Shown here piece after piece: positions 1 through 64,000 of a stretch of 64,000 nucleotides of DNA; position 1 is the first letter of the stretch; every line of letters begins with the position of its first letter. Source of the stretch: Gilvimarinus algae (GTDB taxonomy: Bacteria; Pseudomonadota; Gammaproteobacteria; Pseudomonadales; Cellvibrionaceae). The DNA lies in assembly GCF_030518215.1 (NCBI RefSeq), contig NZ_JAULRT010000035.1:310001-374000 (forward strand), in the 5' to 3' direction. The translations under genes and the position numbers were made by a program. The notes beneath the pieces are model-generated. The model was not told the origin of the DNA, did no database searches, and saw nothing but the letters and a program-made list of their open reading frames with translations.

Positions 1-1
1 T

Positions 2-184
2 GTTACCCGCATTGACGCAGAGAAAAGCCAAGCGCCAACAATAAATGGCGGCGCTGCTGAGTGGTTTGCCCATACGGCCAGCGATAAGTATTCCATTGGC
101 AATACGCTGAACGCGTCGCAAGCCAATGCCACGATGCAAGCGGTTCAGCGCGCGCGAAGAGGAGGGCTGGCCGCTCAAGGGTGA
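2..184 (+). CDS. C-terminal fragment of an unrecognised protein, cut by the window edge
   Basis: An open frame enters from the left edge and stops at TGA 182-184, giving 60 residues. The fragment is polar and alanine/asparagine rich, contains the stretch AAEWFAHTASDKYSIG and ends in a basic segment (QRARRGGLAAQG). It reads toward the TetR gene and stops nine bases before that gene's stop codon, so the two are convergent. I do not recognise a family from this piece, and its reality as a gene rests only on the uninterrupted frame and the tight convergent spacing. Confidence 0.4.
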   Translation, partial: VTRIDAEKSQAPTINGGAAEWFAHTASDKYSIGNTLNASQANATMQAVQRARRGGLAAQG

Positions 185-192
185 CTTCCCGA

Positions 193-789
193 TCAGGCGA
201 GAGGCCGATACCGCGCCATAAACAGCTTTACCGTCTCTTCTATAAAGTACTCGTGCTGCGACATATCGTCACTCAAACTGTAGAGCAGCGGATAGAAAAT
301 CAACGACTTTAACTGAAACACAAACTGCTTGGCGGCCAGCTCGCTGTCGGTAATATCCAGCGCTTTATCCGCGACCGCTTCCTTGAGAAAGGGCTCCAAA
401 TACCGCAGGCAACCCATGGACGGCTTGTTGATGGCCTGCGCCAGGGCTGCGTCTTTGAGCAGCTGCAAAAACGCCACCCGCGCCACCTGCAAAAAGGCGG
501 GGGAGGCGAGCATGGCGACCTCCTGGCGGGCAATATCGGTGAGTTGCTGATCAACGGGCCGGGCCGCGTCGTAAGTAATCAGCGGCCCCTGATCCACTTT
601 GCTGAACATGGCCTCGAGTATGGCGGCGAACAGCTCGGTTTTGGTGGCAAAGTGGTTGTAGACGGTGCGCTTTGACACCCCAGCGTGGGCGGCAATCTGG
701 TCCATGCTGGTGGCCTCGAGGCCGCTGGAGGCAAAGAGCGCTTCGGCCGAGGCGATGATTTGCAGGCGCTTTTTTTCGGATAGGGTCAT
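193..789 (-). CDS. TetR/AcrR-family transcriptional repressor
   Basis: A 198-residue one-domain-plus-sensor repressor. The N-terminal helix-turn-helix spans about residues 5-50 (IIASAEALFASSGLEATSMD, then AHAGVSKRTVYNHFATKTEL), the classic TetR DNA-binding signature. The C-terminal ligand domain ends in helices resembling the AefR-like C-terminal family, which often controls efflux or detoxification genes; the effector cannot be read from sequence. The gene is divergent from the metallo-beta-lactamase-fold lipoprotein, with three copies of CAGTTTAC in the 123-base gap. The simplest reading is autorepression together with control of that neighbour. The ATG at 789 begins the domain as usual for the family. 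Confidence 0.9.
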   Translation of the reverse strand: MTLSEKKRLQIIASAEALFASSGLEATSMDQIAAHAGVSKRTVYNHFATKTELFAAILEAMFSKVDQGPLITYDAARPVDQQLTDIARQEVAMLASPAFLQVARVAFLQLLKDAALAQAINKPSMGCLRYLEPFLKEAVADKALDITDSELAAKQFVFQLKSLIFYPLLYSLSDDMSQHEYFIEETVKLFMARYRPLA

Positions 790-849
790 AAGAGCGGGCC
801 ATCAGTCATTGGCGCCAGTCTAACGGATTTGCAAAAAAATTACACTCAG

Positions 850-898
850 CAGTTTACTTTTTGCGAAGCGCAGGAGTAAACTGCACCGTACAGTTTAC
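850..898. promoter_or_regulatory. Probable TetR operator cluster between divergent genes
   Basis: CAGTTTAC occurs at 850-857 and 891-898, and its reverse complement GTAAACTG at 876-883. The last two form the inverted repeat GTAAACTG-N7-CAGTTTAC (876-898), the size and symmetry expected of a TetR dimer site. The cluster lies 60-110 bases before the repressor start and ends 14 bases before the ATG of the divergent hydrolase, so bound repressor would block both promoters. Confidence 0.7.
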
Positions 899-912
899 TT
901 TTGGTAACGTCG

Positions 913-2007
913 ATGACGCTCACTACATCTGGAAAAGCTCTTTTGGGCAGTCTGCTACTTGGAGGTTGTGTTATGGCCCACTCGTTCGCCGCCGCGCAAG
1001 ATCAATCCCCCCTGGCACCGACAACCGAGTCGGGCAAGTTTGTGAACCAGGAGCCCTCAGAACCCAGCAGTTTCTGGCGCACGGTAAAGATTTTCTGGCG
1101 CTTTATGACCGAAGACCGCATCGACCCGGAGCCCACCGGCGAACTGCCCATGCAGGCGCTCAGCCGCGCCCAGCTGGACGCCCTGAGCGATGACGCGGTG
1201 CATGTGATCAAGCTCGGACACTCCTCGCTGCTGCTGAAAGTCATGGGAGAGTACTGGCTGCTGGACCCGGTGTTTTCCGAGCGCGCCTCGCCCTTTGGTT
1301 TTATGGGCCCCAAACGCTTTCACCCCGCGCCCATTAGCATCGACGAGCTGCCGCCCATCGCCATGGTGCTGATCTCCCACAACCACTACGATCATCTGGA
1401 TAAAAAAGCGGTGCGCGCCCTGGCCGACAAAACCCGCGAGTTTTTGGTGCCGCTGGGTGTGGACAAAAACCTGCAGGAGTGGGGCGTCAGCGCCGAGAAT
1501 ATTCAGACCTTTGACTGGTGGCAATCGACAATAGATACCCACGCCAGGCTCACCTTTACCCCCACCCAGCACTTTTCCGGGCGAGGCCTGGGCGATGCCA
1601 ATGAAACCCTGTGGGGCTCCTGGGTCATTGAAACCGAACACGGCAAGCTGTTTTTCAGCGGCGACTCGGGTTATTTTCCCGGCTTTAAAACCATCGGCGA
1701 CAGGTTCGGCCCCTTTGACCTGACCTTTATTGAAACCGGCGCCTACAACGAAGACTGGCCGGATGTGCACATGACCCCGGAGCAGAGCGTTACCGCCCAC
1801 AAGGATCTGCGGGGCAAAACCATGATGCCCATCCACAATGGCACCTTTAATCTGGCGTTTCACGCCTGGTACGATCCGCTGGAGCGCGTCAGTGAAACGG
1901 CGCAGCAGCGCGGCGTTGCGCTCACCACCCCCATTGTCGGCGAGGTGATCACCTTGGGTGAACCTATGCCTCAAGAGGCTTGGTGGAAACCGGTGATGGC
2001 CGAGTGA
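913..2007 (+). CDS. Metallo-beta-lactamase-fold hydrolase, RomA/NAPE-PLD/UlaG-like lipoprotein
   Basis: A 364-residue protein. The metal-binding motif HNHYDH lies near residues 156-161 and a downstream SGDSGY segment supplies further ligands; the opening ALSDDAVHVIKLGHSSLLLK is typical of the RomA-like MBL group. Read from ATG 913 the N-terminus is a lipoprotein signal (LLGSLLLGGC), suggesting an envelope location. A second ATG at 973 has a perfect GGAGG seven bases upstream and would give a protein without the signal, so the start is uncertain; the lipobox favours 913. The gene lies directly downstream of the TetR operators. The family includes phospholipases and lactonases; the substrate is unknown. 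Confidence 0.85.
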   Translation: MTLTTSGKALLGSLLLGGCVMAHSFAAAQDQSPLAPTTESGKFVNQEPSEPSSFWRTVKIFWRFMTEDRIDPEPTGELPMQALSRAQLDALSDDAVHVIKLGHSSLLLKVMGEYWLLDPVFSERASPFGFMGPKRFHPAPISIDELPPIAMVLISHNHYDHLDKKAVRALADKTREFLVPLGVDKNLQEWGVSAENIQTFDWWQSTIDTHARLTFTPTQHFSGRGLGDANETLWGSWVIETEHGKLFFSGDSGYFPGFKTIGDRFGPFDLTFIETGAYNEDWPDVHMTPEQSVTAHKDLRGKTMMPIHNGTFNLAFHAWYDPLERVSETAQQRGVALTTPIVGEVITLGEPMPQEAWWKPVMAE

Positions 2008-2240
2008 GGACAAAACCCGTTTCAATGCCGCTGTTAAACCCCACCGCGCGATAGAGGGCCTGGGCGGCACGGCGCTGCTCGCCCGACCACAACAAAATGT
2101 TCATACAGGCCCGCTCTGTGGCAAACAGCAGCTCTTGCCGACTTAGGCCGCGGCGACGGTAACGGCGGGTCATACGGCCGCAGCTCCCGATAGAGAGCGA
2201 GCAACCCGGAAAGGTCAGCGCTGCCGGCCAATCGGATCAC
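1964..2240 (-). pseudogene. GNAT acetyltransferase remnant with internal deletion and frameshift
   Basis: From a GTG at 2240, overlapping the stop of the SemiSWEET gene by GTGA, the frame reads a typical GNAT N-terminus (VIRLAGSADLSGLLALYREL). After about 24 residues it loses sense, while another frame from about 2173 gives the C-terminal half of the fold: RRRGLSRQELL (acetyl-CoA loop region), ALYRAVGF and a final beta strand. About 45-50 middle residues found in complete GNAT proteins are missing and the halves are out of frame. The gene was the last member of the HAD-SemiSWEET operon and is probably dead. Its decayed end runs under the 3' end of the convergent hydrolase gene. Confidence 0.65.
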
Positions 2241-2518
2241 CGCCACAGCACAATCCCGAACAGCGCCAGCTGCAAACACAGGGCGACCGCGTTGGTAAAG
2301 ATAATGGCCGGGCGTGCAAAACGTAAACCATATGCCAGCCAAAATCCGTACACCGCGACAAAACCCAGAACAAACCCGAGTGACAAGCTGGAGGCGCCCT
2401 GACGCTGCAGCTCACTCACTAGCTGCCCAAGTAAAGCCAGGCAACCGAGGGCGCCAAAAGCCATGCCGGCGATGTCCCAATAGCGATCCGATGCGGAATA
2501 CAGCCACTTAGCCGCCAT
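2237..2518 (-). CDS. SemiSWEET-type sugar transporter subunit
   Basis: A 93-residue protein with three membrane helices in the MtN3/saliva arrangement: GALGCLALLGQLVSEL, SSLSLGFVLGFVAVYGFWLA and IIFTNAVALCLQLALFGIVL. The SSLSLG motif after the first helix and the asparagine in the third are family marks. Bacterial SemiSWEETs dimerise to move mono- or disaccharides across the inner membrane. The chosen ATG at 2518 overlaps the stop of the HAD phosphatase gene by 11 bases (ATGGCGGCTAA), so translation is probably coupled. A sugar carrier next to a sugar-phosphatase-like HAD protein and a DeoR regulator suggests one sugar-handling unit. Confidence 0.8.
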   Translation of the reverse strand: MAAKWLYSASDRYWDIAGMAFGALGCLALLGQLVSELQRQGASSLSLGFVLGFVAVYGFWLAYGLRFARPAIIFTNAVALCLQLALFGIVLWR

Positions 2519-3218
2519 GGCCGGCCCCCTCCAGCTGCACCAGCAAGCCCCGGTAGTCTGTGAGCCGGGCGCGAATCCGCGGGTGCTGATCACGGATCTC
2601 CTCACCCACTACCACCAGATCGCAACCGGCCGCCAGGGCCGAGCGCGCGCCGTTGGGCGAGTCTTCAAAGGCAAGGCAGCGGGCGGGCTCCACCCCCAGG
2701 GCCTGCGCCGCCCGGATAAAGTGCTCCGGGTCCGGCTTGCCGGTTTTGATCAGCTCGGCGGTAATCAAGTGCTGGGGGATGGGCAACCCGGCGGCGCCCA
2801 GGCGCAGCTCCGCCATGGCGCGATAACTGGAGGTGGCAATGGCCCAGGGCACAGCGCGGGCCTCCAGTAAGCGAATAAACGCACTGGCGCCGGCAATTTC
2901 CACCACCCCGGTAGCGATGACCGACTCTTGCGCCGTCAAATAAGCCACCTCTTTCTCCGCATCCAGGTGCGGGGCAATGCGCGGCAAGTGGTCGATTACC
3001 CGCGAGCCCAAAAACGCCTGCAGCACGGCCTCAAGCTCCAGGCCATGGCGCTCGCACCAGACCCCGTAGACTTCGCGTATGGCGACAGACGAATCCAGCA
3101 AGGTGCCGTCCATATCAAAGAGTACGGCGTCGTAGTCGGCCAGGTTCAGGGCCGCCAGTTCGGGAGGCGGGGTATCGGGCGGCAAGGCCGCCGCTGATTG
3201 GGGTTGGACATTGGTCAT
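2508..3218 (-). CDS. HAD-superfamily sugar-phosphatase-like hydrolase
   Basis: About 236 residues from the ATG at 3218, chosen because AGGAG lies just upstream (an earlier in-frame start at 3308 lacks this). Motif I is DMDGTLLDS with the nucleophilic and acid/base aspartates, motif II is ATSS, the conserved lysine lies in TGKPDPEHF and motif III is FEDSPNG. The cap resembles hexitol/2-deoxyglucose-6-phosphatases such as YfbT and DOG2. It is first of an operon with a SemiSWEET gene and a GNAT remnant and divergent from a DeoR regulator, a class that normally senses sugar phosphates. The natural substrate is not deducible. Confidence 0.85.
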   Translation of the reverse strand: MTNVQPQSAAALPPDTPPPELAALNLADYDAVLFDMDGTLLDSSVAIREVYGVWCERHGLELEAVLQAFLGSRVIDHLPRIAPHLDAEKEVAYLTAQESVIATGVVEIAGASAFIRLLEARAVPWAIATSSYRAMAELRLGAAGLPIPQHLITAELIKTGKPDPEHFIRAAQALGVEPARCLAFEDSPNGARSALAAGCDLVVVGEEIRDQHPRIRARLTDYRGLLVQLEGAGHGG

Positions 3219-3286
3219 ACGGGCTCCTGCAGGCAGTACCGAAACAAGCAAAAATGCGCATGCTTGCGGCCTTAGATACTCAAATA

Positions 3287-3322
3287 GCGCACAAACATGC
3301 AACTTCATGCACTATTGTGCGC
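3287..3322. promoter_or_regulatory. Candidate DeoR-family operator
   Basis: An inverted repeat with arms GCGCACAA (3287-3294) and TTGTGCGC (3315-3322), 20 bases apart, lies in the 158-base gap between the HAD phosphatase and DeoR genes. A second partial dyad, CATGCA / TGCATG-like, lies inside it. Position and symmetry fit an autoregulatory site controlling both divergent genes. Confidence 0.45.
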
Positions 3323-3376
3323 CCACAAACCGGCAAAAATCCAGTAAAATCTTGCAAAAACCTGCAGGAGTGAGAA

Positions 3377-4132
3377 ATGCTCACCGCTGAACGACAACAC
3401 TGGATCCTCGAACAGCTCGACCTGAACGGCCGCGTCTATGCCGCCAGCGCCGCCGAAGCCTTGGGCGTGTCGGAAGACACCATCCGGCGGGATCTGAACA
3501 AAATGGCGCAACTGCAGCAGCTGCGCCGGGTACACGGCGGCGCTCTGCCCCTGGAGCAAACCACGCCGGACTACATCGATCGGGTCGATAACACCGACAG
3601 CCAAAAAGAAGCCTTTGCCCGTGCCGCCATTGGCTATCTGCAGGCGGGGCAGACCATACTTCTGGATTCTGGCGAGAGCTGCCGCCAGCTGGCCCGCCAG
3701 CTACCACAGGAGTTACCGCTGACGGTGGTGACCGGGTGCCCGCTCATTATGCTGGAGCTGGCCCGCCATCCGCGGGTTGAGGTGATCGCCCTGGGCGGGC
3801 GGTTCTTTAAGCCGGCGCTGCGCACCCTGGGCGTTGGCGCCGCCGAAAGCCTGAAAACCATGCGCCTGGACATCAGCTTTTTCGGTGTTTTCGCTCTGCA
3901 CCTGCAGCACGGCCTGTCGGTGAATTACGTGGAAGAGGCGGAGATCATGCGGGTGATTGTCGCTCAGTCTGACCGCACCATCGTTATGGGCCGCAGCGAC
4001 GCCCTGAACAAGGTGGCCCACCATCACATCACCCCTGCCCGCACGCTGGATGCGATTATCTCCGACGCGGACATTGAGCCTGGGTTAAAAGCAAAGTTTG
4101 CCGAGCTGGGGGTTGAGGTGGTGGCCGTTTAG
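3377..4132 (+). CDS. DeoR/GlpR-family transcriptional regulator
   Basis: 251 residues. The N-terminal winged helix (ERQHWILEQLDLNGRVYAAS, then EALGVSEDTIRRDL and a VHGGAL hinge) is the DeoR signature. The C-terminal sensor domain contains the sugar-phosphate-binding pattern LLDSGESCRQLA and AQSDRTIVMG, related to ribose-5-phosphate isomerase folds. An AGGAG stands seven bases before the ATG. It probably represses the divergent HAD phosphatase / SemiSWEET operon until a phosphorylated sugar binds; the effector is inferred only as a class. Its stop overlaps the stop of the convergent glutaredoxin gene by four bases. Confidence 0.9.
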   Translation: MLTAERQHWILEQLDLNGRVYAASAAEALGVSEDTIRRDLNKMAQLQQLRRVHGGALPLEQTTPDYIDRVDNTDSQKEAFARAAIGYLQAGQTILLDSGESCRQLARQLPQELPLTVVTGCPLIMLELARHPRVEVIALGGRFFKPALRTLGVGAAESLKTMRLDISFFGVFALHLQHGLSVNYVEEAEIMRVIVAQSDRTIVMGRSDALNKVAHHHITPARTLDAIISDADIEPGLKAKFAELGVEVVAV

Positions 4133-4461
4133 CGTGAGGCAAGAGCGAGAATGGCATTGGGGTTGTAGCCTCGCACCACCTCGCCGTTAATCACCAGCAG
4201 AGGCACGCCACGACCATTGAGCTGCTCGTAGTCGCGCTTACCTTTGGACGATTTTTCAATATCGTACTCAGTGTAAGGGATGCCTTTCTGGCGCAGCAGC
4301 TCGCGGGTTTTTTTGCAGTAGCCACACCAGGCGGTGGCGTAGAGCACCACGCCATCCTGATAACCATCCACCAACTCGGGCGCGGGTGCGAAAGGGTTAT
4401 CGATAAATCCAAGCTTGATCACAACAGCGAAGGCGATCAGCAGAAACAGCGCAGCTTTCAT
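4129..4461 (-). CDS. Membrane-anchored glutaredoxin
   Basis: 110 residues: an N-terminal hydrophobic anchor or signal (LFLLIAFAVVIKLGF) followed by a glutaredoxin fold. The active site is WCGYCKK, with the cis-proline segment RGVPLLVING and the C-terminal glutathione-binding GYN. Proteins of this type reduce glutathione mixed disulfides; the anchor places the active site on the periplasmic face or tethers it to the membrane. The gene lies ahead of the decayed XRE regulator on the same strand with a 36-base gap and converges with the DeoR gene. Confidence 0.85.
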   Translation of the reverse strand: MKAALFLLIAFAVVIKLGFIDNPFAPAPELVDGYQDGVVLYATAWCGYCKKTRELLRQKGIPYTEYDIEKSSKGKRDYEQLNGRGVPLLVINGEVVRGYNPNAILALASR

Positions 4462-4497
4462 GAAATGATCTCTAATGACCCAGTCGCCACAGAGGGC

Positions 4498-4877
4498 TCA
4501 ACAATATACGTTGTGGCGGAGCATCTTGCCCGCGGCCACGGCAAAACAAAAGGCGGCAGCTCCGTAAAAGACGGCCGCTAAAGCCACACCGGCCTGGGCC
4601 ACTGCTGAGGCGCCAAAGAGTACAAACACCACACCGACCGCTAACAACACATGGATTTCCACTTTCTGTGCGCCGAGCACTGCCTGGGCGGCGCCCTCTG
4701 ACGTCTGATCGAGTGCCTCGATGTCTATCTCTAAGCGGCGGCGAGACTCTTGCGCGTCTCAAGGCTCGCACTTTGGCCGCGCTCAATGCGCTGAATAGTA
4801 CGAACATTCAGCCCCGCCATGCGGGCGAGCTGTTCCTGCGATAGATGCTTTTCGGCTCTTACATCCTGCAAGCGCAT
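4498..4877 (-). pseudogene. XRE-family regulator with two membrane helices, frameshifted
   Basis: From ATG 4877 the frame gives a complete HTH_3 domain (VRAEKHLSQEQLARMAGLNV, then RTIQRIERGQSASLETRKSL) and stops at TAG 4731-4733. Adding one base there restores EIDIEALDQTSEGAAQAV and continues into a two-helix membrane tail (VEIHVLLAVGVVFVLFGASA and VALAAVFYGAAAFCFAVAAG) that ends at 4498. The intact form is a small HTH protein with a membrane tail common in marine Gammaproteobacteria. It is either a true one-base deletion or a sequencing error; the tail has kept full hydrophobic coding sense, which argues for a recent event. Two dyads lie just upstream. Confidence 0.7.
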
Positions 4878-4889
4878 AAGCTCTCCCTT

Positions 4890-4928
4890 ACCCAACATTG
4901 GGTTATTCTATTGTCGTCCAGAATAACC
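4890..4928. promoter_or_regulatory. Two inverted repeats upstream of the XRE gene
   Basis: ACCCAACATTGGGT (4890-4903) is a near-perfect dyad. GGTTATTC (4901-4908) and GAATAACC (4921-4928) form a perfect inverted repeat with a 12-base spacer. Both are 13-51 bases upstream of the regulator ATG and probably form its own operator; no other gene start is nearby. Confidence 0.5.
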
Positions 4929-5036
4929 GATAAGACCATGCAAGCGTAACAGCAAACACCCGACACTTGCCCGACATAGCGCGATAAATTCAAAAATTGT
5001 CGCTCTGCGTCAGGATTCTAAAGCCTCAATCTGCGG

Positions 5037-5789
5037 TCATTCACCCACTTTTACCCAGCGAAAGGCGCGCTTCAGCTCTTCGGTAGCATTGGAGCGATAC
5101 CACCGCCCATGTGACACCACGAGCCGCTCCGGTTGCCAGGCCAACATAGTCTCGATTGCCGAGTTAAGGGCCAGGTGGCGCCCGCGGTAGCTGAGGCGCA
5201 AATCAATAGGCAGCTTGCCGTCCGGGTCGAGAATGCCGGCCAGTTTCATCAAAAACTTCAGGGGTTTTGAGTGCACTTTCTGCGGTTCAAAGTTCTCGAT
5301 AAGATCGGCGAGAATTAACGTGCGCGATGACCGGTGAAAAAATACAACTTCTTCCAACACACGGCTGCCTGTGACCAGCAATTGCTCCATCTCGGCGTGC
5401 CAGGGTGTGGCTTGCGCGCTATCCAAGTCGGCATCAAAACCCCAGCCGCATTTTTGCGCTGCCGCCCGCGCACCGGGCGATGCCCACTTTTTTGCGTCGG
5501 GGTAGTGCTCGGCCCACTGGCCGATCCACCAGTAGTGAATACGGTTGGGCGAGACGAGATGCTTCACCTCACCCAGCTCATCAACGGCGCGTTTCAGATC
5601 GGGCGTCAGTTCAACAGGGGAGTGCACAAAAAGATCATCGCCTTGCAGGCGAACAATCGTCGTACGTGTCGGGAAGGGCACACTTTTAAAGTGGATGAGC
5701 GGTCCATCGACCACCCAGATATTGTCATCGACCGGCTTAAGCGTTTGCAGTGGCTCGTAGACACCGACCGCTGAGTGAGTCGCTTTCAC
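5037..5789 (-). CDS. DUF4336 protein (metallo-beta-lactamase-like, metal ligands altered)
   Basis: 250 residues from a GTG at 5789, selected because AAGGAG precedes it by nine bases; the frame stays open for 129 bases further upstream without a comparable ribosome site. The family pattern is clear: YEPLQTLKPVDDNIWVVDGP, then TRTTIVRLQGDDLFVHSPV, HLVSPNRIHYWWIGQW, a central LILADLIENFEP and the C-terminal VSHGRWY. DUF4336 proteins look like MBL-fold enzymes but have SPNRIHYWW where hydrolases carry HxHxDH. Their function is unknown. The gene is isolated, with the chitinase gene upstream on the same strand. Confidence 0.85.
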   Translation of the reverse strand: MKATHSAVGVYEPLQTLKPVDDNIWVVDGPLIHFKSVPFPTRTTIVRLQGDDLFVHSPVELTPDLKRAVDELGEVKHLVSPNRIHYWWIGQWAEHYPDAKKWASPGARAAAQKCGWGFDADLDSAQATPWHAEMEQLLVTGSRVLEEVVFFHRSSRTLILADLIENFEPQKVHSKPLKFLMKLAGILDPDGKLPIDLRLSYRGRHLALNSAIETMLAWQPERLVVSHGRWYRSNATEELKRAFRWVKVGE

Positions 5790-5939
5790 AGAACACCTCT
5801 CCTTGTAACCGCAGGGCGACAATCCGCGTCTCATGGCGGACGTTTGCGCGTTGAGGAAATCTACCGGCAATGCACCGATAACACAAGGACAGACGTACAG
5901 GGGGGAGCCTGCCCGCAATAAGCGGGCAGGCGAGTCACA

Positions 5940-7079
5940 TCAGCAACCGAGATTGTTGCCGGGCGTTACACCCAGAATTTGGGTGAAGTCTTGGTAGAGG
6001 TTGATCCGGCTTTGCACTTGCCCCGGATTGCCACCGTTACACTCCAGCGAACCATTGATGGTGCGAATGGTTTCACCAAAGCCGTTACCGTTGACCATGG
6101 ACTGGTGCGCCGGACGATAGCCCGCCCCGCTTTGCGTCATCCAGAACCAGAGCGCGGTACGCCACGCGGTGGTGGGGTTTTGCGCAACTTGATCAGGGTT
6201 GGCCCACAGGTTCAGCCCCAGTGCCTGACCGGCCGTGCAGTAGTTGTAGTTCCAGCTCAACTGAATCGGCCCGCGACCAAAGTACTTCTTACCGGGCGCA
6301 CAGACACCACAGGGCGTGGCACCGCCGGAGCAGTAAGTACCCTGAGCGATTTCCTCAATGTAGTAGAGCCCACCGGTTTCGTGCGAGAAGTTGGCAAGCG
6401 CTGCTGCCGCCTCACGCTTTTTGGTGGTGAGGTTGCCGGTGCCGGCAAAGGCCGGGAAAGTGGCCGCCGCATTCACCAGGCCCGCATAGGTGTAAAAGCT
6501 GTTGCGGTTGGGGAACATCTGATTGAACTGCGCTTCGCTGACAATCGAGGCAAAACCGTTGTTACCCGAAGAGCTCGAGGACGAACTGCTGCTGCCACCG
6601 GGGCACGAGGGCGTCGGATCCCAGAACCAGGTGCTGATGGTCGGGTCGTAGCCGGGGTTGTCGTGCTCGGCAATGTAGTATGAACCCTGGTAGATCACCA
6701 CGTCGCCGGCGTAGTAGACCGCGTTGGACGACCACTGCGGGCAACTGCCGCCACCGGTAGAGGACGAGCTGCTGGATGAGCTCGACGAGGAGCTACTGCT
6801 GCTCGAGCTGGAAGACGAACTGCCCGTGCCATTGCAGGCACCGAGTTCATTCCAGGCATTGGTCCAGGCCCAGCCGGAGCCCGGCGCGTAAGGGCCGCCA
6901 ATGCTGCACCAGCCACCCACCGTGCACTGGTAAGCCGCGTTGTTGTTTTTGACGATAGAGCCGTTGCCGTAGCTGCTGCCATCGACGTATTGAGGTGTTC
7001 CGGAACAATTGTAGGCGTGGGCCTGGCCGGCAAAGAATGCCGCCAGCAAAACCGCCGCCGCGATTTTTAGGTATTTCAT
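5940..7079 (-). CDS. Secreted GH19 chitinase with two chitin-binding modules and polyserine linkers
   Basis: 379 residues with a Sec signal (KIAAAVLLAAFFAGQAHA). Two CBM5/12-like modules follow (about 23-82 and 112-160, rich in aromatic residues such as TWFWDP). They are separated from each other and from the catalytic domain by serine runs of about 21 and 9 residues, a hallmark of Saccharophagus/Cellvibrio/Teredinibacter secreted hydrolases. The catalytic domain carries the GH19 elements NFSHETGGLYYIEE (general acid in HETGG), GRGPIQLSWNYNY and the late RINLY segment. It should cleave internal beta-1,4 bonds of chitin with inversion outside the cell. AAGGAA precedes the start. A LacI-type palindrome lies 232 bases upstream. 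Confidence 0.93.
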   Translation of the reverse strand: MKYLKIAAAVLLAAFFAGQAHAYNCSGTPQYVDGSSYGNGSIVKNNNAAYQCTVGGWCSIGGPYAPGSGWAWTNAWNELGACNGTGSSSSSSSSSSSSSSSSSSSSSTGGGSCPQWSSNAVYYAGDVVIYQGSYYIAEHDNPGYDPTISTWFWDPTPSCPGGSSSSSSSSSGNNGFASIVSEAQFNQMFPNRNSFYTYAGLVNAAATFPAFAGTGNLTTKKREAAAALANFSHETGGLYYIEEIAQGTYCSGGATPCGVCAPGKKYFGRGPIQLSWNYNYCTAGQALGLNLWANPDQVAQNPTTAWRTALWFWMTQSGAGYRPAHQSMVNGNGFGETIRTINGSLECNGGNPGQVQSRINLYQDFTQILGVTPGNNLGC

Positions 7080-7310
7080 AGTGAATTCCTTTGCGTGTAT
7101 TGGGAGCTTGTTAACCGCTATACATCAGCGAAGTTTTTCACCACACAGCTATTACACTGGCCCCTGGAGCTTTGCGTACAAGCGCGGGCAAACGCTTGAG
7201 CATGGAGAGTGCGTGACACTTCAACAAACGGTGTTTCTTATGTTTTTACATAGCCGTTATGGACGAATGAGCGCCGTCAGATTTCAGCGCGCCCTTGACC
7301 CTAGTGGAAG

Positions 7311-7326
7311 TTGACAACGTTGTCAA
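7311..7326. promoter_or_regulatory. 16-bp perfect palindrome, LacI/NagR-like operator
   Basis: TTGACAACGTTGTCAA is a perfect 16-bp palindrome with the central CG typical of LacI-family operators. It is close to the motif I recall for the LacI-type N-acetylglucosamine repressor NagR of marine Gammaproteobacteria (TGACAACGTTGTCA core). It lies 232 bases before the chitinase ATG and 143 bases after the upstream gene's stop, fitting control of chitinase by GlcNAc-derived signals. The remaining 318-base gap (7080-7397) holds no convincing gene. Confidence 0.6.
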
Positions 7327-7397
7327 TTTAAGCGGGAAAAACTGCTCTGAATGTCACGAATTTTAGGTAAATGGTAGCAACAGGCGCCAAACACGCG

Positions 7398-8168
7398 CTA
7401 GGCGCGCCTGTCTTTAACGTAGAGCACCGGCGTCTGACCGCTGGCCGGTTTGCGGCGGGAAAGATCAAACAGCTCTGTCGCCTCAATCAGCTTAGACAAG
7501 GAGGCGTAACCGTAGGTGCGTGAATCAAAGTCGGGGTACTGGCGTTTGATCAGCCCACCGCAGTTACCCAGCGGCGCCCAGCCGTCATCGTCGGCGTACT
7601 CGCTGATGGAGTTGCGCAATATGCTGATCAGGCGGGCATCACCACTCAATTGCTGACGGCTTTTCTTTTGCTGCTTATCGTCGCTTGGCTTGTTGGTGTC
7701 CTCGGGCACTTGGTCGGTTTCCAGATCGCGCAATACCTCGGTGTAGATAAAGTCGTCGCAGGCGTTGCGAAAGGCCACCGGGGTTTTCTGCTCGCCCACC
7801 CCAAACACGTAAATCTGCGACTCCTTCAGGCGCGAAGCCAGTTTGGTGAAATCACTGTCGCTGGAAATCAGCGCAAAGGCATCAAATTTGTTGGAGTAGA
7901 GCAGGTCCATGGCATCGATGATCATGGCCGCGTCGGAGGAGTTTTTCCCCTGAGTGTAGGAAAACTGCTGCACTGGATTAATCGCCAACTCATTGAGTGG
8001 CAGCTTCCAGTTTTTCAGGTGTGTGGAGCTCCAGTCCCCATAGGCTTTTTTGACGATAATGTGCCCATGCTTGGAAAGCTCCGCCAGGGCCGCGCCTAAC
8101 ACCGAACACTGCGCGTTTTCCGCATCAATTAAAACGGCAATCTTTTTCTCGGTATCCAGATCCTTCAT
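7398..8168 (-). CDS. NYN-domain ribonuclease-like protein with C-terminal OST-HTH/LOTUS domain
   Basis: 256 residues. The N-terminal NYN (LabA/DUF88, PIN-like) domain covers about 8-145, with acidic residues in AVLIDAENAQ, SDAAMIIDAMDLLY and ALISSDSDFTKLA. After a charged linker (QVPEDTNKPSDDKQQKKSRQ) an OST-HTH/LOTUS domain spans about 180-255 (DDGWAPLGNCGGLIKRQYPD, then GYASLSKLIEATELF). The combination is known in bacteria and animals and is thought to join RNA recognition to RNA cleavage; the target is unknown. It is encoded alone, 47 bases after the MbtH-like gene on the same strand. Confidence 0.85.
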   Translation of the reverse strand: MKDLDTEKKIAVLIDAENAQCSVLGAALAELSKHGHIIVKKAYGDWSSTHLKNWKLPLNELAINPVQQFSYTQGKNSSDAAMIIDAMDLLYSNKFDAFALISSDSDFTKLASRLKESQIYVFGVGEQKTPVAFRNACDDFIYTEVLRDLETDQVPEDTNKPSDDKQQKKSRQQLSGDARLISILRNSISEYADDDGWAPLGNCGGLIKRQYPDFDSRTYGYASLSKLIEATELFDLSRRKPASGQTPVLYVKDRRA

Positions 8169-8215
8169 AGACTCCCCCGTGTCGGTTTCAGCCGGCGCTT
8201 GTCTTAACGGCTACT

Positions 8216-8419
8216 TTACTCCAGCTCCATTCGCTGCCTGAGACTTAAAGGGCGCATGTCCTGCCAAATCTCTTCAATATAGGCCAGGCACTCATCCTTG
8301 GTGCCCTCTTTGCCCACCGCCGTCCAGCCGAGCGGTAATGCCCGGTCGGCTGGCCAGATGGAGTATTGCTCTTCGGCGTTAACCACCACAGTGAAAACCG
8401 TGTCGTCGTCCCACTCCAT
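8216..8419 (-). CDS. MbtH-like protein
   Basis: 67 residues from ATG 8419, preceded by AGAGGG. The MbtH pattern is complete: [39 protein letters not shown] and SL. MbtH proteins bind adenylation domains of nonribosomal peptide synthetases and are needed for their folding and activity. No synthetase is present in this window; the neighbours are a VOC protein and the NYN-LOTUS gene. It is therefore an orphan here, serving an adenylation enzyme elsewhere or acting in some other way. Confidence 0.85.
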
Positions 8420-8452
8420 GCGCAATCCCTCTGTAAACTCTGAGCATAGAGC

Positions 8453-8857
8453 TTATGCCGGAACCGCCGCCGGGTCCATCCAAAAGAACTCCCATACGTG
8501 GCCATCCAAATCGGCAATCGCGCGACTGTACATAAACCCTAGATCCTGTACCGGGTTTACATCCGCCGTGCCGCCGTTTTCCCCCGCTGTTTGGGTGACG
8601 GCATCAACGGCCTCGCGGCTGTCGCAGGTAAACGCCAGCATCACCTCGCTGGCGGTGGCCGGAGGAATGGGTCTGTCGGTAAAACTGCGCCATTTATCGT
8701 GTGTCAGCAGCATCACATGGATGGTCTCGCTGCAGACCATGCAGGCGGCCGTGTCATCGGTAAACTGCGGATTGTTGGTAAAGCCAAGTGCCGTGTAAAA
8801 GGCCATAGATGCTTTTAGATCGGCCACAGGTAGATTAACAAAAATCATTTTCGACAT
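8453..8857 (-). CDS. VOC (glyoxalase/dioxygenase-fold) protein
   Basis: 134 residues from ATG 8857, with GAGGGAAC upstream; an earlier in-frame start at 8938 lacks a ribosome site. The opening MIFVNLPVADLKASMAFY and closing IADLDGHVWEFFWMD are the two beta-alpha-beta-beta-beta halves of a VOC domain, close to the group often annotated as glyoxalase/bleomycin-resistance-like or lactoylglutathione lyase. The metal-binding residues include the C-terminal Glu of WEFF. The substrate is not deducible. It is 33 bases upstream of the MbtH-like gene in the same orientation. Confidence 0.85.
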   Translation of the reverse strand: MSKMIFVNLPVADLKASMAFYTALGFTNNPQFTDDTAACMVCSETIHVMLLTHDKWRSFTDRPIPPATASEVMLAFTCDSREAVDAVTQTAGENGGTADVNPVQDLGFMYSRAIADLDGHVWEFFWMDPAAVPA

Positions 8858-8999
8858 AAGTGTTCCCTCTTTTACTGTTGGAAAGTCGGATATCGACTCC
8901 CCAGTGATCGAATAACGACACCCCCATTCGACAGCCACTGTAACCGGACCGCCAATAGGCTATAATCCGCCCCTTTTCTCCCTGATTGATTTTTGACCA

Positions 9000-10403
9000 A
9001 TGACTGTAGAAACCTATACCCCCGGCAGCGGTAACCCGACCACCACCCTGAGCTCACCGGCCAAGGTGTTAAAAGAGGGCGCCAGCAGCGGCGGCAACCG
9101 CATTGGCTTTGTCAGCCTGGGCTGTCCGAAAAACCTGGTGGACTCCGAGCGCATTCTCACCCAGCTGCGCACCGAGGGCTATGACATAGTGCCCAGCTAC
9201 AATGACGCGGATATGGTGATTGTGAACACCTGCGGCTTTATCGACAGCGCGGTGGAAGAATCCCTGGCGACCATCGGCGAGGCCCTGCAGGAAAACGGCA
9301 AGGTGCTGGTGACCGGCTGTCTGGGCGCCAAAGAAAACACCATCCGCGAGATTCACCCAGGCGTGTTGGGCATTACCGGCGCCCACGCCTACGAGCAAGT
9401 ACTGGAGCAAGTGCACAGCCACATACCGCCGCGCGCCGACCACAACCCCTTTACCGATCTGGTGCCGCCCCAGGGCATCAAGCTCACCCCCAGGCACTAC
9501 GCCTACCTGAAGATTTCCGAGGGCTGCAACCACAGCTGCAGCTTTTGCATTATTCCATCCATGCGCGGCAAGCTGGTGAGCCGGCCCATCGGCCAGGTGA
9601 TGAGCGAGGCCGAGCGGCTGGTCAAGGCGGGCGTGCAGGAGCTGCTGGTGATCTCGCAGGATACCTCGGCCTACGGCGTGGATAGCCGCTACCGCACGGA
9701 TTTCTGGGACGGTCGCCCCATGAAAACAGACCTCTACAACCTCTGCCAGGGCCTGGGTGAACTGGGCGCCTGGGTGCGCCTGCACTATGTCTACCCCTAC
9801 CCGAATGTGGACAACCTGATGCCGCTGATGGCCGAGGGCAAGATCCTGCCCTATCTGGATATTCCGTTTCAGCACGCCAGCCCAAAAATCCTCAAGGCCA
9901 TGCGCCGCCCCGGACAGGTGGAAAAAACCCTGGAGCGCATCGGCAACTGGCGCGCTCAGGTGCCAGATCTGACCCTGCGCTCGACCTTTATCGTCGGCTT
10001 TCCCGGCGAGACCGAAGAGGACTTTGACACCCTGCTGGCCTTTATGCAGGAGGCGCAGTTGGATCGGGTGGGCTGCTTTCAGTACTCACCGGTCGATGGC
10101 GCCAGCGCCAACGAGCTGCCGGATTCCGTGCCCGATGAAATCAAGCAAGAGCGCTTTGACCGCTTTATGCAGTTGCAACAGCAGATCTCCGCCGACAAGC
10201 TGCAGCGAAAAATCGGCCAGACGCTGGAAATCCTGGTGGATGAAATCGACGAAGAGGGCGCTATTGGCCGCACCAAAGGCGACGCCCCGGAAATCGACGG
10301 CATGGTCTATCTGCCCGCCGAGGGTCTCACGGTGGGCCAGAGAGTTAATGCTCTGGTCGAGCACGCCGACGAATACGACCTCTGGGCCACGCCCGTGCAA
10401 TAA
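9000..10403 (+). CDS. rimO: Ribosomal protein S12 methylthiotransferase RimO
   Basis: 467 residues. The N-terminal UPF0004 domain holds the three auxiliary-cluster cysteines (C42 in GCPKN, C78 in NTCGF, C107 in TGCLG). The radical-SAM motif is C176-x3-C180-x2-C183 (CNHSCSFC) and the C-terminal TRAM domain starts near residue 400. The DTSAYGVD segment and SMRGK distinguish RimO from MiaB. The enzyme adds a methylthio group to the conserved aspartate of ribosomal protein S12. The N-terminus is about 30 residues longer than in E. coli. There is no strong Shine-Dalgarno before the ATG. Confidence 0.96.
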
Positions 10404-10442
10404 AAATCGTGCATGGCGCGTAAAATGCGGTAGCATTCACCC

Positions 10443-10916
10443 ATGCGCCGCGCACATTCACCACAACAGGGCTTTACCCTGATCGAGCTGGTCGCCGTTA
10501 TTGCCATACTCGGCATTCTGGCGGCGACCGCCATTCCCCGCTTTATCAACCTGCGAACGGCGGCCATCGAAAGCACCATGGAGGCCATGACCGGCGCCAT
10601 GAAAAGCGCGGCCAGCCTGGTCTATGCCCAGGCCATTGTCGAGGGGGTGCACCAGGAGCCGGCCGCCAGCGTCACCATCCAGGGCACCACTGTCGATACG
10701 GTTTACGGTTACCCGGCGGGCACCGCCAATGGCATAGACACCATGATGATCTCCCAGGGCTGGAAAGAGCGCGCCAGTGTCTACGCCGGCGCCTGGGTCT
10801 ACTGGCAGGGTGTGATTCAGGAAGACGCGGGCGATGCCCAGTGCTACCTGCGCTATCGCCAGCCCACCGCCGCCAATACCCCGCCGGTAATCAACGTCGT
10901 TACCTCTGGCTGTTAG
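10443..10916 (+). CDS. Type IV pilin-like (prepilin) protein
   Basis: 157 residues beginning with a prepilin leader (SPQQG cut before FTLIELVAVIAILGILAATA), including Glu5 of the mature chain. The hydrophobic helix leads into a globular domain with NLRTAAIESTMEAMTGAMKS, like MSHA-type major or minor pilins, and two late cysteines (AQCYL and TSGC) that may form the D-region loop. It would be processed by PilD and assembled into a pilus or type II secretion pseudopilus. No other pilus gene is near; it follows rimO by 39 bases. Confidence 0.85.
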   Translation: MRRAHSPQQGFTLIELVAVIAILGILAATAIPRFINLRTAAIESTMEAMTGAMKSAASLVYAQAIVEGVHQEPAASVTIQGTTVDTVYGYPAGTANGIDTMMISQGWKERASVYAGAWVYWQGVIQEDAGDAQCYLRYRQPTAANTPPVINVVTSGC

Positions 10917-10955
10917 GCGTCTATACTCAGGGCCTGGCAACATCCGGGTACCGAT

Positions 10956-11240
10956 ATGCGCGTCTTAATCTTTTGTATTGTCTTATCCCTTGGCGCGGCA
11001 GCAGCACCCAAAGAGATACCATCCCCCACGTTTAGCCACGAGGACATTCTCGCCGCGGTACTGGCAAAAGCCGGGCTTGAGGCCGCTGATGTTACTGTCA
11101 CCGTGTTTCGCTACGATTACCTGCAAGGGCTCTGGCACCTTGAGCTAGCGCCCAAAGAGCCGGTCTGCATTGACTGTTTGCCCTCATTTTATATTCGCAA
11201 CCGGACACCTCTTCACGTGGAGACCATACCCCATGGGTAG
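10956..11240 (+). CDS. Small secreted protein of unknown function
   Basis: 94 residues with a clear signal peptide (VLIFCIVLSLGAAAA) and a short mature part that includes two cysteines in PVCIDCLPSF. The stop TAG overlaps the ATG of the next gene (ATGGGTAG, eight bases), so the two are translationally coupled. I do not recognise the family. The coupled neighbour has a Cys/Gly-rich tail. Confidence 0.6.
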   Translation: MRVLIFCIVLSLGAAAAPKEIPSPTFSHEDILAAVLAKAGLEAADVTVTVFRYDYLQGLWHLELAPKEPVCIDCLPSFYIRNRTPLHVETIPHG

Positions 11241-11862
11241 CATTGTGACGCTGATCGCCGCCGGTATTTTTATCTACCTGGGCTTTAAACTCTTTTCATC
11301 CCGCGCGGCGCGTGCCTCGCGCGAGCGGCTGATCGACACCTACCCCTTTCCTCCCGCGATCAAGGACAAAGTCCGCCAGGCCTACCCGCATTTAACGGAC
11401 GCGCAAGCGGACAAAGTCATGGACGGGCTGCGTGAGTATTTTCAACTGTGCAACATTGCCGGTAAGCGCATGGTGGCCATGCCCTCGCAAGCGGTGGATA
11501 CCGCCTGGCACGAATTTATTTTGTTTACCCGCAAGTATCAGTATTTTTGCGAAAAGGCGCTGGGCAAATTTTTGCACCACACCCCGGCCGAGGCCATGCG
11601 CACGCCCACACAGGCGCAACAGGGGATTAAAACGGCGTGGAAAATTTCCTGCTTTCGGGAAAAGCTCTCCCCCAGCTCGCCCCAGCGACTGCCGCTGCTC
11701 TTTGCCATGGACACGGAGTTAGCCATCGCCGATGGCTTTCACTATACAGTCAATTGCCAAAAGACCGGCGAAGGCTACTGCGCCAGTCACATCGGTTGCG
11801 GCTCGGGTTGCGGGGGTTGTTCGGGCGGGGATGGTTGCGGTAGCGGCTGCGGCGGCGATTAA
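11233..11862 (+). CDS. Membrane-anchored protein with Cys/Gly-rich tail
   Basis: 209 residues. An N-terminal anchor helix (IVTLIAAGIFIYLGFKLF) precedes a soluble domain with VDTAWHEFILFTRKYQYFCE, a pattern seen in proteins annotated as glycine-rich-domain containing. The last 25 residues are mainly glycine and cysteine: HIGCGSGCGGCSGGD, then GCGSGCGGD, with six cysteines that could bind metal or form disulfides. It overlaps the small secreted protein gene by eight bases. Function unknown. Confidence 0.75.
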   Translation: MGSIVTLIAAGIFIYLGFKLFSSRAARASRERLIDTYPFPPAIKDKVRQAYPHLTDAQADKVMDGLREYFQLCNIAGKRMVAMPSQAVDTAWHEFILFTRKYQYFCEKALGKFLHHTPAEAMRTPTQAQQGIKTAWKISCFREKLSPSSPQRLPLLFAMDTELAIADGFHYTVNCQKTGEGYCASHIGCGSGCGGCSGGDGCGSGCGGD

Positions 11863-11885
11863 CACCGCCGCCGAGCCATCACTCG

Positions 11886-13865
11886 TTAACGTTTTTGTCG
11901 AGGGGTATCCTTGGTAGCCGCCGGGGTGACTTCCAGCTCAAACGGCGCAAGCGGCAGGCCGGCGCTGTTAAACACATTGGCCTCATCCGGGAAATCCGAC
12001 CAGGCGTAGCGCACCGCCACCGGCTGCTCAATGTCGCCGCTCCAAACACGTATCACATTGTCCTCGACAATCTGCGCGCTGGCGTGCACGAACTCACCGT
12101 CGGCACCGGCAATCGCAAAGCCCTGCGGCTTGCCGCCGCGCGCTTTCAGGCCGCGGGCCACATGAGCGACGTTGATAAAGGCCTCACCGCCTTCCACGCT
12201 CAGGTAATAGGGCGCCGGCGCCTCGGCCTCCAGGCGGCTTTCACCGTACACCTGCTTGAGCGCCAGCAGAGCCATGCGCTCGCCCACGTCTTTTTTATTG
12301 AGCGGGTGAATATCGTTCCATTCACCGAGATCAATAGTCACCGCCATGGCGGTGTTGGGCTCCGACAGGCTCTGGCTCTGCGCCGCACGCATCTCGGCCC
12401 AGCCACTTTGCACCGGCTCATCCACCGGCTCTCCAAAGCCCGGTAACTGGGCAAAGATAAACGGCAGGCGGGGCTGGCCGAATTCACTGCGCCACTGGCG
12501 AATCATGGCCGGCAGCAAGGTGACATACTCATCCGCTTTGTCGGCGTTGCTCTCACCCTGATACCAGAGCACACCCTTGAGCGGCATGGGGGTGATGGGC
12601 GCCAGCATGGCGTTGTAGATGCCCACCGGCTGACCCATATCCCAAAATTCGCGCGAAGGCGCGGGGTCCACAGCAGCGCCGATGCGCGCACGCCACTCGC
12701 CGTCCAGTGCCAGACTCAGCTCGCCCACTTCCAGACGGTAGGGCTTGTCTTTGACAAAGCCACCGCCGCCGCCGTTGGTGACCGCGCGCACCACTATGCT
12801 GTTGGCGCCGGCTTTTAACAGGCCCTCGGGTACCGGGTAGCGGCGCTGAGGGTATTTGTAAGTGGTGTTGCCTACCTGCTGACCGTTGACGTAGACGGTA
12901 TCGGCATCCACCACCCGGCCCAGGCGCAGCATGGCCGGCTGCCCGGCCGCCTCGGCGGGCAGGTTCACGGTTTTGCGCAGCCAGAGCACGCCACTCAGAT
13001 CCGGCAGGCCGCTGTGCGTCCACTGGCCGGGCAGGGTGACCGCTTGCCAGTCGCTGTCGTCAATGTCGGCGGCGGACCAGCTGGGCCGGGCCTTGAGGCC
13101 TTTATCGGCCTGCTCCAATGCGCCGTACCAAGGCGCCGCGGCAGCGTCATCCTCGGCCTTGGCGTTTGCCACATAGCCAGGCTCGGCGTTGCGCTCGGCC
13201 TGCGCCAGGTAGTGCGGGTAGGCTTTGAGCGCCGCCGGGTTCATCCACGCCTGGGCGCCGGAGCCGCCGTAGGCGTTCATGATGATGCCCACGGGAACAT
13301 CCTGGGTCTTCTCGATCTGGCGGGCAAAAAAGTAGCCTACGGCGGTAAAGTTGAGGGCATTATCCGGAGTGGCCGCCAGCCACTCGCCGCCCGGCAGGTC
13401 TTGCTCAGGGCCATCGTAGACGGCGTTTTTCGGTACCTGGAAGTGGCGAATACGCGGGTTGTCCGCACTGGCCAGTACCTCGGCGTAGCGCTCCTTGATG
13501 TTCGACATTTTCATTTCCATGTTCGACTGGCCGGCCGCGAGCCAGACATCGCCGAAGTAAATGTCGTTAAACGCCAAGCGGTTATCTGCCTTGATGACCA
13601 AAGTGTGCGGGCCTCCCGCTGGGTAGGCGTCGCCCTCGTAGTACCAGCGGCCAGTGGCATCGGCCTTAAACTCGGCCAGCTCGCGATCATCGAGCACCAG
13701 GCGAATGGATTCCCCCGGATCGGCCCGGCCCCATAAAGTCAGGGGTTGTTCGCGCTGCAGCACAGCGCCGTCGCTGATTAATCGGTGGGGTTGCACGTCT
13801 GCAGCGCAGGGCAAGAAGATAAGGCTGGCCAAGAGGCCGGCAAGCAGGGGCAGGGACACTTTCAT
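11886..13865 (-). CDS. Secreted sialate O-acetylesterase-like carbohydrate esterase
   Basis: 659 residues from ATG 13865, with a Sec signal (SLPLLAGLLASLIFLPCAA). The SGNH/SASA nucleophile motif is AAGQSNMEMKMSN and the second block is GVLWYQGESNADK; a DIHPLNK segment carries the likely catalytic Asp-His near residue 540. A GH2-like beta-sandwich insertion occupies about 260-400 (RLGRVVDADTVYVNGQQVG). Such enzymes remove O-acetyl groups from sialic acids or, in plant-polymer degraders, acetyl groups from xylan and other glycans; the latter fits this organism. It is monocistronic. Confidence 0.9.
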   Translation of the reverse strand: MKVSLPLLAGLLASLIFLPCAADVQPHRLISDGAVLQREQPLTLWGRADPGESIRLVLDDRELAEFKADATGRWYYEGDAYPAGGPHTLVIKADNRLAFNDIYFGDVWLAAGQSNMEMKMSNIKERYAEVLASADNPRIRHFQVPKNAVYDGPEQDLPGGEWLAATPDNALNFTAVGYFFARQIEKTQDVPVGIIMNAYGGSGAQAWMNPAALKAYPHYLAQAERNAEPGYVANAKAEDDAAAAPWYGALEQADKGLKARPSWSAADIDDSDWQAVTLPGQWTHSGLPDLSGVLWLRKTVNLPAEAAGQPAMLRLGRVVDADTVYVNGQQVGNTTYKYPQRRYPVPEGLLKAGANSIVVRAVTNGGGGGFVKDKPYRLEVGELSLALDGEWRARIGAAVDPAPSREFWDMGQPVGIYNAMLAPITPMPLKGVLWYQGESNADKADEYVTLLPAMIRQWRSEFGQPRLPFIFAQLPGFGEPVDEPVQSGWAEMRAAQSQSLSEPNTAMAVTIDLGEWNDIHPLNKKDVGERMALLALKQVYGESRLEAEAPAPYYLSVEGGEAFINVAHVARGLKARGGKPQGFAIAGADGEFVHASAQIVEDNVIRVWSGDIEQPVAVRYAWSDFPDEANVFNSAGLPLAPFELEVTPAATKDTPRQKR

Positions 13866-14025
13866 AGGCACACACTGTAGTTTCGATTTTTATGGTCGCA
13901 ATGACTATAATACGCAAGAAGCCAGCGGCTGAAAACTCGCGCCCAATGCCCCACTTGCGCAAATCCCGTATTCTCCTGCTTTTAGACTAAGCTTGGCTGA
14001 TAAAACAACTGCAAAAGCCCCTCTT

Positions 14026-15519
14026 ATGAAGCACCTGTTTACCCATTCGGCACGCCGCATTGTTTTGTCCTACGTGATCTTTTCGGCCTGCTGGATTTTG
14101 TTCTCCGATCAACTGGTGTTTTGGCTGTTCAAAGACGCCGGCGCGCAACACACCGCGCAGACTTTTAAAGGCTGGTTTTTTATCGCGGTCACTGGCGCCT
14201 TGCTCTACGGCCTGCTGCAAAGAACACTGCGCAGTATCGAGCGCATTACCCTGGAGGATTCCCTCTGTCACCTGCCCAATCGCCTGGCGTTTATCAACGA
14301 AACCAAAAAACGCTGCGCTCACGAACAGCGCGCCTTTTTCAGTTTGTCGCTGCTGGACGTTGACCACTTTGCCGACATCAATGACTCGCAAGGACACGGC
14401 GCCGGCGACCGGGTGATTACCGATCTCGCCGCATGCCTGCAAAGCGCCCTTAAAGAGGGCTGGTATATTGCCCGCCTCGGAGGCGATGAGTTTGGCCTCT
14501 TGTCACCACCGGCCAGCACCCAGCGCGAACTGGTGGCCGTGCTCGACGCCCTGCAAACCAGCATTCCGCAAAACTCCAGCCTCTGCCGGCTCACCGTCAG
14601 TGCCGGCACGAGTTTTTACCCAGAGCATGGCGACACCTGCCGGGACTTGATGCGCCACGCCGATATGGCACTGTCCTCGGCCAAGCATCAGGGGCGCAAC
14701 CGTCACTATCTGTTCCACGACCAGCTCAAACAAAATTTGATCGACCGTTTATCCCTGCTGGAGGACTTGCGCGAGGCCTGTAACACGCGTGCCTTTTCAC
14801 TGGTGTATCAACCCCAGTGGTCTTTGACTCAGCAGTGCTGGATCGGCGCTGAGGTCTTGATACGCTGGCAGCACCCAAAACGCGGCGCCGTGCCGCCCGA
14901 TCAATTTATCCCACTGGCCGAGCGCGAGGGATTGATTCACCCGATTACCGAATTTGTGCTGGAGCGCGCGCTTAAAGAACTGACCACCGCGGGCATCGGC
15001 AGACAACAATTAGCCACACTCAGCCTGAATTTATCGCATACGGTACTCATCAACGAGGCGGTCATGAATCGGCTGCAGGGCAGGGTTCACTCTCATCGGG
15101 ACGGTCAGCCAGACATTATTATGGAGATTACCGAAACTGCGGCCATGGAAAATTTAGAGGCGACACTCTCTGCCATGGAGTACTGGCGAGCGCAGGGCAT
15201 GCGCTTTTCCATTGACGATTTTGGCACCGGCTATTCGTCACTCGCCCGTTTGAAACAACTTCCGCTGGCTGAACTGAAAATCGACCGCAGTTTTATTCAG
15301 GATTTGCCGGAAGACGTCAATGATGCGGTGATCACCCAGGCCATTCTGGCCATGGCCAAAACCCTATCACTGGATGTGGTTGCCGAGGGCGTCGAGACAC
15401 CCGAGCAGGCACAGTTTTTAAAGGACAACGGTTGCTCGGTACTGCAGGGCTATTGGCTTGCCCGCCCCGTACCCATCGGTGAGCTGACGCACATTCTTGC
15501 ACACACTATTGATCTGTAA
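14026..15519 (+). CDS. Membrane GGDEF-EAL protein (cyclic-di-GMP metabolism)
   Basis: 497 residues from ATG 14026; an in-frame TTG at 13993 is possible, and neither has a good ribosome site. Two membrane helices (VLSYVIFSACWILFSDQLVF and WFFIAVTGALLYGLL) are followed by a GGDEF domain with intact active site (ARLGGDEFGLL). No RxxD inhibitory site is visible upstream. The EAL domain reads EVL instead of EAL in the signature, but the other catalytic residues are intact (ITETAAM, DDFGTGYSSL, KIDRSFI, AEGVET). It could make or break cyclic-di-GMP; an intact GGDEF with a conservative EVL leaves both possible. Confidence 0.93.
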   Translation: MKHLFTHSARRIVLSYVIFSACWILFSDQLVFWLFKDAGAQHTAQTFKGWFFIAVTGALLYGLLQRTLRSIERITLEDSLCHLPNRLAFINETKKRCAHEQRAFFSLSLLDVDHFADINDSQGHGAGDRVITDLAACLQSALKEGWYIARLGGDEFGLLSPPASTQRELVAVLDALQTSIPQNSSLCRLTVSAGTSFYPEHGDTCRDLMRHADMALSSAKHQGRNRHYLFHDQLKQNLIDRLSLLEDLREACNTRAFSLVYQPQWSLTQQCWIGAEVLIRWQHPKRGAVPPDQFIPLAEREGLIHPITEFVLERALKELTTAGIGRQQLATLSLNLSHTVLINEAVMNRLQGRVHSHRDGQPDIIMEITETAAMENLEATLSAMEYWRAQGMRFSIDDFGTGYSSLARLKQLPLAELKIDRSFIQDLPEDVNDAVITQAILAMAKTLSLDVVAEGVETPEQAQFLKDNGCSVLQGYWLARPVPIGELTHILAHTIDL

Positions 15520-15526
15520 GGCGTGT

Positions 15527-16939
15527 TTAAAGCAACCAAATACCCAGCGCCGAAATACACAGCCAGGCCAACAGATTAATCACAAAACCGGCGCGCGCCA
15601 TGTCGGCCACCGTAATCTTATCGGCACCAAAAACAATCGCATTGGGCGGCGTCGCCACCGGCAGCATAAACGAGCAACTGGCGGCAAGCGCGGCGGGTAT
15701 CACCAACCCCTGCGGCGGTAGGCCCATCGCCAGAGTCAGTACACCCATCAGCGGTAAAAACACCGCCGTTGTGGCGGTATTGCTGGTGACTTCGGTAAGA
15801 AAAATAATCAGGCCCACTACCAGAACAATCAGCAACGCGGCGGGCCAGCGCTCGGCCAACTGCAGCAAGTCGGCCAGCGCCTGTGCCAAACCACTGGTTT
15901 GCATCAAGCCGGCAAGAGCCAGGCCGCCACCAAAAAGCAGCAATACACCCCAGGGCAAACGCTGGGTGTCACTCCACTGCATCAACGGCCGACCGGGCTC
16001 GGTGCCCGAGGGCAAAATGTGCAAGGCCACGGCAGCGGCCAGCGCAATCGCGGTATCGGACAAGCGGCCACCGGGCAGGTACTCGTTGATCAGTGGCCGA
16101 AACACCCAGAGAAAAGCCGTCAGTAAAAACACCAGTGCCACACGCGCCTCGGCTTTGCCCATGGGGCCCAGGCGCTCAAGTTCATCGTGCAAGGTTGTTG
16201 AGCGGCCCGCTTGCCGTGCGGCCTCAGGTGTTTGTGCCAAACTGCGGCTGAGCCACAACCAGGTCAGTGCCAACAGCAGCAGGCTCAAGGGCAGCGCCAT
16301 GGCCATCCAGTTGACAAACCCCAGTGTCAGGCCGTGATGATCTTGCAAGTAGGCGGCCATGAGTGCGTTGGGCGGCGTGCCTATCAGGGTGGCAATGCCG
16401 CCGATACTGGCACTGTAGGCAATACCCAAGAGCAGCGCCTTATCAAAGCCTTGGCACTGGGCCGCATCGCGCTCACTGAGAATGGAAAGCGCAATGGGCA
16501 ATAGCATAATCGCCGTCGCGGTATTACTGACCCACATGCTGAGCAGCGCCGTCGCCAGCATAAACGCCGCCAGCTGCTTTTTGGGACTCTGGCCAAAAAG
16601 CACGAGCAATTGCAAGGCCAAACGTCTGTGCAATTGCCAGCGCTCCATCGCCAAGCCCAATACAAAGCCGCCGAAAAACAAAAAAATAATCGGATGCCCA
16701 TAGTCGGCACCAATTTCGCCTATCGGCGCGATACCCATCAAAGGTGCCAACAACAAAGGCAGCAAAGAGGTCACGGCAAGCGGCAGCGTCTGCCCGATCC
16801 AAAAAACCGCCATGGCAATCGCCAAACCCGCCGTATACCACGCAGGATTGCTCAAGCCCGCCGGAGCTGGCACCAAGCTCACCAGCAATAAGCTGGCAAC
16901 GCCGATCAGACCTGAGCAGGTTTTCGTTGTTATGCGCAC
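15527..16939 (-). CDS. DASS/SLC13-family sodium-dicarboxylate symporter
   Basis: 470 residues with about twelve membrane segments. Two SNT signatures, WVSNTATAIMLLP and VTSNTATTAVFLP, mark the duplicated sodium- and carboxylate-binding repeats of the divalent anion:sodium symporter family, and SIGGIATLIGTPPN is the linked family motif. It should import succinate, malate, fumarate or a related anion with sodium. The start is a GTG at 16939. It converges with the GGDEF-EAL gene with only seven bases between stops. Confidence 0.92.
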   Translation of the reverse strand: MRITTKTCSGLIGVASLLLVSLVPAPAGLSNPAWYTAGLAIAMAVFWIGQTLPLAVTSLLPLLLAPLMGIAPIGEIGADYGHPIIFLFFGGFVLGLAMERWQLHRRLALQLLVLFGQSPKKQLAAFMLATALLSMWVSNTATAIMLLPIALSILSERDAAQCQGFDKALLLGIAYSASIGGIATLIGTPPNALMAAYLQDHHGLTLGFVNWMAMALPLSLLLLALTWLWLSRSLAQTPEAARQAGRSTTLHDELERLGPMGKAEARVALVFLLTAFLWVFRPLINEYLPGGRLSDTAIALAAAVALHILPSGTEPGRPLMQWSDTQRLPWGVLLLFGGGLALAGLMQTSGLAQALADLLQLAERWPAALLIVLVVGLIIFLTEVTSNTATTAVFLPLMGVLTLAMGLPPQGLVIPAALAASCSFMLPVATPPNAIVFGADKITVADMARAGFVINLLAWLCISALGIWLL

Positions 16940-17003
16940 AAAGGGCAGCTCTTATGGTTATTAGGGTTCTGGAAAACTGAACCGAAATCATAGCATGGAG
17001 TGC

Positions 17004-17888
17004 TCAGTCTGCCGCAGACTGTCTTTTTTGCTCTAAAGCTCGCACATTCATTTTTTCAAATTCACTGGGCCCCTCCGGTCTGATATCCGCAAATGCCCAC
17101 ACCATACCCCGCAGAAATCCCTCGGAGGTCATGCCCACGTGCCTGAGTCCCTCGACGCTGGCCAGGGATAATGCCAAATCCTGGTAATCCCGGTCCTGCA
17201 GCTGTTGCAGATAACGCATTAAGGCATCGACATAGGGCCGGTACTCTTCGGTGCCGTAGGTAATGTAAACATGGGCCGGCAGAACGGAGCTTTTGCGAGC
17301 ATAAGTATTGTCCAGCTTTGCCAGCACCTCATCGGCCCAGAGCGCCGAGGGCGATATGGCGGCATAGTGGGTGAAGGTGCCGGGTGCTTGATACATCGTA
17401 TAGAGCGTAAACAGTGCCGCAAGCGAATGGCCGGTCAGTATCCGCCGGGATTGGTCTGTTCGATACTGACGGTCAACGGCCGGTATGACTGAAGTTGATA
17501 ACAGCTCGAGCAGCACAGGGGCATTCCCGCCCGCCTGAAAACCGGTATCGTAAACAGGGGTTAAATCCCACAGGCGCTTTTCCTCCACGCTTTCTATGCT
17601 GTCGGGGTAACCAATACTGACAATGATCAACTCGGGAATCATATTGTCGAATCTGAGGTTGCTGTAAAATCTCTGGACAGGCTCTTTGGTCCAGAAGCCA
17701 TCGAGAATGTACAGCACCGGATACTTGGCACCAGGGTTTTGATGGTAGGAATCCGGGAGGAGGACTTCTACCTCTAGCGATACCGCCTCCTTTTCAAAAT
17801 AGAACTGATGTTGTTCGTCATTCGCTTCAGCAAAGCTTGGGCATGCCATTAACATGGCGACTAGAAGAATCACTCGTAACATTGTCAT
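17004..17888 (-). CDS. Secreted alpha/beta-hydrolase esterase (IroE/EstD-like)
   Basis: 294 residues with a signal peptide (VILLVAMLMACPSFAEA). The esterase D-type fold shows KYPVLYILDGFW, the oxyanion region IIVSIGYP, nucleophile elbow TGHSLAALFTLY and a C-terminal histidine in LRHVGMTSEGFLRG. It is clearly paralogous to the protein at 23103-23999. Relatives hydrolyse siderophore esters or acyl esters of carbohydrates; the substrate is unknown. It is 42 bases downstream of the cytochrome b561 gene and may be the last gene of that operon. Confidence 0.88.
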   Translation of the reverse strand: MTMLRVILLVAMLMACPSFAEANDEQHQFYFEKEAVSLEVEVLLPDSYHQNPGAKYPVLYILDGFWTKEPVQRFYSNLRFDNMIPELIIVSIGYPDSIESVEEKRLWDLTPVYDTGFQAGGNAPVLLELLSTSVIPAVDRQYRTDQSRRILTGHSLAALFTLYTMYQAPGTFTHYAAISPSALWADEVLAKLDNTYARKSSVLPAHVYITYGTEEYRPYVDALMRYLQQLQDRDYQDLALSLASVEGLRHVGMTSEGFLRGMVWAFADIRPEGPSEFEKMNVRALEQKRQSAAD

Positions 17889-17930
17889 GTCTCGGTTCTC
17901 TTTGTCAGAATAAAAAGGACATTCGCGGTT

Positions 17931-18485
17931 TCAATCTTGCCCGCGAGCACGGCCCAGCATGCGTTTTAGGGTGTCGTCCTTATCCAAAAAGTGATGCTTT
18001 AACGCGCCCAACATATGCAGCCCTACAATAACCGCGAGCAGCCACCCCAGAATTTCATGCGCTTGGTCCCCGAAGTTTGACAAGGCCGCGTTGTAGGCCA
18101 CAGGCTCACCCTCAATGTAATTCGAGGGGATCAACTCCCAACCAAACACAGGGACACCAAAGCCTCCCGCCCCCGAGTACATAAGCCCGGTGATGGGTAG
18201 CAAAAACACACCCAGCAACAATGCCCAGTGAACCCACCGTGCGGCCGCCTGTTCAAACCGCGAGTAGCGACCGGCAGGCGTCAGCCAACCGCGCCGCAGG
18301 CGATAAACGGCACGAGCCGCCAACAGAAGGAGCAACAACACCCCCAAGGTTTTATGCCAGTCGTACAGGCTCCATACCTCAAAGGTCGCCATATAAAACC
18401 CGGTGCACAGCAAGAGCAAAATGCCAATGGCAACCGCCCAGTGAAGCCAGCGTGAGGTGTTTGTCAGTGTGGCGTTGTGATGCAT
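17931..18485 (-). CDS. Cytochrome b561-family membrane protein
   Basis: 184 residues, four membrane helices. Heme-ligand histidines stand in RWLHWAVAIG, YDWHKTLGVLL, RWVHWALLLG and AHEILGWLLAVIVGLHMLGA, matching the prokaryotic b561 (YodB/CybB) pattern. Such proteins pass electrons from ubiquinol to periplasmic acceptors or superoxide. It is distal in the operon coding the DsbD-like protein, TlpA and two thioredoxin-fold proteins (12 bases after the nearest), so it may feed or drain electrons from that periplasmic thiol system; this is inference. Confidence 0.9.
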   Translation of the reverse strand: MHHNATLTNTSRWLHWAVAIGILLLLCTGFYMATFEVWSLYDWHKTLGVLLLLLLAARAVYRLRRGWLTPAGRYSRFEQAAARWVHWALLLGVFLLPITGLMYSGAGGFGVPVFGWELIPSNYIEGEPVAYNAALSNFGDQAHEILGWLLAVIVGLHMLGALKHHFLDKDDTLKRMLGRARGQD

Positions 18486-18497
18486 GTTATTTCCTCG

Positions 18498-18932
18498 TTA
18501 ATTGATCAGAGACTTGAGCTGGCTGCCGCGATAGACAACCGCACCATTGTCCAGGCTCACTTGATAAGGGGTTGCGTGAATGCTCAAGGCGCGGTGCAGT
18601 GTCATATCGGCGTCGACGACGACAGGCATGGTCAGCTGGTGTTTCTGCACAAAAGCCTGAACAGTCATCTCATCGACATAGAGTGTGTTGAACACGGCAA
18701 CGACATTGTGGGCGTCGCGACGGTATTCACGGGCAAGGCGCGCGATGGTTTCTTCACAGCCGGGAAAATGCGGCATAGGGCAAAGCGCGTCGAGAAAAAT
18801 AAGGTGCACCGGGCCGCTCGCCAAAGAGATGTTTTCGCCGCTTAGGCTGACCAAACCGGAGGGCAAGGCCGTGCGATTGTCCGCGAAAACCTCACCGCTC
18901 AGCAGCAGGCAAATTAGAAGCAATAGTTTCAT
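18498..18932 (-). CDS. Secreted thioredoxin-fold protein with paired cysteines
   Basis: 144 residues with signal peptide (LLLLICLLLSGEVFA). A thioredoxin/AhpC-like core runs from VHLIFLDALCPMPH through a cis-proline-like MPVVVDADM and ATPYQVSLDNGAVVY. The redox motif is unusual: cysteines spaced as CPMPHFPGC rather than CxxC. Its ATG shares one base with the stop of the preceding homologue (TAATG), so both are translated together. Likely a periplasmic redox or regulatory partner of the DsbD/TlpA pair. Confidence 0.75.
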   Translation of the reverse strand: MKLLLLICLLLSGEVFADNRTALPSGLVSLSGENISLASGPVHLIFLDALCPMPHFPGCEETIARLAREYRRDAHNVVAVFNTLYVDEMTVQAFVQKHQLTMPVVVDADMTLHRALSIHATPYQVSLDNGAVVYRGSQLKSLIN

Positions 18933-19366
18933 TATTTTTCTCCCTGCTGCTCTAGATAATCCACGAGCTGTTGATTGTTGCCGCGAAACACGGGCGTTGA
19001 ATCTTGCACAATCACATGCCCCGGCGTTTGCCAGAGTCCATAGCGGCGCATCAGCGAAAAGTTCTCATCCACCACCAAGGGCCGGTAGGCCGGCATGGCC
19101 TGCTGGAACTCGCGCAGCTGCGCATCAGTGACATTGAACCGCGGTTGCACCCAGACAATGCGGTGGCCTTCGCGGTAAGAGGCGGGCAGGCTGGCCACCA
19201 GCTTGTCCGGGCCCTCACCGCCGTAAGCGGTCCACAGATCAAAAAACACCAGGTGCACCGGGGTTGAGCCGTCCAGGGAAATGGCCTCACCCGCGAACGT
19301 GGTCAGCGGTTGTTCAGCTCTCACCGAAAAGCCCACGCACAGTAAAAGCATCAGCCACTTGTTCAT
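18932..19366 (-). CDS. Secreted thioredoxin-fold protein lacking active-site cysteines
   Basis: 144 residues, same length and layout as the downstream neighbour: signal (WLMLLLCVGFSVRA), a strand VHLVFFDLWTAYGG where the redox motif should be, and the ending TPGHVIVQDSTPVFRG. No cysteine is present in the mature chain, so it cannot be a thiol oxidoreductase. It overlaps the TlpA gene's stop by ATGA and the next gene by TAATG. It is probably a duplicated, repurposed partner. Confidence 0.7.
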   Translation of the reverse strand: MNKWLMLLLCVGFSVRAEQPLTTFAGEAISLDGSTPVHLVFFDLWTAYGGEGPDKLVASLPASYREGHRIVWVQPRFNVTDAQLREFQQAMPAYRPLVVDENFSLMRRYGLWQTPGHVIVQDSTPVFRGNNQQLVDYLEQQGEK

Positions 19367-19890
19367 GGGCGCACCTCCTGTGGCTGACGTTGAGACTGGG
19401 CCAGTTCAGCCACTTGCCGGTCCAGCTCATCGGTAGCGAGAAAGGTGCGGTACTGCACCCTGCCCTCGGTATCAATCAGTACATGATTGGGCGTGCCCAC
19501 CACACCGTAGTGCGCAACGATATCGCCATCGGTATCGATAATGGTGGGCAGATTCACGCCCTGCTCGGCGTAAACGCGGCGTATGTTTTCCTCTGAGTCG
19601 TTCAGGCCGACGTTCACCATTAGCACCAGCACTTGTTCGCCATAGGCGTCGTAAAGTGACTGGGCGTGAGGCAGCTCGTAGACGCAGTAGCGGCACCAGG
19701 TCGCCCAGAATTTGAGGTACACCGGCCGCTTGCCGAACACCTCGGCAAGCGCCACCGGTTCCCCGGATAGGGTGGTGGCGGAAAAGGCCGGCGCGCGTTC
19801 GCCAAGGCTCAGAGCGCTGGCCGGGGCCATGAGCAGCGACCAGAGGCCCAGAGCCCCCAGAGCGCGATTGAAGGTGAGAGATACAGGCAT
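19363..19890 (-). CDS. TlpA/ResA-like periplasmic thioredoxin
   Basis: 175 residues from ATG 19890, chosen for GAGG nine bases upstream; another ATG at 19905 overlaps the previous stop (ATGA). A signal or anchor (ALGALGLWSLLMAPASA) is followed by a redoxin fold with LKFWATWCRYCVYELPH (CRYC active site), NVGLNDSEENIRRVY and the cis-proline region VGTPNHVLIDTEG. It should reduce or oxidise periplasmic disulfides, fed by the DsbD-like membrane protein encoded immediately upstream. Confidence 0.88.
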   Translation of the reverse strand: MPVSLTFNRALGALGLWSLLMAPASALSLGERAPAFSATTLSGEPVALAEVFGKRPVYLKFWATWCRYCVYELPHAQSLYDAYGEQVLVLMVNVGLNDSEENIRRVYAEQGVNLPTIIDTDGDIVAHYGVVGTPNHVLIDTEGRVQYRTFLATDELDRQVAELAQSQRQPQEVRP

Positions 19891-19901
19891 AAGGTAAGTC
19901 C

Positions 19902-20594
19902 TCATAGGTTTTGCCAGGCGAGAAAAGCGAGATAGCAGCCGGCCAGAGCCATAAGCAGCGCCATGGCCGATTTGAGAAAGAGCATCCAGGAACCCGAGCG
20001 GGGCAGACGGGCCAAAAGCCCGGTAAAGGTGCCGGCAATGATCAACAGGGCGCACATGCCAAAGGCAAAAACGAACATCAGCGAGCCGCCGGCCACCAGC
20101 TCGCCGCGCGCGGCCACATACATCAGCAACATGCCCAACACCGGCGAGGTGCATGGGGCCATTACCAACCCGGACAAACCACCGGCAATAAACAGCGATA
20201 TCGGACCCGTGAAAGTGCCCGTCGGCCCCGGATTCGCGAACCGAGCCGGCAACCTGAGCCAGCCCTGCATCCACGCGGCCATGGCGAAACACAGCGCTGC
20301 CGCACAGGCCAGGGTAAACGGATGACTGGCCACCGCACCAAAGAGCTGACCCGAGACCGCCGCCAGCACCCCCAGCAGGGCGTACACCAGCGCGAGCCCC
20401 AGGGCATAAAGTGAAGACAAGGAAAACGCGTGAGCCCTGCCCCGTGCCACCCGGCCGACCATGGCGGCACTGACCGGCAACAGCGGATAGACGCAGGGCG
20501 TCAGGCTGGTCATCAGGCCGGTGACAAACACCAGCAAAAACAAACCGGCGGAAATCTCGCCAGCGGACAGCGCCAGCTGAATATCCAGCTCCAT
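19902..20594 (-). CDS. DsbD/CcdA-type transmembrane thiol transporter
   Basis: 230 residues from ATG 20594 (GAGGTAA upstream). Six to eight membrane helices, with the two redox cysteines of the DsbD beta domain in LMTSLTPCVYPLLPV and LVMAPCTSPVLGML. There are no N- or C-terminal periplasmic domains, so it is the CcdA-like short form that relies on separate thioredoxin partners. It moves reducing equivalents from cytoplasmic thioredoxin to the periplasm. First gene of the five-gene operon 20594-17931, divergent from the CadC-type regulator. Confidence 0.88.
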   Translation of the reverse strand: MELDIQLALSAGEISAGLFLLVFVTGLMTSLTPCVYPLLPVSAAMVGRVARGRAHAFSLSSLYALGLALVYALLGVLAAVSGQLFGAVASHPFTLACAAALCFAMAAWMQGWLRLPARFANPGPTGTFTGPISLFIAGGLSGLVMAPCTSPVLGMLLMYVAARGELVAGGSLMFVFAFGMCALLIIAGTFTGLLARLPRSGSWMLFLKSAMALLMALAGCYLAFLAWQNL

Positions 20595-20726
20595 TGCAAT
20601 TACCTCAAAAGAGTGAGCGAATGGAGCTGTTATACCCAAAGCCCGGAGGAGGCTTGTCAAATTGCGGTAAAATCGAAGTCAAATCGTACGCATGTGGGAT
20701 TATTACTGTATTTTCAGAGGGTTATA

Positions 20727-20765
20727 ATGCTTCACCGACCTTATCCAAATCGCGATTTGCTATGA
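20727..20765 (+). CDS. 12-codon leader ORF upstream of the CadC-type regulator
   Basis: ATG 20727 follows AGAGGG with good spacing and encodes MLHRPYPNRDLL before TGA 20763-20765. That stop overlaps the regulator's ATG as ATGA. The regulator itself lacks a visible Shine-Dalgarno, so translation of this short ORF probably delivers ribosomes to it. The reading comes only from sequence context. Confidence 0.5.
   Translation: MLHRPYPNRDLL
20746..20759. promoter_or_regulatory. 14-bp perfect palindrome before the regulator start
   Basis: CAAATCGCGATTTG ends two bases before the ATG of the CadC-type regulator and lies inside the leader ORF. It may be an operator for self-control or an RNA hairpin that hides the coupled start. 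Confidence 0.4.
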
Positions 20766-23092
20766 CCCTATGGTGTTTTGACAAGTTTGTGTTCGACAGC
20801 CGCAGCGGATCGCTGAGCCGCACGGACGAGCCGCCCGTTGTGCTGCGACACAAGCTTGCCCAGCTGCTGGCCTACTTGCTGGAGCACCGCGAGCGCCCGG
20901 TGACCAAGGAAGAGCTGCTCGACACCCTCTGGCATCACGGCGACTACCGCGAGCGCTCCCTGACCCAGAGCATCCGCGAATTGCGCCAGGCGCTGGGGGA
21001 CAGTGCACAGCAACCGGTGTTTATCCGCACCTTTCCCCAGCGCGGCTATCAGTGGATTGCCCCGGCCACCACCGATACCGGCGCAGCCGCAGCCAAAAGC
21101 CAGCCAAAAACACGCTGGGCAATGCTCGGGGGCGCCTTGGCGCTGGGTCTCACGCTCGCCCTGGGAGTCTGGCTGCTCAGCACAAATCCGCCAAAAACTC
21201 AGGCCGACTCAAGCCCCCCGTCGGTGCTGGTCTTGCCTTTTAGTAACGAGACAGGCGACCCGACGCTCGACTGGCTGCAGCTGGGCTATGCCGACATGCT
21301 GGCCCGGACACTGGCGCAGAGCGGCGCCGTGCGCGTCACACCGCCGGGCACCGCCACGGCGCTGCTGGCCTCAAGCGGGCTCGACTGGCCCACACTGCCT
21401 ACCTATCTGCAAGGGCTGCTGCGCGAGCAGGGCATCGATCAGGCGCTGGTCGCGCGGGTGCGGCTGCACAACCGAAGCCAAGTGCTGGACTTTCAACTGA
21501 TGAGCGCTGAGGGCGCGGTGCAGCAGGGCTCTATTGCCTACCCGTCGCTCACCGACGCCACCGGGCAAACCGCCTTACAGCTGCTGCACCTCCTGGCGCC
21601 CGAGCAGGACAACACCCTGCCGGAGCTGGCCCTGCCGGGCCAATCCCCGGAGGCGGCGCTGGCGCGCCAGGTTCTCGCCGAAGGCATCAGCGCCATGCAG
21701 ACCCAGGGCGCAGCCCGCGCTGATGAGCTGTTCCAGGCCGCCGATTTGCTGGTCAAAGACGACCCCTGGGTGACCGCCTGCCGCGCCAAATCCCAGTTGC
21801 TCACCGGACAATGGCGGGAAGCCACCGCACGCCTCGAGCAGCTGCGCCAACGCGAGGCGCAGCATCCGTCGCTGGCCGCCTTTGTCCACTACTGGTCCGC
21901 GCAGTTGGCGTTTCGCCAGGGGGATATGTCCACCAGCCGGAAGCACCTGGACAGCGCCATAGCCGAGGCCGAGCGCCAGCAGAACGTCGAGGTTCTGGCC
22001 AACAGCTACCGGCTACAGGCGCAGATCGCCTGGCAAGCCATGGACTGGCAGGCCTTTACCCAGTGGCAGGTAAAGGCGGACAACATCATCCCACCCAATG
22101 CCAGCCTGAGCGTTGAGGCAGACCGCTTGTTTTATCTCGGCAATCCCATCAGTCAGGGGCTGGAGAAATTTCCCGGTGAGGACTTGGCAAAAAGCGCCGA
22201 GCTCATCAAACGTGCCCACCGCTTTTACAGCGAGCTTGGCCACTTGCCTATGATCGCCGCCAGCGAGCTGGCGCTGGCGCGCAACGAAGCGCTACCGCTG
22301 GCCGAACGCACAGCGGTCCTGGAGCAGGCCATCACCCGCTACGCCGAGCTGCGCCAGCCCTATGAGCTTACCCAGGCGCTGATCTACGCGACGTATTTTT
22401 ATCTACAGCGTCACCAGGGCGAGCTTGCCGAGGCCCGGATTCTCCGCGCCCGCGATACCGCCGCCACATTGAGCGACCACGGCCTCGACCAGGCGATTGT
22501 GTTTTACCACGCCTTTGCGCTGCTCGATCAGGGCCTGGACCAACGCCATCGCGGCCTGCACGGGCCCGACACCGAAAAGCTACGCGCGGCGATTGCCCAA
22601 TTTGATCAATTGTTGCAGTCACAGGAGCCCTCGGTGATGCGCGCCAACGCGCTGGTGTTGCAAGGCTGGGCCTACGCCAATCTCGGCGACGATGAAAAGG
22701 CGTTGCACAACCAGCGCCTCGCTATGGCCGCGAGCGAGCATCTGAACCTGGACACCTCATACGGCTACGCCGTCTACTCGGCCATGCGCGTCTATCTCGA
22801 ACAGGGGGATTTTGACAAGGTGGTGGTTCTGGCCGACAAGCCGGTCACCACCCGTCAACAACTGGCCTATGCCGCGCGGGCCTTTTACGAATTAGGCCAG
22901 TTCGATCAGGCGCTGCAAACGCAGCAAAGGCTGCAACAGACATTCGCTAACCAGTGGACCGACGCCGATAGCGAGCGGCTGGAAGACTACCAGCTCGCCG
23001 TCCAATCGGGCAGAAGCCGGATTTTGTCTGGCGAGCTGCCCGCCCACGCGATTTACTGCGAGTCCGACTGGTACCTGCAACCGGGCGCCTGA
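20762..23092 (+). CDS. CadC/ToxR-type membrane regulator with TPR-like sensor domain
   Basis: 776 residues from ATG 20762. An N-terminal OmpR-type winged helix (about 1-100: LAYLLEHRERPVTKEELLDT, SLTQSIRELRQALGD, RTFPQRGYQWIAP) is followed by one membrane helix (LGGALALGLTLALGVWLL). A periplasmic TolB-like segment (VLVLPFSNETGDPTLDWLQL) leads into a long helical, TPR-like region. Such proteins bind DNA from the membrane in response to periplasmic signals. Divergence from the thiol-redox operon makes that operon the likely target. The regulator is translationally coupled to a leader ORF. Confidence 0.9.
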   Translation: MTLWCFDKFVFDSRSGSLSRTDEPPVVLRHKLAQLLAYLLEHRERPVTKEELLDTLWHHGDYRERSLTQSIRELRQALGDSAQQPVFIRTFPQRGYQWIAPATTDTGAAAAKSQPKTRWAMLGGALALGLTLALGVWLLSTNPPKTQADSSPPSVLVLPFSNETGDPTLDWLQLGYADMLARTLAQSGAVRVTPPGTATALLASSGLDWPTLPTYLQGLLREQGIDQALVARVRLHNRSQVLDFQLMSAEGAVQQGSIAYPSLTDATGQTALQLLHLLAPEQDNTLPELALPGQSPEAALARQVLAEGISAMQTQGAARADELFQAADLLVKDDPWVTACRAKSQLLTGQWREATARLEQLRQREAQHPSLAAFVHYWSAQLAFRQGDMSTSRKHLDSAIAEAERQQNVEVLANSYRLQAQIAWQAMDWQAFTQWQVKADNIIPPNASLSVEADRLFYLGNPISQGLEKFPGEDLAKSAELIKRAHRFYSELGHLPMIAASELALARNEALPLAERTAVLEQAITRYAELRQPYELTQALIYATYFYLQRHQGELAEARILRARDTAATLSDHGLDQAIVFYHAFALLDQGLDQRHRGLHGPDTEKLRAAIAQFDQLLQSQEPSVMRANALVLQGWAYANLGDDEKALHNQRLAMAASEHLNLDTSYGYAVYSAMRVYLEQGDFDKVVVLADKPVTTRQQLAYAARAFYELGQFDQALQTQQRLQQTFANQWTDADSERLEDYQLAVQSGRSRILSGELPAHAIYCESDWYLQPGA

Positions 23093-23105
23093 GCGCCGGC
23101 GCTCA
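23090..23105. other. 16-bp palindrome holding both convergent stop codons
   Basis: TGAGCGCCGGCGCTCA is a perfect palindrome that includes the TGA of the regulator and, on the other strand, the TGA of the convergent esterase. It could act as a shared hairpin, but there is no T-tract, so an intrinsic terminator is doubtful. Confidence 0.4.
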
Positions 23106-23999
23106 CGGGGATGATGACGTGGGGGTCATCATGGCCTCCAAACCACTGGGGCCGGTGGGCGCTATATCCCCAAACACCCAGCGCAATCCGCGGGTGTAAC
23201 CCTCGGCCTTCACGCTGGTATGCCGCTCTCCTTCAATGGTTTTGTTCAGCAAAGAAAAATGGCGGTAAGCGCGCGATTGCAGTTGCTGGCCAAACTCGAG
23301 GATCGGATCTTTGAAAGGCGCAAACTCATCGCCGCCCTGTGACAAGAACAAGCGCGCCGGCAGTGACTTGTTGGCCTCGGCGTAGTTCGCATCGCGCTGG
23401 AAGAGCCAGTTGTCATCCCAGATGACCGCCGGGCTGATGGCGATGTAGCGGCCGAACAACTCGGGCTCCTGGTACATGGCGTAGAGCGTAAACAGGCCGC
23501 CGTAGGAGTTGCCACCCAGTGCCCGCTCGCGCGGATTCACCCGGTAGTGCTCGGCCATATACGGCAGCACTTGCTGTTTTATAAACTGCAAGAACTTGGG
23601 CGCATCGCCCGAGCCGGGCGCTTCGGCGTTATCTTCCGTGGGAGTCAAATCCCGCGCGCGCAAATTGCCGAAGTTCGGTTGATCGCCGCCGTAGGAAAAA
23701 CCCACCATAATCAACTCGGGCAGCAGCGCATCCCACACCAGGTTGCCGTAAATCGAGTAGAGCAAGGGCATGTCCCAGTAGGCATCAATGAAGTAGAGCA
23801 CCGGATATTTTTTGTCCGGGTTGTCGGCGTAGCTCGCGGGCAGCGAAATTACCAATTCATGATGCCTGCCCGTCAGCTCTGAGGGCATGGAAACCACCCG
23901 GGTGCTGCTCAACTGAAAACCCGCAGGTTCCGCGATGGCCGACACCGCTATGAACCATAAAGCGAACATCATCAGGGCACTGCCAGGTAAAAGTTTCAT
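23103..23999 (-). CDS. Secreted alpha/beta-hydrolase esterase, paralogue of 17004-17888
   Basis: 298 residues with signal peptide (SALMMFALWFIAVSAIA). Same fold as the esterase 6 kb away: KYPVLYFIDAYWD, LIMVGFSYGG, nucleophile elbow GGNSYGGLFTLYAMYQEPEL, AISPAVIWDDNW and the histidine in EGERHTSVKAEGYTRGL. The residue before the nucleophile is Asn instead of His. The two proteins align across their length. It converges with the CadC-type regulator, ten bases apart. The substrate is unknown; siderophore or carbohydrate acyl esters are plausible. Confidence 0.88.
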   Translation of the reverse strand: MKLLPGSALMMFALWFIAVSAIAEPAGFQLSSTRVVSMPSELTGRHHELVISLPASYADNPDKKYPVLYFIDAYWDMPLLYSIYGNLVWDALLPELIMVGFSYGGDQPNFGNLRARDLTPTEDNAEAPGSGDAPKFLQFIKQQVLPYMAEHYRVNPRERALGGNSYGGLFTLYAMYQEPELFGRYIAISPAVIWDDNWLFQRDANYAEANKSLPARLFLSQGGDEFAPFKDPILEFGQQLQSRAYRHFSLLNKTIEGERHTSVKAEGYTRGLRWVFGDIAPTGPSGLEAMMTPTSSSP

Positions 24000-24034
24000 G
24001 GGTTCTCCCGTTATTATTGTGTATCTTATTCGCT

Positions 24035-24508
24035 ATGCGCATCACACTATTAACCCACAGCACCGAGTTGTCAAAACCCAGTAACACCGGCGCGCTGGTG
24101 CTCAATCTTGCCGCGGACTATAGCGTGGATTGCGAAAGGGTTATTTGGCAGCGCAAAGTACCCGATGAGCGTTTGCTGCAATGGATTGAACACTACTCGA
24201 GCGGACTGCTCTATCCGCACGAACACGCGCAGCCGCTTAGCCGCGACGCCCTGCCCGAACACTTAGTGCTCATCGACAGCACTTGGCAACAGGCAAGAAA
24301 AATTCGCAACCAAAGCGCCTATTTAAAAGCGCTGCCGCACTATCAGTTACCGTCGGGAAAGGCCTCAGAGTATACCCTCAGGCGTAACCAGCGAGAGGGT
24401 GGGCTGTGCACCAGCGAGTGCGTGAGCGCCCTGGCCCGGCTCGCTGGATTGGAAGGCTTTGCCAGTGCGCTGGACGACGCCCTGGCAAAGCTGACTAAGG
24501 CCGGTTAA
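24035..24508 (+). CDS. DTW-domain protein (tRNA aminocarboxypropyltransferase family, short form)
   Basis: 157 residues from ATG 24035. The family motifs are present: LVLIDSTWQQARKI (DTW variant STW), SEYTLRRNQREGGLCTSE and a final helix. E. coli TapT (YfiP), which makes acp3U47 in tRNA, is about 75 residues longer and has an N-terminal cysteine-rich zinc region that is absent here. The protein therefore belongs to a short DTW branch; activity on tRNA is inferred from family. Its stop overlaps the convergent lipocalin-like gene by four bases. Confidence 0.8.
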   Translation: MRITLLTHSTELSKPSNTGALVLNLAADYSVDCERVIWQRKVPDERLLQWIEHYSSGLLYPHEHAQPLSRDALPEHLVLIDSTWQQARKIRNQSAYLKALPHYQLPSGKASEYTLRRNQREGGLCTSECVSALARLAGLEGFASALDDALAKLTKAG

Positions 24509-24924
24509 CGCACGCGAGCCCAGTGTTCAAACTCAACTCTTTTGCCTTCTTCAAAACGCTCGGTGTACCAATTGTCGCCCTCAAGCTTGAAGCTGAAAGT
24601 ATAACTGCTGCCCTCAGGCAAGGGATAAGACAACAACTCCGGGGTTTCCACGTATTGGTCGCCCTCTTGATTGTAGCGCCCGGTGCTCGCCGCCCAGAAC
24701 TGGCCATCTTTGTGGGAAATAAAGAAAAAATCGGTATCTGTGAGCACTTTGCGCGAAGAAATCTTGGCTTCATCGTACTTCATAAGATTCCCTTCACCGT
24801 CGATAAACTCCCCGGTCACCAATTCCCAGGTACCCGCCAGCGACGGTGTGTCACCGGCATGCGCCACCGACCCGATCAAACAAACAGCGATAAGAAAAAA
24901 CAGGCGTGAAATAAACGGTTTCAT
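24505..24924 (-). CDS. Secreted lipocalin-like small protein
   Basis: 139 residues with signal peptide (LFFLIAVCLIGSVAHA). The mature part starts with SLAGTWELVTGEF and follows with short beta strands (TDFFFISHKDGQFWAAS, TFSFKLEGDNWYTERF), the pattern of lipocalin-like DUF4488-type proteins that may bind small hydrophobic ligands. The ligand is unknown. No operon partner is evident; a terminator hairpin separates it from the upstream DUF2807 gene. Confidence 0.7.
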   Translation of the reverse strand: MKPFISRLFFLIAVCLIGSVAHAGDTPSLAGTWELVTGEFIDGEGNLMKYDEAKISSRKVLTDTDFFFISHKDGQFWAASTGRYNQEGDQYVETPELLSYPLPEGSSYTFSFKLEGDNWYTERFEEGKRVEFEHWARVR

Positions 24925-25042
24925 AAAAGTCCCTAATACAATCCAGTGTCCGCGTTGTGCGGAAGGTTATGATCTCATCTATCAGGGCATTGTTATTGTC
25001 CAGCTATTCTCGCACAGGCCTATGCCAGCGGCCATAAAAAAT

Positions 25043-25059
25043 GCCGGGCAATGCCCGGC
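25043..25059 (-). terminator. Rho-independent terminator of the DUF2807 gene
   Basis: On the minus strand GCCGGGC-ATT-GCCCGGC is followed by ATTTTTTA. It lies 28 bases after the stop of the DUF2807 gene and before the lipocalin-like gene. Confidence 0.8.
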
Positions 25060-25086
25060 CAAGTGGGGGAAATTTGTAAGGCATTA

Positions 25087-25869
25087 CTAAAGAGTGTTAA
25101 GACTGCTGGCGCCGGAGGTATTCACCTGCATTTTCGGGCTGCCTTTGTAGCTCAGGGTGGAGGCGCCACTGACACCGCCCTTGAGCGTCTCGGTGGCGTG
25201 CAGTTTCACACCCGATGCACCGCTGGCTTCCACCTTGGCGCTTTGCACCTTAATATCTTCAGCGCTGTAGTGACTGGCGCCCGAGGCCGAGAGCCTCAGA
25301 CTCTGCGCGCTGCCTTCACCGGTAAAGGTGACATTGGAGGCACCCGAGATACCCACATCCAGGTTATCCACCACCAGGTCACGCGCCTCAAAACGCGCTG
25401 CCCCCGAGGCCTCTATGGCCAGGGCATCGATCTGCAAGTGGCCTACACGCACCTCGCTGGCACCGGAAACGTCCACCGACAGAGTATCGCCGGTGATATC
25501 ACCCGCCTCCATTTTCGCCGCACCGTAAATTCGCAAGCTTTCAATCTGCTCGAGCGAGACCTCTACCTCAACTCTGACGTTGCTGCTGCCACCAAATAGG
25601 CGCCAAAAGCTGCGCTCGGGGCTCTCTACCCGAAAACTGTCGCCATCGACATCAATCGCGACATCATCGAGTTCCCCGGCTTTGACCACAACGGTCGCTG
25701 TGTTAGCCGACGATTGGCTTAAGCGCACCGACAGATCACCGGCGAACTCCAACCGGCTCACACCGTCAAGGGAAAGGGTTTTGGATGGTTGATCCTCTGC
25801 TGTCGCTGTGACAGCGAGCAGGGCACAGAGCCCCGCGACGGCAATGGACTTTAAAGCGTTGATGTTCAT
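25087..25869 (-). CDS. DUF2807 (GIN-domain) secreted beta-helix-like protein
   Basis: 260 residues with signal peptide (IAVAGLCALLAVTATA) and AGGAGG before the ATG. The head GIN/DUF2807 domain shows SLDGVSRLEFAGDLSVRLSQ and then repeated SGAS/SGAA turns (VSGASEVRVG, ASGAARFEA, ISGASNVTF, ASGASHYSA, ASGASGVKL, VSGASTLSY) about 22 residues apart. These form the rungs of a predicted right-handed beta-helix. The family is envelope-located and of unknown role. Monocistronic with its own terminator. Confidence 0.88.
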   Translation of the reverse strand: MNINALKSIAVAGLCALLAVTATAEDQPSKTLSLDGVSRLEFAGDLSVRLSQSSANTATVVVKAGELDDVAIDVDGDSFRVESPERSFWRLFGGSSNVRVEVEVSLEQIESLRIYGAAKMEAGDITGDTLSVDVSGASEVRVGHLQIDALAIEASGAARFEARDLVVDNLDVGISGASNVTFTGEGSAQSLRLSASGASHYSAEDIKVQSAKVEASGASGVKLHATETLKGGVSGASTLSYKGSPKMQVNTSGASSLNTL

Positions 25870-25930
25870 GGCGCCCTCCTGCGTCTTGGTTTCTGATAAG
25901 ACGCAAGACAGGGCGCAAAGGGTTGCAGTG

Positions 25931-26920
25931 TCAGGCAGATTTTTTATGGCGGGTGGCGGCTTCGAACATCAAATACAGCGGCGTCGCCACTGCCAGCGGT
26001 GCCAAGTAGAACACGCAACGGTAGGCAAATAAGCCCGCGAGAATGGTCGTCTTATCCGCCTGACCGGCAAGCAAAGCGACAAACACGGCCTCAAGTACGC
26101 CCAGCCCACCGGGAATATGAGTGATTACCCCCGCCAGTGCGCTCACCAGCAAAACGGCAAATACCGTGGGGAAGGCGACATCGTCAGCGAGAAACTGATA
26201 GATAACACTCGCCATCAGTGTCCAGTGCGCGCAGGCCACCAGCAGCTGCAAAAGGGCAATGTTCACACGCGGCAGGGTCACGGTCACAGACTTAAACTGA
26301 TATTCCCGCTTGGTCGCTCGCCAGCACAAGAGTACGTAGGCCGCGACGACCACCAAAAAGACGGCGCCGATGATTTGTAAAGCCAGAGTGCCTACCGCCC
26401 AGGAATCCGGTGGATTGATCTGACCGGACACAAACAAGCCGCCCGCCAACAAAATATAACCCAACCAGTTGGTGGCAATGCTGATACCCAGAATGCGCGT
26501 GACATCCGAGGCTTTAATACCCAGACGCGAGTAGAGCCGATAGCGAAACGCGACGCCGCCCACTAATGAACTCAAGTTCAGGTTAAAGGCATAACTGAGC
26601 CAGGCGGCAAACCATACTTTGATCACACTGACATCCAGCTTTAAAAGATAGCGCCCAAATAAATCGTAGCTGGCGTAAACACAAAAACAGGCAAACCCGA
26701 GCGCCAAACCAATAAGCAGGGTGACAGGTGATGTCTGTTTCAGTGTTTCCCAGACCTTGGCCCATTCGATTTCACTGGCCTGATTGACCAGAAGATAGGC
26801 CACCAGCGCAAAGAAAATCAGTGTCAGGACTTGCTTTACTCGCGACCAGGGCAGCTTTTCCCGCAGTATTTGCCAGCGCTCGGAGGCGGAATCCTTGGCC
26901 GCACTTATCATCGAACTCAT
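25931..26920 (-). CDS. ybhN: YbhN/UPF0104 membrane protein (LPG-synthase transmembrane type)
   Basis: 329 residues, about eight membrane helices, matching the flippase-like UPF0104 family: NLNLSSLVGGVAFRYRLYSR and ITHIPGGLGVLEAVFVALL are its signatures. The gene overlaps the clsB stop by ATGA and is third in a ybhP-clsB-ybhN operon, the same order as in E. coli. The family resembles the membrane part of lysylphosphatidylglycerol synthases, so a role in lipid handling beside cardiolipin synthesis is reasonable but unproved. Confidence 0.9.
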   Translation of the reverse strand: MSSMISAAKDSASERWQILREKLPWSRVKQVLTLIFFALVAYLLVNQASEIEWAKVWETLKQTSPVTLLIGLALGFACFCVYASYDLFGRYLLKLDVSVIKVWFAAWLSYAFNLNLSSLVGGVAFRYRLYSRLGIKASDVTRILGISIATNWLGYILLAGGLFVSGQINPPDSWAVGTLALQIIGAVFLVVVAAYVLLCWRATKREYQFKSVTVTLPRVNIALLQLLVACAHWTLMASVIYQFLADDVAFPTVFAVLLVSALAGVITHIPGGLGVLEAVFVALLAGQADKTTILAGLFAYRCVFYLAPLAVATPLYLMFEAATRHKKSA

Positions 26921-28227
26921 GATTGAATCTCCAGGGAGTCATAGTCGGTTTTCTTCACCACACGGCGAGCACCCCTGGATTCAGGATAACGACTGCGCAG
27001 TTTGCTGTTTTCGGTTTTACCCTCTTCGGTATCATAGTCGCGCTTCAGCTCACGGATTTTGGGCGTGTGGGCCGGGAACAGACCGTTGATACGCGGAAAA
27101 TAGCGCAGGGCGTGGTACATAAAGAAATCCTTCGTCAGCAAATACCACGGGCGATGCTTCACCCAGGCGCCCTCAATCTGCTCGCTGTTTTCCAGCAGGG
27201 TTTGTATACAGCCCTCTAGCTGTTGGTTAAACGCTCTATCGCGGACAATAACGTTGGCTTCAAGATTAAACGCCAGGCTCAATGGGTCGAGATTACTCGA
27301 GCCAATGGTCGCCCACTCGTCGTCAATCACGGCGATCTTGCCGTGCAGTGGCCGCTCGCGGTACTCATACACTTTCACGCAGCTGCGGATCAGCACATCG
27401 TAGAGCGTCCGCGCAACGGTCAAGGCAAAGGGAATGTCCGGATCACCCTGGAGGACAATGCGCACATCCACCCCGCGCTTGCAGGCCTGTCTCAGCGCGC
27501 GCATAAACCGATAACCGGGGAAGAAATAGGCGTTGGCAATCCAGATGCGATCTTTCGCCTGGCGCATAGCAGCCAGGTACGCCTTTTCGATATTGCTGCG
27601 ATTTTTCCGGTTGTCGCGCGAGACAAACGCCATGTCCTTATCGCCCGGGTGCGATGGCTTTTTTAAATTGTCGATCAACTCGCCCAGATGTTCATCGCGA
27701 GCGTCGCGCACATAACTTTTACACAGCTCGCGAATCTCCGGCACTATGGGGCCTTCAATTTCTATCGCGTAATCGCGCTTGCCCTGGGGTCCGCAAGAGA
27801 GCATATGATCGTGACACAAGTTGATCCCACCGATAAACGCATAGCGGCCATCAACCACGGCCAGCTTGCGGTGCAGGCGGCGGAAGAGTTTGGGGCGGCC
27901 GTTGTACCATTCCGGCTGCGGGTCATAGATCTGAAAAACCACGCCCGCCTCGGTCAGCTCATCGATATAGTCTTTGGATAAAAAGTGACTGCCCCAGCTG
28001 TCGGCGGTCACGCTGATCCACACACCTCGCTTTGCTGCCAGTAACAGTGCGCGCTTGAGCGCGCGGCCGACCCGGTCATCCTCGAGGATAAAGGTTTCCA
28101 GAAAAATCTCTTTGCGCGCGTGCTTAATACGGCGCAGCAACTGCGGGAAGAACTCCTCACCGTTTTCCATCAAGTGCAGGCGGTTTCCCTGACTGAATCG
28201 ACCTTTAAAGTGACGAAATCCGAACAT
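26917..28227 (-). CDS. clsB: Cardiolipin synthase B
   Basis: 436 residues with two phospholipase-D HKD motifs: HRKLAVVDGRYAFIGG and HGKIAVIDDEWATIGSSNLD. There is no N-terminal membrane anchor, which fits ClsB rather than ClsA. The enzyme makes cardiolipin, and in E. coli ClsB can also form phosphatidylglycerol from alcohols. The C-terminal tail beyond the second domain is about 25 basic residues longer than the core. GGAG precedes the ATG; the gene follows ybhP by 12 bases and overlaps ybhN by four. Confidence 0.93.
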   Translation of the reverse strand: MFGFRHFKGRFSQGNRLHLMENGEEFFPQLLRRIKHARKEIFLETFILEDDRVGRALKRALLLAAKRGVWISVTADSWGSHFLSKDYIDELTEAGVVFQIYDPQPEWYNGRPKLFRRLHRKLAVVDGRYAFIGGINLCHDHMLSCGPQGKRDYAIEIEGPIVPEIRELCKSYVRDARDEHLGELIDNLKKPSHPGDKDMAFVSRDNRKNRSNIEKAYLAAMRQAKDRIWIANAYFFPGYRFMRALRQACKRGVDVRIVLQGDPDIPFALTVARTLYDVLIRSCVKVYEYRERPLHGKIAVIDDEWATIGSSNLDPLSLAFNLEANVIVRDRAFNQQLEGCIQTLLENSEQIEGAWVKHRPWYLLTKDFFMYHALRYFPRINGLFPAHTPKIRELKRDYDTEEGKTENSKLRSRYPESRGARRVVKKTDYDSLEIQS

Positions 28228-28239
28228 GGTCTACTCCGG

Positions 28240-28986
28240 TTAAAATTCTACTTCTGCCAGTAGAGGGGCGTGGTCCGACAAGCTGGACCAGGGTTTGCGC
28301 GACAACACCAACGGCATATGGGTGCGCGCCGAACGTACGTATATACGATCGAGCCTCAGCATTGGGAAAATCGCCGGAAAGGTGCGCGGCGGTTTGCCGT
28401 AGGCCTCGATAAAAATCTCCTGCATGCCCGCCTGACGCGCCAAAATGCCCTGGGACTTTTGTCGCCAGTCGTTAAAGTCGCCGGCGACAATCACCGGCTC
28501 GTTGTCCGGTATGGCGTTGACATGCTCGCAAAGCTGCTTGAGCTGCGCCTGGCGATGGGGCTCGCGCAGGCTCAAATGCACGCAAATCGCATGCAAAGGA
28601 GGTTTGTCTGGGCCGGTATCGATCTGACAGTGCAGCAAGCCGCGCTTTTCGATACCGCTTAACGAGATGTCCCAGTTGTCCCAGGTGGTGATCGGGTATT
28701 TGCTCAACAGCGCATTGCCGTGATGCCCCTCGGGGTAGACGGCGTTGCGACCGTAGGCAAAGTCCTGCCAGATACTGTCGGCGAGAAACTCGTATTGCGG
28801 CGACTCCGGCCAGAGCGCCTGATGCTTTTCACCCCAGCGCTGATGCTCACCCAGTACTTCCTGTAAAAACACAATATCGGGCGAAATGAGGCGCACGGCG
28901 TCGCGCAGCTCGTGCAACATAAAACGCTGATTAAATGTGGTGAATCCCTTATGGGTATTTACCGTCAATATCTTTAAACAGGTCAA
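28240..28986 (-). CDS. ybhP: YbhP endonuclease/exonuclease/phosphatase-family protein
   Basis: 248 residues from a TTG at 28986 placed five bases after GGAGG; another TTG at 29007 is possible. EEP-fold motifs: [39 protein letters not shown] and [13 protein letters not shown] with the catalytic Asp-His. Members are DNases, phosphodiesterases or sphingomyelinase-like enzymes. Placement in front of clsB and ybhN, conserved with E. coli, suggests phospholipid metabolism. Confidence 0.88.
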
Positions 28987-29084
28987 GCCCGCCTCCAATA
29001 TCGGCAATCTTTACAATAAAATTGCAAGAAGCTCTGCGATTTTCCGTAAAAATACGGCAGCGGAAGAGATACTGCAGGATTAAT

Positions 29085-29104
29085 GCCGGGCCGATCGGCC
29101 CGGC
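29085..29104. other. 20-bp GC palindrome between sigma operon and ybhP
   Basis: GCCGGGCCGATCGGCCCGGC is perfectly palindromic and lies 13 bases after the stop of the anti-sigma-like gene. It could be a terminator hairpin for the sigma operon, but only a weak AT-rich tail follows. Confidence 0.4.
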
Positions 29105-29116
29105 GGCAAGCGAGCC

Positions 29117-29437
29117 TCAGGGGGCGCGTTTAAAACTCCACAAACCGCCACCAATGGCCGCCAGGGTAAAGGCGCCGGCTAGGGCGGTGGCAGCGATCAG
29201 CCAGGTATCCAGGCTCAGCCCGAAGAGCGCCACCCCCACTTTCGACCAGGGGAAAACCGCCCCGGCCAGGGCACTCGCGGCCAGGCCCACCGCCCAGTTG
29301 AGGGTTTTGACCCGGCGCGCATCAATTCCAGCATCGGGCAGTGCGGCCATCACGCTTTCGGTAAAGCCCGCGTCTTCCAAGTAATCTTCTTCGGCGAGCG
29401 TCCGTTCCAGCCAGTCATCGAGGTTATTCCGGCTCAT
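29117..29437 (-). CDS. Putative membrane anti-sigma or sigma-associated protein
   Basis: 106 residues from ATG 29437. An acidic N-terminal section (DDWLERTLAEEDYLEDAGFT) is followed by MAALPDAG and two membrane helices (WAVGLAASALAGAVF and WLIAATALAGAFTLAAIGG). The start overlaps the ECF sigma stop by 14 bases. Position and topology match DUF5056-type proteins and small anti-sigma factors, with the cytoplasmic acidic part able to bind sigma; no zinc motif HxxxCxxC is present. Function is inferred from context. Confidence 0.6.
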   Translation of the reverse strand: MSRNNLDDWLERTLAEEDYLEDAGFTESVMAALPDAGIDARRVKTLNWAVGLAASALAGAVFPWSKVGVALFGLSLDTWLIAATALAGAFTLAAIGGGLWSFKRAP

Positions 29438-29981
29438 TGAAGGTCTCCCCTTGCCAGTCCTGCAGTATCGATTTGAGTTTAGCCTTTGCACGCAAGACGT
29501 GCGATTTTACGGTTCCCACGGGTATTTGCATAAGCTGTGCCGCCTCTTCATTGCTGTAGCCGAGCTGATAGGTCAGGTGCAACGACTCGCGCTGAGCCGC
29601 CGAGAGCTGCGTCATGGCGCGGCTGAGGTCGCGCCGGGTCAACGCCTGATCGGTGGGAGCGGCGGTGTCCTCGCCGCTGCGCTCGACCAGTTCGCTATCG
29701 GGTTCGGGGAGCTTTTTGCGGTAATGGCTGATCAGCTGGTTGCGGGCAATCTGGTAGAGCCAGGTAAAAAACTGCGCCTCGCGCTTGAAGCCCGCCAGTG
29801 CCTTGTAGGCCTTGATAAAGGCTTCCTGAGCAATGTCGTCCGCCAAAGCATGATCGCCCGCGCACAGGGTGCGCAGGCTTTGGCGCAAGCGCGACTGATG
29901 ACGTCGCACAAGCTGGCTGAAGGCGTGTTGATCCCGGCGCTTGACGGCGCGCTCGATCAGGATCTCGTCACTGATCTCCAT
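29424..29981 (-). CDS. ECF-type RNA polymerase sigma factor
   Basis: 185 residues. Region 2: DIAQEAFIKAYKALAGFKRE, then FFTWLYQIARNQLISHYRKK. Region 4: LSAAQRESLHLTYQLGYSNE, EEAAQLMQIPVGTVKSHVLRAK. It directs core polymerase to a small regulon. It is nine bases after the DUF6249 gene and overlaps the following membrane protein gene, its probable antagonist. Confidence 0.92.
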   Translation of the reverse strand: MEISDEILIERAVKRRDQHAFSQLVRRHQSRLRQSLRTLCAGDHALADDIAQEAFIKAYKALAGFKREAQFFTWLYQIARNQLISHYRKKLPEPDSELVERSGEDTAAPTDQALTRRDLSRAMTQLSAAQRESLHLTYQLGYSNEEAAQLMQIPVGTVKSHVLRAKAKLKSILQDWQGETFNEPE

Positions 29982-29990
29982 TCGTGATCT

Positions 29991-30362
29991 TTACTCGCTC
30001 CGCTGTCCGGCCCGAGCCTTGCTCTCTTGCCAGAGCTTGTAGTTCACGCCGCCAATGGCGAGCGGTATCAGCCCTAAGGTAGCCACATCCAAGCCGGCAA
30101 TAAAGAACAGGGCGAGGAAGACCGCGCCACCCACCCAGAGCAGATAGAGACTGCGCCGGTAGAGAGCGTCCGTCTCATTGACCCCGCCCTGGCCGCCGGT
30201 AAACAGCGCCTCGGGCACGGGCTGACCGGCCTCAATCAGCTTGTTGATAATCTCCATTTGCATCTGCTTGCGCTTGTGCAGGCTGTTCATCAATATCGCC
30301 AGACAAACGATGGGCGTGGAAAACACCATCAGGATAGCAATAATCGGCACCGGATCGGTCAT
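29991..30362 (-). CDS. DUF6249-like membrane protein
   Basis: 123 residues from ATG 30362, preceded by GAGGAG. An N-terminal helix (IIAILMVFSTPIVCLAILM) precedes a basic cytoplasmic piece (NSLHKRKQMQMEIINKLIEA) and two helices near the C-terminus (LYLLWVGGAVFLALFFIAG, LGLIPLAIGGVNYKLW). Proteins of this kind are commonly encoded next to ECF sigma genes, as here. Role unknown. Confidence 0.7.
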   Translation of the reverse strand: MTDPVPIIAILMVFSTPIVCLAILMNSLHKRKQMQMEIINKLIEAGQPVPEALFTGGQGGVNETDALYRRSLYLLWVGGAVFLALFFIAGLDVATLGLIPLAIGGVNYKLWQESKARAGQRSE

Positions 30363-30438
30363 GGCACACTCCTCAACTGGTTTAAACGTGCTGTTACTCC
30401 ATAGACGCCGCGGCGGGGCAAACGGATGCACACAAAAA

Positions 30439-30456
30439 AGCCACCCGAAGGTGGCT
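30439..30456 (-). terminator. Rho-independent terminator of the MFS gene
   Basis: AGCCACC-CGAA-GGTGGCT with T-runs on both sides (TTTTTTG on the minus strand). It lies 26 bases after the MFS stop and can also work for transcripts on the plus strand. Confidence 0.85.
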
Positions 30457-30481
30457 TTTGGGCGAGCGCGAGCAAGGGAGA

Positions 30482-31897
30482 TTAACCCTCCATCTGCTCC
30501 AGCTCTTTACCCTTGGTTTCGCGGACCATAAAGATCACGAAGAACACCGACAGGGCCGCAAAGAACGCGTAGATGCTGTAGGCGGCCGACAGCCCGATAC
30601 CCGCCAGCATAATCGGGAAGCTCCAGGTCACCAGGAAGTTCGCCAGCCACTGGGCCAGGCCGGCAATCGCCAGGCCCGAGCCGCGGATCTGGTTGGGGAA
30701 CATCTCACCCAGCATTACCCACATCACCGGACCCCAGGACATATTGAACAGGAAGACGTAGATATTGGCACCGTAGAGCGCCAGCAGGCCAGACTCCTGC
30801 GACAGGGCCAGATTGCCCGCCGCATCCACGGGCGCGCCCGAGAAGGCGTAGGCAACGACGCCCAGGCTGATGGCCATACCGGCCGAGCCAAACCACAGCA
30901 GCGGCTTGCGGCCGATTTTGTCCACCACAAAAAAGGTAATAAAGCAGGCGGCAATACTGATGGTGCCCGAGAGCACATTGGTTTGCAGGGCCTCACTCTC
31001 GGTAAAGCCGGCGGCCTCCCAGAGCACAGCGCCGTAGTAGAAGACCACGTTGATACCGACGAATTGCTGCAGCACCGCCAGGCCAATACCCACCCAGACG
31101 ATGGGGCGCACACGGCCTTTGACCTTATCGATCAGATCGGAAAAGCGCGGGCTGTGGTGATCAGAGGCCAGCGAATCGGCAATCTCGGAGAATTTGGCGT
31201 TGCCGTCCACATCACCGTAGAGGCGCACCAGCACTTGGCGGGCCTTATCGTGCTTGCCCGAGGCCACCAGAAAACGGGGGCTCTCGGGGATGATCAGCAG
31301 GGCGAGAAAAAAGATGCTGGCCGGTACCAGCTCCACCCAGAACATCCAGCGCCAGGTCTCGTAGCCGCCCCAAAACATCTCAGTGGAGCCACCGGCGGAT
31401 TCAGCCAGAAAATAGTTGGAGAAAAACGAGGCCGTCAGGCCGCAGATAATGGCGATTTGCTGGACCGAGGTCAGCATACCCCGGTACTTGGCCAGTGCCA
31501 CCTCACTGATATAGGCAGGCGCCATGACCGAGGCCGCGCCCACCGCCATACCACCGAGTATCCGGTAGATCACAAACTCAAAGGTACTGCTGGCAATACC
31601 CGACCCCCAGGCCGAGACAATAAAAAACACGGAGGCGACAATCAGCAGCGCTTTGCGGCCGTATTTGTCCGCCAATCGGCCCGCAAACAGGGCGCCGGCC
31701 GCACAGCCGAGCAACATGGAAGACACGCTAAAACCGGTACCGGCCGAGTCGGAGTCAAACGCCAACTGCAGGCCCTTGACCGTGCCGTTGATAACCCCGC
31801 TGTCGTAGCCGAACAGAAACCCGCCAATGGTGGCGATGCAACTGATAAAGATAATAAAGCCAGTGCTGCCCTGACTTGGGCCTGCTGAAGTCGTCAT
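30482..31897 (-). CDS. Sugar-porter family MFS transporter (XylE/GLUT-like)
   Basis: 471 residues, twelve membrane helices. Family motifs: GGFLFGYDSGVINGT, GRLADKYGRKALL, VMAPAYISEVALAKYRG, PESPRFLVASGK, LQQFVGINVVFYYG and the final VRETKGKELEQME (PETKG variant). It should import a hexose or pentose with protons. Monocistronic, with a terminator behind it; no sugar catabolic gene is adjacent. Confidence 0.95.
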   Translation of the reverse strand: MTTSAGPSQGSTGFIIFISCIATIGGFLFGYDSGVINGTVKGLQLAFDSDSAGTGFSVSSMLLGCAAGALFAGRLADKYGRKALLIVASVFFIVSAWGSGIASSTFEFVIYRILGGMAVGAASVMAPAYISEVALAKYRGMLTSVQQIAIICGLTASFFSNYFLAESAGGSTEMFWGGYETWRWMFWVELVPASIFFLALLIIPESPRFLVASGKHDKARQVLVRLYGDVDGNAKFSEIADSLASDHHSPRFSDLIDKVKGRVRPIVWVGIGLAVLQQFVGINVVFYYGAVLWEAAGFTESEALQTNVLSGTISIAACFITFFVVDKIGRKPLLWFGSAGMAISLGVVAYAFSGAPVDAAGNLALSQESGLLALYGANIYVFLFNMSWGPVMWVMLGEMFPNQIRGSGLAIAGLAQWLANFLVTWSFPIMLAGIGLSAAYSIYAFFAALSVFFVIFMVRETKGKELEQMEG

Positions 31898-31952
31898 GGA
31901 TCTTACCTTGTTATTAAAATGGTGGAATCAGGCTGGATCATATAAGTAAAAA

Positions 31953-31978
31953 GGGCGCCGTCACAAGTGACGGCGCCC
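31953..31978 (-). terminator. Rho-independent terminator of the GtrA-like gene
   Basis: On the minus strand GGGCGCCGTCAC pairs with GTGACGGCGCCC across a two-base gap and is followed by TTTTTAC. It lies 67 bases after the GtrA-like stop. Confidence 0.85.
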
Positions 31979-32045
31979 TGTCGGTTCATGGCTCTCCCGA
32001 CTTATAGTCAAGTATACTCTGTGCTTGCGCGGCTGAGTAGTCCGT

Positions 32046-32435
32046 TTACAAATCAAAAACAAAGCGGCGGCCGAGCACAAAGTTACTCACAGCCACCGTC
32101 GCCATAGACGCCGCCTTGGCCACCAGCGGCATGGCCGTCAGCGCCAGTGCCGCCGCCAGCACACCGCTACCCAGCGCCAGGCTCAGCAGGAAAATCAGCA
32201 GGTATTTCTGCGCCGACTGCAGGCCCAGCGCTTCGTTGCAGCGAAAGGTGAAATTGTGATGCAGTACCAGCCCCAGACAATACCCCAGCGCCAAACCGGC
32301 CACATTGGCCCATTCGCAGGCGACACCCAGCGCCAAAAGCGCACAAAATACACCCACATCAGCACTGCCCAGGATCAACCCGGTTACCATAAAACGTGAA
32401 AAGGGTGCGCCCCAGTGCTCTAGCGTAGTAATCAT
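32046..32435 (-). CDS. GtrA-like membrane protein
   Basis: 129 residues from ATG 32435 (an earlier ATG at 32474 is possible; neither has a strong ribosome site). Four helices with the GtrA/DPMS pattern: FMVTGLILGSADVGVFCALL, VAGLALGYCLGLVLHHNFTF and the C-terminal SNFVLGRRFVF. GtrA proteins are thought to move polyprenyl-phosphate-linked sugars across the membrane for glycan modification. No partner glycosyltransferase is adjacent; the PLA2-like gene is divergent. Confidence 0.8.
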   Translation of the reverse strand: MITTLEHWGAPFSRFMVTGLILGSADVGVFCALLALGVACEWANVAGLALGYCLGLVLHHNFTFRCNEALGLQSAQKYLLIFLLSLALGSGVLAAALALTAMPLVAKAASMATVAVSNFVLGRRFVFDL

Positions 32436-32492
32436 CAGCCCACAGTGCTTGGGTATGTTGCGGGCAGGGTACATCAAGGGTATGACGGAGAA

Positions 32493-32948
32493 GTGACAAT
32501 CAAAACGCTCAGCAAAGCTCTGTTACTCGCGGGGTTACTCCTGCCGCTGTTCAGCGCGGCCGAAAGCATAAGACCCTTTACCAGCGACGGCTGCAGCCGG
32601 TTTCCCAACGGAACGCTGGAGCACGCAGGCCTCTGGCTCAGCTGCTGCGAGCAGCACGACCTGGCCTACTGGCGTGGCGGCACCTACGCCGAGCGAATTG
32701 CCGCTGACGACGCTCTGGAGGTCTGTGTCGCCGCCACTGGCGAGCCCACCATCGGCCTGATGATGTACTTCGGCGTGCGCCTCGGCGGCACCCCCTTCGC
32801 CCCCACGGATTTTCGCTGGGGCTATGGCTGGAGGGAGTACCGGGGCTACCGCGCGCTCAACGAGCAAGAACAACAAGCCGTGCAAGAGGCGATGAATGCC
32901 ATGGACCCCGAGTGGCGAATACGGCTTATGCTGCCGGCGCCGCGTTAA
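32493..32948 (+). CDS. Secreted phospholipase A2-like protein
   Basis: 151 residues from a GTG at 32493 with a signal peptide (SKALLLAGLLLPLFSAAES). The catalytic signature WLSCCEQHDLAYWRGG matches the PLA2 CCxxHDxxY pattern, with the upstream DGCSRFP in place of the calcium loop. Members hydrolyse the sn-2 acyl chain of phospholipids. The frame stays open upstream to 32445, but the signal peptide fixes the GTG as the likely start. It overlaps the 3' end of the convergent methyltransferase gene by 23 bases. Confidence 0.75.
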   Translation: MTIKTLSKALLLAGLLLPLFSAAESIRPFTSDGCSRFPNGTLEHAGLWLSCCEQHDLAYWRGGTYAERIAADDALEVCVAATGEPTIGLMMYFGVRLGGTPFAPTDFRWGYGWREYRGYRALNEQEQQAVQEAMNAMDPEWRIRLMLPAPR

Positions 32949-33621
32949 TACCGTGCCTTGCGATAAAGAGTATGGATGCTGGTCGCCCGGTGGCCGGATG
33001 AAGCGGCTCCCGCACACCGAGCAACTCCAGGCCGCCGTCGAGAAACAGGCCTATCCAGCTGGCCAGGGTTCTGAAATACCATGGCGGCGGATCGGTCAAC
33101 GTACCATCCGTATCGGGCCAGGCGCCGTCCCGCCATCCGTCCACATAGGGCGCTTTACCACAGCTCTCCTGCGGATGAAGGGTCTGTACAATAAAGACGC
33201 CGCCGGGGACGAGTAGCTGCTGCATATCGGCGAATACCTTCGTCACCGACGCCTTACCCAACAGGGAAAAGTTAGCCACAGCCAGATCAAAGCGCTCACC
33301 CGCCGCGCAGCGAACCAAAGTATCGTAAGAGGCGTGACGAAACTCGCCACCGCCCGCTGCCCGAGCCTGCGCGATAAGCGCCTCAGTGGCATCGACACCT
33401 AAGCCGCGCTGCACCTGCTGACTGAGAGCACGCAGCAGCCAGCCCTCGCCGCAGCCAATATCAAGCACTGTCTCGGGGGCAAAACTCAATACGGCTTCGA
33501 CAATCGCGGTATCCGTCACCAGCCGCCGGCTATCGATCCGCTGTTGACGCACCGCCGTCGTCCAGGGCGTTACATTGTGTGTCCAGGACTTGAGAATTCG
33601 CGCTTCGTTACCGTCACTCAT
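32926..33621 (-). CDS. SAM-dependent class I methyltransferase
   Basis: 231 residues from ATG 33621, only four bases after the GH43-like gene's stop. Motif I is VLDIGCGEGWLLRAL, then GVDATEALIAQAR (motif II) and LLVPGGVFIVQTLHP. The N-terminal KSWTHNVTPWTTAVRQQRID and late PPPWYFRTLASW resemble the UbiE/COQ5-like group used on small molecules. The substrate is unknown. It is probably cotranscribed with the GH43-like gene. Confidence 0.85.
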   Translation of the reverse strand: MSDGNEARILKSWTHNVTPWTTAVRQQRIDSRRLVTDTAIVEAVLSFAPETVLDIGCGEGWLLRALSQQVQRGLGVDATEALIAQARAAGGGEFRHASYDTLVRCAAGERFDLAVANFSLLGKASVTKVFADMQQLLVPGGVFIVQTLHPQESCGKAPYVDGWRDGAWPDTDGTLTDPPPWYFRTLASWIGLFLDGGLELLGVREPLHPATGRPASILFIARHGINAAPAA

Positions 33622-33625
33622 GGGT

Positions 33626-34741
33626 TTAGGGTATCGCTCTATCCAGCGCGGCATCAAAGCACTTGCCGTCAAAAGGTACCACCAGCACCTTGCTGCCGTG
33701 TCTGTCATTGCCCATGTCATCCCACTTATTCACATCCAGCGCCGAGAAAGTAAAGTGTGTGACGTGGCCGTTTTCAATTAAAACGCCGGGGCGCTCCAGC
33801 AAGCTCCACTCGTTCCTCTCGCCGTCTTCATACTCAAATCCCAGACGCGGGTCATAGGCAATGCCGGTATCGATCCAGTTGTTGATGCCATCGCGCGAGA
33901 CCAGATGCCGCGCTTTGCGGATATCCCACCAATTCAGGGTGATGTGATACAAGCCGCCGCTGTACCAGACGATAGGATCTTCTGCCTTGGCGTTGTCGTA
34001 ACCTTCAATGCTCGGCCAAATGCTGGGGCCCTGGGCAACATAGGGCCCCATAAGGTGGTCGCTGAGCATAATGATACCCGGGCGCGATACCAGCAGAAAT
34101 TTACCGTCCGGGCGCACAATAATACTGACGTTCGCGCCGGCCCGATTTAAGTCCTGGCCATTGGCCTCCATGCTCACCGTCCCCTGCAGCTGATACTCAC
34201 CGTCAATGGTCTCAGCAATAAACACATCGCCGTAGCGCCCGGCGTCACTGGCCACCGCATAGTAACGGCCATCGGGCAGGATACCGCCAGTGATATTGTG
34301 GCCCGCGCCATCGCGGTCAGAAAACAGGGGTTTCGGATTTCGGTAGGGCCCCTCGGGCTTATCGCTCACGGCATGCACGGCAATGGACTTTGCCCAATCG
34401 TAGTGGGTCAAGCTCCCTGGCCAGCGACTTGCGAGCAAATGATAGCGGCCCTCCGGGCCCTTGATGATTTTACCGTCCCAATAATTCCACTCAGGTTGCG
34501 GCTGGGCGCTTTCCAAACCATTGTCGATATCGCGCGGCAGCACTCCCTCGGCGCCCCACACATCCGCACGGCGATTGCAGGAGGGCATGGGCAGAAAATA
34601 ATCCACCATTTGCAGGGAGTCTTTACCCTGGCAGGCGGCCCGCTCAGTAGGCTCGCGTTCTGATTCGGTGTCGGGGAGTGAACTGCAGGCCGCAGTGAAT
34701 GCGGCGATCAATGCAAAGGTTAACGGGCTTAGTTGTCTCAT
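33626..34741 (-). CDS. GH43-like five-bladed propeller lipoprotein
   Basis: 371 residues with lipoprotein signal (FALIAAFTAACSS). The body has propeller blades typical of glycoside hydrolase clan F: YWDGKIIKGPEGRYHLLASR, AGHNITGGILPDGRYYAVAS, KAEDPIVWYSGGLYHITLNW (the usual catalytic-acid blade) and WSLLERPGVLIENGHVTHFT. It should act on a marine or plant polysaccharide at the outer membrane; the substrate is unknown. It leads an apparent two-gene operon with the methyltransferase. Confidence 0.8.
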   Translation of the reverse strand: MRQLSPLTFALIAAFTAACSSLPDTESEREPTERAACQGKDSLQMVDYFLPMPSCNRRADVWGAEGVLPRDIDNGLESAQPQPEWNYWDGKIIKGPEGRYHLLASRWPGSLTHYDWAKSIAVHAVSDKPEGPYRNPKPLFSDRDGAGHNITGGILPDGRYYAVASDAGRYGDVFIAETIDGEYQLQGTVSMEANGQDLNRAGANVSIIVRPDGKFLLVSRPGIIMLSDHLMGPYVAQGPSIWPSIEGYDNAKAEDPIVWYSGGLYHITLNWWDIRKARHLVSRDGINNWIDTGIAYDPRLGFEYEDGERNEWSLLERPGVLIENGHVTHFTFSALDVNKWDDMGNDRHGSKVLVVPFDGKCFDAALDRAIP

Positions 34742-34917
34742 AGAGTTGATAAGTGTTTGGGCATTATTAGAATCCGGGTAATCTACGCCAACACGATCTG
34801 GTTGGGAAGCCTGCTTAGGTTAAGATCGATTTACCTCCAAGCTGGAACAGGCGCTTTCAGTAGTGAAAAACAACGAGCGACACCGATAGATTTTCCGAAA
34901 TGCGCGATAGCCAATGA

Positions 34918-36456
34918 TCAAGCAATCGTCCAATCCGACAAAACCCAATTCGTGTCTTCATTTGGGCTATGGACCCATATCTCCATAGAGCGCGGTAAAT
35001 CTCTCTCAGTCCAGCGAAACACCGCGTGCCAAGGTGTCTCACCAGAAACCTGGCTGGCACGGGAGAATGGAACCAGATCACCCTCTAGGTCGAGCCATTG
35101 TTCTGAGACCTCAAGGCGACGCCAATCTTTTCGACTCTGAGGTTCGTCATGCGGCGTTGGGTCTGACACGGCGCCATAACGCACACTCAGGCTGAGCCCC
35201 TCAATGGGCCCATAGACATTGTGATACATCAGCTCAACCATCCAGCCACCAGAGTCCTGCGAAAATACACGCGCCTGCAAGACCGATTCTCCCGCCAGCT
35301 CCCAGCTTGCTTCAGCGAAGGGCGCCTCATCCTCTTCCTCGTTGAGTAAGCCATATTGCCTCAATTTTTCTACTAAAGGCGCCAGAGGCATTTGCGCAAA
35401 ATCATCCCAGAAAAACTCATCCAGCTTGTCTCTTGCAATTGCGCAGTCCAAGCCCGAAGCAAACAACAAATCAATCATTTCACAGCGCCGTTCCAGTTGG
35501 GATTTTGCATCCGTTTCAGACAGACTCAAGGCTTTCGCTGCTCCGACCAACTCTTTTCTCTTCTGTTCAGCTTCGCGCATAAGCCGATTAAAGTTGCTTC
35601 CATCCTCAGCGATTAACGCGTTGTCAACATGAATACTGTGAGAGCCTGGATACCCTTTGCACTTGATACAATGATAGGCGTAGTAATCCATCTCAGGCAG
35701 TTCATCCGTCCAAAACAGATAGGACATACAGGCTTCTCGCACAGGATTCAGAGTAGCGGTTATCGCCTTATTAATATCAAATTTCCCTCCAACTAAAACA
35801 CGCTTGACGGCCTCAACATCCAAGCGAGCGCAGTCATAGCAAAGCAACAATTTCTGGATCGGTGCACCAAATTTCGCAACAGATCGAAACGACTCCAATA
35901 GCTCTGGATAACGCAATAGCTGCCGCACAAATGTCGCATTCGCAGCTAATGGCTTTTGACCCGACCGCTTAAACAACTGGATAAAGTCTTGTAAGCCCTG
36001 AGCACCTCGGGCGTAAAAACAAAGCTCGGGTGCTGAGAGCTTAAGTCGATCTTTGCTGGCTACTTTAGCGCCTGCCGTCAGTAATTGACTTATCGCGTAT
36101 TCATTGCCGACACGGCAGGCCACAAGGAGAGGCGTTCTCGCCAAATTAAGATCCTTGCCAAAAGAGTGGCGCAATCTCTCTTCGGCCTTGTCAAGTGATG
36201 AGCCTACCTCTACCTCACCCAACATATAATTGATGCCAGCACCTAGATTATCCTCAACAGGAACCGAATACTCCAAAGCCGACTTTTGTCCAACCAGCTT
36301 ATCAATAACTTCTCTATTGTCATTGATAATTGCCACATCAAAAAGGGTTCGGCCATCGGCATGTAGGCAAAAATCATCGAGCTTCTCGAGAAGGTCAAGT
36401 GTATCCGGGTGATGTTGAGCCACTCGATTGAACAGGACCGCGAGATTTTCCGTCAT
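34918..36456 (-). CDS. Ankyrin-repeat-like protein of unknown function
   Basis: 512 residues without a signal peptide. The N-terminal half resembles ankyrin repeats (ADGRTLFDVAIINDNREVID, ARTPLLVACRVGNEYAISQL, VEAVKRVLVGGKFDINKAI). The middle carries cysteines in YAYHCIKCKGYPGSHS and a charged helix (NRLMREAEQKRKELVGAAKA). The last 120 residues form a beta-rich domain with many tryptophans (WRRLEVSEQWLDLEG, WEIWVHSP-type strands). Codon use is less GC-biased than neighbours. I do not recognise the family; cytoplasmic protein-binding is the most that can be said. Confidence 0.7.
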   Translation of the reverse strand: MTENLAVLFNRVAQHHPDTLDLLEKLDDFCLHADGRTLFDVAIINDNREVIDKLVGQKSALEYSVPVEDNLGAGINYMLGEVEVGSSLDKAEERLRHSFGKDLNLARTPLLVACRVGNEYAISQLLTAGAKVASKDRLKLSAPELCFYARGAQGLQDFIQLFKRSGQKPLAANATFVRQLLRYPELLESFRSVAKFGAPIQKLLLCYDCARLDVEAVKRVLVGGKFDINKAITATLNPVREACMSYLFWTDELPEMDYYAYHCIKCKGYPGSHSIHVDNALIAEDGSNFNRLMREAEQKRKELVGAAKALSLSETDAKSQLERRCEMIDLLFASGLDCAIARDKLDEFFWDDFAQMPLAPLVEKLRQYGLLNEEEDEAPFAEASWELAGESVLQARVFSQDSGGWMVELMYHNVYGPIEGLSLSVRYGAVSDPTPHDEPQSRKDWRRLEVSEQWLDLEGDLVPFSRASQVSGETPWHAVFRWTERDLPRSMEIWVHSPNEDTNWVLSDWTIA

Positions 36457-36708
36457 AGAAAGGTTCCGAAGTTTTTTACTTCACTAGCACAAACTTAACC
36501 TGCGTTATTGCTGATGATGTTAGCCTGCCCGAGGAACAACAAACAAATTGCCATTCACTCCAAATTGCAAGACCACATATTGGGCAGGCTAAGCGCATGC
36601 CACAAATCTCAAAGCGGGGTGGGCCATTGAGCACAATGGCTTAATCAACTCCTTTTTGAAACCAGGAAAAATGGCATCGCTTCGTCGCCTTTGCGGGGTC
36701 CTTTTGTA

Positions 36709-37848
36709 TCAATACCAAAACGAAAAATAAAACCGTATCACATTGGCATCAAAATTATAGAAGGGCTCCTCGCCCGGCGCGGCCTCGGTGTCGAGTACAT
36801 TGCGAAAGCTCTGGTAATCAAACTGAAAGTGATCCCAGTAGAGGTTGACAGTGCTTTTCTCAAAAACCCACAGCCATTTTTCCGGCACATTGTAGGTGAT
36901 ACCCAGGCCAATGTTATCGGAGGTGTAATCGCTCAGCTCTTTGTCCCGCGCCATAAAATTTTGAGCATCGCGGTAGGGGAAAAGGTCTGAATAAAAATCC
37001 GCGGCGCTTTGCTGGTAGTTGCGGTATTTGAGTTCAAACAGCCAGCGCTGGCCCCAGGGGTGGGTGTAGCGCAGCTCCCAGTTGTCCGCCTCTATGCCCC
37101 AGCTGTCTTCGTAGTAGCGGTAATCGGCGCGCAGGCTGGCGCGGTAAGGTAGATAGTAAATGGCGCGCAGGCTGGCGGCATCAGAGTTGCGGGTTTCGGG
37201 GTAGATTTCACGCTGGTAACTGTAGCCTTGCGCGGCATTGGGGTCCAGGTAGCGCACCTGGCGGTAGGGGTTGTTGAGAAAACCCTCATCGACAGCGGAC
37301 TCTACATTGACGGCGGCGATCAGCGATTTGGTGAGAATTTGCGAAAGGTTCACCTGGTAGCGACGGCGGCGCACTTCCTCTTCAAACTCGGGGTTGCCGT
37401 TTTGCCCCACCACATCCTCGCCGTAGCTCACACCAAAGGTCAACGTGGTTAAATCGCCAAAAAACGCCTGGCTGATACTGACGCTGCCGGTCTGTGCCTG
37501 GTAGTCGTTTTCATCGCTGCTGGTGTAGCCCGCGCGGATGATCGTGCGGTCGTGCAGAAACTCGGTGCCCACAGAATACTCGGTGCGCTCTTCCGAGTAT
37601 TCGCTGGCGGTGGCCAGCACATCGATAGAGGCGCTGGAAACCATATCCACATAATAGTTGGCGGACACCGCCACATTGGTGCCGATGTTTTTGCGCACCA
37701 GAATCGAGGGGCCGTCGATGGTGGCGCCGCCGCCATCGTAGCTGTGGTACATGACATCCAAACGGTCGGGCGCGAGTACTTCGGCGCGCGCCACGGTCAT
37801 CAGCGCAAGCGCTGCCAGTGCAAAAATAACGCGCTTAGTTGCAGCCAC
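36709..37848 (-). CDS. DUF3570 outer-membrane beta-barrel-like protein
   Basis: 379 residues from GTG 37848, preceded by GGGGGTGG; an in-frame ATG at 37869 gives a longer N-terminus. Signal peptide (KRVIFALAALALMTVARA). The family opening RLDVMYHSYDGGGATIDGPS and beta-strand content (VSANYYVDMVSSASIDV, YSVGTEFLHDRTIIRAGYTS) end with aromatic FYFSFWY, typical of outer-membrane barrels. DUF3570 is almost always encoded next to DUF4266 and TlpA-like genes, as here; its role is unknown. The start overlaps DUF4266. Confidence 0.88.
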   Translation of the reverse strand: MAATKRVIFALAALALMTVARAEVLAPDRLDVMYHSYDGGGATIDGPSILVRKNIGTNVAVSANYYVDMVSSASIDVLATASEYSEERTEYSVGTEFLHDRTIIRAGYTSSDENDYQAQTGSVSISQAFFGDLTTLTFGVSYGEDVVGQNGNPEFEEEVRRRRYQVNLSQILTKSLIAAVNVESAVDEGFLNNPYRQVRYLDPNAAQGYSYQREIYPETRNSDAASLRAIYYLPYRASLRADYRYYEDSWGIEADNWELRYTHPWGQRWLFELKYRNYQQSAADFYSDLFPYRDAQNFMARDKELSDYTSDNIGLGITYNVPEKWLWVFEKSTVNLYWDHFQFDYQSFRNVLDTEAAPGEEPFYNFDANVIRFYFSFWY

Positions 37849-38047
37849 AGCCACCCCCACTGGCGCCATCGGCGCCGCGCGCCGCTTCGCGCGCTTCGTA
37901 CACGTGATGCAGGTAGGTGCTGGCGATAGGGTCGCGATCAAAGCTCATGATTTCATCGGCGAGGTTTTCCCGCTCGTAAGGTTTTACCCACGGACTGCAG
38001 CCCGTCATCAAGAGCAACCCCATACACACAAGCGCCAGCCGGATCAT
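37835..38047 (-). CDS. DUF4266 small lipoprotein
   Basis: 70 residues. Lipobox LLLMTGCSPW gives a short membrane-attached protein with WVKPYERENLADEIM, the DUF4266 hallmark, and a C-terminal HVYEAREAARGADGASGGGC followed by GCN. The tail CGC motif resembles a metal- or thioether-binding end. Its ATG overlaps the TlpA stop by four bases and its stop lies inside the next gene's start region. Confidence 0.88.
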   Translation of the reverse strand: MIRLALVCMGLLLMTGCSPWVKPYERENLADEIMSFDRDPIASTYLHHVYEAREAARGADGASGGGCGCN

Positions 38048-38535
38048 TCGCGAATCAGCTCCTTGATTTGGGTGCGGTACTTTTCTTCGTCGCCACTGCG
38101 ATAGCCGCGATTAACGTAGCGAATCTTGCCGTCGCGATCAATCAAAATGGTGGTCGGCATGGCGTCCACATCGTAGAGCTTGCTGACTTTACTGGTGGGA
38201 TCGTAGAGCACCGGAAAGCTCACCGGAATATCCTCTAGCAACTTGTCCGCAGCAGCGGTATCCGACTCCACATTCACGCCGTAGAGCACAAAGCCCGCGT
38301 CCTGGTAACGCTGGAAGAGATCATCCAACAGCGGCATTTCCTTGCGACATGGAGCGCACCAGCTGGCCCAGAAATTGAGCATCACCACGGTGCCGCGCTG
38401 CTCAGCCAGGCGCAGGTTATCGCCGGTTGTGCTTTTCAGAGTAAAGTCCGGCGCCGTTTCCTCGGCCTGCACCTGCAGGGTAACGGTGGCGGCCAGTAAG
38501 GCAAAAAACATCAGGGTCTTGCGCCAAAAAAGCAT
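38044..38535 (-). CDS. TlpA-family thioredoxin
   Basis: 163 residues with signal (TLMFFALLAATVTLQVQA). Redoxin core with LNFWASWCAPCRKEMPLLDD (CAPC), YGVNVESDTAAADKLLED and DAMPTTILIDRDGKIRYVNR. Probably keeps cysteines reduced for heme attachment or for the CGC tail of DUF4266 in this operon; the order TlpA-DUF4266-DUF3570 is conserved in many proteobacteria. Confidence 0.9.
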   Translation of the reverse strand: MLFWRKTLMFFALLAATVTLQVQAEETAPDFTLKSTTGDNLRLAEQRGTVVMLNFWASWCAPCRKEMPLLDDLFQRYQDAGFVLYGVNVESDTAAADKLLEDIPVSFPVLYDPTSKVSKLYDVDAMPTTILIDRDGKIRYVNRGYRSGDEEKYRTQIKELIRE

Positions 38536-38546
38536 GAATGCGGCTC

Positions 38547-39185
38547 CTAAAAGAAAATGGACAGGCCCAGGCGGCCTTCAAAGTTATTGGTTTGGCGAGA
38601 CTCGCCAAACAGCTCGTGAGTAAACAGGTGATCGCGCATACCGATATCCAGGGCAAACCAATCGGTGGCGTAGAATTTGTAGCCGGCGCCGAAGGTGTAG
38701 GTGGCGTAGCGGTTGCTGGCAAACTCGGTGTTGCCGCCGCCGGCGGTAATGTAAAAGTGGGTGTTAAACGCCGTGCCCGAGCCAAAGTAGACCTGGCCGG
38801 GGAAGATTTTGTAACCGAGCGAAAGTACGTAGTAAGAGAACTCGCGCTCTTCATCGGTAAGCAGCTCGACCGCGCCACTCAATAGCTCGTAGCTGGTTTT
38901 ATTGGCCTCGCTCACACCGTAAATGGCCTCGACAAAAAAGTCCTCGGTGATGTGGTAGGCGAGGTTAGCGCCAATCACCGAGTTGCTGCCAAAGTCTTCA
39001 ATGCCCAGCACGCCACCGTAGATACCAAATTCAAAGTTTTCGGTATCGAGCATGTCCTCGCTGATGTCACGGCGCTCAATATCCGCACCCACTATCGGCT
39101 CCAGCGGGTCGTCTTCCTGCGCCCAGAGAAGGCCCGGCAGCGCCAGCAGCGCGGCTAGAAAAATACGTTGAAGCCGACTCGCCAT
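38547..39185 (-). CDS. Outer-membrane beta-barrel protein
   Basis: 212 residues with signal peptide (IFLAALLALPGLLWAQ), then alternating strands (NFEFGIYGGVLGIEDFG, SYYVLSLGYKIFPGQVYFG) ending in LGLSIFF, the C-terminal phenylalanine signal for BAM. Similar in layout to the barrel part of the neighbour at 39155-39910, whose gene it overlaps by 31 bases. OmpW/OmpA-N-like small barrel; ligand unknown. Confidence 0.8.
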   Translation of the reverse strand: MASRLQRIFLAALLALPGLLWAQEDDPLEPIVGADIERRDISEDMLDTENFEFGIYGGVLGIEDFGSNSVIGANLAYHITEDFFVEAIYGVSEANKTSYELLSGAVELLTDEEREFSYYVLSLGYKIFPGQVYFGSGTAFNTHFYITAGGGNTEFASNRYATYTFGAGYKFYATDWFALDIGMRDHLFTHELFGESRQTNNFEGRLGLSIFF

Positions 39186-39910
39186 TCGTTAACCTCGTCG
39201 TTGTTTTCCCGCGTTGTCAGCAGGTAGTGATTGGTGTACTCCAGGCGCATAAAAAAGCGCCGCGACAAATACACGTAAGTGCCCAGGCTCGCCTGCAACA
39301 CCGAGTCTTCCCGGTCCTCGGTATCCACCAAGGTCGCGCTCGGTTGAATCTTGATAATACCCGCGCCCACGCTTAAAAACGGCGACACCCGCCACTCGGG
39401 AAACGGTTGATGCAACAAACCGGCGGCGATGATTTCACTGTCGGAAAAACTGCCCGCCTGCTGCGCGTAGCGCGCCTCCAAAGTCAGGTTGCGGGTAAAG
39501 CGGTAGCCGAGCGTGGCGGTGACTGAGTCGGCCCCGCCAAAATCGCCGAAGCCCGCGCCCAGCTCGAACCGGCCAACCACCGCATCGGAGCGGTACTCGT
39601 CGGTAAAGTCCGGCACCTGCCCGCTGGGGTCCAGGGTCGAGGCCATGGCCTCGCGTTTGATCCAGCCCTCCACGCCTTTATCCGTGGCGATTTTGATCCA
39701 GCTGGTGCGGCTTTTCAGCAGGGTTATGGTTTCGCCGTGCTCGAGCGCATGAAAAATCGGGTAGCCGCGGCCGGGGCCGGAGTACACATCGATGTAGGCG
39801 CTGTTAACCGTGACCACCAGGGGCTCATCCGGCCCAAACCAGTCGGCGCGCGCCGGCAGTGCCAAAAGCACCGCGAGGAACAAGAGCGTGAGGTTAGGCA
39901 GCCTTGGCAT
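39155..39910 (-). CDS. SH3-domain outer-membrane barrel protein
   Basis: 251 residues from ATG 39910 (stop and start share TGATG). Signal peptide (LTLLFLAVLLALPARA), then an SH3b domain (VTVNSAYIDVYSGPGRGYPI, SRTSWIKIATDKGVEGWIKR) and a C-terminal barrel ending WRVGFNVFF. SH3b domains bind peptidoglycan or protein ligands. The design suggests a barrel tethered to the wall in the same complex as the diheme lipoprotein encoded just upstream. Confidence 0.82.
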   Translation of the reverse strand: MPRLPNLTLLFLAVLLALPARADWFGPDEPLVVTVNSAYIDVYSGPGRGYPIFHALEHGETITLLKSRTSWIKIATDKGVEGWIKREAMASTLDPSGQVPDFTDEYRSDAVVGRFELGAGFGDFGGADSVTATLGYRFTRNLTLEARYAQQAGSFSDSEIIAAGLLHQPFPEWRVSPFLSVGAGIIKIQPSATLVDTEDREDSVLQASLGTYVYLSRRFFMRLEYTNHYLLTTRENNDEVNEWRVGFNVFF

Positions 39911-42591
39911 CAATCGGGTACATCAAAAGGGTTGTTATAGTATTGGGCACCGATGTCCAGCCACTCGCTGATGAGTTTTTGCTCGGCGGCGTTGAGCAGA
40001 CCGCGATGATCCACGGTCATCTGCTCGGCATCAAAGCTGTTGAGCGTTTCAAAAAACGAGCCGCTGGCCCAGGCGCCGGCCGGCGACATGGTGCGCGATA
40101 CCGGCACAGTCACCAGGATGGGAATGGGGTTGCCCGCTTCGTCCAGTATCAACTCGCCATCCTCATCGGTTTCAAACTCACCGCTTTCAATCAGCACTTC
40201 CTGCAATACGCCATCCACCACTTCCAGCTCATTGTGGGTAAAGAGCAGGTTGCGATAGGAGGTGATATGCGGCGAATTATTCTCACTTGCCGTCAAGTCT
40301 AACTGCCCCGCCGGAATCTGCACAAGGCCATCGACATCGGCGGGGCTGTGGCAGCTGCTGCAGGTGTTGTCGGCGGCGATGCTGCCGTCCTCGGCCAACA
40401 CCAGCCGCGGTTTGTCCCACAGCGGCTGAATTTGATCCGGGTAGTTCACCACAATCCGGCACTCGGCGTTCCAGTTTGCCAGGCATGCCTCACTGGTGGG
40501 CAGCTGCGCCGGCTCGGCGTCTGGCACATCGGCGTAGGCGTAGCTAAGTGGCGCGTCCTTGGGGCGCACCGCCGGGTCGGTCCACTCATCCTCGTAGACA
40601 ATGTCCACGCTCGGGCGGCGGATGCCGGCGATGCGGGCGTAGACCTCCGCCATGGTTTCACCCATATCGGCAAACAGGGCGGGCTCGGTGTTGGGGAAGG
40701 GCACGCCGGTAGTGGGCGCGCCGGCGTTGATACTCTCGGGCCCGGCACCCGCGCGGCCATGAGGAATAGCGGAGCCGTCTTCGTGGCAGCCCTGGCACTC
40801 AAAGGTTTCGCCGGGGCGCACCTGCAGCCAGTGCTCGTGCCGATCGGAAATGCGCCGCCCCGCGCCATCCACCACCGAGACGGTAAAGGCCACATCCGCC
40901 GGCACCAGGGTTTTGACCGAGCCATCGGGCTCGATGGGCACGTAACCGAGTATCTCTTTAAAGCGCTGGGCACTGCTGGCGCCAAAGGCGCTGCCGGGAA
41001 AATTCAAAATCTCGTTGGGCGGCTCAGATACGGCCTTCACCAACCGCAAAAAGCGGGCGGGGCGCTCATCGGCGCTGAACTGCGCCGGGTCGCGCAGGTT
41101 CTCAATGCCGGCGGTGGTGGTGTCCTCGCCGTCCAGGTCGTAAACACTGCGGATGTGCAGCACACCCAGGCCATCGGCGGCCAGCTCCTGATCCACCTCG
41201 GGGGCCAGGTACTCGGCCGGAGCGCGCGGTTCCAGGGTGACAATGTCGGTGTAGTAGACGTCTTCATCGGGGACGATCACCGGCTGCTGCAGGTTGTCGT
41301 CCAGGTTGTACACCCACAGACCATAGACCGGCGGCGCCGCTTCCAGCTCCTGGGCCATGTACTCGTCGGTGCAGGGCACATAGCGCTCGTCGCTGCCCTC
41401 AACATCCGGATCGGCAGGCTCGATCAGGCGGCACTGGCTCCAGCTCACGAGCAGGCGGTTGGTACCGTCGTACAGAGGCGTCAAGGCCGAGAATTCGCCG
41501 TGACGGGAGATCTCGCCGTCAATCACCACCGGCAGCACCGTCAGGGTGTTCAGGGCCGCATCCTCGGGCAGCGGCGTCTCTTCCTCGGTGGAGGTGACGG
41601 CGCGGTTGTCCTCCACATAGTCGGTGTGGTTGATGGCGAGCATGTCACCACCGAGCAGATCATTGCGCGGTTTGTAAATGCCCACTAGCCGGCCGTCGGG
41701 CAGCAGCTCTGGGTTAAACAACCAGGGCTTTTCGTCGTCCAGGCGCGTGTGGTACCCGTAGTGCAGGCGCAGGTCGGTGCCGTCCGGCCGCATGGTGTAA
41801 TAGCTGATACGGTTGTTGCGGTAGTTGTCAGCGCGGGTAAAGAGCACGCGGCCATCGTCCAGCAGCAGCGGGTCCCACTCGTGGCTCTGGTTGTAGCTGA
41901 GCTGGCGGATATCGCTGCCGTCGTCGTTCATGGAGTGGAGTACAAAGGCCGGGCCGTCGCCACTTTCACTCTCGGCGGCGTACTGGGGTTTGTTGTCGTC
42001 CAGCAAAATAGCGCGGCTGCGCACCTGGCGGGTGGAGGCAAAGACAATGCGGCCATCGGCCAGATAGCGCGGGTTAATGTCGTCGGCTTGCTCGGCGAGA
42101 ATGTCGGAGTCGATCACCCGGCGCAGACTGTCCAGCGCCAGGTTGTACTCCCAGATGTTCCAGCTCGGCTGCTCGTCCTCGTCCACATCCTCCAGCTCGG
42201 GCGCGCGCATGGCAAACAGCAAACGGTCGCCGTCCGGGTGGGCGCTCAAGTCCTTTACATCGTACTCGCTGCCCTCGCCAAAGGCGCGGTCGCTGATGTT
42301 GGTGGCCAGGGCATCGTCAGTGGCGCGGTCTTTGATAAACAGCCGGGCGCCGGGCAGAAAGCCATCGCGATCAAACGCCTGGGGCGCCAGCAGCTCGCCC
42401 TCCTCGTCGCGGGGCAAAGCGCGCTGAATATAGGCAATGGGCAGATCCACCACCACCGGGTCCGGCTCCTGGCCGCCGCCCGACAAACCCCCACCGCCTC
42501 CGCCACCACAGCCGGCCACGCCCAAAGCGGCGGCGCAGGCCAGCCACAGGCGGGAGAACTCAAACGCGGCGGTGCTGGAAGGCTGTTTCAT
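39910..42591 (-). CDS. PD40/hydrazine-synthase-alpha-like diheme lipoprotein
   Basis: 893 residues from ATG 42591. Lipobox ALGVAGCGGG followed by a glycine run, then a long WD40-like PD40 propeller (DINPRYLADGRIVFASTRQV, SHEWDPLLLDDGRVLFTRAD, YYTMRPDGTDLR). The C-terminal third contains two c-type heme sites, FECQGCHEDG and NTCSSCHSPA. The layout of a beta-propeller with CxxCH sites resembles the alpha subunit of anammox hydrazine synthase and many annotated HzsA-related proteins in other bacteria; there is no reason to infer hydrazine chemistry here. Surface-exposed redox function is likely. First gene of the minus-strand operon. Confidence 0.85.
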   Translation of the reverse strand: MKQPSSTAAFEFSRLWLACAAALGVAGCGGGGGGGLSGGGQEPDPVVVDLPIAYIQRALPRDEEGELLAPQAFDRDGFLPGARLFIKDRATDDALATNISDRAFGEGSEYDVKDLSAHPDGDRLLFAMRAPELEDVDEDEQPSWNIWEYNLALDSLRRVIDSDILAEQADDINPRYLADGRIVFASTRQVRSRAILLDDNKPQYAAESESGDGPAFVLHSMNDDGSDIRQLSYNQSHEWDPLLLDDGRVLFTRADNYRNNRISYYTMRPDGTDLRLHYGYHTRLDDEKPWLFNPELLPDGRLVGIYKPRNDLLGGDMLAINHTDYVEDNRAVTSTEEETPLPEDAALNTLTVLPVVIDGEISRHGEFSALTPLYDGTNRLLVSWSQCRLIEPADPDVEGSDERYVPCTDEYMAQELEAAPPVYGLWVYNLDDNLQQPVIVPDEDVYYTDIVTLEPRAPAEYLAPEVDQELAADGLGVLHIRSVYDLDGEDTTTAGIENLRDPAQFSADERPARFLRLVKAVSEPPNEILNFPGSAFGASSAQRFKEILGYVPIEPDGSVKTLVPADVAFTVSVVDGAGRRISDRHEHWLQVRPGETFECQGCHEDGSAIPHGRAGAGPESINAGAPTTGVPFPNTEPALFADMGETMAEVYARIAGIRRPSVDIVYEDEWTDPAVRPKDAPLSYAYADVPDAEPAQLPTSEACLANWNAECRIVVNYPDQIQPLWDKPRLVLAEDGSIAADNTCSSCHSPADVDGLVQIPAGQLDLTASENNSPHITSYRNLLFTHNELEVVDGVLQEVLIESGEFETDEDGELILDEAGNPIPILVTVPVSRTMSPAGAWASGSFFETLNSFDAEQMTVDHRGLLNAAEQKLISEWLDIGAQYYNNPFDVPD

Positions 42592-42788
42592 GGGCCTGAA
42601 TCGTCTTGGCTGGTGGCTGCTGTGGACCGGCGCGAACAAAGCCCGCGCGGGCGCATTTCTTTGTTTTGTCTGGGGCTGGCCTATTCTAGCCGTCAAAATC
42701 GGCAAAACCCCCGGATATTTGGCGGATTTGTGATTGGGTAGACACCCCCCCGCCCGTCAAACCCTCAGGCTGGCCTGCCCCATGGGCC

Positions 42789-42794
42789 TATAAT
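42789..42794 (+). promoter_or_regulatory. Candidate -10 box of the plus-strand cytochrome operon
   Basis: A perfect TATAAT 47 bases before the ATG of the first cytochrome gene, inside the 249-base divergent gap. No good -35 hexamer is seen at the right distance, so an activator may be needed. Confidence 0.4.
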
Positions 42795-42840
42795 AGTCGC
42801 ACAGAATACAAGCAATCATGATAACCGTGGAGCGCGGGGG

Positions 42841-44052
42841 ATGTCCCTTAACCAACGTCTTGTCGGGCTGGCCATTGGCGCCGGCCTGACGCTGTCCGTT
42901 TCCCTGGCCCAGGCCGGTGCGCGCGAGCAAGCGCTGCAAATCCATTCTCGCGTGGCCGGCGTGCCGCCCAGCGAGGCCGTCTTGCTGACCATGACCGACC
43001 ATATCAACTCGGGCGATGTGGCGGCCGCCGTGCGCCTGGCCATGGACAACGACGGCTTCTACCGCGCCACCTTAAAAACCATGGCCACGCCCTGGACCAA
43101 CCGCGACTTTACCCCCTTTGCCCCGCTCAACGACTACACGGCCACGGTGATGGGGCTGGTGCGCGATGAAAAAGACTTTCGCCAGTTGCTCTACGCCGAC
43201 GTGCTCTATACCGGCGCCGCCAACCTCAGCCTGCCAGCCTACAGCAATGCCAATAACGCTCACTACCAAGCGCTGGAAGACGCCGATGTTGAGCTCAAAG
43301 ATGCGCTCACCGAGCGCAGTCAGTCCAGCCTGACCGGGCTGCCCAGCGAGGCCACCGCGGGCGTGATGACCAGCCGCGCCGGGGCCAAGGCCTTCTTTTA
43401 CGCGGGCACCAACCGCGCCATGTTCCGCTTTACCCTGCTCAACCATTTGTGTCGCGACCTGGAGCAGGTACACGACACCACCCGCATTCCCGACCGCATT
43501 CGCCAGGACGTCAGCCGCAGCCCCGGCGGCGACAGCCGGGTGTTCCTAAACAACTGCGTCGGCTGCCACGCGGGCATGGACCCCATGGCCCAGGCCTTTG
43601 CCTACTACGATTACGAATACGACATGGCCGCCGACCCGGACGCCGAGTTTGGCGCTATCCACTACAACGGCACCGGCGAAACCGACCCGGCCACCGGCAC
43701 CCGGGTAGAGGCCAAATACCACATCAACGCCGGCACCTTCGCCCCCGGCTACATCACCCCCGATGACCAGTGGGACAACTACTGGCGCGCTGGCCCCAAC
43801 GCCATACTCCAGTGGGACCCGAGCCTCGAAGGCAGCGGTGCTGGCGCCAAGAGCCTGGGGATGGAGCTGGCGCACTCCGGTGCCTTTGCCAGCTGCCAGG
43901 TGGAAAAAGTCTTTACCAAAGTCTGCCTGCGCAAGCCCGGCAACAGCGCCGACCGCGCCTTGGTAGCCAGTGCCACCAGCGCCTTTGCGGCCAGTGGCTA
44001 TAACCTTAAACAGGTGTTTATCGACACCGCCGACTACTGCAAGGGTGAATAA
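42841..44052 (+). CDS. Secreted c-type cytochrome protein (monoheme)
   Basis: 403 residues with signal peptide (LAIGAGLTLSVSLAQA). One heme site, C239-VGC-H243, sits in FLNNCVGCHAGMDPMAQAFA, which resembles the C-terminal cysteine block of DUF1588/DUF1585-type planctomycete cytochromes. Late cysteines in SCQVEKVFTKVCLRKPG may form a disulfide. First gene of the plus-strand operon, one base ahead of the LamG protein gene. Confidence 0.82.
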   Translation: MSLNQRLVGLAIGAGLTLSVSLAQAGAREQALQIHSRVAGVPPSEAVLLTMTDHINSGDVAAAVRLAMDNDGFYRATLKTMATPWTNRDFTPFAPLNDYTATVMGLVRDEKDFRQLLYADVLYTGAANLSLPAYSNANNAHYQALEDADVELKDALTERSQSSLTGLPSEATAGVMTSRAGAKAFFYAGTNRAMFRFTLLNHLCRDLEQVHDTTRIPDRIRQDVSRSPGGDSRVFLNNCVGCHAGMDPMAQAFAYYDYEYDMAADPDAEFGAIHYNGTGETDPATGTRVEAKYHINAGTFAPGYITPDDQWDNYWRAGPNAILQWDPSLEGSGAGAKSLGMELAHSGAFASCQVEKVFTKVCLRKPGNSADRALVASATSAFAASGYNLKQVFIDTADYCKGE

Positions 44053-44053
44053 G

Positions 44054-46531
44054 ATGGCGGCGCTCAAACACCACCTCGGCTCTCTGATTCTCGCGCTGGC
44101 CGGCGCCACCTTGATAGCCGGCTGCGGCTCCGACAGCGGCGAGGCCACCACACCCAACGTCAACCCCGGCAACGGCGGCGGCAACCCGGGCAACAGCTAC
44201 GACGGCCCGGCCCCGCAAACCGAAGACATCCAGCTCTACAAGCTGCACATCTGGGACAACCTGGCGGTGGAAGAGCGCTGCGGCGCCTGCCACGGCACCG
44301 GCGGCCAGTTGCCGAGTTTTGTCCGCGCCGACGACATCAACCAGGCCTATAGTGCGGGCGCACCTCTGGTGGACTTGGGCACACCCCAGTTATCCACCCT
44401 GGTGACCAAAGTCGCCGGTGGCCACAACTGCTGGCTGGCCAGCGCCACCGCTTGCGCCGACATTATCGAGGGCTATATCACCAGCTGGGCCAGCAGCACC
44501 GGCTCGCTCACCAACGAGATTGTGCTTCTGCCGCCCGAGGACAGAGAGGTGGGCGAGAGCAAGAACTTCACCGCCGACCCGGGCGCCTTTACCAGCACCG
44601 TCTACCCGCTGCTGTCACAGTACTGCAGCGCCTGCCACGCCGAAGACGCCCCTTTGCAGCAGCAACCCTACATCGGCAGCGACGATGTGCAGGTTTCCTA
44701 CGAGGCGGCGCGCAGCCGCATCCGCCTGGACAGCGCCGCCGACTCGCGGCTGGTGCAGCGCCTGGGGCTCGAGAGCCACAACTGCTGGAGCGGCAGCTGC
44801 GCCTCGGACGCGGCCACCATGGCAGCCGCCATTGAAGCCTTTGTCGAGAGCCTGCCGGTCACTCAGGTGGACCCTGACCTGGTCATCAGCAAGGCCCTGC
44901 AACTGGGCGACGGCATCATCGCCAGCTCCGGCGGGCGGGTTGAGAGCAATGTAATTGCCAAGTACGAGTTTAAAACCGGCCAGGGCAGCGTCGCCTACGA
45001 CACCAGCGGCGTGGAGCCGGCCGCTGACCTGAGCATCAGCGGCGAGGTGGACTGGATGTCTAGCTGGGGCCTACGCATCGTCGACGGCAAGGCCCAGGCT
45101 TCCACCGCCAGCAGCCGCAAGTTGTTCGACCTGATTACCGCCACCGGCGAGTACACTATTGAGGCCTGGGTGATTCCCGATAACGTCACCCAGGAAGAGG
45201 CGCGCATCGTCAGCTACTCCGGCAGCACCCAGGTGCGCAACTTCACCCTGGGCCAGACGCTCTACAACTACGACTTCTTTCACAGAAGCTCCACCACCGA
45301 TGGCAACGGCATGCCCGCGCTCTCCACGGCCGACGCCGACGAGCGCCTGCAGGCCAGCCTGCAGCACGCAGTGATCACCTTTGACCCCATTAACGGCCGG
45401 CGCATTTACGTCAACGGCGAATACACCGGCGATGTGGATGAAACCGAACCCGGCAACCTCAACGAATGGGATTCCAGCTACGCGCTGGTGGTGGGTAACG
45501 AGGTCTCCTCCGACCGCCTGTGGCGCGGCAGCCTGCGCTTTTTGGCCATCCACAACCGCGCCCTGCCGCCGGAGGCCATCGCCGCCAACTACGAGGTGGG
45601 CGTGGGGCAAAAGTACTTCCTGCTGTTTAACATCAGCCAGCACATCGGCCTGAGCCAGGCCTACATCGTCTTTCAGGTACAGCAGTTTGACGACTTCAGC
45701 TACCTGTTCAGCGAGCCTTTCTTTGCCAGCCTCGGCGATGAAGCCATACCCACGGTTCCGCTGGAGGGCATCCGCATCGGCATCAACGGCCGCGAGGCCA
45801 TCGTCGGCCAGGTGTTCGCCGCGCTCGACACCGAAATTGCCGCCACCGACTACGCCGAGGGCAAGCAGGATCTCTCGCGCCAGGGCGCCGTGATCGGCCT
45901 GGAACAGGGCGCCGAGCTGGACACCTTTTTCCTCACCTTTGACCGGCTCGGCGAGCACGAGTTTGTGCGGGTAGAGGCTGAGCCGCCCGCGCCCCAGCCA
46001 CCGGCGGACATTGCCGATCAGCCCGAAATCGGCATCAAGACCTTTGCCGAAATCGACGCCTCCCTCGCGGCCATGACCGGCGTCAGCCGCGCCACTGAAA
46101 GCGTACGGGCCACCTACCAAAAAGTGGAACAGCAGCTGCCTGTGGTGGCGCAAATGGAAGGGTTTTTGGCCGCGCAGCAGATGGGCATTACCCAGCTGGC
46201 GGTGGCCTACTGCAATGCGCTGGTGGACAACACCACCCTGCGCTCGCAGTTTTTCACAGGCTTTAACTTCAGCGCCGCCCCCAGCAGTGCCTTTGGCGGC
46301 GCCGGGCGAGCGCAGATCATCGACCCATTGCTCGGCGCGCTGGTCGCCGGTGAAGTAGAGGGCAGCGCCCTCGACAACCAACCGGCACCGGCACTGGTGC
46401 GCGCCGAACTCAACGGCCTGATCGACACCATGACCGCCTGCGGCGGCAACTGCGAAGCCGGCCGCACCGCCACCACCGTCAAAGCCACCTGCGCCGCCGC
46501 CATGGGCAGCGCGATTATGCTTGTTCATTAG
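44054..46531 (+). CDS. Diheme LamG-domain lipoprotein
   Basis: 825 residues. Lipobox TLIAGCGS, then two related cytochrome modules: C76-GAC-H80 with a later GGHNCW and C191-SAC-H195 with a later ESHNCW. Each has CxxCH, an HNCW and one more cysteine, a clear internal duplication. A LamG/concanavalin-like domain follows (about 330-520: TGEYTIEAWVIPDNVTQEEA, RRIYVNGEYTGDVDE, LRFLAIHNRALPPEAI). The C-terminal 300 residues are unrecognised. LamG suggests binding to a carbohydrate or protein surface. It is one base behind the first cytochrome gene. Confidence 0.85.
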   Translation: MAALKHHLGSLILALAGATLIAGCGSDSGEATTPNVNPGNGGGNPGNSYDGPAPQTEDIQLYKLHIWDNLAVEERCGACHGTGGQLPSFVRADDINQAYSAGAPLVDLGTPQLSTLVTKVAGGHNCWLASATACADIIEGYITSWASSTGSLTNEIVLLPPEDREVGESKNFTADPGAFTSTVYPLLSQYCSACHAEDAPLQQQPYIGSDDVQVSYEAARSRIRLDSAADSRLVQRLGLESHNCWSGSCASDAATMAAAIEAFVESLPVTQVDPDLVISKALQLGDGIIASSGGRVESNVIAKYEFKTGQGSVAYDTSGVEPAADLSISGEVDWMSSWGLRIVDGKAQASTASSRKLFDLITATGEYTIEAWVIPDNVTQEEARIVSYSGSTQVRNFTLGQTLYNYDFFHRSSTTDGNGMPALSTADADERLQASLQHAVITFDPINGRRIYVNGEYTGDVDETEPGNLNEWDSSYALVVGNEVSSDRLWRGSLRFLAIHNRALPPEAIAANYEVGVGQKYFLLFNISQHIGLSQAYIVFQVQQFDDFSYLFSEPFFASLGDEAIPTVPLEGIRIGINGREAIVGQVFAALDTEIAATDYAEGKQDLSRQGAVIGLEQGAELDTFFLTFDRLGEHEFVRVEAEPPAPQPPADIADQPEIGIKTFAEIDASLAAMTGVSRATESVRATYQKVEQQLPVVAQMEGFLAAQQMGITQLAVAYCNALVDNTTLRSQFFTGFNFSAAPSSAFGGAGRAQIIDPLLGALVAGEVEGSALDNQPAPALVRAELNGLIDTMTACGGNCEAGRTATTVKATCAAAMGSAIMLVH

Positions 46532-46551
46532 GATCAAACCGGAGCCAACCC

Positions 46552-48141
46552 ATGCGTAAAAGCAAACACCCCCTGCATCCGGATGCGCCCCTTAAGCTGA
46601 CCGACCACGGCCGGCCGGTGACGCGGCGCGATTTGATCTGCCAGGGCTTTCAAAAGGGCACGGCGGCGGTTCTGGGCGGCAGTGTGTTCAGCCTGTTTGC
46701 CAATCCGCGCTCAGCCGAGGCGGCGCTCTCGTCGGACTTGGCCGCCATGCGCGAGGCCTGCGGCATTGCTACCCAGGGTGCGGGCAAGATTCCGTTTATC
46801 TGTTTTGATTTGGCAGGCGGCGCCAATATCGCCGGCTCCAATGTGCTGGTGGGCGGCCCGGGCGGGCAAATGGATTTTCTGTCCACCGCCGGTTACAGCA
46901 AACAGGGCCTGCCGGGGGACATGACGCCCCAGAGCGGGCAGGGCACCTTTATCAATCAGGATCTGGGCCTCGCCTTTCACTCCGACAGCCAGATGCTGCG
47001 CGGGATTTTAGAGCGCATTGGCGCCGATCGCGCCGCCAGCATCAACGGAGCGGTGATTCCCGCCCGCTCGGAAAACGACACGGGCAACAACCCCCACAAC
47101 CCCATGTACGGCATTAACCGGGTGGGCGCCAACGGCTCGCTGCTGGCGCTGATCGGCTCGCGCGCCAGCGACTCGGGCGGCAACTCCCTGGCCCCGAGCA
47201 TGCTCTTCAACCCCGAGGTGCGCCCCACCAAGGTGGACCGCCCCAGCGATGTCTCTGGCCTTGTGGATGTAGGCGATCTGGTGGGCTTGCTCAGCCAGTC
47301 GGACACGGTTGCGGTGATGGAATCCATGTACCGCATCAGCAACGCCAAACTGGGCGCGGTAAACACCGGCAGCGCCCGCGATGCGGTACTAAAAGACCTG
47401 ATGCGCTGCGGCTATGTGAAGAGCGCGGACCTGGCCGACCGCTTCGGCAACCCCGCCGCCATTGATCCTGTGGCCGACCCGGACATTGTCGGCCCCGCCG
47501 GTATTTTCAGCTTTGACGAATTCGACTCCGACGGCGAGTTCCGCAAGGCCGCCTCGGTAATGAAACTGGTGGTGAACGGCTACGCCGGCGCCGGCACCAT
47601 TACCATGGGCGGTTACGACTATCACACCGGCGACCGCTCCACCGGCGAGATTCGCGACCTGCGCGCCGGGCGCTGCATTGGCGCCTGCCTGGAATACGCC
47701 GCCCGCGTGGGCGTGCCGATTATGGTGTATGTGTTTTCCGACGGCTCGGTCTTCTCCAACGGTATGCTGGACAACTCCGCCGAAGGTCGCGGCAAAGGCG
47801 TCTGGACCGGCGATAACCAGCAAACCGCCGCCAGCTTCTTTTTGGTCTACAACCCCAATGGTCGCCCGGGTATTGTCGGCGGCTCATTGGAAGAGCAGGC
47901 CATTCACCAGCAGCTGGGTTATATGCGCTCCAGCGGCGATGTCGAAACCGCCTCCAGCCCGGCCGCCAATAACGTAAATTTGCTGGTGGAAACGCTGGTG
48001 CTCAATTACATGGCGCTGCACGGTGAGCAGAATTTGTTTCCGACGCTGTTTCCCCAGCATGGGTTGGGCAATGCGAGTTTGATGGATCGGCTGACGGCGA
48101 TGATGCCGATTTGTGATGGGGTGATTGGGAATCCGGTTTAG
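46552..48141 (+). CDS. DUF1501-like twin-arginine exported protein
   Basis: 529 residues. The N-terminus has a twin-arginine-like signal (VTRRDLICQGFQKGTAAVLG). The core shows the DUF1501 style: PFICFDLAGGANIAGSNVLV, HSDSQMLRGILERIGADRA, GGYDYHTGDRSTGEIRD and VYVFSDGSVFSNGM, with the alkaline-phosphatase-like order of an early Asp and late His/Asp residues. DUF1501 proteins are often encoded with secreted cytochromes in planctomycetes and marine Gammaproteobacteria. GGAG stands before the ATG. Its last 33 coding bases are repeated exactly at 53503-53535. Confidence 0.8.
   Translation: MRKSKHPLHPDAPLKLTDHGRPVTRRDLICQGFQKGTAAVLGGSVFSLFANPRSAEAALSSDLAAMREACGIATQGAGKIPFICFDLAGGANIAGSNVLVGGPGGQMDFLSTAGYSKQGLPGDMTPQSGQGTFINQDLGLAFHSDSQMLRGILERIGADRAASINGAVIPARSENDTGNNPHNPMYGINRVGANGSLLALIGSRASDSGGNSLAPSMLFNPEVRPTKVDRPSDVSGLVDVGDLVGLLSQSDTVAVMESMYRISNAKLGAVNTGSARDAVLKDLMRCGYVKSADLADRFGNPAAIDPVADPDIVGPAGIFSFDEFDSDGEFRKAASVMKLVVNGYAGAGTITMGGYDYHTGDRSTGEIRDLRAGRCIGACLEYAARVGVPIMVYVFSDGSVFSNGMLDNSAEGRGKGVWTGDNQQTAASFFLVYNPNGRPGIVGGSLEEQAIHQQLGYMRSSGDVETASSPAANNVNLLVETLVLNYMALHGEQNLFPTLFPQHGLGNASLMDRLTAMMPICDGVIGNPV
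48105..48137. repeat. 33-bp direct repeat, left copy (3' end of DUF1501-like gene)
   Basis: The last bases of the DUF1501-like gene, from GCCGATTTGTGATGG to AATCCGGT, recur without mismatch at 53503-53535. The two copies bracket a 5.4-kb low-GC insert, as expected for the attachment-site duplication left by an element that integrated at a gene 3' end. Confidence 0.7.
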
Positions 48142-48220
48142 GTTTTTGCCTGCCGGCGGCGGATTGCGTCTTTGACGCTTTTGATTCGTCTTTCAGCGGT
48201 AGGGAAAGGGTTTCGCCCTT

Positions 48221-48438
48221 ACGGGCGAGTTACTTCTGTCACGCTACAGAAGTAACCAAGAGAGCGCCCCCAGAGATCCCGGCCTTCGGCTTCCCTCGCT
48301 CCGGTCTATTTTAGAGGGCCGTATCGACAGGCCCTCCCTGGCCTGACGATACTTGCGCAAACGTCCTGTTTGCTTACCCACTAAAATAGACCTCCACTCG
48401 GCTGGATCTATGGGGATTAAAGAGTAGTGCTTTGTAGC
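48221..48438. repeat. Structured intergenic repeat family A, copy 1
   Basis: A 218-base element related to 53570-53787 and 55030-55172. Hairpin 1: GTTACTTCTGT (48229-48239) with ACAGAAGTAAC (48246-48256). Outer helix: AGATCCCGGCC (48274-48284) with GGCTGGATCT (48400-48409). Second helix: GGTCTATTTTAG (48303-48314) with CTAAAATAGACC (48381-48392). Inside are GTATCG/CGATAC (48321-48326, 48347-48352) and GCAAAC/GTTTGC (48357-48362, 48368-48373). The 48142-48556 gap holds nothing else except a short AAGTAAACTGTCCCC motif near 48463. Confidence 0.8.
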
Positions 48439-48556
48439 ACAACTAAGGTCCAGATTGAATTAAGTAAACTGTCCCCAGAATTCTCCAGAATTCCTATATT
48501 TTTTCATAAGCCATAAAGCTGTGCTCCGACCCTTACAACTTTAGGTTTTTAAGTAT

Positions 48557-49888
48557 CTAACTATCAATTGAGAACTTATAAGCACCATAATCACCTGTTA
48601 CTCCGGTAATACGCAGGGTATAAGTTCCCGTCATTGGGGCTGTGTAACTCAACGTATAATCTTTTCTTCCTGTATATACGGTATCGTCTTCTATAATGCT
48701 CCCGTCGGGAGCAATAAACTCAACTTCAACCCGAATTCCTAAATTTTGTTTTTTGCTCAGTAAACGAAAGGCTGAGTTTCCAGCAACTTCGATCTTATAT
48801 TCCGCATAAGTATCTTCGGACAAAAAACCCTTTACTGTGTCCCCCCGCCCTAAGACATTGGCTTCACCGAGCAATTGTTCAGGCGTCGCTATTGTTTCCC
48901 ACTGAAAATTATATGTACCATAATCACCGGTCACACCCGTAATACGAAGAGTATACTCGCCCTCTGATGCCGCACCGTAACCCAATGAATAATCTTTATC
49001 GCCAGTGTACAGCGTGTCATCCTTTATCACTTTTCCATTGGGCGCTATAAATTCCACCCCAACCCGAAGTCCTTGGCTTTGTTTTTTACTTTTCAAACGA
49101 AAAGCCGTATTTCCTTTGACTATAACCGCATACTCAGCATAAGTATCTTCAGATACAAATCCATTAACAACATCTCCATGGCCTAAGACATTGGCTTCGC
49201 CGAGCAGTTGTTCAGGCGTCGCTATTATTTCCCACTGAAAATTATATGTACCATAATCACCGGTTACACCCGTAATACGAAGGGTATACTCACCCTCTGA
49301 TACCGAACCATAACCCAATGAATAATCTTTATCGCCAGTGTACAGGGTGTCATCCTTTATCACTTTTCCATTGGGCGCTATAAATTCCACCTCCACCCGA
49401 AGCCCTTGGTTTTGCTTTTTACTTTTCAAACGAAAGGCCGTGTTTCCTGTGGCTACAACCGTATATTCGGCATAAGTATCTTCAGATAAAAATCCATTAA
49501 CAGTATCGCCATGCCCTAAGATATTGACTTCACCGAGCAATTGTTCAGGCGTCGCTATTGTTTCCCACTGAAAATCATATGTCCCATAATCACCGGTCAC
49601 ACCCGTAATACGAAGAGTATACTCGCCCTCTGATGCCGCACCGTAACCCAATGAATAATCTTTATCGCCAGTGTACAGGGTGTCGTCCTTTATCACTTTT
49701 CCATTAGGCGCTATGAACTCCACCTCCACCCTAAGCCCTTGGTTTTGTTTTTTGCTTCGTAGACGAAAAGCTGTATTTCCCGTTACAATAATGGGTATGC
49801 TTTTTTCTTGACCCTCAGTTATTTCTCCTTCAAAAGTATTTGTATCATTATTTTTCATTTGGATTTTATTTTTTGAAATCTTACGTTT
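48557..49888 (-). repeat. Four tandem 333-bp coding repeats
   Basis: Units of exactly 333 bases (for example ACTGAAAATTATATGTAC at 48901, again at 49234 and, slightly changed, at 49567) code for the PPC-like units. The three inner units are nearly identical at DNA level, so they were copied or homogenised recently; the unit nearest the stop is diverged. Confidence 0.85.
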
Positions 49889-50572
49889 CTCTTCACTAAA
49901 CGCATTTGGGTCGCCTGAAGCTTCAATATGCTTTTCTATTTCCGACGAATATCCATCCATAACCGATTTTGTTATATCGGATATTGAATCCATCCTTAAA
50001 ACTCGCCCAACACCATCAGAGACCGACACCAACATTCCAAGTGGGTAACTTCCAATGTATACGATACTGCCACTCATCCCCTGAATTATTTCTTTGCTAG
50101 AGTCAGAAAGAGCCACATCGAAGTATGTGTGAAGATCTTTATTTACGATTCTTAGGTCAAACTCAGTTAAGGACCCGCTTTTCTTGCGAAAGCTCAAGGT
50201 GGCTTCTTGGCTTGCTGAAAGCAGTGTATTAACTCTCTTACCACCATCTTTCCACGATGAGTCCCGACACATTTTTGTGTAGTCGCTCGGCAGCAATATA
50301 AGCGCCAAGTCTTGAGGGTAAGAAGTTAAAAAACTTCCGTTAACATCACGCTCGTGTGGAGAGCTTACATAAATACCATCTGCATTCTCGACAACATGCT
50401 TAGGTGTGTAGACAAAGCAGTTTCCTCCTACCTCTCTAAGAATTCCTCTTCCTGATTGAAAGTCAGTTTCAATAACAACATCTGTCGCTTGGGCAAAGGA
50501 GATAAAAGTAAAAAAAAATAGAGCAATCCCTAAGTTCTTTATAAGTTCCACGTGATCATGCCATTTACTCAT
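48557..50572 (-). CDS. Secreted trypsin-like protein with four PPC-like repeats
   Basis: 671 residues. Signal peptide (LGIALFFFTFISFAQA), then a trypsin-like domain with H59 (YTPKHVV), D88 (QDLALILLP) and S167 (GMSGSIVY) in correct order. The rest is four tandem 111-residue units, each ending with YTLRITGVTGDYG and resembling the bacterial pre-peptidase C-terminal (PPC) beta-sandwich. The last unit is the most divergent. Codon use is AT-rich compared with the genome. Last gene of an operon with two unknown envelope proteins. A periplasmic or secreted protease or protease-like sensor is likely. Confidence 0.75.
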   Translation of the reverse strand: MSKWHDHVELIKNLGIALFFFTFISFAQATDVVIETDFQSGRGILREVGGNCFVYTPKHVVENADGIYVSSPHERDVNGSFLTSYPQDLALILLPSDYTKMCRDSSWKDGGKRVNTLLSASQEATLSFRKKSGSLTEFDLRIVNKDLHTYFDVALSDSSKEIIQGMSGSIVYIGSYPLGMLVSVSDGVGRVLRMDSISDITKSVMDGYSSEIEKHIEASGDPNAFSEEKRKISKNKIQMKNNDTNTFEGEITEGQEKSIPIIVTGNTAFRLRSKKQNQGLRVEVEFIAPNGKVIKDDTLYTGDKDYSLGYGAASEGEYTLRITGVTGDYGTYDFQWETIATPEQLLGEVNILGHGDTVNGFLSEDTYAEYTVVATGNTAFRLKSKKQNQGLRVEVEFIAPNGKVIKDDTLYTGDKDYSLGYGSVSEGEYTLRITGVTGDYGTYNFQWEIIATPEQLLGEANVLGHGDVVNGFVSEDTYAEYAVIVKGNTAFRLKSKKQSQGLRVGVEFIAPNGKVIKDDTLYTGDKDYSLGYGAASEGEYTLRITGVTGDYGTYNFQWETIATPEQLLGEANVLGRGDTVKGFLSEDTYAEYKIEVAGNSAFRLLSKKQNLGIRVEVEFIAPDGSIIEDDTVYTGRKDYTLSYTAPMTGTYTLRITGVTGDYGAYKFSIDS

Positions 50573-50588
50573 TTCTTAAATCCTTTTT

Positions 50589-51494
50589 CTATTCTGCCAA
50601 ATTAATTACTTTCAACCGCAGTAAGAACGTTATTATCACGCCGAAAAATTGAGCAAGTAAAAACAACGCAGATAGACTAATTGCAAGCTCATTATCATCA
50701 GATAGCCTATTTAAAAAACTAATTTTGATATTTCTAGCGGCAGATCGATAACTTTGTGCAAATACCTCGCCCCCCTCAACTACAACCACTCCCTCTAGGC
50801 CGCTTTCATCTTTGGTGGCTCTCAGGATTCCTCTCGCTGGGCGATCTTGCCCCGACATGGTCACCAAGTCTCCTCTTTGGAGGTCAATTGGGGTATGCTG
50901 AAACTCTGACTCGGTCAATATGGACCTTTCTTGTATTACTACGTGACCAGATAACAATAACGGAAAGTATGCATCGCTAGCATCTGAGACATTGCGCCCT
51001 ATTTTTATATCGCCATAAAGATTCATTGTAAAGACGGAATTCGTTTCATTCAGAGACAGTACAAACGACGTACATACCCCTAACGGAGAATCATTTAGTT
51101 TTCCTCCTGATTTGGAGAAATTCTCTCCCTGTACGTCAATTCGTATATCTGACGATCCAAATCTAGTTATACTGACGGTCGAACCTGGGTCGAACACCAG
51201 TACGCTTTCACTTTCTGCCCATTCTGAAAATGAATCCCCACAATGTTCTGATAACTTGTAAGCTTTCAACAGAACTCCCGACGCATTATTATTAGACGGA
51301 TAATAGGTATAGCTTTCTGACTCGACTAAAATTGAGTACTTAGCGTCTTCGCTTACTTTTCCAACTACTGCCATTATGAAAAGTACAGTGAACGCTGCCA
51401 TGACAGAAATAAAGAATATGATGAGAATAATTGTAGATTTATGTAAGCGATCAAGCTCCAAGTATCTGATAGCGGTTTTCAGTTTTTTCTTCAT
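50589..51494 (-). CDS. Membrane protein of unknown function with large external domain
   Basis: 301 residues. One membrane helix near the N-terminus (TIILIIFFISVMAAFTVLFI) and one near the C-terminus (AISLSALFLLAQFFGVIITF) bracket about 210 residues predicted outside the cytoplasm, with cysteines at SEHCGD and LGVCTSF. The domain is beta-rich (SVLVFDPGSTVSITRFGSSD, GLEGVVVVEGGEVFAQSYRS) and recalls FecR-like periplasmic sheets, but I cannot assign a family. It lies 16 bases before the trypsin-like gene and shares TAATG with the gene before it. AT-rich. Confidence 0.7.
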   Translation of the reverse strand: MKKKLKTAIRYLELDRLHKSTIILIIFFISVMAAFTVLFIMAVVGKVSEDAKYSILVESESYTYYPSNNNASGVLLKAYKLSEHCGDSFSEWAESESVLVFDPGSTVSITRFGSSDIRIDVQGENFSKSGGKLNDSPLGVCTSFVLSLNETNSVFTMNLYGDIKIGRNVSDASDAYFPLLLSGHVVIQERSILTESEFQHTPIDLQRGDLVTMSGQDRPARGILRATKDESGLEGVVVVEGGEVFAQSYRSAARNIKISFLNRLSDDNELAISLSALFLLAQFFGVIITFLLRLKVINLAE

Positions 51495-52174
51495 TATGGA
51501 AGCCAGATTATATATTTTTTGTTACGACCTGTACTCATAACAATTAGATTATCTCCGGAAGCTAAAGCATCAATTATTTTACACCGTTTGTTAAAAGCGA
51601 CTCTTGCTTCGGACTCGACACCTTCACAAAAGACACTACCAGACGTAGCTGTGTATTTAGCTATCGGTGCCGCACTATTGACATATAGGCTACCTTTCAA
51701 CTCTTTGAGTTGAGGTTTCCCCCATGAAGAGGGTATGACTCGGTGATATCTTTTTCTTTTGTTTCTAGAATCTTCAACTTCATCGTAAGCATATACAACT
51801 AGTTCGTTCTTATTGTATTTCTTCAATGACTCCTGATACTTTGAGGGGACAGTCAATTTTTGCCATTGAGCACCATTTCCGGTGAACGTCACTTCCATTT
51901 CAGCACTGTAAACTCCGTCAATTGAACGAATTTGTAGATGAAGCGTTTCTATTCCCTCCGGACGAGCCAGATAAAGATCCTCAAGTTTGGGATTGCTGGA
52001 CTGCCCTTCAAATTGATAGCCAATAAGTATGCCGCCAGACACCTCCACCTGTTCCGATAGGCTTTCATGAAACCCTTGGATTTGGTAGTCCTGACCAAAT
52101 GCTGGAATCCAGCATCCACCCGTCAGAGTAATAAATAGCATCACGCTAAAGAATTTTTTTCTTTTCATTTTCAA
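51494..52174 (-). CDS. Secreted protein of unknown function
   Basis: 226 residues with a signal peptide that may be a lipoprotein type (FSVMLFITLTGGCWIPAFG). The mature part has an IgG-like strand pattern (GILIGYQFEGQSSNPKLEDL, YSAEMEVTFTGNGAQWQKLT) and a basic segment (YDEVEDSRNKRKRYHRV). Late cysteines: FCEGVES and NKRCKII. No family recognised. First gene of the three-gene AT-rich operon. Confidence 0.65.
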   Translation of the reverse strand: MKMKRKKFFSVMLFITLTGGCWIPAFGQDYQIQGFHESLSEQVEVSGGILIGYQFEGQSSNPKLEDLYLARPEGIETLHLQIRSIDGVYSAEMEVTFTGNGAQWQKLTVPSKYQESLKKYNKNELVVYAYDEVEDSRNKRKRYHRVIPSSWGKPQLKELKGSLYVNSAAPIAKYTATSGSVFCEGVESEARVAFNKRCKIIDALASGDNLIVMSTGRNKKYIIWLP

Positions 52175-52319
52175 TTGCTTAGTTGTTTGGATAAGCTGCC
52201 CATTACGATATTTTGGGTCGTCGGGATCAGATACCCTCTTGAAATATAGATTGCCCTGCCCCAGACCCTTTCGACATAAATTTAATAGTTGACCAGTATT
52301 GGCGCACTTGATTGAGATC

Positions 52320-52500
52320 TTCAGAAGGGAAGGAAAAAGAGTTACCGCTTGTACGCGGGTCGGCCCCGTTATTATCTAACCTTCCTGACTGGTTCAATCT
52401 GACTCCTCTAAGCTTGCTTCTGGCAAGCGGGCTGTACCGCTGATAAGCCTTACTCGCTATGTGACTTACTGTGCCACGGCGAGACGAGGTTGGCAACCGG
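52320..52500. repeat. Intergenic repeat family B, copy 1
   Basis: About 180 bases similar to 57412-57605: shared TTCAGAA-GGAAGG, GGCCCC-TTAT, ACCTTCC, CTCAATCTG and TTACTGTGCCACG...GAGGTTGGCAAC blocks. Minus-strand frames of both copies align weakly as protein (LPTS...RGTV.HIA), so an ancient coding origin is possible. The gap 52175-52674 holds nothing else convincing. Confidence 0.6.
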
Positions 52501-52674
52501 CAGGGGCATTTCTCTGTCGGCTATTTCAGTAGACCTGTTGCCAACGTACGGAAGACCTTTATTTCTATGGGTAGGGCATCGCTGACGGCGACCCAAAGTG
52601 CTGCATTTAGCGTAGCGCCGTTAGTAGCCCTGCCTCCAGGCCCCCAAAGTCTGTCCCGGAGATACCGAAGGCGC

Positions 52675-52965
52675 TTACCAATACTTTGGTAGCCGTCGGG
52701 AGGTATGAAAAACGCGAAGTATCTCAATGCGGTTTAGTCTCGGCCTCACTCGGTAGGGGATGACGTAGCGTGTGCCGGGTACGACTAGCTCGCGGGTGCC
52801 GTAAATACGCCCTGGGTTACCCATTGCTGGGTTGGCTGGCAATAAATTAACGGCATCAAAAACTCGCTGTACAACGAGCCTGGCTGCTGCCGGATTATCC
52901 TTTGCAATATATTCGGCTTCGTCATTGAGGTTCTGAAGTGCTTTGTGAAGCCACTTAACCTGCAT
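52675..52965 (-). CDS. ParE/RelE-superfamily toxin
   Basis: 96 residues: VKWLHKALQNLNDEAEYIAK, ARLVVQRVFDAVNLLPANPA, GRIYGTRELVVPGTRYVIPY and the final RIEILRVFHTSRRLP are standard for the family. It is expected to poison gyrase (ParE) or cut mRNA (RelE) when freed from its antitoxin. The ATG lies inside the antitoxin gene (11-base overlap). Confidence 0.9.
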   Translation of the reverse strand: MQVKWLHKALQNLNDEAEYIAKDNPAAARLVVQRVFDAVNLLPANPAMGNPGRIYGTRELVVPGTRYVIPYRVRPRLNRIEILRVFHTSRRLPKYW

Positions 52966-53197
52966 TTACATCCCACTTAGCAAACGTCTTACTTACCTCC
53001 TGGTCATTAGCGAAGTCGCCATTATCAGCCTCTTTAACTGCCTCTTTGATCTCTTGAATTTGCCATTCATTTAGCTCGATGAAATCGCGAAGAGCTTCAG
53101 CTGCAAGAAAGGATTTAGAGCGGTGGGTGGCCGCCGCGAGCTGGTCTAGTCGCTGCTTTAACTCTGGCTCTAGGCGGATAGTCATAGTGGTAGACAT
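52955..53197 (-). CDS. Ribbon-helix-helix antitoxin (CopG/ParD/RelB-like)
   Basis: 80 residues: MTIRLEPELKQRLDQLAAAT and RSKSFLAAEALRDFIELNEW form the ribbon-helix-helix, and the acidic C-terminus (VKEADNGDFANDQEVSKTFA) neutralises the toxin. AAGG precedes the ATG and a perfect operator lies 15 bases further upstream, so autoregulation by the toxin-antitoxin complex is expected. Confidence 0.9.
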   Translation of the reverse strand: MSTTMTIRLEPELKQRLDQLAAATHRSKSFLAAEALRDFIELNEWQIQEIKEAVKEADNGDFANDQEVSKTFAKWDVNAG

Positions 53198-53211
53198 GGC
53201 AATACCTTATC

Positions 53212-53232
53212 AAGTGTACATTGTGTACACTT
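53212..53232. promoter_or_regulatory. Toxin-antitoxin operator
   Basis: AAGTGTACA-TTG-TGTACACTT is a perfect inverted repeat with nine-base arms, 15 bases upstream of the antitoxin ATG, typical of ribbon-helix-helix self-control sites. Confidence 0.8.
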
Positions 53233-53251
53233 TAGCACATCTGATTTTCGC

Positions 53252-53480
53252 AAGGGGCTTTTGTCGGAAGCGCTTGGGTCGTATCTGGAAGGCGATATTG
53301 TTGTCGGCACCGCCCTGCTTCGCGATTACCTCAACGGGACTCGGGTTTTTGCTGAAGTCGCCGAGGCGCTGGGTATGCAGGAGGCGGGGCTTCGCCGTAT
53401 GATTAGCCCCAGCCGCTAAGAATTTTTTCGACTGTTTAAAGTCTGTCAGGGCCGGGAGGGCATTCGTTCTGCGAATGGGT
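53252..53480 (+). pseudogene. HigA-type addiction-module antidote remnant
   Basis: The plus-strand frame KGLLSEALGSYLEGDIVVG, TALLRDYLNGTRVFAEVAEA and GMQEAGLRRMISPSR matches the centre of proteins annotated as HTH addiction-module antidotes. It stops at TAA 53417-53419; shifting frame gives AKNFFDCLKSVRAGRAF, the usual continuation, so a small deletion around the SPSG-NPTA part broke it. The start codon region is also lost beside the toxin-antitoxin operator. No partner toxin remains. Confidence 0.55.
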
Positions 53481-53502
53481 TTTTGCGGTCCGTGGTTTAG
53501 TC

Positions 53503-53535
53503 GCCGATTTGTGATGGGGTGATTGGGAATCCGGT
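53503..53535. repeat. 33-bp direct repeat, right copy
   Basis: Exact copy of 48105-48137, here not within a gene. It marks the right edge of the 5.4-kb insert. Confidence 0.7.
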
Positions 53536-53569
53536 GTGATTTTCGCCGCCCGGCGGGTTATTTCGCCTA

Positions 53570-53787
53570 AAGGCGAGTAACTTTTTAACGGTAAAAAGTT
53601 ACCAAAAACCGTCCCCCCGAGACCCAGCCCTTCGGGTCCCCTCGCTACAGTCGATTTTAGGGGGCCGTCTCGACAGGCCTTCCCTGGCCTGACGAGACTT
53701 GCGCAAACCTCCTGTTTGCTTACCCCCTAAAATAGACTTCCGCTCGGCTGGTTCTAAGGGGATTTACAAGCGGTGCTTTGTCGCCAG
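53570..53787. repeat. Structured intergenic repeat family A, copy 2
   Basis: Same architecture as copy 1 with changed but still pairing arms. Hairpin 1: GTAACTTTTTA (53577-53587) with TAAAAAGTTAC (53592-53602). Outer helix: AGACCCAGCC (53620-53629) with GGCTGGTTCT (53746-53755). Inner helix: GTCTCG (53667-53672) with CGAGAC (53693-53698). The loop GCAAAC/GTTTGC is identical. No gene is present between 53481 and 53893. Confidence 0.8.
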
Positions 53788-53893
53788 CCCATTGAATTAA
53801 GTAACATTACATCAACTTACTTCAAAGCTGCCGGAGATCTGCAGCGCTATTTCGCCACTAGGTTATAAACCTCCAGCTCAGGCCATTGATGTC

Positions 53894-54790
53894 TTAACGC
53901 CCGCGACGATAGTACACCCCTAGTGCCGCCATAATACTCGCCAGTAAAAGCAAGCCAGGCATACTGAACACTGGCAGAGGCGCTACCCGCGACGGAACGC
54001 TCGCGGAGCAAGTCACTGAAACGGACGTTACGGCCCCACCCGAAACAGTGCCATTGCCTCCACTCACGCTACAGCTTTGGCCAACGGGCTGCGATAGCAC
54101 GGTCACGTCGTAAGATGCTCCGACGGGAAGTGGGGTCGAGAAGGCAAAAGGGCCGTCTGCGAGAACAACAAGATCATCGGCCCCATTGTTCTGCAAAGTG
54201 ACACTGCCTGAAAGACCGGACACAGTGCCGCCAACCGTTGCTGTTGAGGTATAGGTAATACAGTAGGTTGAAAAAGTGTTGATGCAAGCGCTGGGAGAGG
54301 AGACATCGAGATAGGAAATACTAGTGGAGTTTCCATCACCGCGGGTGGCTAAATTCATGCCTGTCGCTGTCCAGCCTACACAGCTGTTGGCCGTGACGGC
54401 ACCATCGTTCGATGAGGCCGTCCAGACTAACGTTGGTGTTCCCACACTATTATCCAGATTGGTGACGCCAGTGTTTAGCAGTGCCTGGAAGTCAGAAGCG
54501 ATCTGGGTAACGCCATCGGAGCGGAGAATCGGCTCAGCGGTTGGTATCGAATAGTTGGTGGCCATATCCCGAATTTCATCAGCGCCGTCCACACTAATGA
54601 ATGCACGTGTTGTGCTACCTGCTACAGTGGGCTTATTACTATCCGTATCACAATGCGTGTCAAGTGCAGCTCTACCGCCAATGGAACCGTCAATTGTATC
54701 CGAACTTACCCAGAGCCGCACATCCGCATAAGAACTACAAGAAAAAGAAGCTATGGAAAAGAAAGCAACGGCAATAATTTTGTTTTTCAT
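53894..54790 (-). CDS. DUF1554-like surface protein with PEP/IPTL-CTERM-type anchor
   Basis: 298 residues. Signal peptide (IAVAFFSIASFSCSSYA), then a DUF1554/endostatin-like domain (DVRLWVSSDTIDGSIGGRAA, RAFISVDGADEIRDMATNYS, SNDGAVTANSCVGWTATGM). A beta-sandwich repeat (GGTVSGLSGSVTLQNNGADD, PVGQSCSVSGGNGTVSGGAV) follows. The C-terminus is proline-containing PLPVFSMPGLLLLASIMAAL, then GVYYRRGR: a motif, helix and basic tail as in exosortase/archaeosortase substrates. No sortase gene is seen here. Probably a sorted or anchored surface protein. Confidence 0.75.
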   Translation of the reverse strand: MKNKIIAVAFFSIASFSCSSYADVRLWVSSDTIDGSIGGRAALDTHCDTDSNKPTVAGSTTRAFISVDGADEIRDMATNYSIPTAEPILRSDGVTQIASDFQALLNTGVTNLDNSVGTPTLVWTASSNDGAVTANSCVGWTATGMNLATRGDGNSTSISYLDVSSPSACINTFSTYCITYTSTATVGGTVSGLSGSVTLQNNGADDLVVLADGPFAFSTPLPVGASYDVTVLSQPVGQSCSVSGGNGTVSGGAVTSVSVTCSASVPSRVAPLPVFSMPGLLLLASIMAALGVYYRRGR

Positions 54791-55029
54791 TCTTTTATTT
54801 TCCCCAAGTTATTTTTAATCTTCAGGATTCTATGTGTCACCCAGTTCCTTTGCAAGCTTCCGCTAGCTTGCGATCACCCAGGGGTCGAGGTCTTGCACTG
54901 TGAATTCGGTGTAAGGTAATGGCCTGCGAGCGGCGGTTTTCGCCTTTGATTCACCTTTGACGGGTTAGGGTGTGTGGCACTAAGTTACCCTCTCCCAAGC
55001 TACCCATTGTATGGTTCTTTTTTGTCATT

Positions 55030-55172
55030 CGCCCTCTGTCGCGCTACAGAAGTCACCAAGAGAGCGTGCCCTAGACCCAGCCCCTACGGTCGCTAAGCGT
55101 CCGGCCAGCAAGCACAGCTTGCTTCCGCTCGGCTGGCTCTAAGGGGATTCAAGAGCGGTGCTTTGTAGCCAG
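55030..55172. repeat. Structured intergenic repeat family A, decayed copy 3
   Basis: Keeps the right arm of hairpin 1 (CTACAGAAGTCACCAAGAGAG), the outer helix CCAGCC/GGCTGG and the tail CTAAGGGGATT...GCGGTGCTTTGTAGCCAG, but has lost the inner helices by deletion. The 54791-55259 gap contains nothing else recognisable. Confidence 0.7.
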
Positions 55173-55259
55173 TTCAGGATCTTATCCCGTACCCCCCCAG
55201 TTTTAGAAAACTATTCCAGAACGTGTTAGGCTTAAGCGCAAAAATAGCCTGGAGCTTTC

Positions 55260-55607
55260 ATGTCTGAAGACCCTTTAAAAATCTTATCCGACCAAATCAC
55301 CGAGGCTCATACAAAAATTCAACACGCCCATCAGCACATTAATCCGGTGGTGGCGGTGCGTCGTGGCTTGCGTGATACTGGTATTCCCGCCGATGTGATG
55401 ACGGTCGACTGCTTGCGCACACGCAAGCGCATTATGATGATTCTGCATGATAAAGAGCCAGGCACGCTGCTCTATCAGTTTGGCAGCCTGGATATAGAGG
55501 CCAGCGACGAGTTTCAGCGGAAGGCTTTGTCTGAGGTAAATGTTGATTTACTGTTTGGCTGGATGGGGGATTATTTTTCCGACAAGCCCTTGGCGTATAA
55601 AAATTAA
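55260..55607 (+). CDS. Conserved small protein of unknown function
   Basis: 115 residues without signal peptide. KIQHAHQHINPVVAVRRGLR, CLRTRKRIMMILHDKEPGTL and FQRKALSEVNVDLLFGWMGD give a mixed alpha/beta profile. I think it is a conserved gammaproteobacterial hypothetical protein. GC-rich codons differ from its AT-rich neighbours, so it may belong to the core genome. Confidence 0.65.
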   Translation: MSEDPLKILSDQITEAHTKIQHAHQHINPVVAVRRGLRDTGIPADVMTVDCLRTRKRIMMILHDKEPGTLLYQFGSLDIEASDEFQRKALSEVNVDLLFGWMGDYFSDKPLAYKN

Positions 55608-55737
55608 ATGTAAGTGGGCGCCTTTCTGGTTGCCGCAAGAGCTTGCGGGAGACCTTAAATTCACAACTCAAGACTTGACCCCTATGCTCTTTGGCTTAAA
55701 TTAAGTAAACTGTTCTCTTGGGGCTCTCTTTTCCTAT

Positions 55738-57189
55738 TTAATCATCATTAAACTGTAAGTTACTTTCTTCCCAAGAATACGTTAAGTGCGAATTCGGAAA
55801 TAGATATAGAGTTACAGTTACCGACCTTGAACTACCGCCGACTTTTAACGACATATTGTTGTCTTTAGCTTTCTCCATCACAGGAGTTAAATTATCCTGA
55901 ATATCAGATATAGAAACTTTTCTATCAAAATAATTTTCAAATGAAATTTTTCTGTTTTTGCTCATATAAGAATTCCTAAACCTTAGCTTTAAAGATTTCT
56001 CTCCATAGTTGGACTGGCAAGAAATATAACTACTAGGACCGAACTCTGATAGAACTACAATAATTGAATTAATAATCGAATATACTTGTGAATGCTTTAA
56101 ATCCAGAGGCGGCAAAGCCATAATAGACTCCCCAACTCCCAACTTAACTCCTGCACTGTTAATTTGAATATCATTAAGTATATTTGAAATTCTTACTGAA
56201 TCTTTTTTTCTTTTTTTATAATAAACCGTTCTCTTGGCATTCATGAAATCCATTGTTTCATCAATAGATTTCTTCTCAATATCTAATCCTAAGTACTGCT
56301 CTGAATATTTTAAAAAATTTGCCGTATCGTACATATAAAAGTTTTGAAGGCTTTCGCAACACGTATACACCTCGTTAAGAAGCTCTCGCCTTGGCCCTAA
56401 CGTTTTTCCTTTAGATTTTCTCCACCAATCATCCTTCAGATCACTGGTTATAAATAGGAAATTGGTTATCTCATCTTGATTTATTTTTCTAAGTATTTCT
56501 TTCCAGACTACTAAATCTCCATATTTTCTAAGGTATTCTATTTTTCCTATAGAATAAACTCCTGATTTATCACTATCTTTATAGCCTGGCGGAACTCTAT
56601 TCTCGTATCTTATTTTCCCTTCAAAATATATTTCATCAATTTCTTCCTTCGAAAATCCATCACCTATTTTATCGTAAAATATGTCAATAATATTTTTCTT
56701 TATTTGATCTTCATCATTGACATCTGGCTGCAATTTATCCAGCCTATTTAGCTCTTCAAGGAATTTATTAAGAGAGTGCTTACCCTTATCAGTATCTTCT
56801 TTAATTAAAAATTTATCTGGATTAATCAGAGAATGTCTTTTCTTTAGCTGCAATTTATTTAGTTCTTGCGCAAGCCTTTCAAATACATCATCGTATTCTT
56901 CCAAAGATTTCTCAATTTGTTCTCTTACCTTAGAAAATTTTTGTTTTTGATCCCCTATTTCGTCTACTCTATTATTTAGAAATTCAATAAAAACCTGATT
57001 TGGAATCCAAATCCTATTTTTTATCTCTTTACTCTTTAGTATCTTTATTAGCGCATCTTTCGATTTTTGTGGAAGTCGATAAAAATCCAGTAGCACATTT
57101 GCATCAAATACGAAGGTCGCATTTTTCCATATTTCTTGAAAATCTAACTCAGAAGAATCTCTATGTATCTTTAGTAAAGTTTCAAGCAT
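55738..57189 (-). CDS. Large PIN-like (DUF4935-type) protein, possible defence nuclease
   Basis: 483 residues. The N-terminal PIN-like domain starts NATFVFDANVLLDFYRLPQK (first catalytic Asp) and continues NRIWIPNQVFIEFLNNRV; the later acidic site is in FLFITSDLKDDWWRK. Between them lies a long charged helical insert (EQIEKSLEEYDDVFERLAQE). The C-terminal 150 residues form an unrecognised beta-rich domain. Very AT-rich and alone, in an island with a toxin-antitoxin pair. PIN-like DUF4935 proteins have been found in defence contexts; a role as RNase effector is inference. Confidence 0.75.
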   Translation of the reverse strand: MLETLLKIHRDSSELDFQEIWKNATFVFDANVLLDFYRLPQKSKDALIKILKSKEIKNRIWIPNQVFIEFLNNRVDEIGDQKQKFSKVREQIEKSLEEYDDVFERLAQELNKLQLKKRHSLINPDKFLIKEDTDKGKHSLNKFLEELNRLDKLQPDVNDEDQIKKNIIDIFYDKIGDGFSKEEIDEIYFEGKIRYENRVPPGYKDSDKSGVYSIGKIEYLRKYGDLVVWKEILRKINQDEITNFLFITSDLKDDWWRKSKGKTLGPRRELLNEVYTCCESLQNFYMYDTANFLKYSEQYLGLDIEKKSIDETMDFMNAKRTVYYKKRKKDSVRISNILNDIQINSAGVKLGVGESIMALPPLDLKHSQVYSIINSIIVVLSEFGPSSYISCQSNYGEKSLKLRFRNSYMSKNRKISFENYFDRKVSISDIQDNLTPVMEKAKDNNMSLKVGGSSRSVTVTLYLFPNSHLTYSWEESNLQFNDD

Positions 57190-57411
57190 TTATACTCCCC
57201 AACGTCTTCTAAAAAGACTTCTTCTACGAGAAAAGCCCACGGACTTCAAAGTAAAGAAAATCAACAATATAACTTAGGAATTGAAAAGTAGTGTTATATA
57301 AAGAATACATCACCTGTGTCAGGCCTTGAATTTTGATTCAACCGAACGCTGGGCTTTTAAACGATAAACCTGATGGTTATCCAACCAGTTACTGGTATCA
57401 CTAGATTAATG

Positions 57412-57605
57412 CATTCAGAAAGGAAGGGAAAAGAAGTAACGCGGCTATCCGGGTGGGCCCCTTATTTATCTTACCTTCCAACCTGGCTCAATCTGGGTAT
57501 CGCGACTGTTGGTGTGCTGCGCCACCGCTGCTGGGGGCGAAACCTGCGATATCCCTACGCGCTATGTGGTTTACTGTGCCACGAGATTGCGAGGTTGGCA
57601 ACTGG
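57412..57605. repeat. Intergenic repeat family B, copy 2
   Basis: Related to 52320-52500 and more GC-rich. It contains an open frame on the plus strand, but alignment with copy 1 shows indels that do not keep the frame, so it is not a gene. The rest of 57190-57864 shows nothing convincing. Confidence 0.6.
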
Positions 57606-57864
57606 AATTTACCCGGCGTTTTGCTATGAAATTGGGCTGTGCCGATATGGGTAGTGTGTGCCTGCATGTTTAGCTGACACCGGCTATTCTGAGGCGGGCG
57701 TGGCCCTTTAAGTCTGTGTTCAGGCGGCGCCGGGGAATGGCGGGCCGCAGGGGGTAGCCGGTTTTTGTCATTGGGTGGGCATTGTGTGGCTGATTTGGGT
57801 AGACTGACGCAGGAATTTGCATTGGCCCAGTGCCTGATCTTTTACCTTTTACGACAGCTACGCC

Positions 57865-59226
57865 ATGTCTGACTCGCCTACGGTATCCGTTATCATCGCC
57901 GCTTATAATCGCCCGAGGGTGATGAGCATTGCGATCAAAAGCGTTCTGAACTCAGACTTTCAGGACTTTGAGTTGATCATTGTCGGGGATGGCTGCAATC
58001 AGGAGACGGAGGACGCGGTCCGCGCGTTTACCGATTCTCGCATTGTCTTTTACAATTTGCCCGAGAACACCGGCCACCAGTCGGCCCCGCATAATAAAGG
58101 GGTGGAAATGGCGCGTGGCGAGTTTATCCTCTTTCTCAATCAGGATGATCTGTATTTTCCGGACCATATCTCTAACCGAGTGGCCTTTATGCGCGAAACC
58201 CGGGCGGATATCTCTTGGTCGCCCATTTTGCTGCTGCAGCGCACCGCCGCAAACCACGGCCCGGTCAACGCCCACCGAGACCGCATCGTGGTCGATGGCG
58301 CGGTTCACAACAACACGTTTGATCCGAATGTGTTTGTCATTTCGTCCTGCTGGGCGATGCGCCGCGAGGTGTGTGTAGACGTCGGGCCCTGGCTGCCGAT
58401 TAAGCAGACCCGGCTCTCTCCGTCGCAGGAGTGGATGTTCCGCGCCTGGAAGCAGGGCCGCGATATCCGCTACCACCGCGAGGCCTCAGTCTTGTGCATT
58501 CACTCCGGGGTGCGGCCCTACAGCTATATCCACAACGGCTCGATAGAACATGAGCGCGCCTGGGAGTGGGTGTCCGCGGGGCCGCAGGCGCGAGTCCGCG
58601 TTTTGAATGCGGCACTGGTGGAAATGGCGGGGCGCGAGTATCACTGGCGAGACAGCCTGACGCGTGTGCAAAAGCCCTTTTCGTCCTTCGTGCGGCGCAT
58701 GGCAAAAAGGCTAGGAAAACACCCGGATACGTTTCAGCGCATGCTCGCCGGGCTCGGCAAGGGCGCCTGGGTGAATGGCCACACCAAGCTTACCCGGGGC
58801 ACGCCGCCGGTATTGAAACCCGGCGAACCGGTTCCGTTTACCGCAAGCGCGGCGGAAAAGCATGTAGGGCTTGGCTGGCATGCGTTTGAGAGCGCCGGCG
58901 CCTGGAGCGAGCTTGAAACCGCCGAGTTGTTTTTCTCCACCGAGCAAGACGCGCAAACGCTTGTCCTTTCGGGGTACCCGTTCAGAGGTGACGATACCGT
59001 AGTCTTTACGCTGGATTCCGATTCGGTACACGAGGTCCGCTTTAGCGGTAAGGCCCAGGATGTGACGATGTTGATCCCCCAAAAAGGTCAGCACCTTTTG
59101 ACCATCTCGACCGTCCACCCAACATCCCCCGCCGCCCTTGGCCAGTCGGACGACACCAGGATGCTGTCTTTCTGGTTGTCATCCTTCAAAATTGAAAACA
59201 CGCCGGTGCCCGCAAAATCTGGCTGA
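57865..59226 (+). CDS. Family 2 glycosyltransferase with extra C-terminal domain
   Basis: 453 residues. The N-terminal GT-A fold has VSVIIAAYNRPRVMSIAIKS, ELIIVGDGCNQETEDAVRAF (UDP-binding Asp), FILFLNQDDLYFPDH (DxD variant QDD) and a long acceptor region to about 290. The C-terminal 150 residues (LGWHAFESAGAWSELETAEL) form a beta-sandwich like those on surface-glycan transferases. It may decorate lipopolysaccharide or a capsule; no partners are adjacent. Confidence 0.88.
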   Translation: MSDSPTVSVIIAAYNRPRVMSIAIKSVLNSDFQDFELIIVGDGCNQETEDAVRAFTDSRIVFYNLPENTGHQSAPHNKGVEMARGEFILFLNQDDLYFPDHISNRVAFMRETRADISWSPILLLQRTAANHGPVNAHRDRIVVDGAVHNNTFDPNVFVISSCWAMRREVCVDVGPWLPIKQTRLSPSQEWMFRAWKQGRDIRYHREASVLCIHSGVRPYSYIHNGSIEHERAWEWVSAGPQARVRVLNAALVEMAGREYHWRDSLTRVQKPFSSFVRRMAKRLGKHPDTFQRMLAGLGKGAWVNGHTKLTRGTPPVLKPGEPVPFTASAAEKHVGLGWHAFESAGAWSELETAELFFSTEQDAQTLVLSGYPFRGDDTVVFTLDSDSVHEVRFSGKAQDVTMLIPQKGQHLLTISTVHPTSPAALGQSDDTRMLSFWLSSFKIENTPVPAKSG

Positions 59227-59522
59227 TAAATCAGCGAAAGATGACAAGCGGTGACGATTTAGTACCAATGAGAAAATACGTGTGATACACACACTGACAG
59301 ATACCTGAGGAGTGGCTTAGGATGCAGAAAGTTTCAAAAGACATCATCAAAATTGCAGGGCGGTGATGTACAAAAATACATCCTGTCTTTGAGCTAGCCC
59401 CTATTCATACCCGCCGATCTCACTCAAGCACCAACCCTTAATCCGTGCCCCCCATCTAGCCACGTCGTAGTACACGGCAAGATTGGGGGGATGCCATAAC
59501 CTACAGCCTCTCGCTGTTCACC

Positions 59523-61778
59523 TTAGTAAAAGCTGTAGTCCAGTTTGATATAGGCGGTTTGCGGTGCGCCCCAGACGGCGTAGCCCCAGTCGTCGCCGCC
59601 GGTGTTTTGGTAGGTGAAGTACTCTTCATCCAGCAGATTTTTGACCGCACCGGTGACTTTCCAGGCGCCGGATCGCCAGGAGACCTGAGCATTGGCGATG
59701 CCGTAGGCGTCTTGCTTGGACCAGGGGTCGTTTTCCAGTTGCAGTTCGTGATCACCGACCCAGGTGTAGTCGGCCTGAAAGGTCCAGCTGTTGAGGTAGT
59801 AGCGGGCCACCATGTTGGCGGAAACACCGGGAGCGGAGGGCATTTCATTGCCGTCTATGGCGATCTCCTGGCCGCCCACGTTGGTGACCAGGTCAGAGTC
59901 AATTTCAGTATCCAGCAGCCCCAGGCCGGTGATCACTTCAAAGTTATCGGTGATCAGGTAGGTTAGCTCGGCTTCCAGGCCCCGACCGTTTACGTCGCCC
60001 AGGTTGGCGATGTCCGAAGAGCCCGTGGAGGAGTCCCACAGCTGCGCCTGAAAGTCTTCCAACTCGTAGGCAAACACCGCCAGGTTAAGCCGGGCGCGGC
60101 CGCCGGCCAAGGTGGCTTTGTAGCCTGCCTCGAGGCTGGTCATGGTTTCTTTTTCCACCGGGCCAAACGCGCGCACACTACTGACGTAAGAGCCATTAAA
60201 CCCGCCGGATTTTAAACCGCGGGATAGGCTGGCGTAGTACAGAGTGTCGTTGTCGGGTGTGTAGTTCAGCCCCAGCCGGCCACTGAAGCCTTCTTCGTCA
60301 ATGGTGTCATTGAAATACTGGTCGCCAGAGTAACTGGGTTCGCCGCGATTGCTCAGCTCGGCTTGCTTTTCTTCCCAAGTGTAGCGGGCGCCCACGGTGA
60401 GCTTCAGGGTGTTGGTGAGGTGCTTGCCGATCTGGCCAAACACGGCGTAGGACTCGGTGTCCTGATCCATGTATTCGTTGTGCCAATAACCGCCGAAGGT
60501 AGGGGCATCGCTGGTGGTCGGAGCTTGCGTAATTAGGTCGCGCTCGTCTTTAAAATAGTAAAGGCCGGACACCCAGTCCATGCTCTGGGTTGCGCCGCTG
60601 ATGCGAAACTCCTGGCTGAACTGCTCGGTATCGGCCTTGTACTGCTCGTCATACCAGATAACAGCGGTTGCATCAAAATCGTCCTCCAGCAGCTTGTCCA
60701 TTTGTTCCAGTGCGGTGATGGAGGTAATGTCGAACTTGTCGGTCTGAATTACCAGCTTGGCAGAGGCACCAAAGGTTTCAATTTCGGTCTTGAGCCCGTC
60801 GGCAGCGCCTGATGAGACATGCTTTGGCCCCCAGCCGCCGGCCTCTTCACGGCCTGTGCCGGCACCTTCAATGCTGCTGATGCACTCACCGTTCTGAATT
60901 CTTGCAGGCGAACAAAAGCTCGAGGTATTGGCCGGGTCCAGATAACCCATATGGACAAAGCCCACAGTCTGCTGGTCGGCCTCGCTGCCGTGTACGTCCA
61001 GCAGTAAGTTGGCTCTGTCGGACAAATCAATAGACAGCTTGCCGCGATAGCCCAGGGTATCGGTGGTGCCTAAATCGCGGCCGTCCACGCCGTTGGTCTG
61101 CCAACCATCGCTGTCGTTTTTCTTGACCGCAAAGCGGCCGCGCACGCTGTCGGTCAAAGGGCCGCTGACCGCACCTTCAAAAATGCGCTGGTTGTAGGTG
61201 CCGAGCTGCACGCTGGCGTCGGCCTCAAAGGATTCCGTCGGGTTGTTGGTAATGTGATGCACCAAACCCGCCGAGGTGTTGCGACCAAACAGCGTACCCT
61301 GGGGGCCGCGCAGCACTTCAACACGCTGGACGTCAAACAGCTGCATGCCCGAGCCCGAGGGGTTGCCCCGGTACACCTCATCCACATACAGGCCCACAGG
61401 AGCCTCCCAGGTGTCGGCAAAGTTGGATAAACCAATACCGCGCAGCGTCAGCGACGGGCTGGATGCTTCACCAAAGATGGCAAAGTAATTCATGTTAGGC
61501 ACTTGCTGAGTGATCTCAATGCCCGCTTCAACGCCCATGTTTTCCAGATCTTCACCGCTGAAGGCCGATATCGCAATGGCGACATCCTGCGCGCTTTCTT
61601 CGCGCTTTTGCGCGGTGACCATGACCTCTTCAATGGCTTTGCGCGGTTTTCTCTGTTTCTTTTTAGTGTCTTGTTGTGCCAAAGCAACAGGCGCCGCGAC
61701 AGAGCTTGCAATGGCCACGGAAATAGCGACGACGAGCGACTTGGATGGATGATTGCGCTTGGTTTTTAAGGTTTGCAT
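59523..61778 (-). CDS. TonB-dependent outer-membrane receptor
   Basis: 751 residues. Signal peptide (LVVAISVAIASSVAAPVALA), a basic linker, TonB box-like IEEVMVTAQKREE, plug domain (NYFAIFGEASSPSLTLRGIG, VEVLRGPQGTLFGRN) and a 22-strand barrel ending TAYIKLDYSFY. It should import a scarce nutrient (iron complex, vitamin or oligosaccharide) using TonB energy. Cysteines in SFCSPARIQNGEC may form a disulfide. A GCAAAC-N10-GTTTGC dyad lies 155 bases upstream of the start (61933-61954). Confidence 0.93.
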   Translation of the reverse strand: MQTLKTKRNHPSKSLVVAISVAIASSVAAPVALAQQDTKKKQRKPRKAIEEVMVTAQKREESAQDVAIAISAFSGEDLENMGVEAGIEITQQVPNMNYFAIFGEASSPSLTLRGIGLSNFADTWEAPVGLYVDEVYRGNPSGSGMQLFDVQRVEVLRGPQGTLFGRNTSAGLVHHITNNPTESFEADASVQLGTYNQRIFEGAVSGPLTDSVRGRFAVKKNDSDGWQTNGVDGRDLGTTDTLGYRGKLSIDLSDRANLLLDVHGSEADQQTVGFVHMGYLDPANTSSFCSPARIQNGECISSIEGAGTGREEAGGWGPKHVSSGAADGLKTEIETFGASAKLVIQTDKFDITSITALEQMDKLLEDDFDATAVIWYDEQYKADTEQFSQEFRISGATQSMDWVSGLYYFKDERDLITQAPTTSDAPTFGGYWHNEYMDQDTESYAVFGQIGKHLTNTLKLTVGARYTWEEKQAELSNRGEPSYSGDQYFNDTIDEEGFSGRLGLNYTPDNDTLYYASLSRGLKSGGFNGSYVSSVRAFGPVEKETMTSLEAGYKATLAGGRARLNLAVFAYELEDFQAQLWDSSTGSSDIANLGDVNGRGLEAELTYLITDNFEVITGLGLLDTEIDSDLVTNVGGQEIAIDGNEMPSAPGVSANMVARYYLNSWTFQADYTWVGDHELQLENDPWSKQDAYGIANAQVSWRSGAWKVTGAVKNLLDEEYFTYQNTGGDDWGYAVWGAPQTAYIKLDYSFY

Positions 61779-63162
61779 AGTGTTTCCTTTTTATCCAACG
61801 TATCCAGCTTGCATTGAGTGAACGCCGGGCAATTCAAGCGCGATGAATCTGCCTAAACACCGGGTTCGATTGACATGCCAGCAGACCCTCCCAATCTGTT
61901 GGCAAATCGCCCTGAATCGGGCGGACTTGTGCGCAAACCCAAGCATGAGTTTGCATGAGCTCTCGCTCATTGCGGTACCTCCTGTCGCCGCGAATTTATT
62001 CGGTCAATGACATTGCCGACTTACTTGCTTTACTGCTTTTTCAGATTAAAGGGCATTGCCGAGCGCCGACCGATACAACCGGGCCCTGTTCGGAACAATT
62101 CGCCTGTACTCTGAAAACGCTGCAGACGCAGTGGTGCCCTATAAGGCATATTCCACGCCAATGGTTATCTGAATAACACCCGTTCTGGTTATTCCTTGCT
62201 ACTATTTTAGGCGGGTGCTTTGACGCACACCTTTTTGTAGGCACCGCTCCTCTTTGTGAGCGCAATGAGCGGCGCCAAGCGCTTGTTCTTTCTGGCGCTA
62301 AAGCAACGTACGAATACGCTGAGGCGAAAGTGGCTTCATATGTCTCGCACGATATTTTGAATAATGGCGCTTCGCTTTGGGGCAGAGCCTTCCAGCTTGC
62401 ACTCATCTGTTGCGGATGTTGAAAAATAAACCCCTTATCCATGGGATGAATCGTATTAGCAGTTAAGTTTAGCAGTAGCGCCGCGGATAGCCAAATACGC
62501 GCTTGAGGGTGAGCGCTCTTGGTGAATTACGGCGCCGTGCTATTTGTACAGATTAATCGGATTAATGATGTGGACTTTGCGATTTTTCTTTTGGCGTCAT
62601 TATCAAGTAGGCGACTTTTCTTGCTTCGCTTTTAAAGTGGCTTGGGAGACTGTCAATCGAATTTACACTACCTTAAATCGGCTAGCATGAAGCTTAGTGC
62701 ATCCCCCAGCTCAATACGCCTCCAAATAGCCAAAGCTTAACTGACCTTTCGTGAGCTGTATTTAAGGAGCCGCGATTTGCCAGGGCTTTGAACCGCAGAC
62801 AGCGTAGTTTTTACAGCTCGTCATACAGCCACGACAAGGAAGCCGCCATGAATCCCGATCAACGGGCGGTTGTTTCATGCTTGAATCTAGTTGGTTTGAG
62901 CTCTGTTCGGCAGCTTGGGGGGTGAGTGAGTTTTTCATAGTATCTCCGTTTTTTGGAGATACGCACCACTTTATGATTTGGATGACACCACTAAGGAATA
63001 AAGCATCGAGGTCGAGTGAATCTGCCTAACAAAGAATGGGCAACACCGACATAACGAAACCAGAATACCCTTCTGCGCGACAGTCAGCTATCTCCGCTCA
63101 GTGCTTGGGCTTTTTTAATGCCTCTGTATGCTGTGGCAGATGGATGATTGATTATAATAACC
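61779..63162. other. 1.38-kb region without a convincing gene
   Basis: Frames of up to 133 codons occur on both strands but none has a signal peptide, recognisable domain or ribosome site. The dyad GCAAAC/GTTTGC at 61933-61954 is the only clear regulatory-like element. A short GAATCTGCCTAA motif appears near 61846 and again near 63018. It may hold decayed genes. Confidence 0.5.
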
Positions 63163-63480
63163 CTAAGCCGATTGAGCTTGATCACACCCCTCTGGATTGA
63201 CGTATTGCACCCAAGCTCTGGCAACACCTACATAGACAAAATCAGAGTTAAGGCAGCATACCAAACGTAAATCGCCACTCTCTGGCGGGTCATAATCTTC
63301 AAGCCCCTCCAGCGCCAAACTGTTGGCCATTGGCGCCTTGCGGGTTATTTGTGCGGGCATGCTATCCAAATGCAGCTCCGCCGCCGTCCAGGTCAAACCA
63401 TCGCGCTCTTGAGCTGAACTATTTGGATTGTGCTCGTCAATAAATACCGCCGATGTGCCCGCTAGTTTTTTGTAAGCCAT
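63163..63480 (-). CDS. Small protein of unknown function
   Basis: 105 residues, no signal peptide. MAYKKLAGTSAVFIDEHNPN, TWTAAELHLDSMPAQITRK and LRLVCCLNSDFVYVGVARAW. An antiparallel-sheet pattern is likely but no family is recognised. It is isolated and has moderate GC. Confidence 0.55.
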   Translation of the reverse strand: MAYKKLAGTSAVFIDEHNPNSSAQERDGLTWTAAELHLDSMPAQITRKAPMANSLALEGLEDYDPPESGDLRLVCCLNSDFVYVGVARAWVQYVNPEGCDQAQSA

Positions 63481-63695
63481 GCTAACCCCCTACTGTAAGA
63501 GCGTCATCTTAGGGCTTTATCGCCGTGCGGAGTTGATCCAGATCATGTATTGCCTTTTTACTGAAAATTTTCAGGGCTCTGTACTTCGCCCGTTGCTTCA
63601 CCATGCCAACTCACCAGACACCAGCTGGCTCGTTCAGTGGAGGGCGTAAACGCTTCACTCTGTTCGGCAAGGCACCGGACGAAGGATGGCTTCTT

Positions 63696-63938
63696 TTACG
63701 GACTGCTACTGAGCACCGATAGTATTCTATGCACTTGCTCTGTGATTTCACTGCCCTGGGGCGTGAGGTATCCGCCATCGGGCTGAGTCACCAAGCCCTT
63801 ATCGTGCAGGCGCTTTGCGGCGGCCACCATGGCCGGATCGGCAGAATGCTGGTGGACTTTGATGCCTTCTTGCGAAGACGACGAATGGAACAGGGCGAGT
63901 AGATTGAGCTCGCTGAGCTGATCTTGGGAAAATGGCAT
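63696..63938 (-). CDS. TIGR02647-family small protein
   Basis: 80 residues: MPFSQDQLSELNLLALFH, QEGIKVHQHSADPAMVAAAK, RLHDKGLVTQPDGGYLTPQG and a C-terminal helix. The pattern of a short winged-helix-like fold matches TIGR02647 conserved proteins of Gammaproteobacteria, which are of unknown function and sometimes linked to DNA or replication genes. Confidence 0.8.
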   Translation of the reverse strand: MPFSQDQLSELNLLALFHSSSSQEGIKVHQHSADPAMVAAAKRLHDKGLVTQPDGGYLTPQGSEITEQVHRILSVLSSSP

Positions 63939-64000
63939 GTTACACCTCTTATTGTTGTCTGACTAAGCGTACCGGTGGAGAAGTAGCTTAGGTACTAAGC

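Follow-up and report, generated by a model that had tools for sequence, protein, structure and literature searches.

A multi-copy bacterial repeat predicted to join the TwoAYGGAY motif to a covarying triplex-type pseudoknot

Comparative sequence analysis indicates that the TwoAYGGAY motif makes up the 5′ half of a larger repeat, predicted to be a unit of about 200 nt present in many copies, whose 3′ half is a covarying pseudoknot of the triplex type. Three copies lie in the window analysed here (64,000 nt of contig NZ_JAULRT010000035.1), and about a dozen copies or fragments are present in the Gilvimarinus algae genome from which it comes. We favour, with a probability of roughly 0.5, a REP/BIME-like chromosomal repeat that has been selected as RNA, with loops of the CsrA type and a 3′ part capped by a triplex. 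The structural description of the element is put forward with high confidence, while some functional role as RNA is judged an even call.

The first-pass annotation had proposed three repeat copies in the window, and all three were found where it had placed them. Copy 1 spans 48212..48444, with the RNA 3′ end at the low coordinate, and copy 2 spans 53562..53787; both are on the minus strand in the RNA sense, their ends are approximate, and they share 83% identity over 189 nt. The arms of hairpin 1 are GTTACTTCTGT/ACAGAAGTAAC in copy 1 (48229-48239/48246-48256) and GTAACTTTTTA/TAAAAAGTTAC in copy 2 (53577-53587/53592-53602), and each of the four changes per arm is compensated, as had been claimed. 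The inner helix likewise keeps its pairing in passing from GTATCG/CGATAC in copy 1 to GTCTCG/CGAGAC in copy 2, and the outer helix CCAGCC/GGCTGG is as described, including the G.T pair of copy 1; that pair is an A.C mismatch on the minus strand, a small point against the minus-strand assignment. Copy 3 (about 55024..55172, minus strand) is degenerate, the middle of the element being missing; inspection by eye shows neither GGA hairpin and little of the left arm of hairpin 1. It gave no match in the Rfam scan or in a search with model R1 (E up to 1) and reads as a decayed copy, a point that the annotation had missed.

The annotation could not match the repeat to a known element, but the two full copies hit the Rfam model RF01731 (TwoAYGGAY) on the minus strand, copy 1 at 48296..48399 with 43.6 bits and copy 2 at 53606..53769 with 54.5 bits, against a gathering score of 43 that the third copy does not reach. 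The match recurs in 7/9 hits within the same genome, and just 3/31 scanned loci outside the genus reached the cut-off. The mobile sRNA candidate sRNA-Xcc1 was considered and rejected, being absent from the gathering-score hits in the 31 scanned loci. The two GGA hairpins read from the sequence lie, again on the minus strand, at 48328-48345 and 48357-48373 in copy 1 and at 53674-53691 and 53703-53719 in copy 2. Their loops are AGGAC/AGGGAG and AGGAG/AGGGAA, so that the strict AYGGAY loop occurs in neither window copy, and it is a minority form among 32 aligned copies of the genus. GGA itself is present in both apical loops of all 32 and is kept while the stems change. Of 164 copies in a mixed set, 124 contain one or more GGA hairpin loops and 85 contain two or more.

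The 32-copy alignment was drawn from eight genomes of the genus, including Gilvimarinus algae, and copies were found in 8/8 of them. Both-sided changes occur in 26 of its 41 pairs (shuffled mean 11.8, with 0/500 shuffles reaching 26), and the number of doubly changed pairs drops to 2 to 8 when the partners are slid by 1-3 columns; the covariation score is 0.327, compared with 0.140 when shuffled and at most 0.064 when slid, these shuffle statistics ignoring the relatedness of the copies. The fraction of paired cells, 97.3%, is inflated by the prediction of the structure on the same alignment. The first-pass annotation had seen selection on a folded form in the compensated changes, and the presence of copies in related genomes and the strong covariation in this larger alignment bear it out.

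That annotation had offered RNA or single-stranded DNA as the folded molecule. In the minus sense, G-U wobbles fill 64 cells in 13 pairs and A-C mismatches 5 cells in 4 pairs (35 versus 5 when a single, almost invariant U.G column is left out), in a structure that was predicted on the sense strand and so favours G-U somewhat. Since G-U is far above A-C, a folded minus-strand molecule is indicated, and the wobble-favoured strand is also that of the RF01731 model. The minus-sense fold is the more stable in 143/164 non-redundant copies, and in 125/141 without the loci chosen for holding pairs; wobbles on the minus sense are more numerous in 98 copies and fewer in 45. These sequence comparisons favour a folded minus-strand molecule over the plus strand, which narrows the original alternative, although single-stranded DNA of that strand stays compatible because G.T pairs form there too. 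A polyA-tailed retroposon, suggested at some loci by simple A-rich repeats that follow the plus-sense end, was rejected: the window copies are without such repeats and the wobbles favour the other strand.

Hairpin 1 lies outside the RF01731 match. Its compensated pairing is real, but it is not the simple hairpin first described; it appears as the core of an H-type pseudoknot with a co-varying linker. The S1 loop is complementary to, and pairs with, a tract further downstream, while the sequence of the linker mirrors that of the purine strand of the hairpin, as a parallel U.A-U / C.G-C triple helix would require. Reading on the minus strand, the pseudoknot domain of copy 1 occupies 48224..48274 (model R1, 57.1 bits), the arms given above forming S1; S2 pairs the loop tract CGCT (48242-48245) with AGCG (48263-48266), and the predicted third strand lies at about 48258-48264. 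In copy 2 the domain occupies 53572..53620 (model R1, 59.0 bits), with its hairpin 1 arms as S1, S2 between the loop ACGG (53588-53591) and CCGT (53609-53612), and the third strand at 53604-53608.

The third strand was analysed in two sets of distinct copies, 45 found through the TwoAYGGAY domain and 40 belonging to other taxa. In the first set, the stem purine equals the linker base at 144/172 positions (mean 99 and maximum 115 in 1000 shuffles), and G stands with G at 26/27 (mean 9.7, maximum 16 of 1000). Agreement in the other taxa was 174/186, with G with G at 27/28. Furthermore, the longest loop-tail complement averages 4.11 and 4.25 nt in the two sets versus 2.72 and 2.71 nt when shuffled, exceeding all 1000 shuffles in both, whereas third-strand and S1 run lengths track each other poorly (correlations of 0.37 and -0.14). 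A conserved H-type pseudoknot with third-strand covariation is well supported by these alignments, and from it we infer that a triplex may form. A purine triplex of the plus strand (H-DNA) would have the same symmetry; it was set aside, as the TwoAYGGAY domain favours the minus strand, where the arrangement is the parallel pyrimidine motif.

The pseudoknot module is found in 56/398 Pseudomonadota genomes, with near-identical sequence in distant taxa. It is joined in some copies to a different partner domain and also forms part of repeats for which the Rfam scans gave no match. Hits in metagenome-assembled genomes outside Proteobacteria may or may not be genuine. A literature search of titles and the starts of abstracts returned nothing relevant on the sequence itself or on triplex pseudoknots in bacterial repeats. 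Copies are chromosomal, phage and plasmid records yielding almost none, and number from 6 to 22 matches per genome within the genus. Neighbouring pairs face outward in 35/49 cases over all loci; loci L248-L267 had been taken for holding pseudoknot pairs, and a count repeated without them gave 26/39.

Many chromosomal copies in intergenic positions beside gene 3′ ends, the inverted doublets, the near absence from phage and plasmid records and the variable copy number are also what a selfish REPIN-like DNA would display. In such an element the single-stranded DNA of one strand would fold and be recognised during replication by a transposase acting in trans, the GGA motifs would be DNA recognition loops, and any RNA would be irrelevant. 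No transposase family stood out beside the element, however, when 615 neighbouring ORFs were clustered and 25 clusters viewed by eye: these held ordinary cellular genes, one pair resembling an XerD-type recombinase. Y1_Tnp is present in 10 of 13 element genomes and missing from 3, no target duplication was seen by eye at three doublets, and two-GGA copies are found only in CsrA-positive genomes, an association confounded by phylogeny. We regard this reading as possible but rather doubtful. Six translated frames through the repeat gave no Pfam match.

Gene context, based on ORFs rather than gene calls, is asymmetric. The gene on the 3′ side of the pseudoknot is convergent in 97/144 cases (95/142 without the selected loci), and convergent outnumber divergent intergenic regions by 46 to 19 (45 to 19 without them). 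The gene on the 5′ side of the element has no strand bias (74/144), and a general role as a 3′ UTR is therefore not supported. A pattern scan of the plus strand placed terminator-like hairpins at 48212..48229 (TTCGCCCTTACGGGCGAG, facing the end of a DUF1501 gene) and at 53562..53577 (TTCGCCTAAAGGCGAG), in both cases with the T-rich arm of hairpin 1 coming next. On another reading, copies would persist because the ends of the element act as transcription terminators or 3′-end barriers, stopping transcription from neighbouring genes, and in doublets from both sides, with the internal fold secondary. Both full window copies have such ends on the strand read from outside inwards, and the convergent neighbours fit. 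The scan, however, is one of consensus and not evidence of function (18 patterns in the region versus 7.6 expected in shuffles), and the reading leaves unexplained the GGA loops, the loop-tail pairing, the third-strand covariation and the minus-strand wobble bias, which make it unlikely as the main explanation.

The DUF1501-site gene (46552-48141, plus strand) marks one edge of a variable cargo region. Its 3′ end at 48105..48137, the left boundary of the cargo, is repeated at 53503..53535 directly before copy 2, the two 33-bp plus-strand segments being 100% identical. After the same gene, the cargo between element copies differs among Gilvimarinus algae and genomes G006 and G001, with the gene end duplicated in each, while G003 and G007 have one element and no cargo. 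This could point to a recombination platform, attC-like in effect, in which copies provide repeated homology or a site-specific target for cargo exchange. The pattern was nevertheless seen at one site, no integrase occurs among the scanned cargo proteins, and between copies at three other places the identified proteins are ordinary cellular ones; we consider it the least probable of these readings. Those proteins are a DeaD helicase, a glutamate synthase and a NUDIX/ThiE protein, others being without a match. The NUDIX/ThiE protein also matches the PADLOC candidate PDC-S07, and the DeaD helicase matches PADLOC helicase models. A general association with defence genes was checked on these few proteins and was dropped, so that the CBASS system at the DUF1501 site counts as a single case.

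TwoAYGGAY, a family without an assigned function, was put forward in 2014 as a CsrA-binding RNA, its loops being matched to the CsrA motif (PMC4333381). No CsrA hit was obtained in 15 of the 56 pseudoknot-bearing genomes, and many copies of the pseudoknot element have no GGA pair; CsrA titration is therefore not the general role. Among those of the 56 genomes that were classified, the two-GGA type occurs in 19/36 CsrA-positive and 0/12 CsrA-negative genomes (Fisher p 0.0013), a comparison confounded by phylogeny, the type being found in five family labels only. Titration in CsrA-bearing hosts is proposed tentatively.

Returning to the repeat selected as RNA, a minus-strand transcript would begin with the TwoAYGGAY domain, in which the two GGA-loop hairpins cap a long helix. 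The H-type pseudoknot would follow, its segments being S2a, the pyrimidine strand, GG, the S1 5′ strand, S2b within the S1 loop and the S1 3′ strand, in that order, and a short UCGCC...GGCGA hairpin would come last. The pyrimidine strand, running parallel to the S1 purine strand with a base-for-base match (U with A-U, C with G-C), would form a major-groove triple helix. This pseudoknot could shield the 3′ part of the RNA from 3′-to-5′ decay or be the feature by which a protein recognises the family, and the GGA loops could bind and titrate CsrA/RsmA where the host has one. As both ends resemble intrinsic terminators when read from outside, copies would perhaps be tolerated beside gene 3′ ends; they may multiply within the chromosome and could bracket sites of gene turnover.

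A broader proposal, which we think unlikely to hold in full, is that the triple-helix-locked pseudoknot defines a chromosomal repeat superfamily across Proteobacteria and perhaps beyond. It would cap the 3′ end of units whose 5′ domains are interchangeable, some hosts having GGA hairpins of the CsrA type and others a UGUYYGAG...GAGUU domain. It would be the bacterial equivalent of the ENE triple helices, which stabilise RNAs of transposons and viruses, and at one site would bracket the coming and going of defence genes such as CBASS. If the triplex forms, bacteria would have a widespread 3′ triple helix, and abundant unnamed intergenic repeats would be tied to RNA biology, beyond DNA palindromes alone. 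Experimental work can draw on a defined fold and strand, on dozens of compensatory variants that occur naturally, and on a contrast between CsrA-positive and CsrA-negative hosts.

With RF01731 (clan CL00106) the element shares the minus-strand domain match, the two GGA-loop hairpins and the long closing helix. It differs in that the match omits hairpin 1 and in its loops, mostly A(N)GGAN rather than AYGGAY; a triplex-type pseudoknot, doublets and the joining of the pseudoknot to another partner domain do not appear in the excerpted description of the family. The CsrA/RsmA-sequestering RNAs CsrB, RsmY and RsmZ likewise present GGA in the apical loops of short stems, but each is one regulated gene whereas this element is a multi-copy repeat, and some genomes that gave no CsrA hit carry its pseudoknot module as well. 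REPINs and BIMEs, associated with RAYT transposases, are similarly chromosomal, intergenic, multi-copy and arranged in inverted doublets (PMC3116915, PMC3733652), the abstract of the latter naming a GTAG or CGTC tag in general terms. In contrast, the present unit is about 200 nt long and has a defined RNA-like fold, its pseudoknot sequence is nearly the same in distant taxa, and Y1_Tnp is not constant. Telomerase RNA and the SAM-II riboswitch contain major-groove triple helices within H-type pseudoknots, the pyrimidine strand running parallel to the purine strand, and in ENE-type triplexes, which occur in RNAs of viruses and transposons, the pyrimidine strand is likewise parallel to the purine strand of the stem. 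Unlike these, the triplex pseudoknots proposed here belong to bacterial chromosomal repeats, in which the identity of the strands changes in step across lineages.

In the window the intergenic repeat copies lie at approximately 48212-48444 (copy 1), 53562-53787 (copy 2) and 55024-55172 (copy 3), at the places indicated by the first-pass annotation, whose quoted arm changes between copies 1 and 2, and their compensation, are likewise correct. Copies 1 and 2 share 83% identity across 189 nt; copy 3 is decayed and lacks the middle of the element. BLAST against the organism's genome found 12 matches; with copy 2's own palindrome discounted, 11 copies or fragments remain. In a pattern scan, copies 1 and 2 were each terminator-like at the outer end for transcription entering from outside.

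The annotation could not match the element to a known one, but a match exists. Scanning the window against Rfam 15 returned two matches in all, both to RF01731 (TwoAYGGAY) in minus-strand orientation: 53606-53769 scores 54.5 bits and 48296-48399 scores 43.6 bits, where the gathering score is 43. The whole genome holds nine such matches, seven above the cut-off, and none was found in 14 control genomes. Among 58 genomes searched as relatives (own genome counted), 17 have matches, including all eight of the genus, so the further copies by which the annotation proposed to check the family do exist. Outside the genus, the cut-off was reached in only 3 of 31 pseudoknot-bearing loci (2/14 and 1/17). 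Domain 2, the part with two GGA-loop hairpins, is classed as TwoAYGGAY on its model score, although its loops depart from the strict consensus. A 2010 table classes TwoAYGGAY as a probable RNA, and as unlikely to be cis-regulatory or a riboswitch (PMC2864571); in 2014 it was matched to the CsrA-binding motif (PMC4333381).

For domain 2, redundancy filtering left 60 genus copies, of which 34 had the core pattern and 32 remained after one false and one truncated row were removed by eye. RNAalifold predicted 41 pairs, and 97.3% of cells are paired under this structure, a share biased upward because the structure was derived from the same rows; double changes are less biased. Covariation persisted in this larger alignment: 26 of the 41 pairs changed on both sides (shuffled mean 11.8, with 0 of 500 shuffles reaching 26), and the covariation score was 0.327, compared with 0.140 when shuffled and 0.024-0.064 with partners slid. 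GGA occupies both apical loops in 32/32 copies, the stems beneath changing on both sides. Read on the minus strand, the rows contain 64 G-U cells in 13 pairs versus 5 A-C cells in 4 pairs, or 35 versus 5 once a nearly invariant U.G column is removed; these wobble pairs point to the minus strand as the one that folds. In a broader sample, 208 copies reduced to 164 by removing redundancy, the minus-sense fold was the more stable in 143, and had more wobbles in 98 and fewer in 45.

The compensation in the annotated hairpin 1 stands, but the hairpin lies outside the Rfam match and its loop pairs with a tract past the linker, so that it is not a simple hairpin. In 78 occurrences (45 distinct) from the 80 loci listed, out of at least 80 matching the hairpin-1 pattern in the species-genome collection, the loop of the stem (S1) is complementary to this tract and both vary together (TCGCC/GGCGA, GGTGGTC/GACCACC, CTGA/TCAG). 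The linker purines also mirror the S1 purine strand: where one has a G, at positions 3, 5 or 6, the other has it too. Because the pattern had fixed part of the stem, the comparison was repeated with genus copies located by way of their domain 2, in which the hairpin was parsed in 93 of 141 extracted records (57 distinct). We used 45 distinct genus rows with a linker starting CA, 40 distinct pattern-set rows and 1000 shuffles. In the genus set, the stem purine equals the linker base in 144 of 172 positions, where shuffling gave 99 on average and 115 at most, and G meets G in 26 of 27 (shuffled 9.7 on average, 16 at most); the pattern set gave 174/186 and 27/28; these shuffles ignore relatedness, yet the differing G positions stem from different genera. 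The longest loop-tail complement averaged 4.11 nt (genus) and 4.25 nt (pattern) versus 2.72 and 2.71 when shuffled (maxima 3.09 and 3.15). Counting against a strict triplex, run length in one strand shows weak or no correlation with that in the other (0.37 and -0.14). In minus-strand sense the domain reads S2a, pyrimidine strand, GG, S1, S2b, S1', S2 being the loop-tail pairing; the pyrimidine strand thus makes up loop 1 of an H-type pseudoknot and lies parallel to the S1 purine strand. We infer that a triplex may form here.

R1, a covariance model of the 53-position pseudoknot domain, scored copy 2 at 59.0 bits and copy 1 at 57.1 bits, and found 12 places in the own genome. Of 398 Pseudomonadota genomes searched with it, 56 have matches, copy numbers per genome being lower bounds (at most 14 candidates scored in each). 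The hairpin-1 pattern also occurs in possibly mis-binned MAGs labelled Oscillospiraceae, Cystobacterineae, Desulfuromonas or Desulfuromonadales. Few plasmid records matched, 3 and 1 with two different queries, and a single query run on 50,697 phage records matched none of them. Of 49 distinct pairs of neighbouring pseudoknots at most 900 nt apart, 35 have the outward orientation. As 20 loci had been chosen for holding pairs, doublet and context counts were redone without them, giving 26 outward, 8 tandem and 5 inward pairs. With gene context taken from ORFs of at least 120 aa in place of gene calls, 97 of 144 usable cases have a convergent gene 3' of the pseudoknot (95/142 without the selected loci), and there are 46 convergent against 19 divergent intergenic regions (45 against 19); the 5'-side gene shows no orientation preference (74/144; 73/142). 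Among the clusters listed for ORFs beside the element, no transposase family stood out; 3 of 13 carrier genomes lack Y1 transposases. In some lineages (L101, L105, L127), A-rich simple repeats lie directly past the plus-sense end. The three doublets of one genome, G098 (L248, L249, L250), end in AAAAGYRTTTCGC...GCGAAACRCTTTT, and by eye the far-end base changes match each other in two of them.

Partner domains were classed by our own rules, which are broader than Rfam's: of 164 copies, two or more GGA hairpins are present in 85 and a UGUYYGAG motif in 37, with both in 3; 45 fit neither rule. The second partner domain, UGUYYGAG...GAGUU, lies 5' of the same pseudoknot at seven loci (L069, L078, L112, L113, L117, L118, L133), and the four scanned with Rfam (L069, L078, L117, L133) gave no TwoAYGGAY match. 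CsrA (PF02599) is encoded in 220 of the 398 genomes and in 41 of the 56 with a pseudoknot; of the 15 without it, 7 had zero matches and 8 are taken as negative from their absence in the match list. Genome content rules out CsrA as a partner common to the entire pseudoknot superfamily. Partner type was classified in 48 of the 56 (6 had no usable copy and 2 were not included), and the two-GGA type occurs in 19/36 CsrA-positive versus 0/12 CsrA-negative genomes (p 0.0013). This agrees with CsrA binding without proving it; phylogeny alone could yield the association, since the two-GGA type is limited to five family labels.

The gene directly before copy 1 (46552-48141), which we take to be a DUF1501 gene, is followed by the element or a remnant in 8/8 genus genomes. 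In G003 and G007 a single element, in G007 a fragmented one, lies between it and the gene at 55260. The window, G006 and G001 have other genes between element copies, and before a later copy the 3' end of the DUF1501 gene occurs a second time: 33 bp identical in the window (48105-48137 and 53503-53535), 81 bp at 84% in G006 and 38 bp at 92% in G001. These duplicates enclose different cargo in three species (window, L207, L208), as at a site of gene turnover flanked by the repeat. The window cargo comprises a 671-aa protein (48557-50572), rich in repeats of a 333-nt period and with only Ig/Fn3-like Pfam matches, and a ParE toxin paired with a ribbon-helix-helix (RHH) antitoxin (52675-53197); an antitoxin-like open stretch was seen by eye at approximately 53261-53421. 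G006 carries between its copies at this site a CBASS operon, presumably type II, of cyclase, E1-E2, JAB and SAVED-2TM effector (L207:5775-10124). A second site lies just upstream of the DUF1501 gene: five genomes have it occupied, the own genome and G001 have it empty, and in G005, outside the alignment, it looks empty too.

From these comparisons, the structural claims on the element are strong, and its function is what we infer. As a whole the element is a new combination, joining TwoAYGGAY or another domain to a putative triplex-type pseudoknot; our open-access literature searches brought up no description of it. Its organisation is like that of REPINs, a likeness of arrangement that does not establish REPIN identity. 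In the U.A-U / C+.G-C major-groove triplexes of telomerase RNA and the SAM-II riboswitch, a pyrimidine strand runs parallel to the purine strand, and the pyrimidine strand of the element would have the same geometry with respect to the S1 purine strand.
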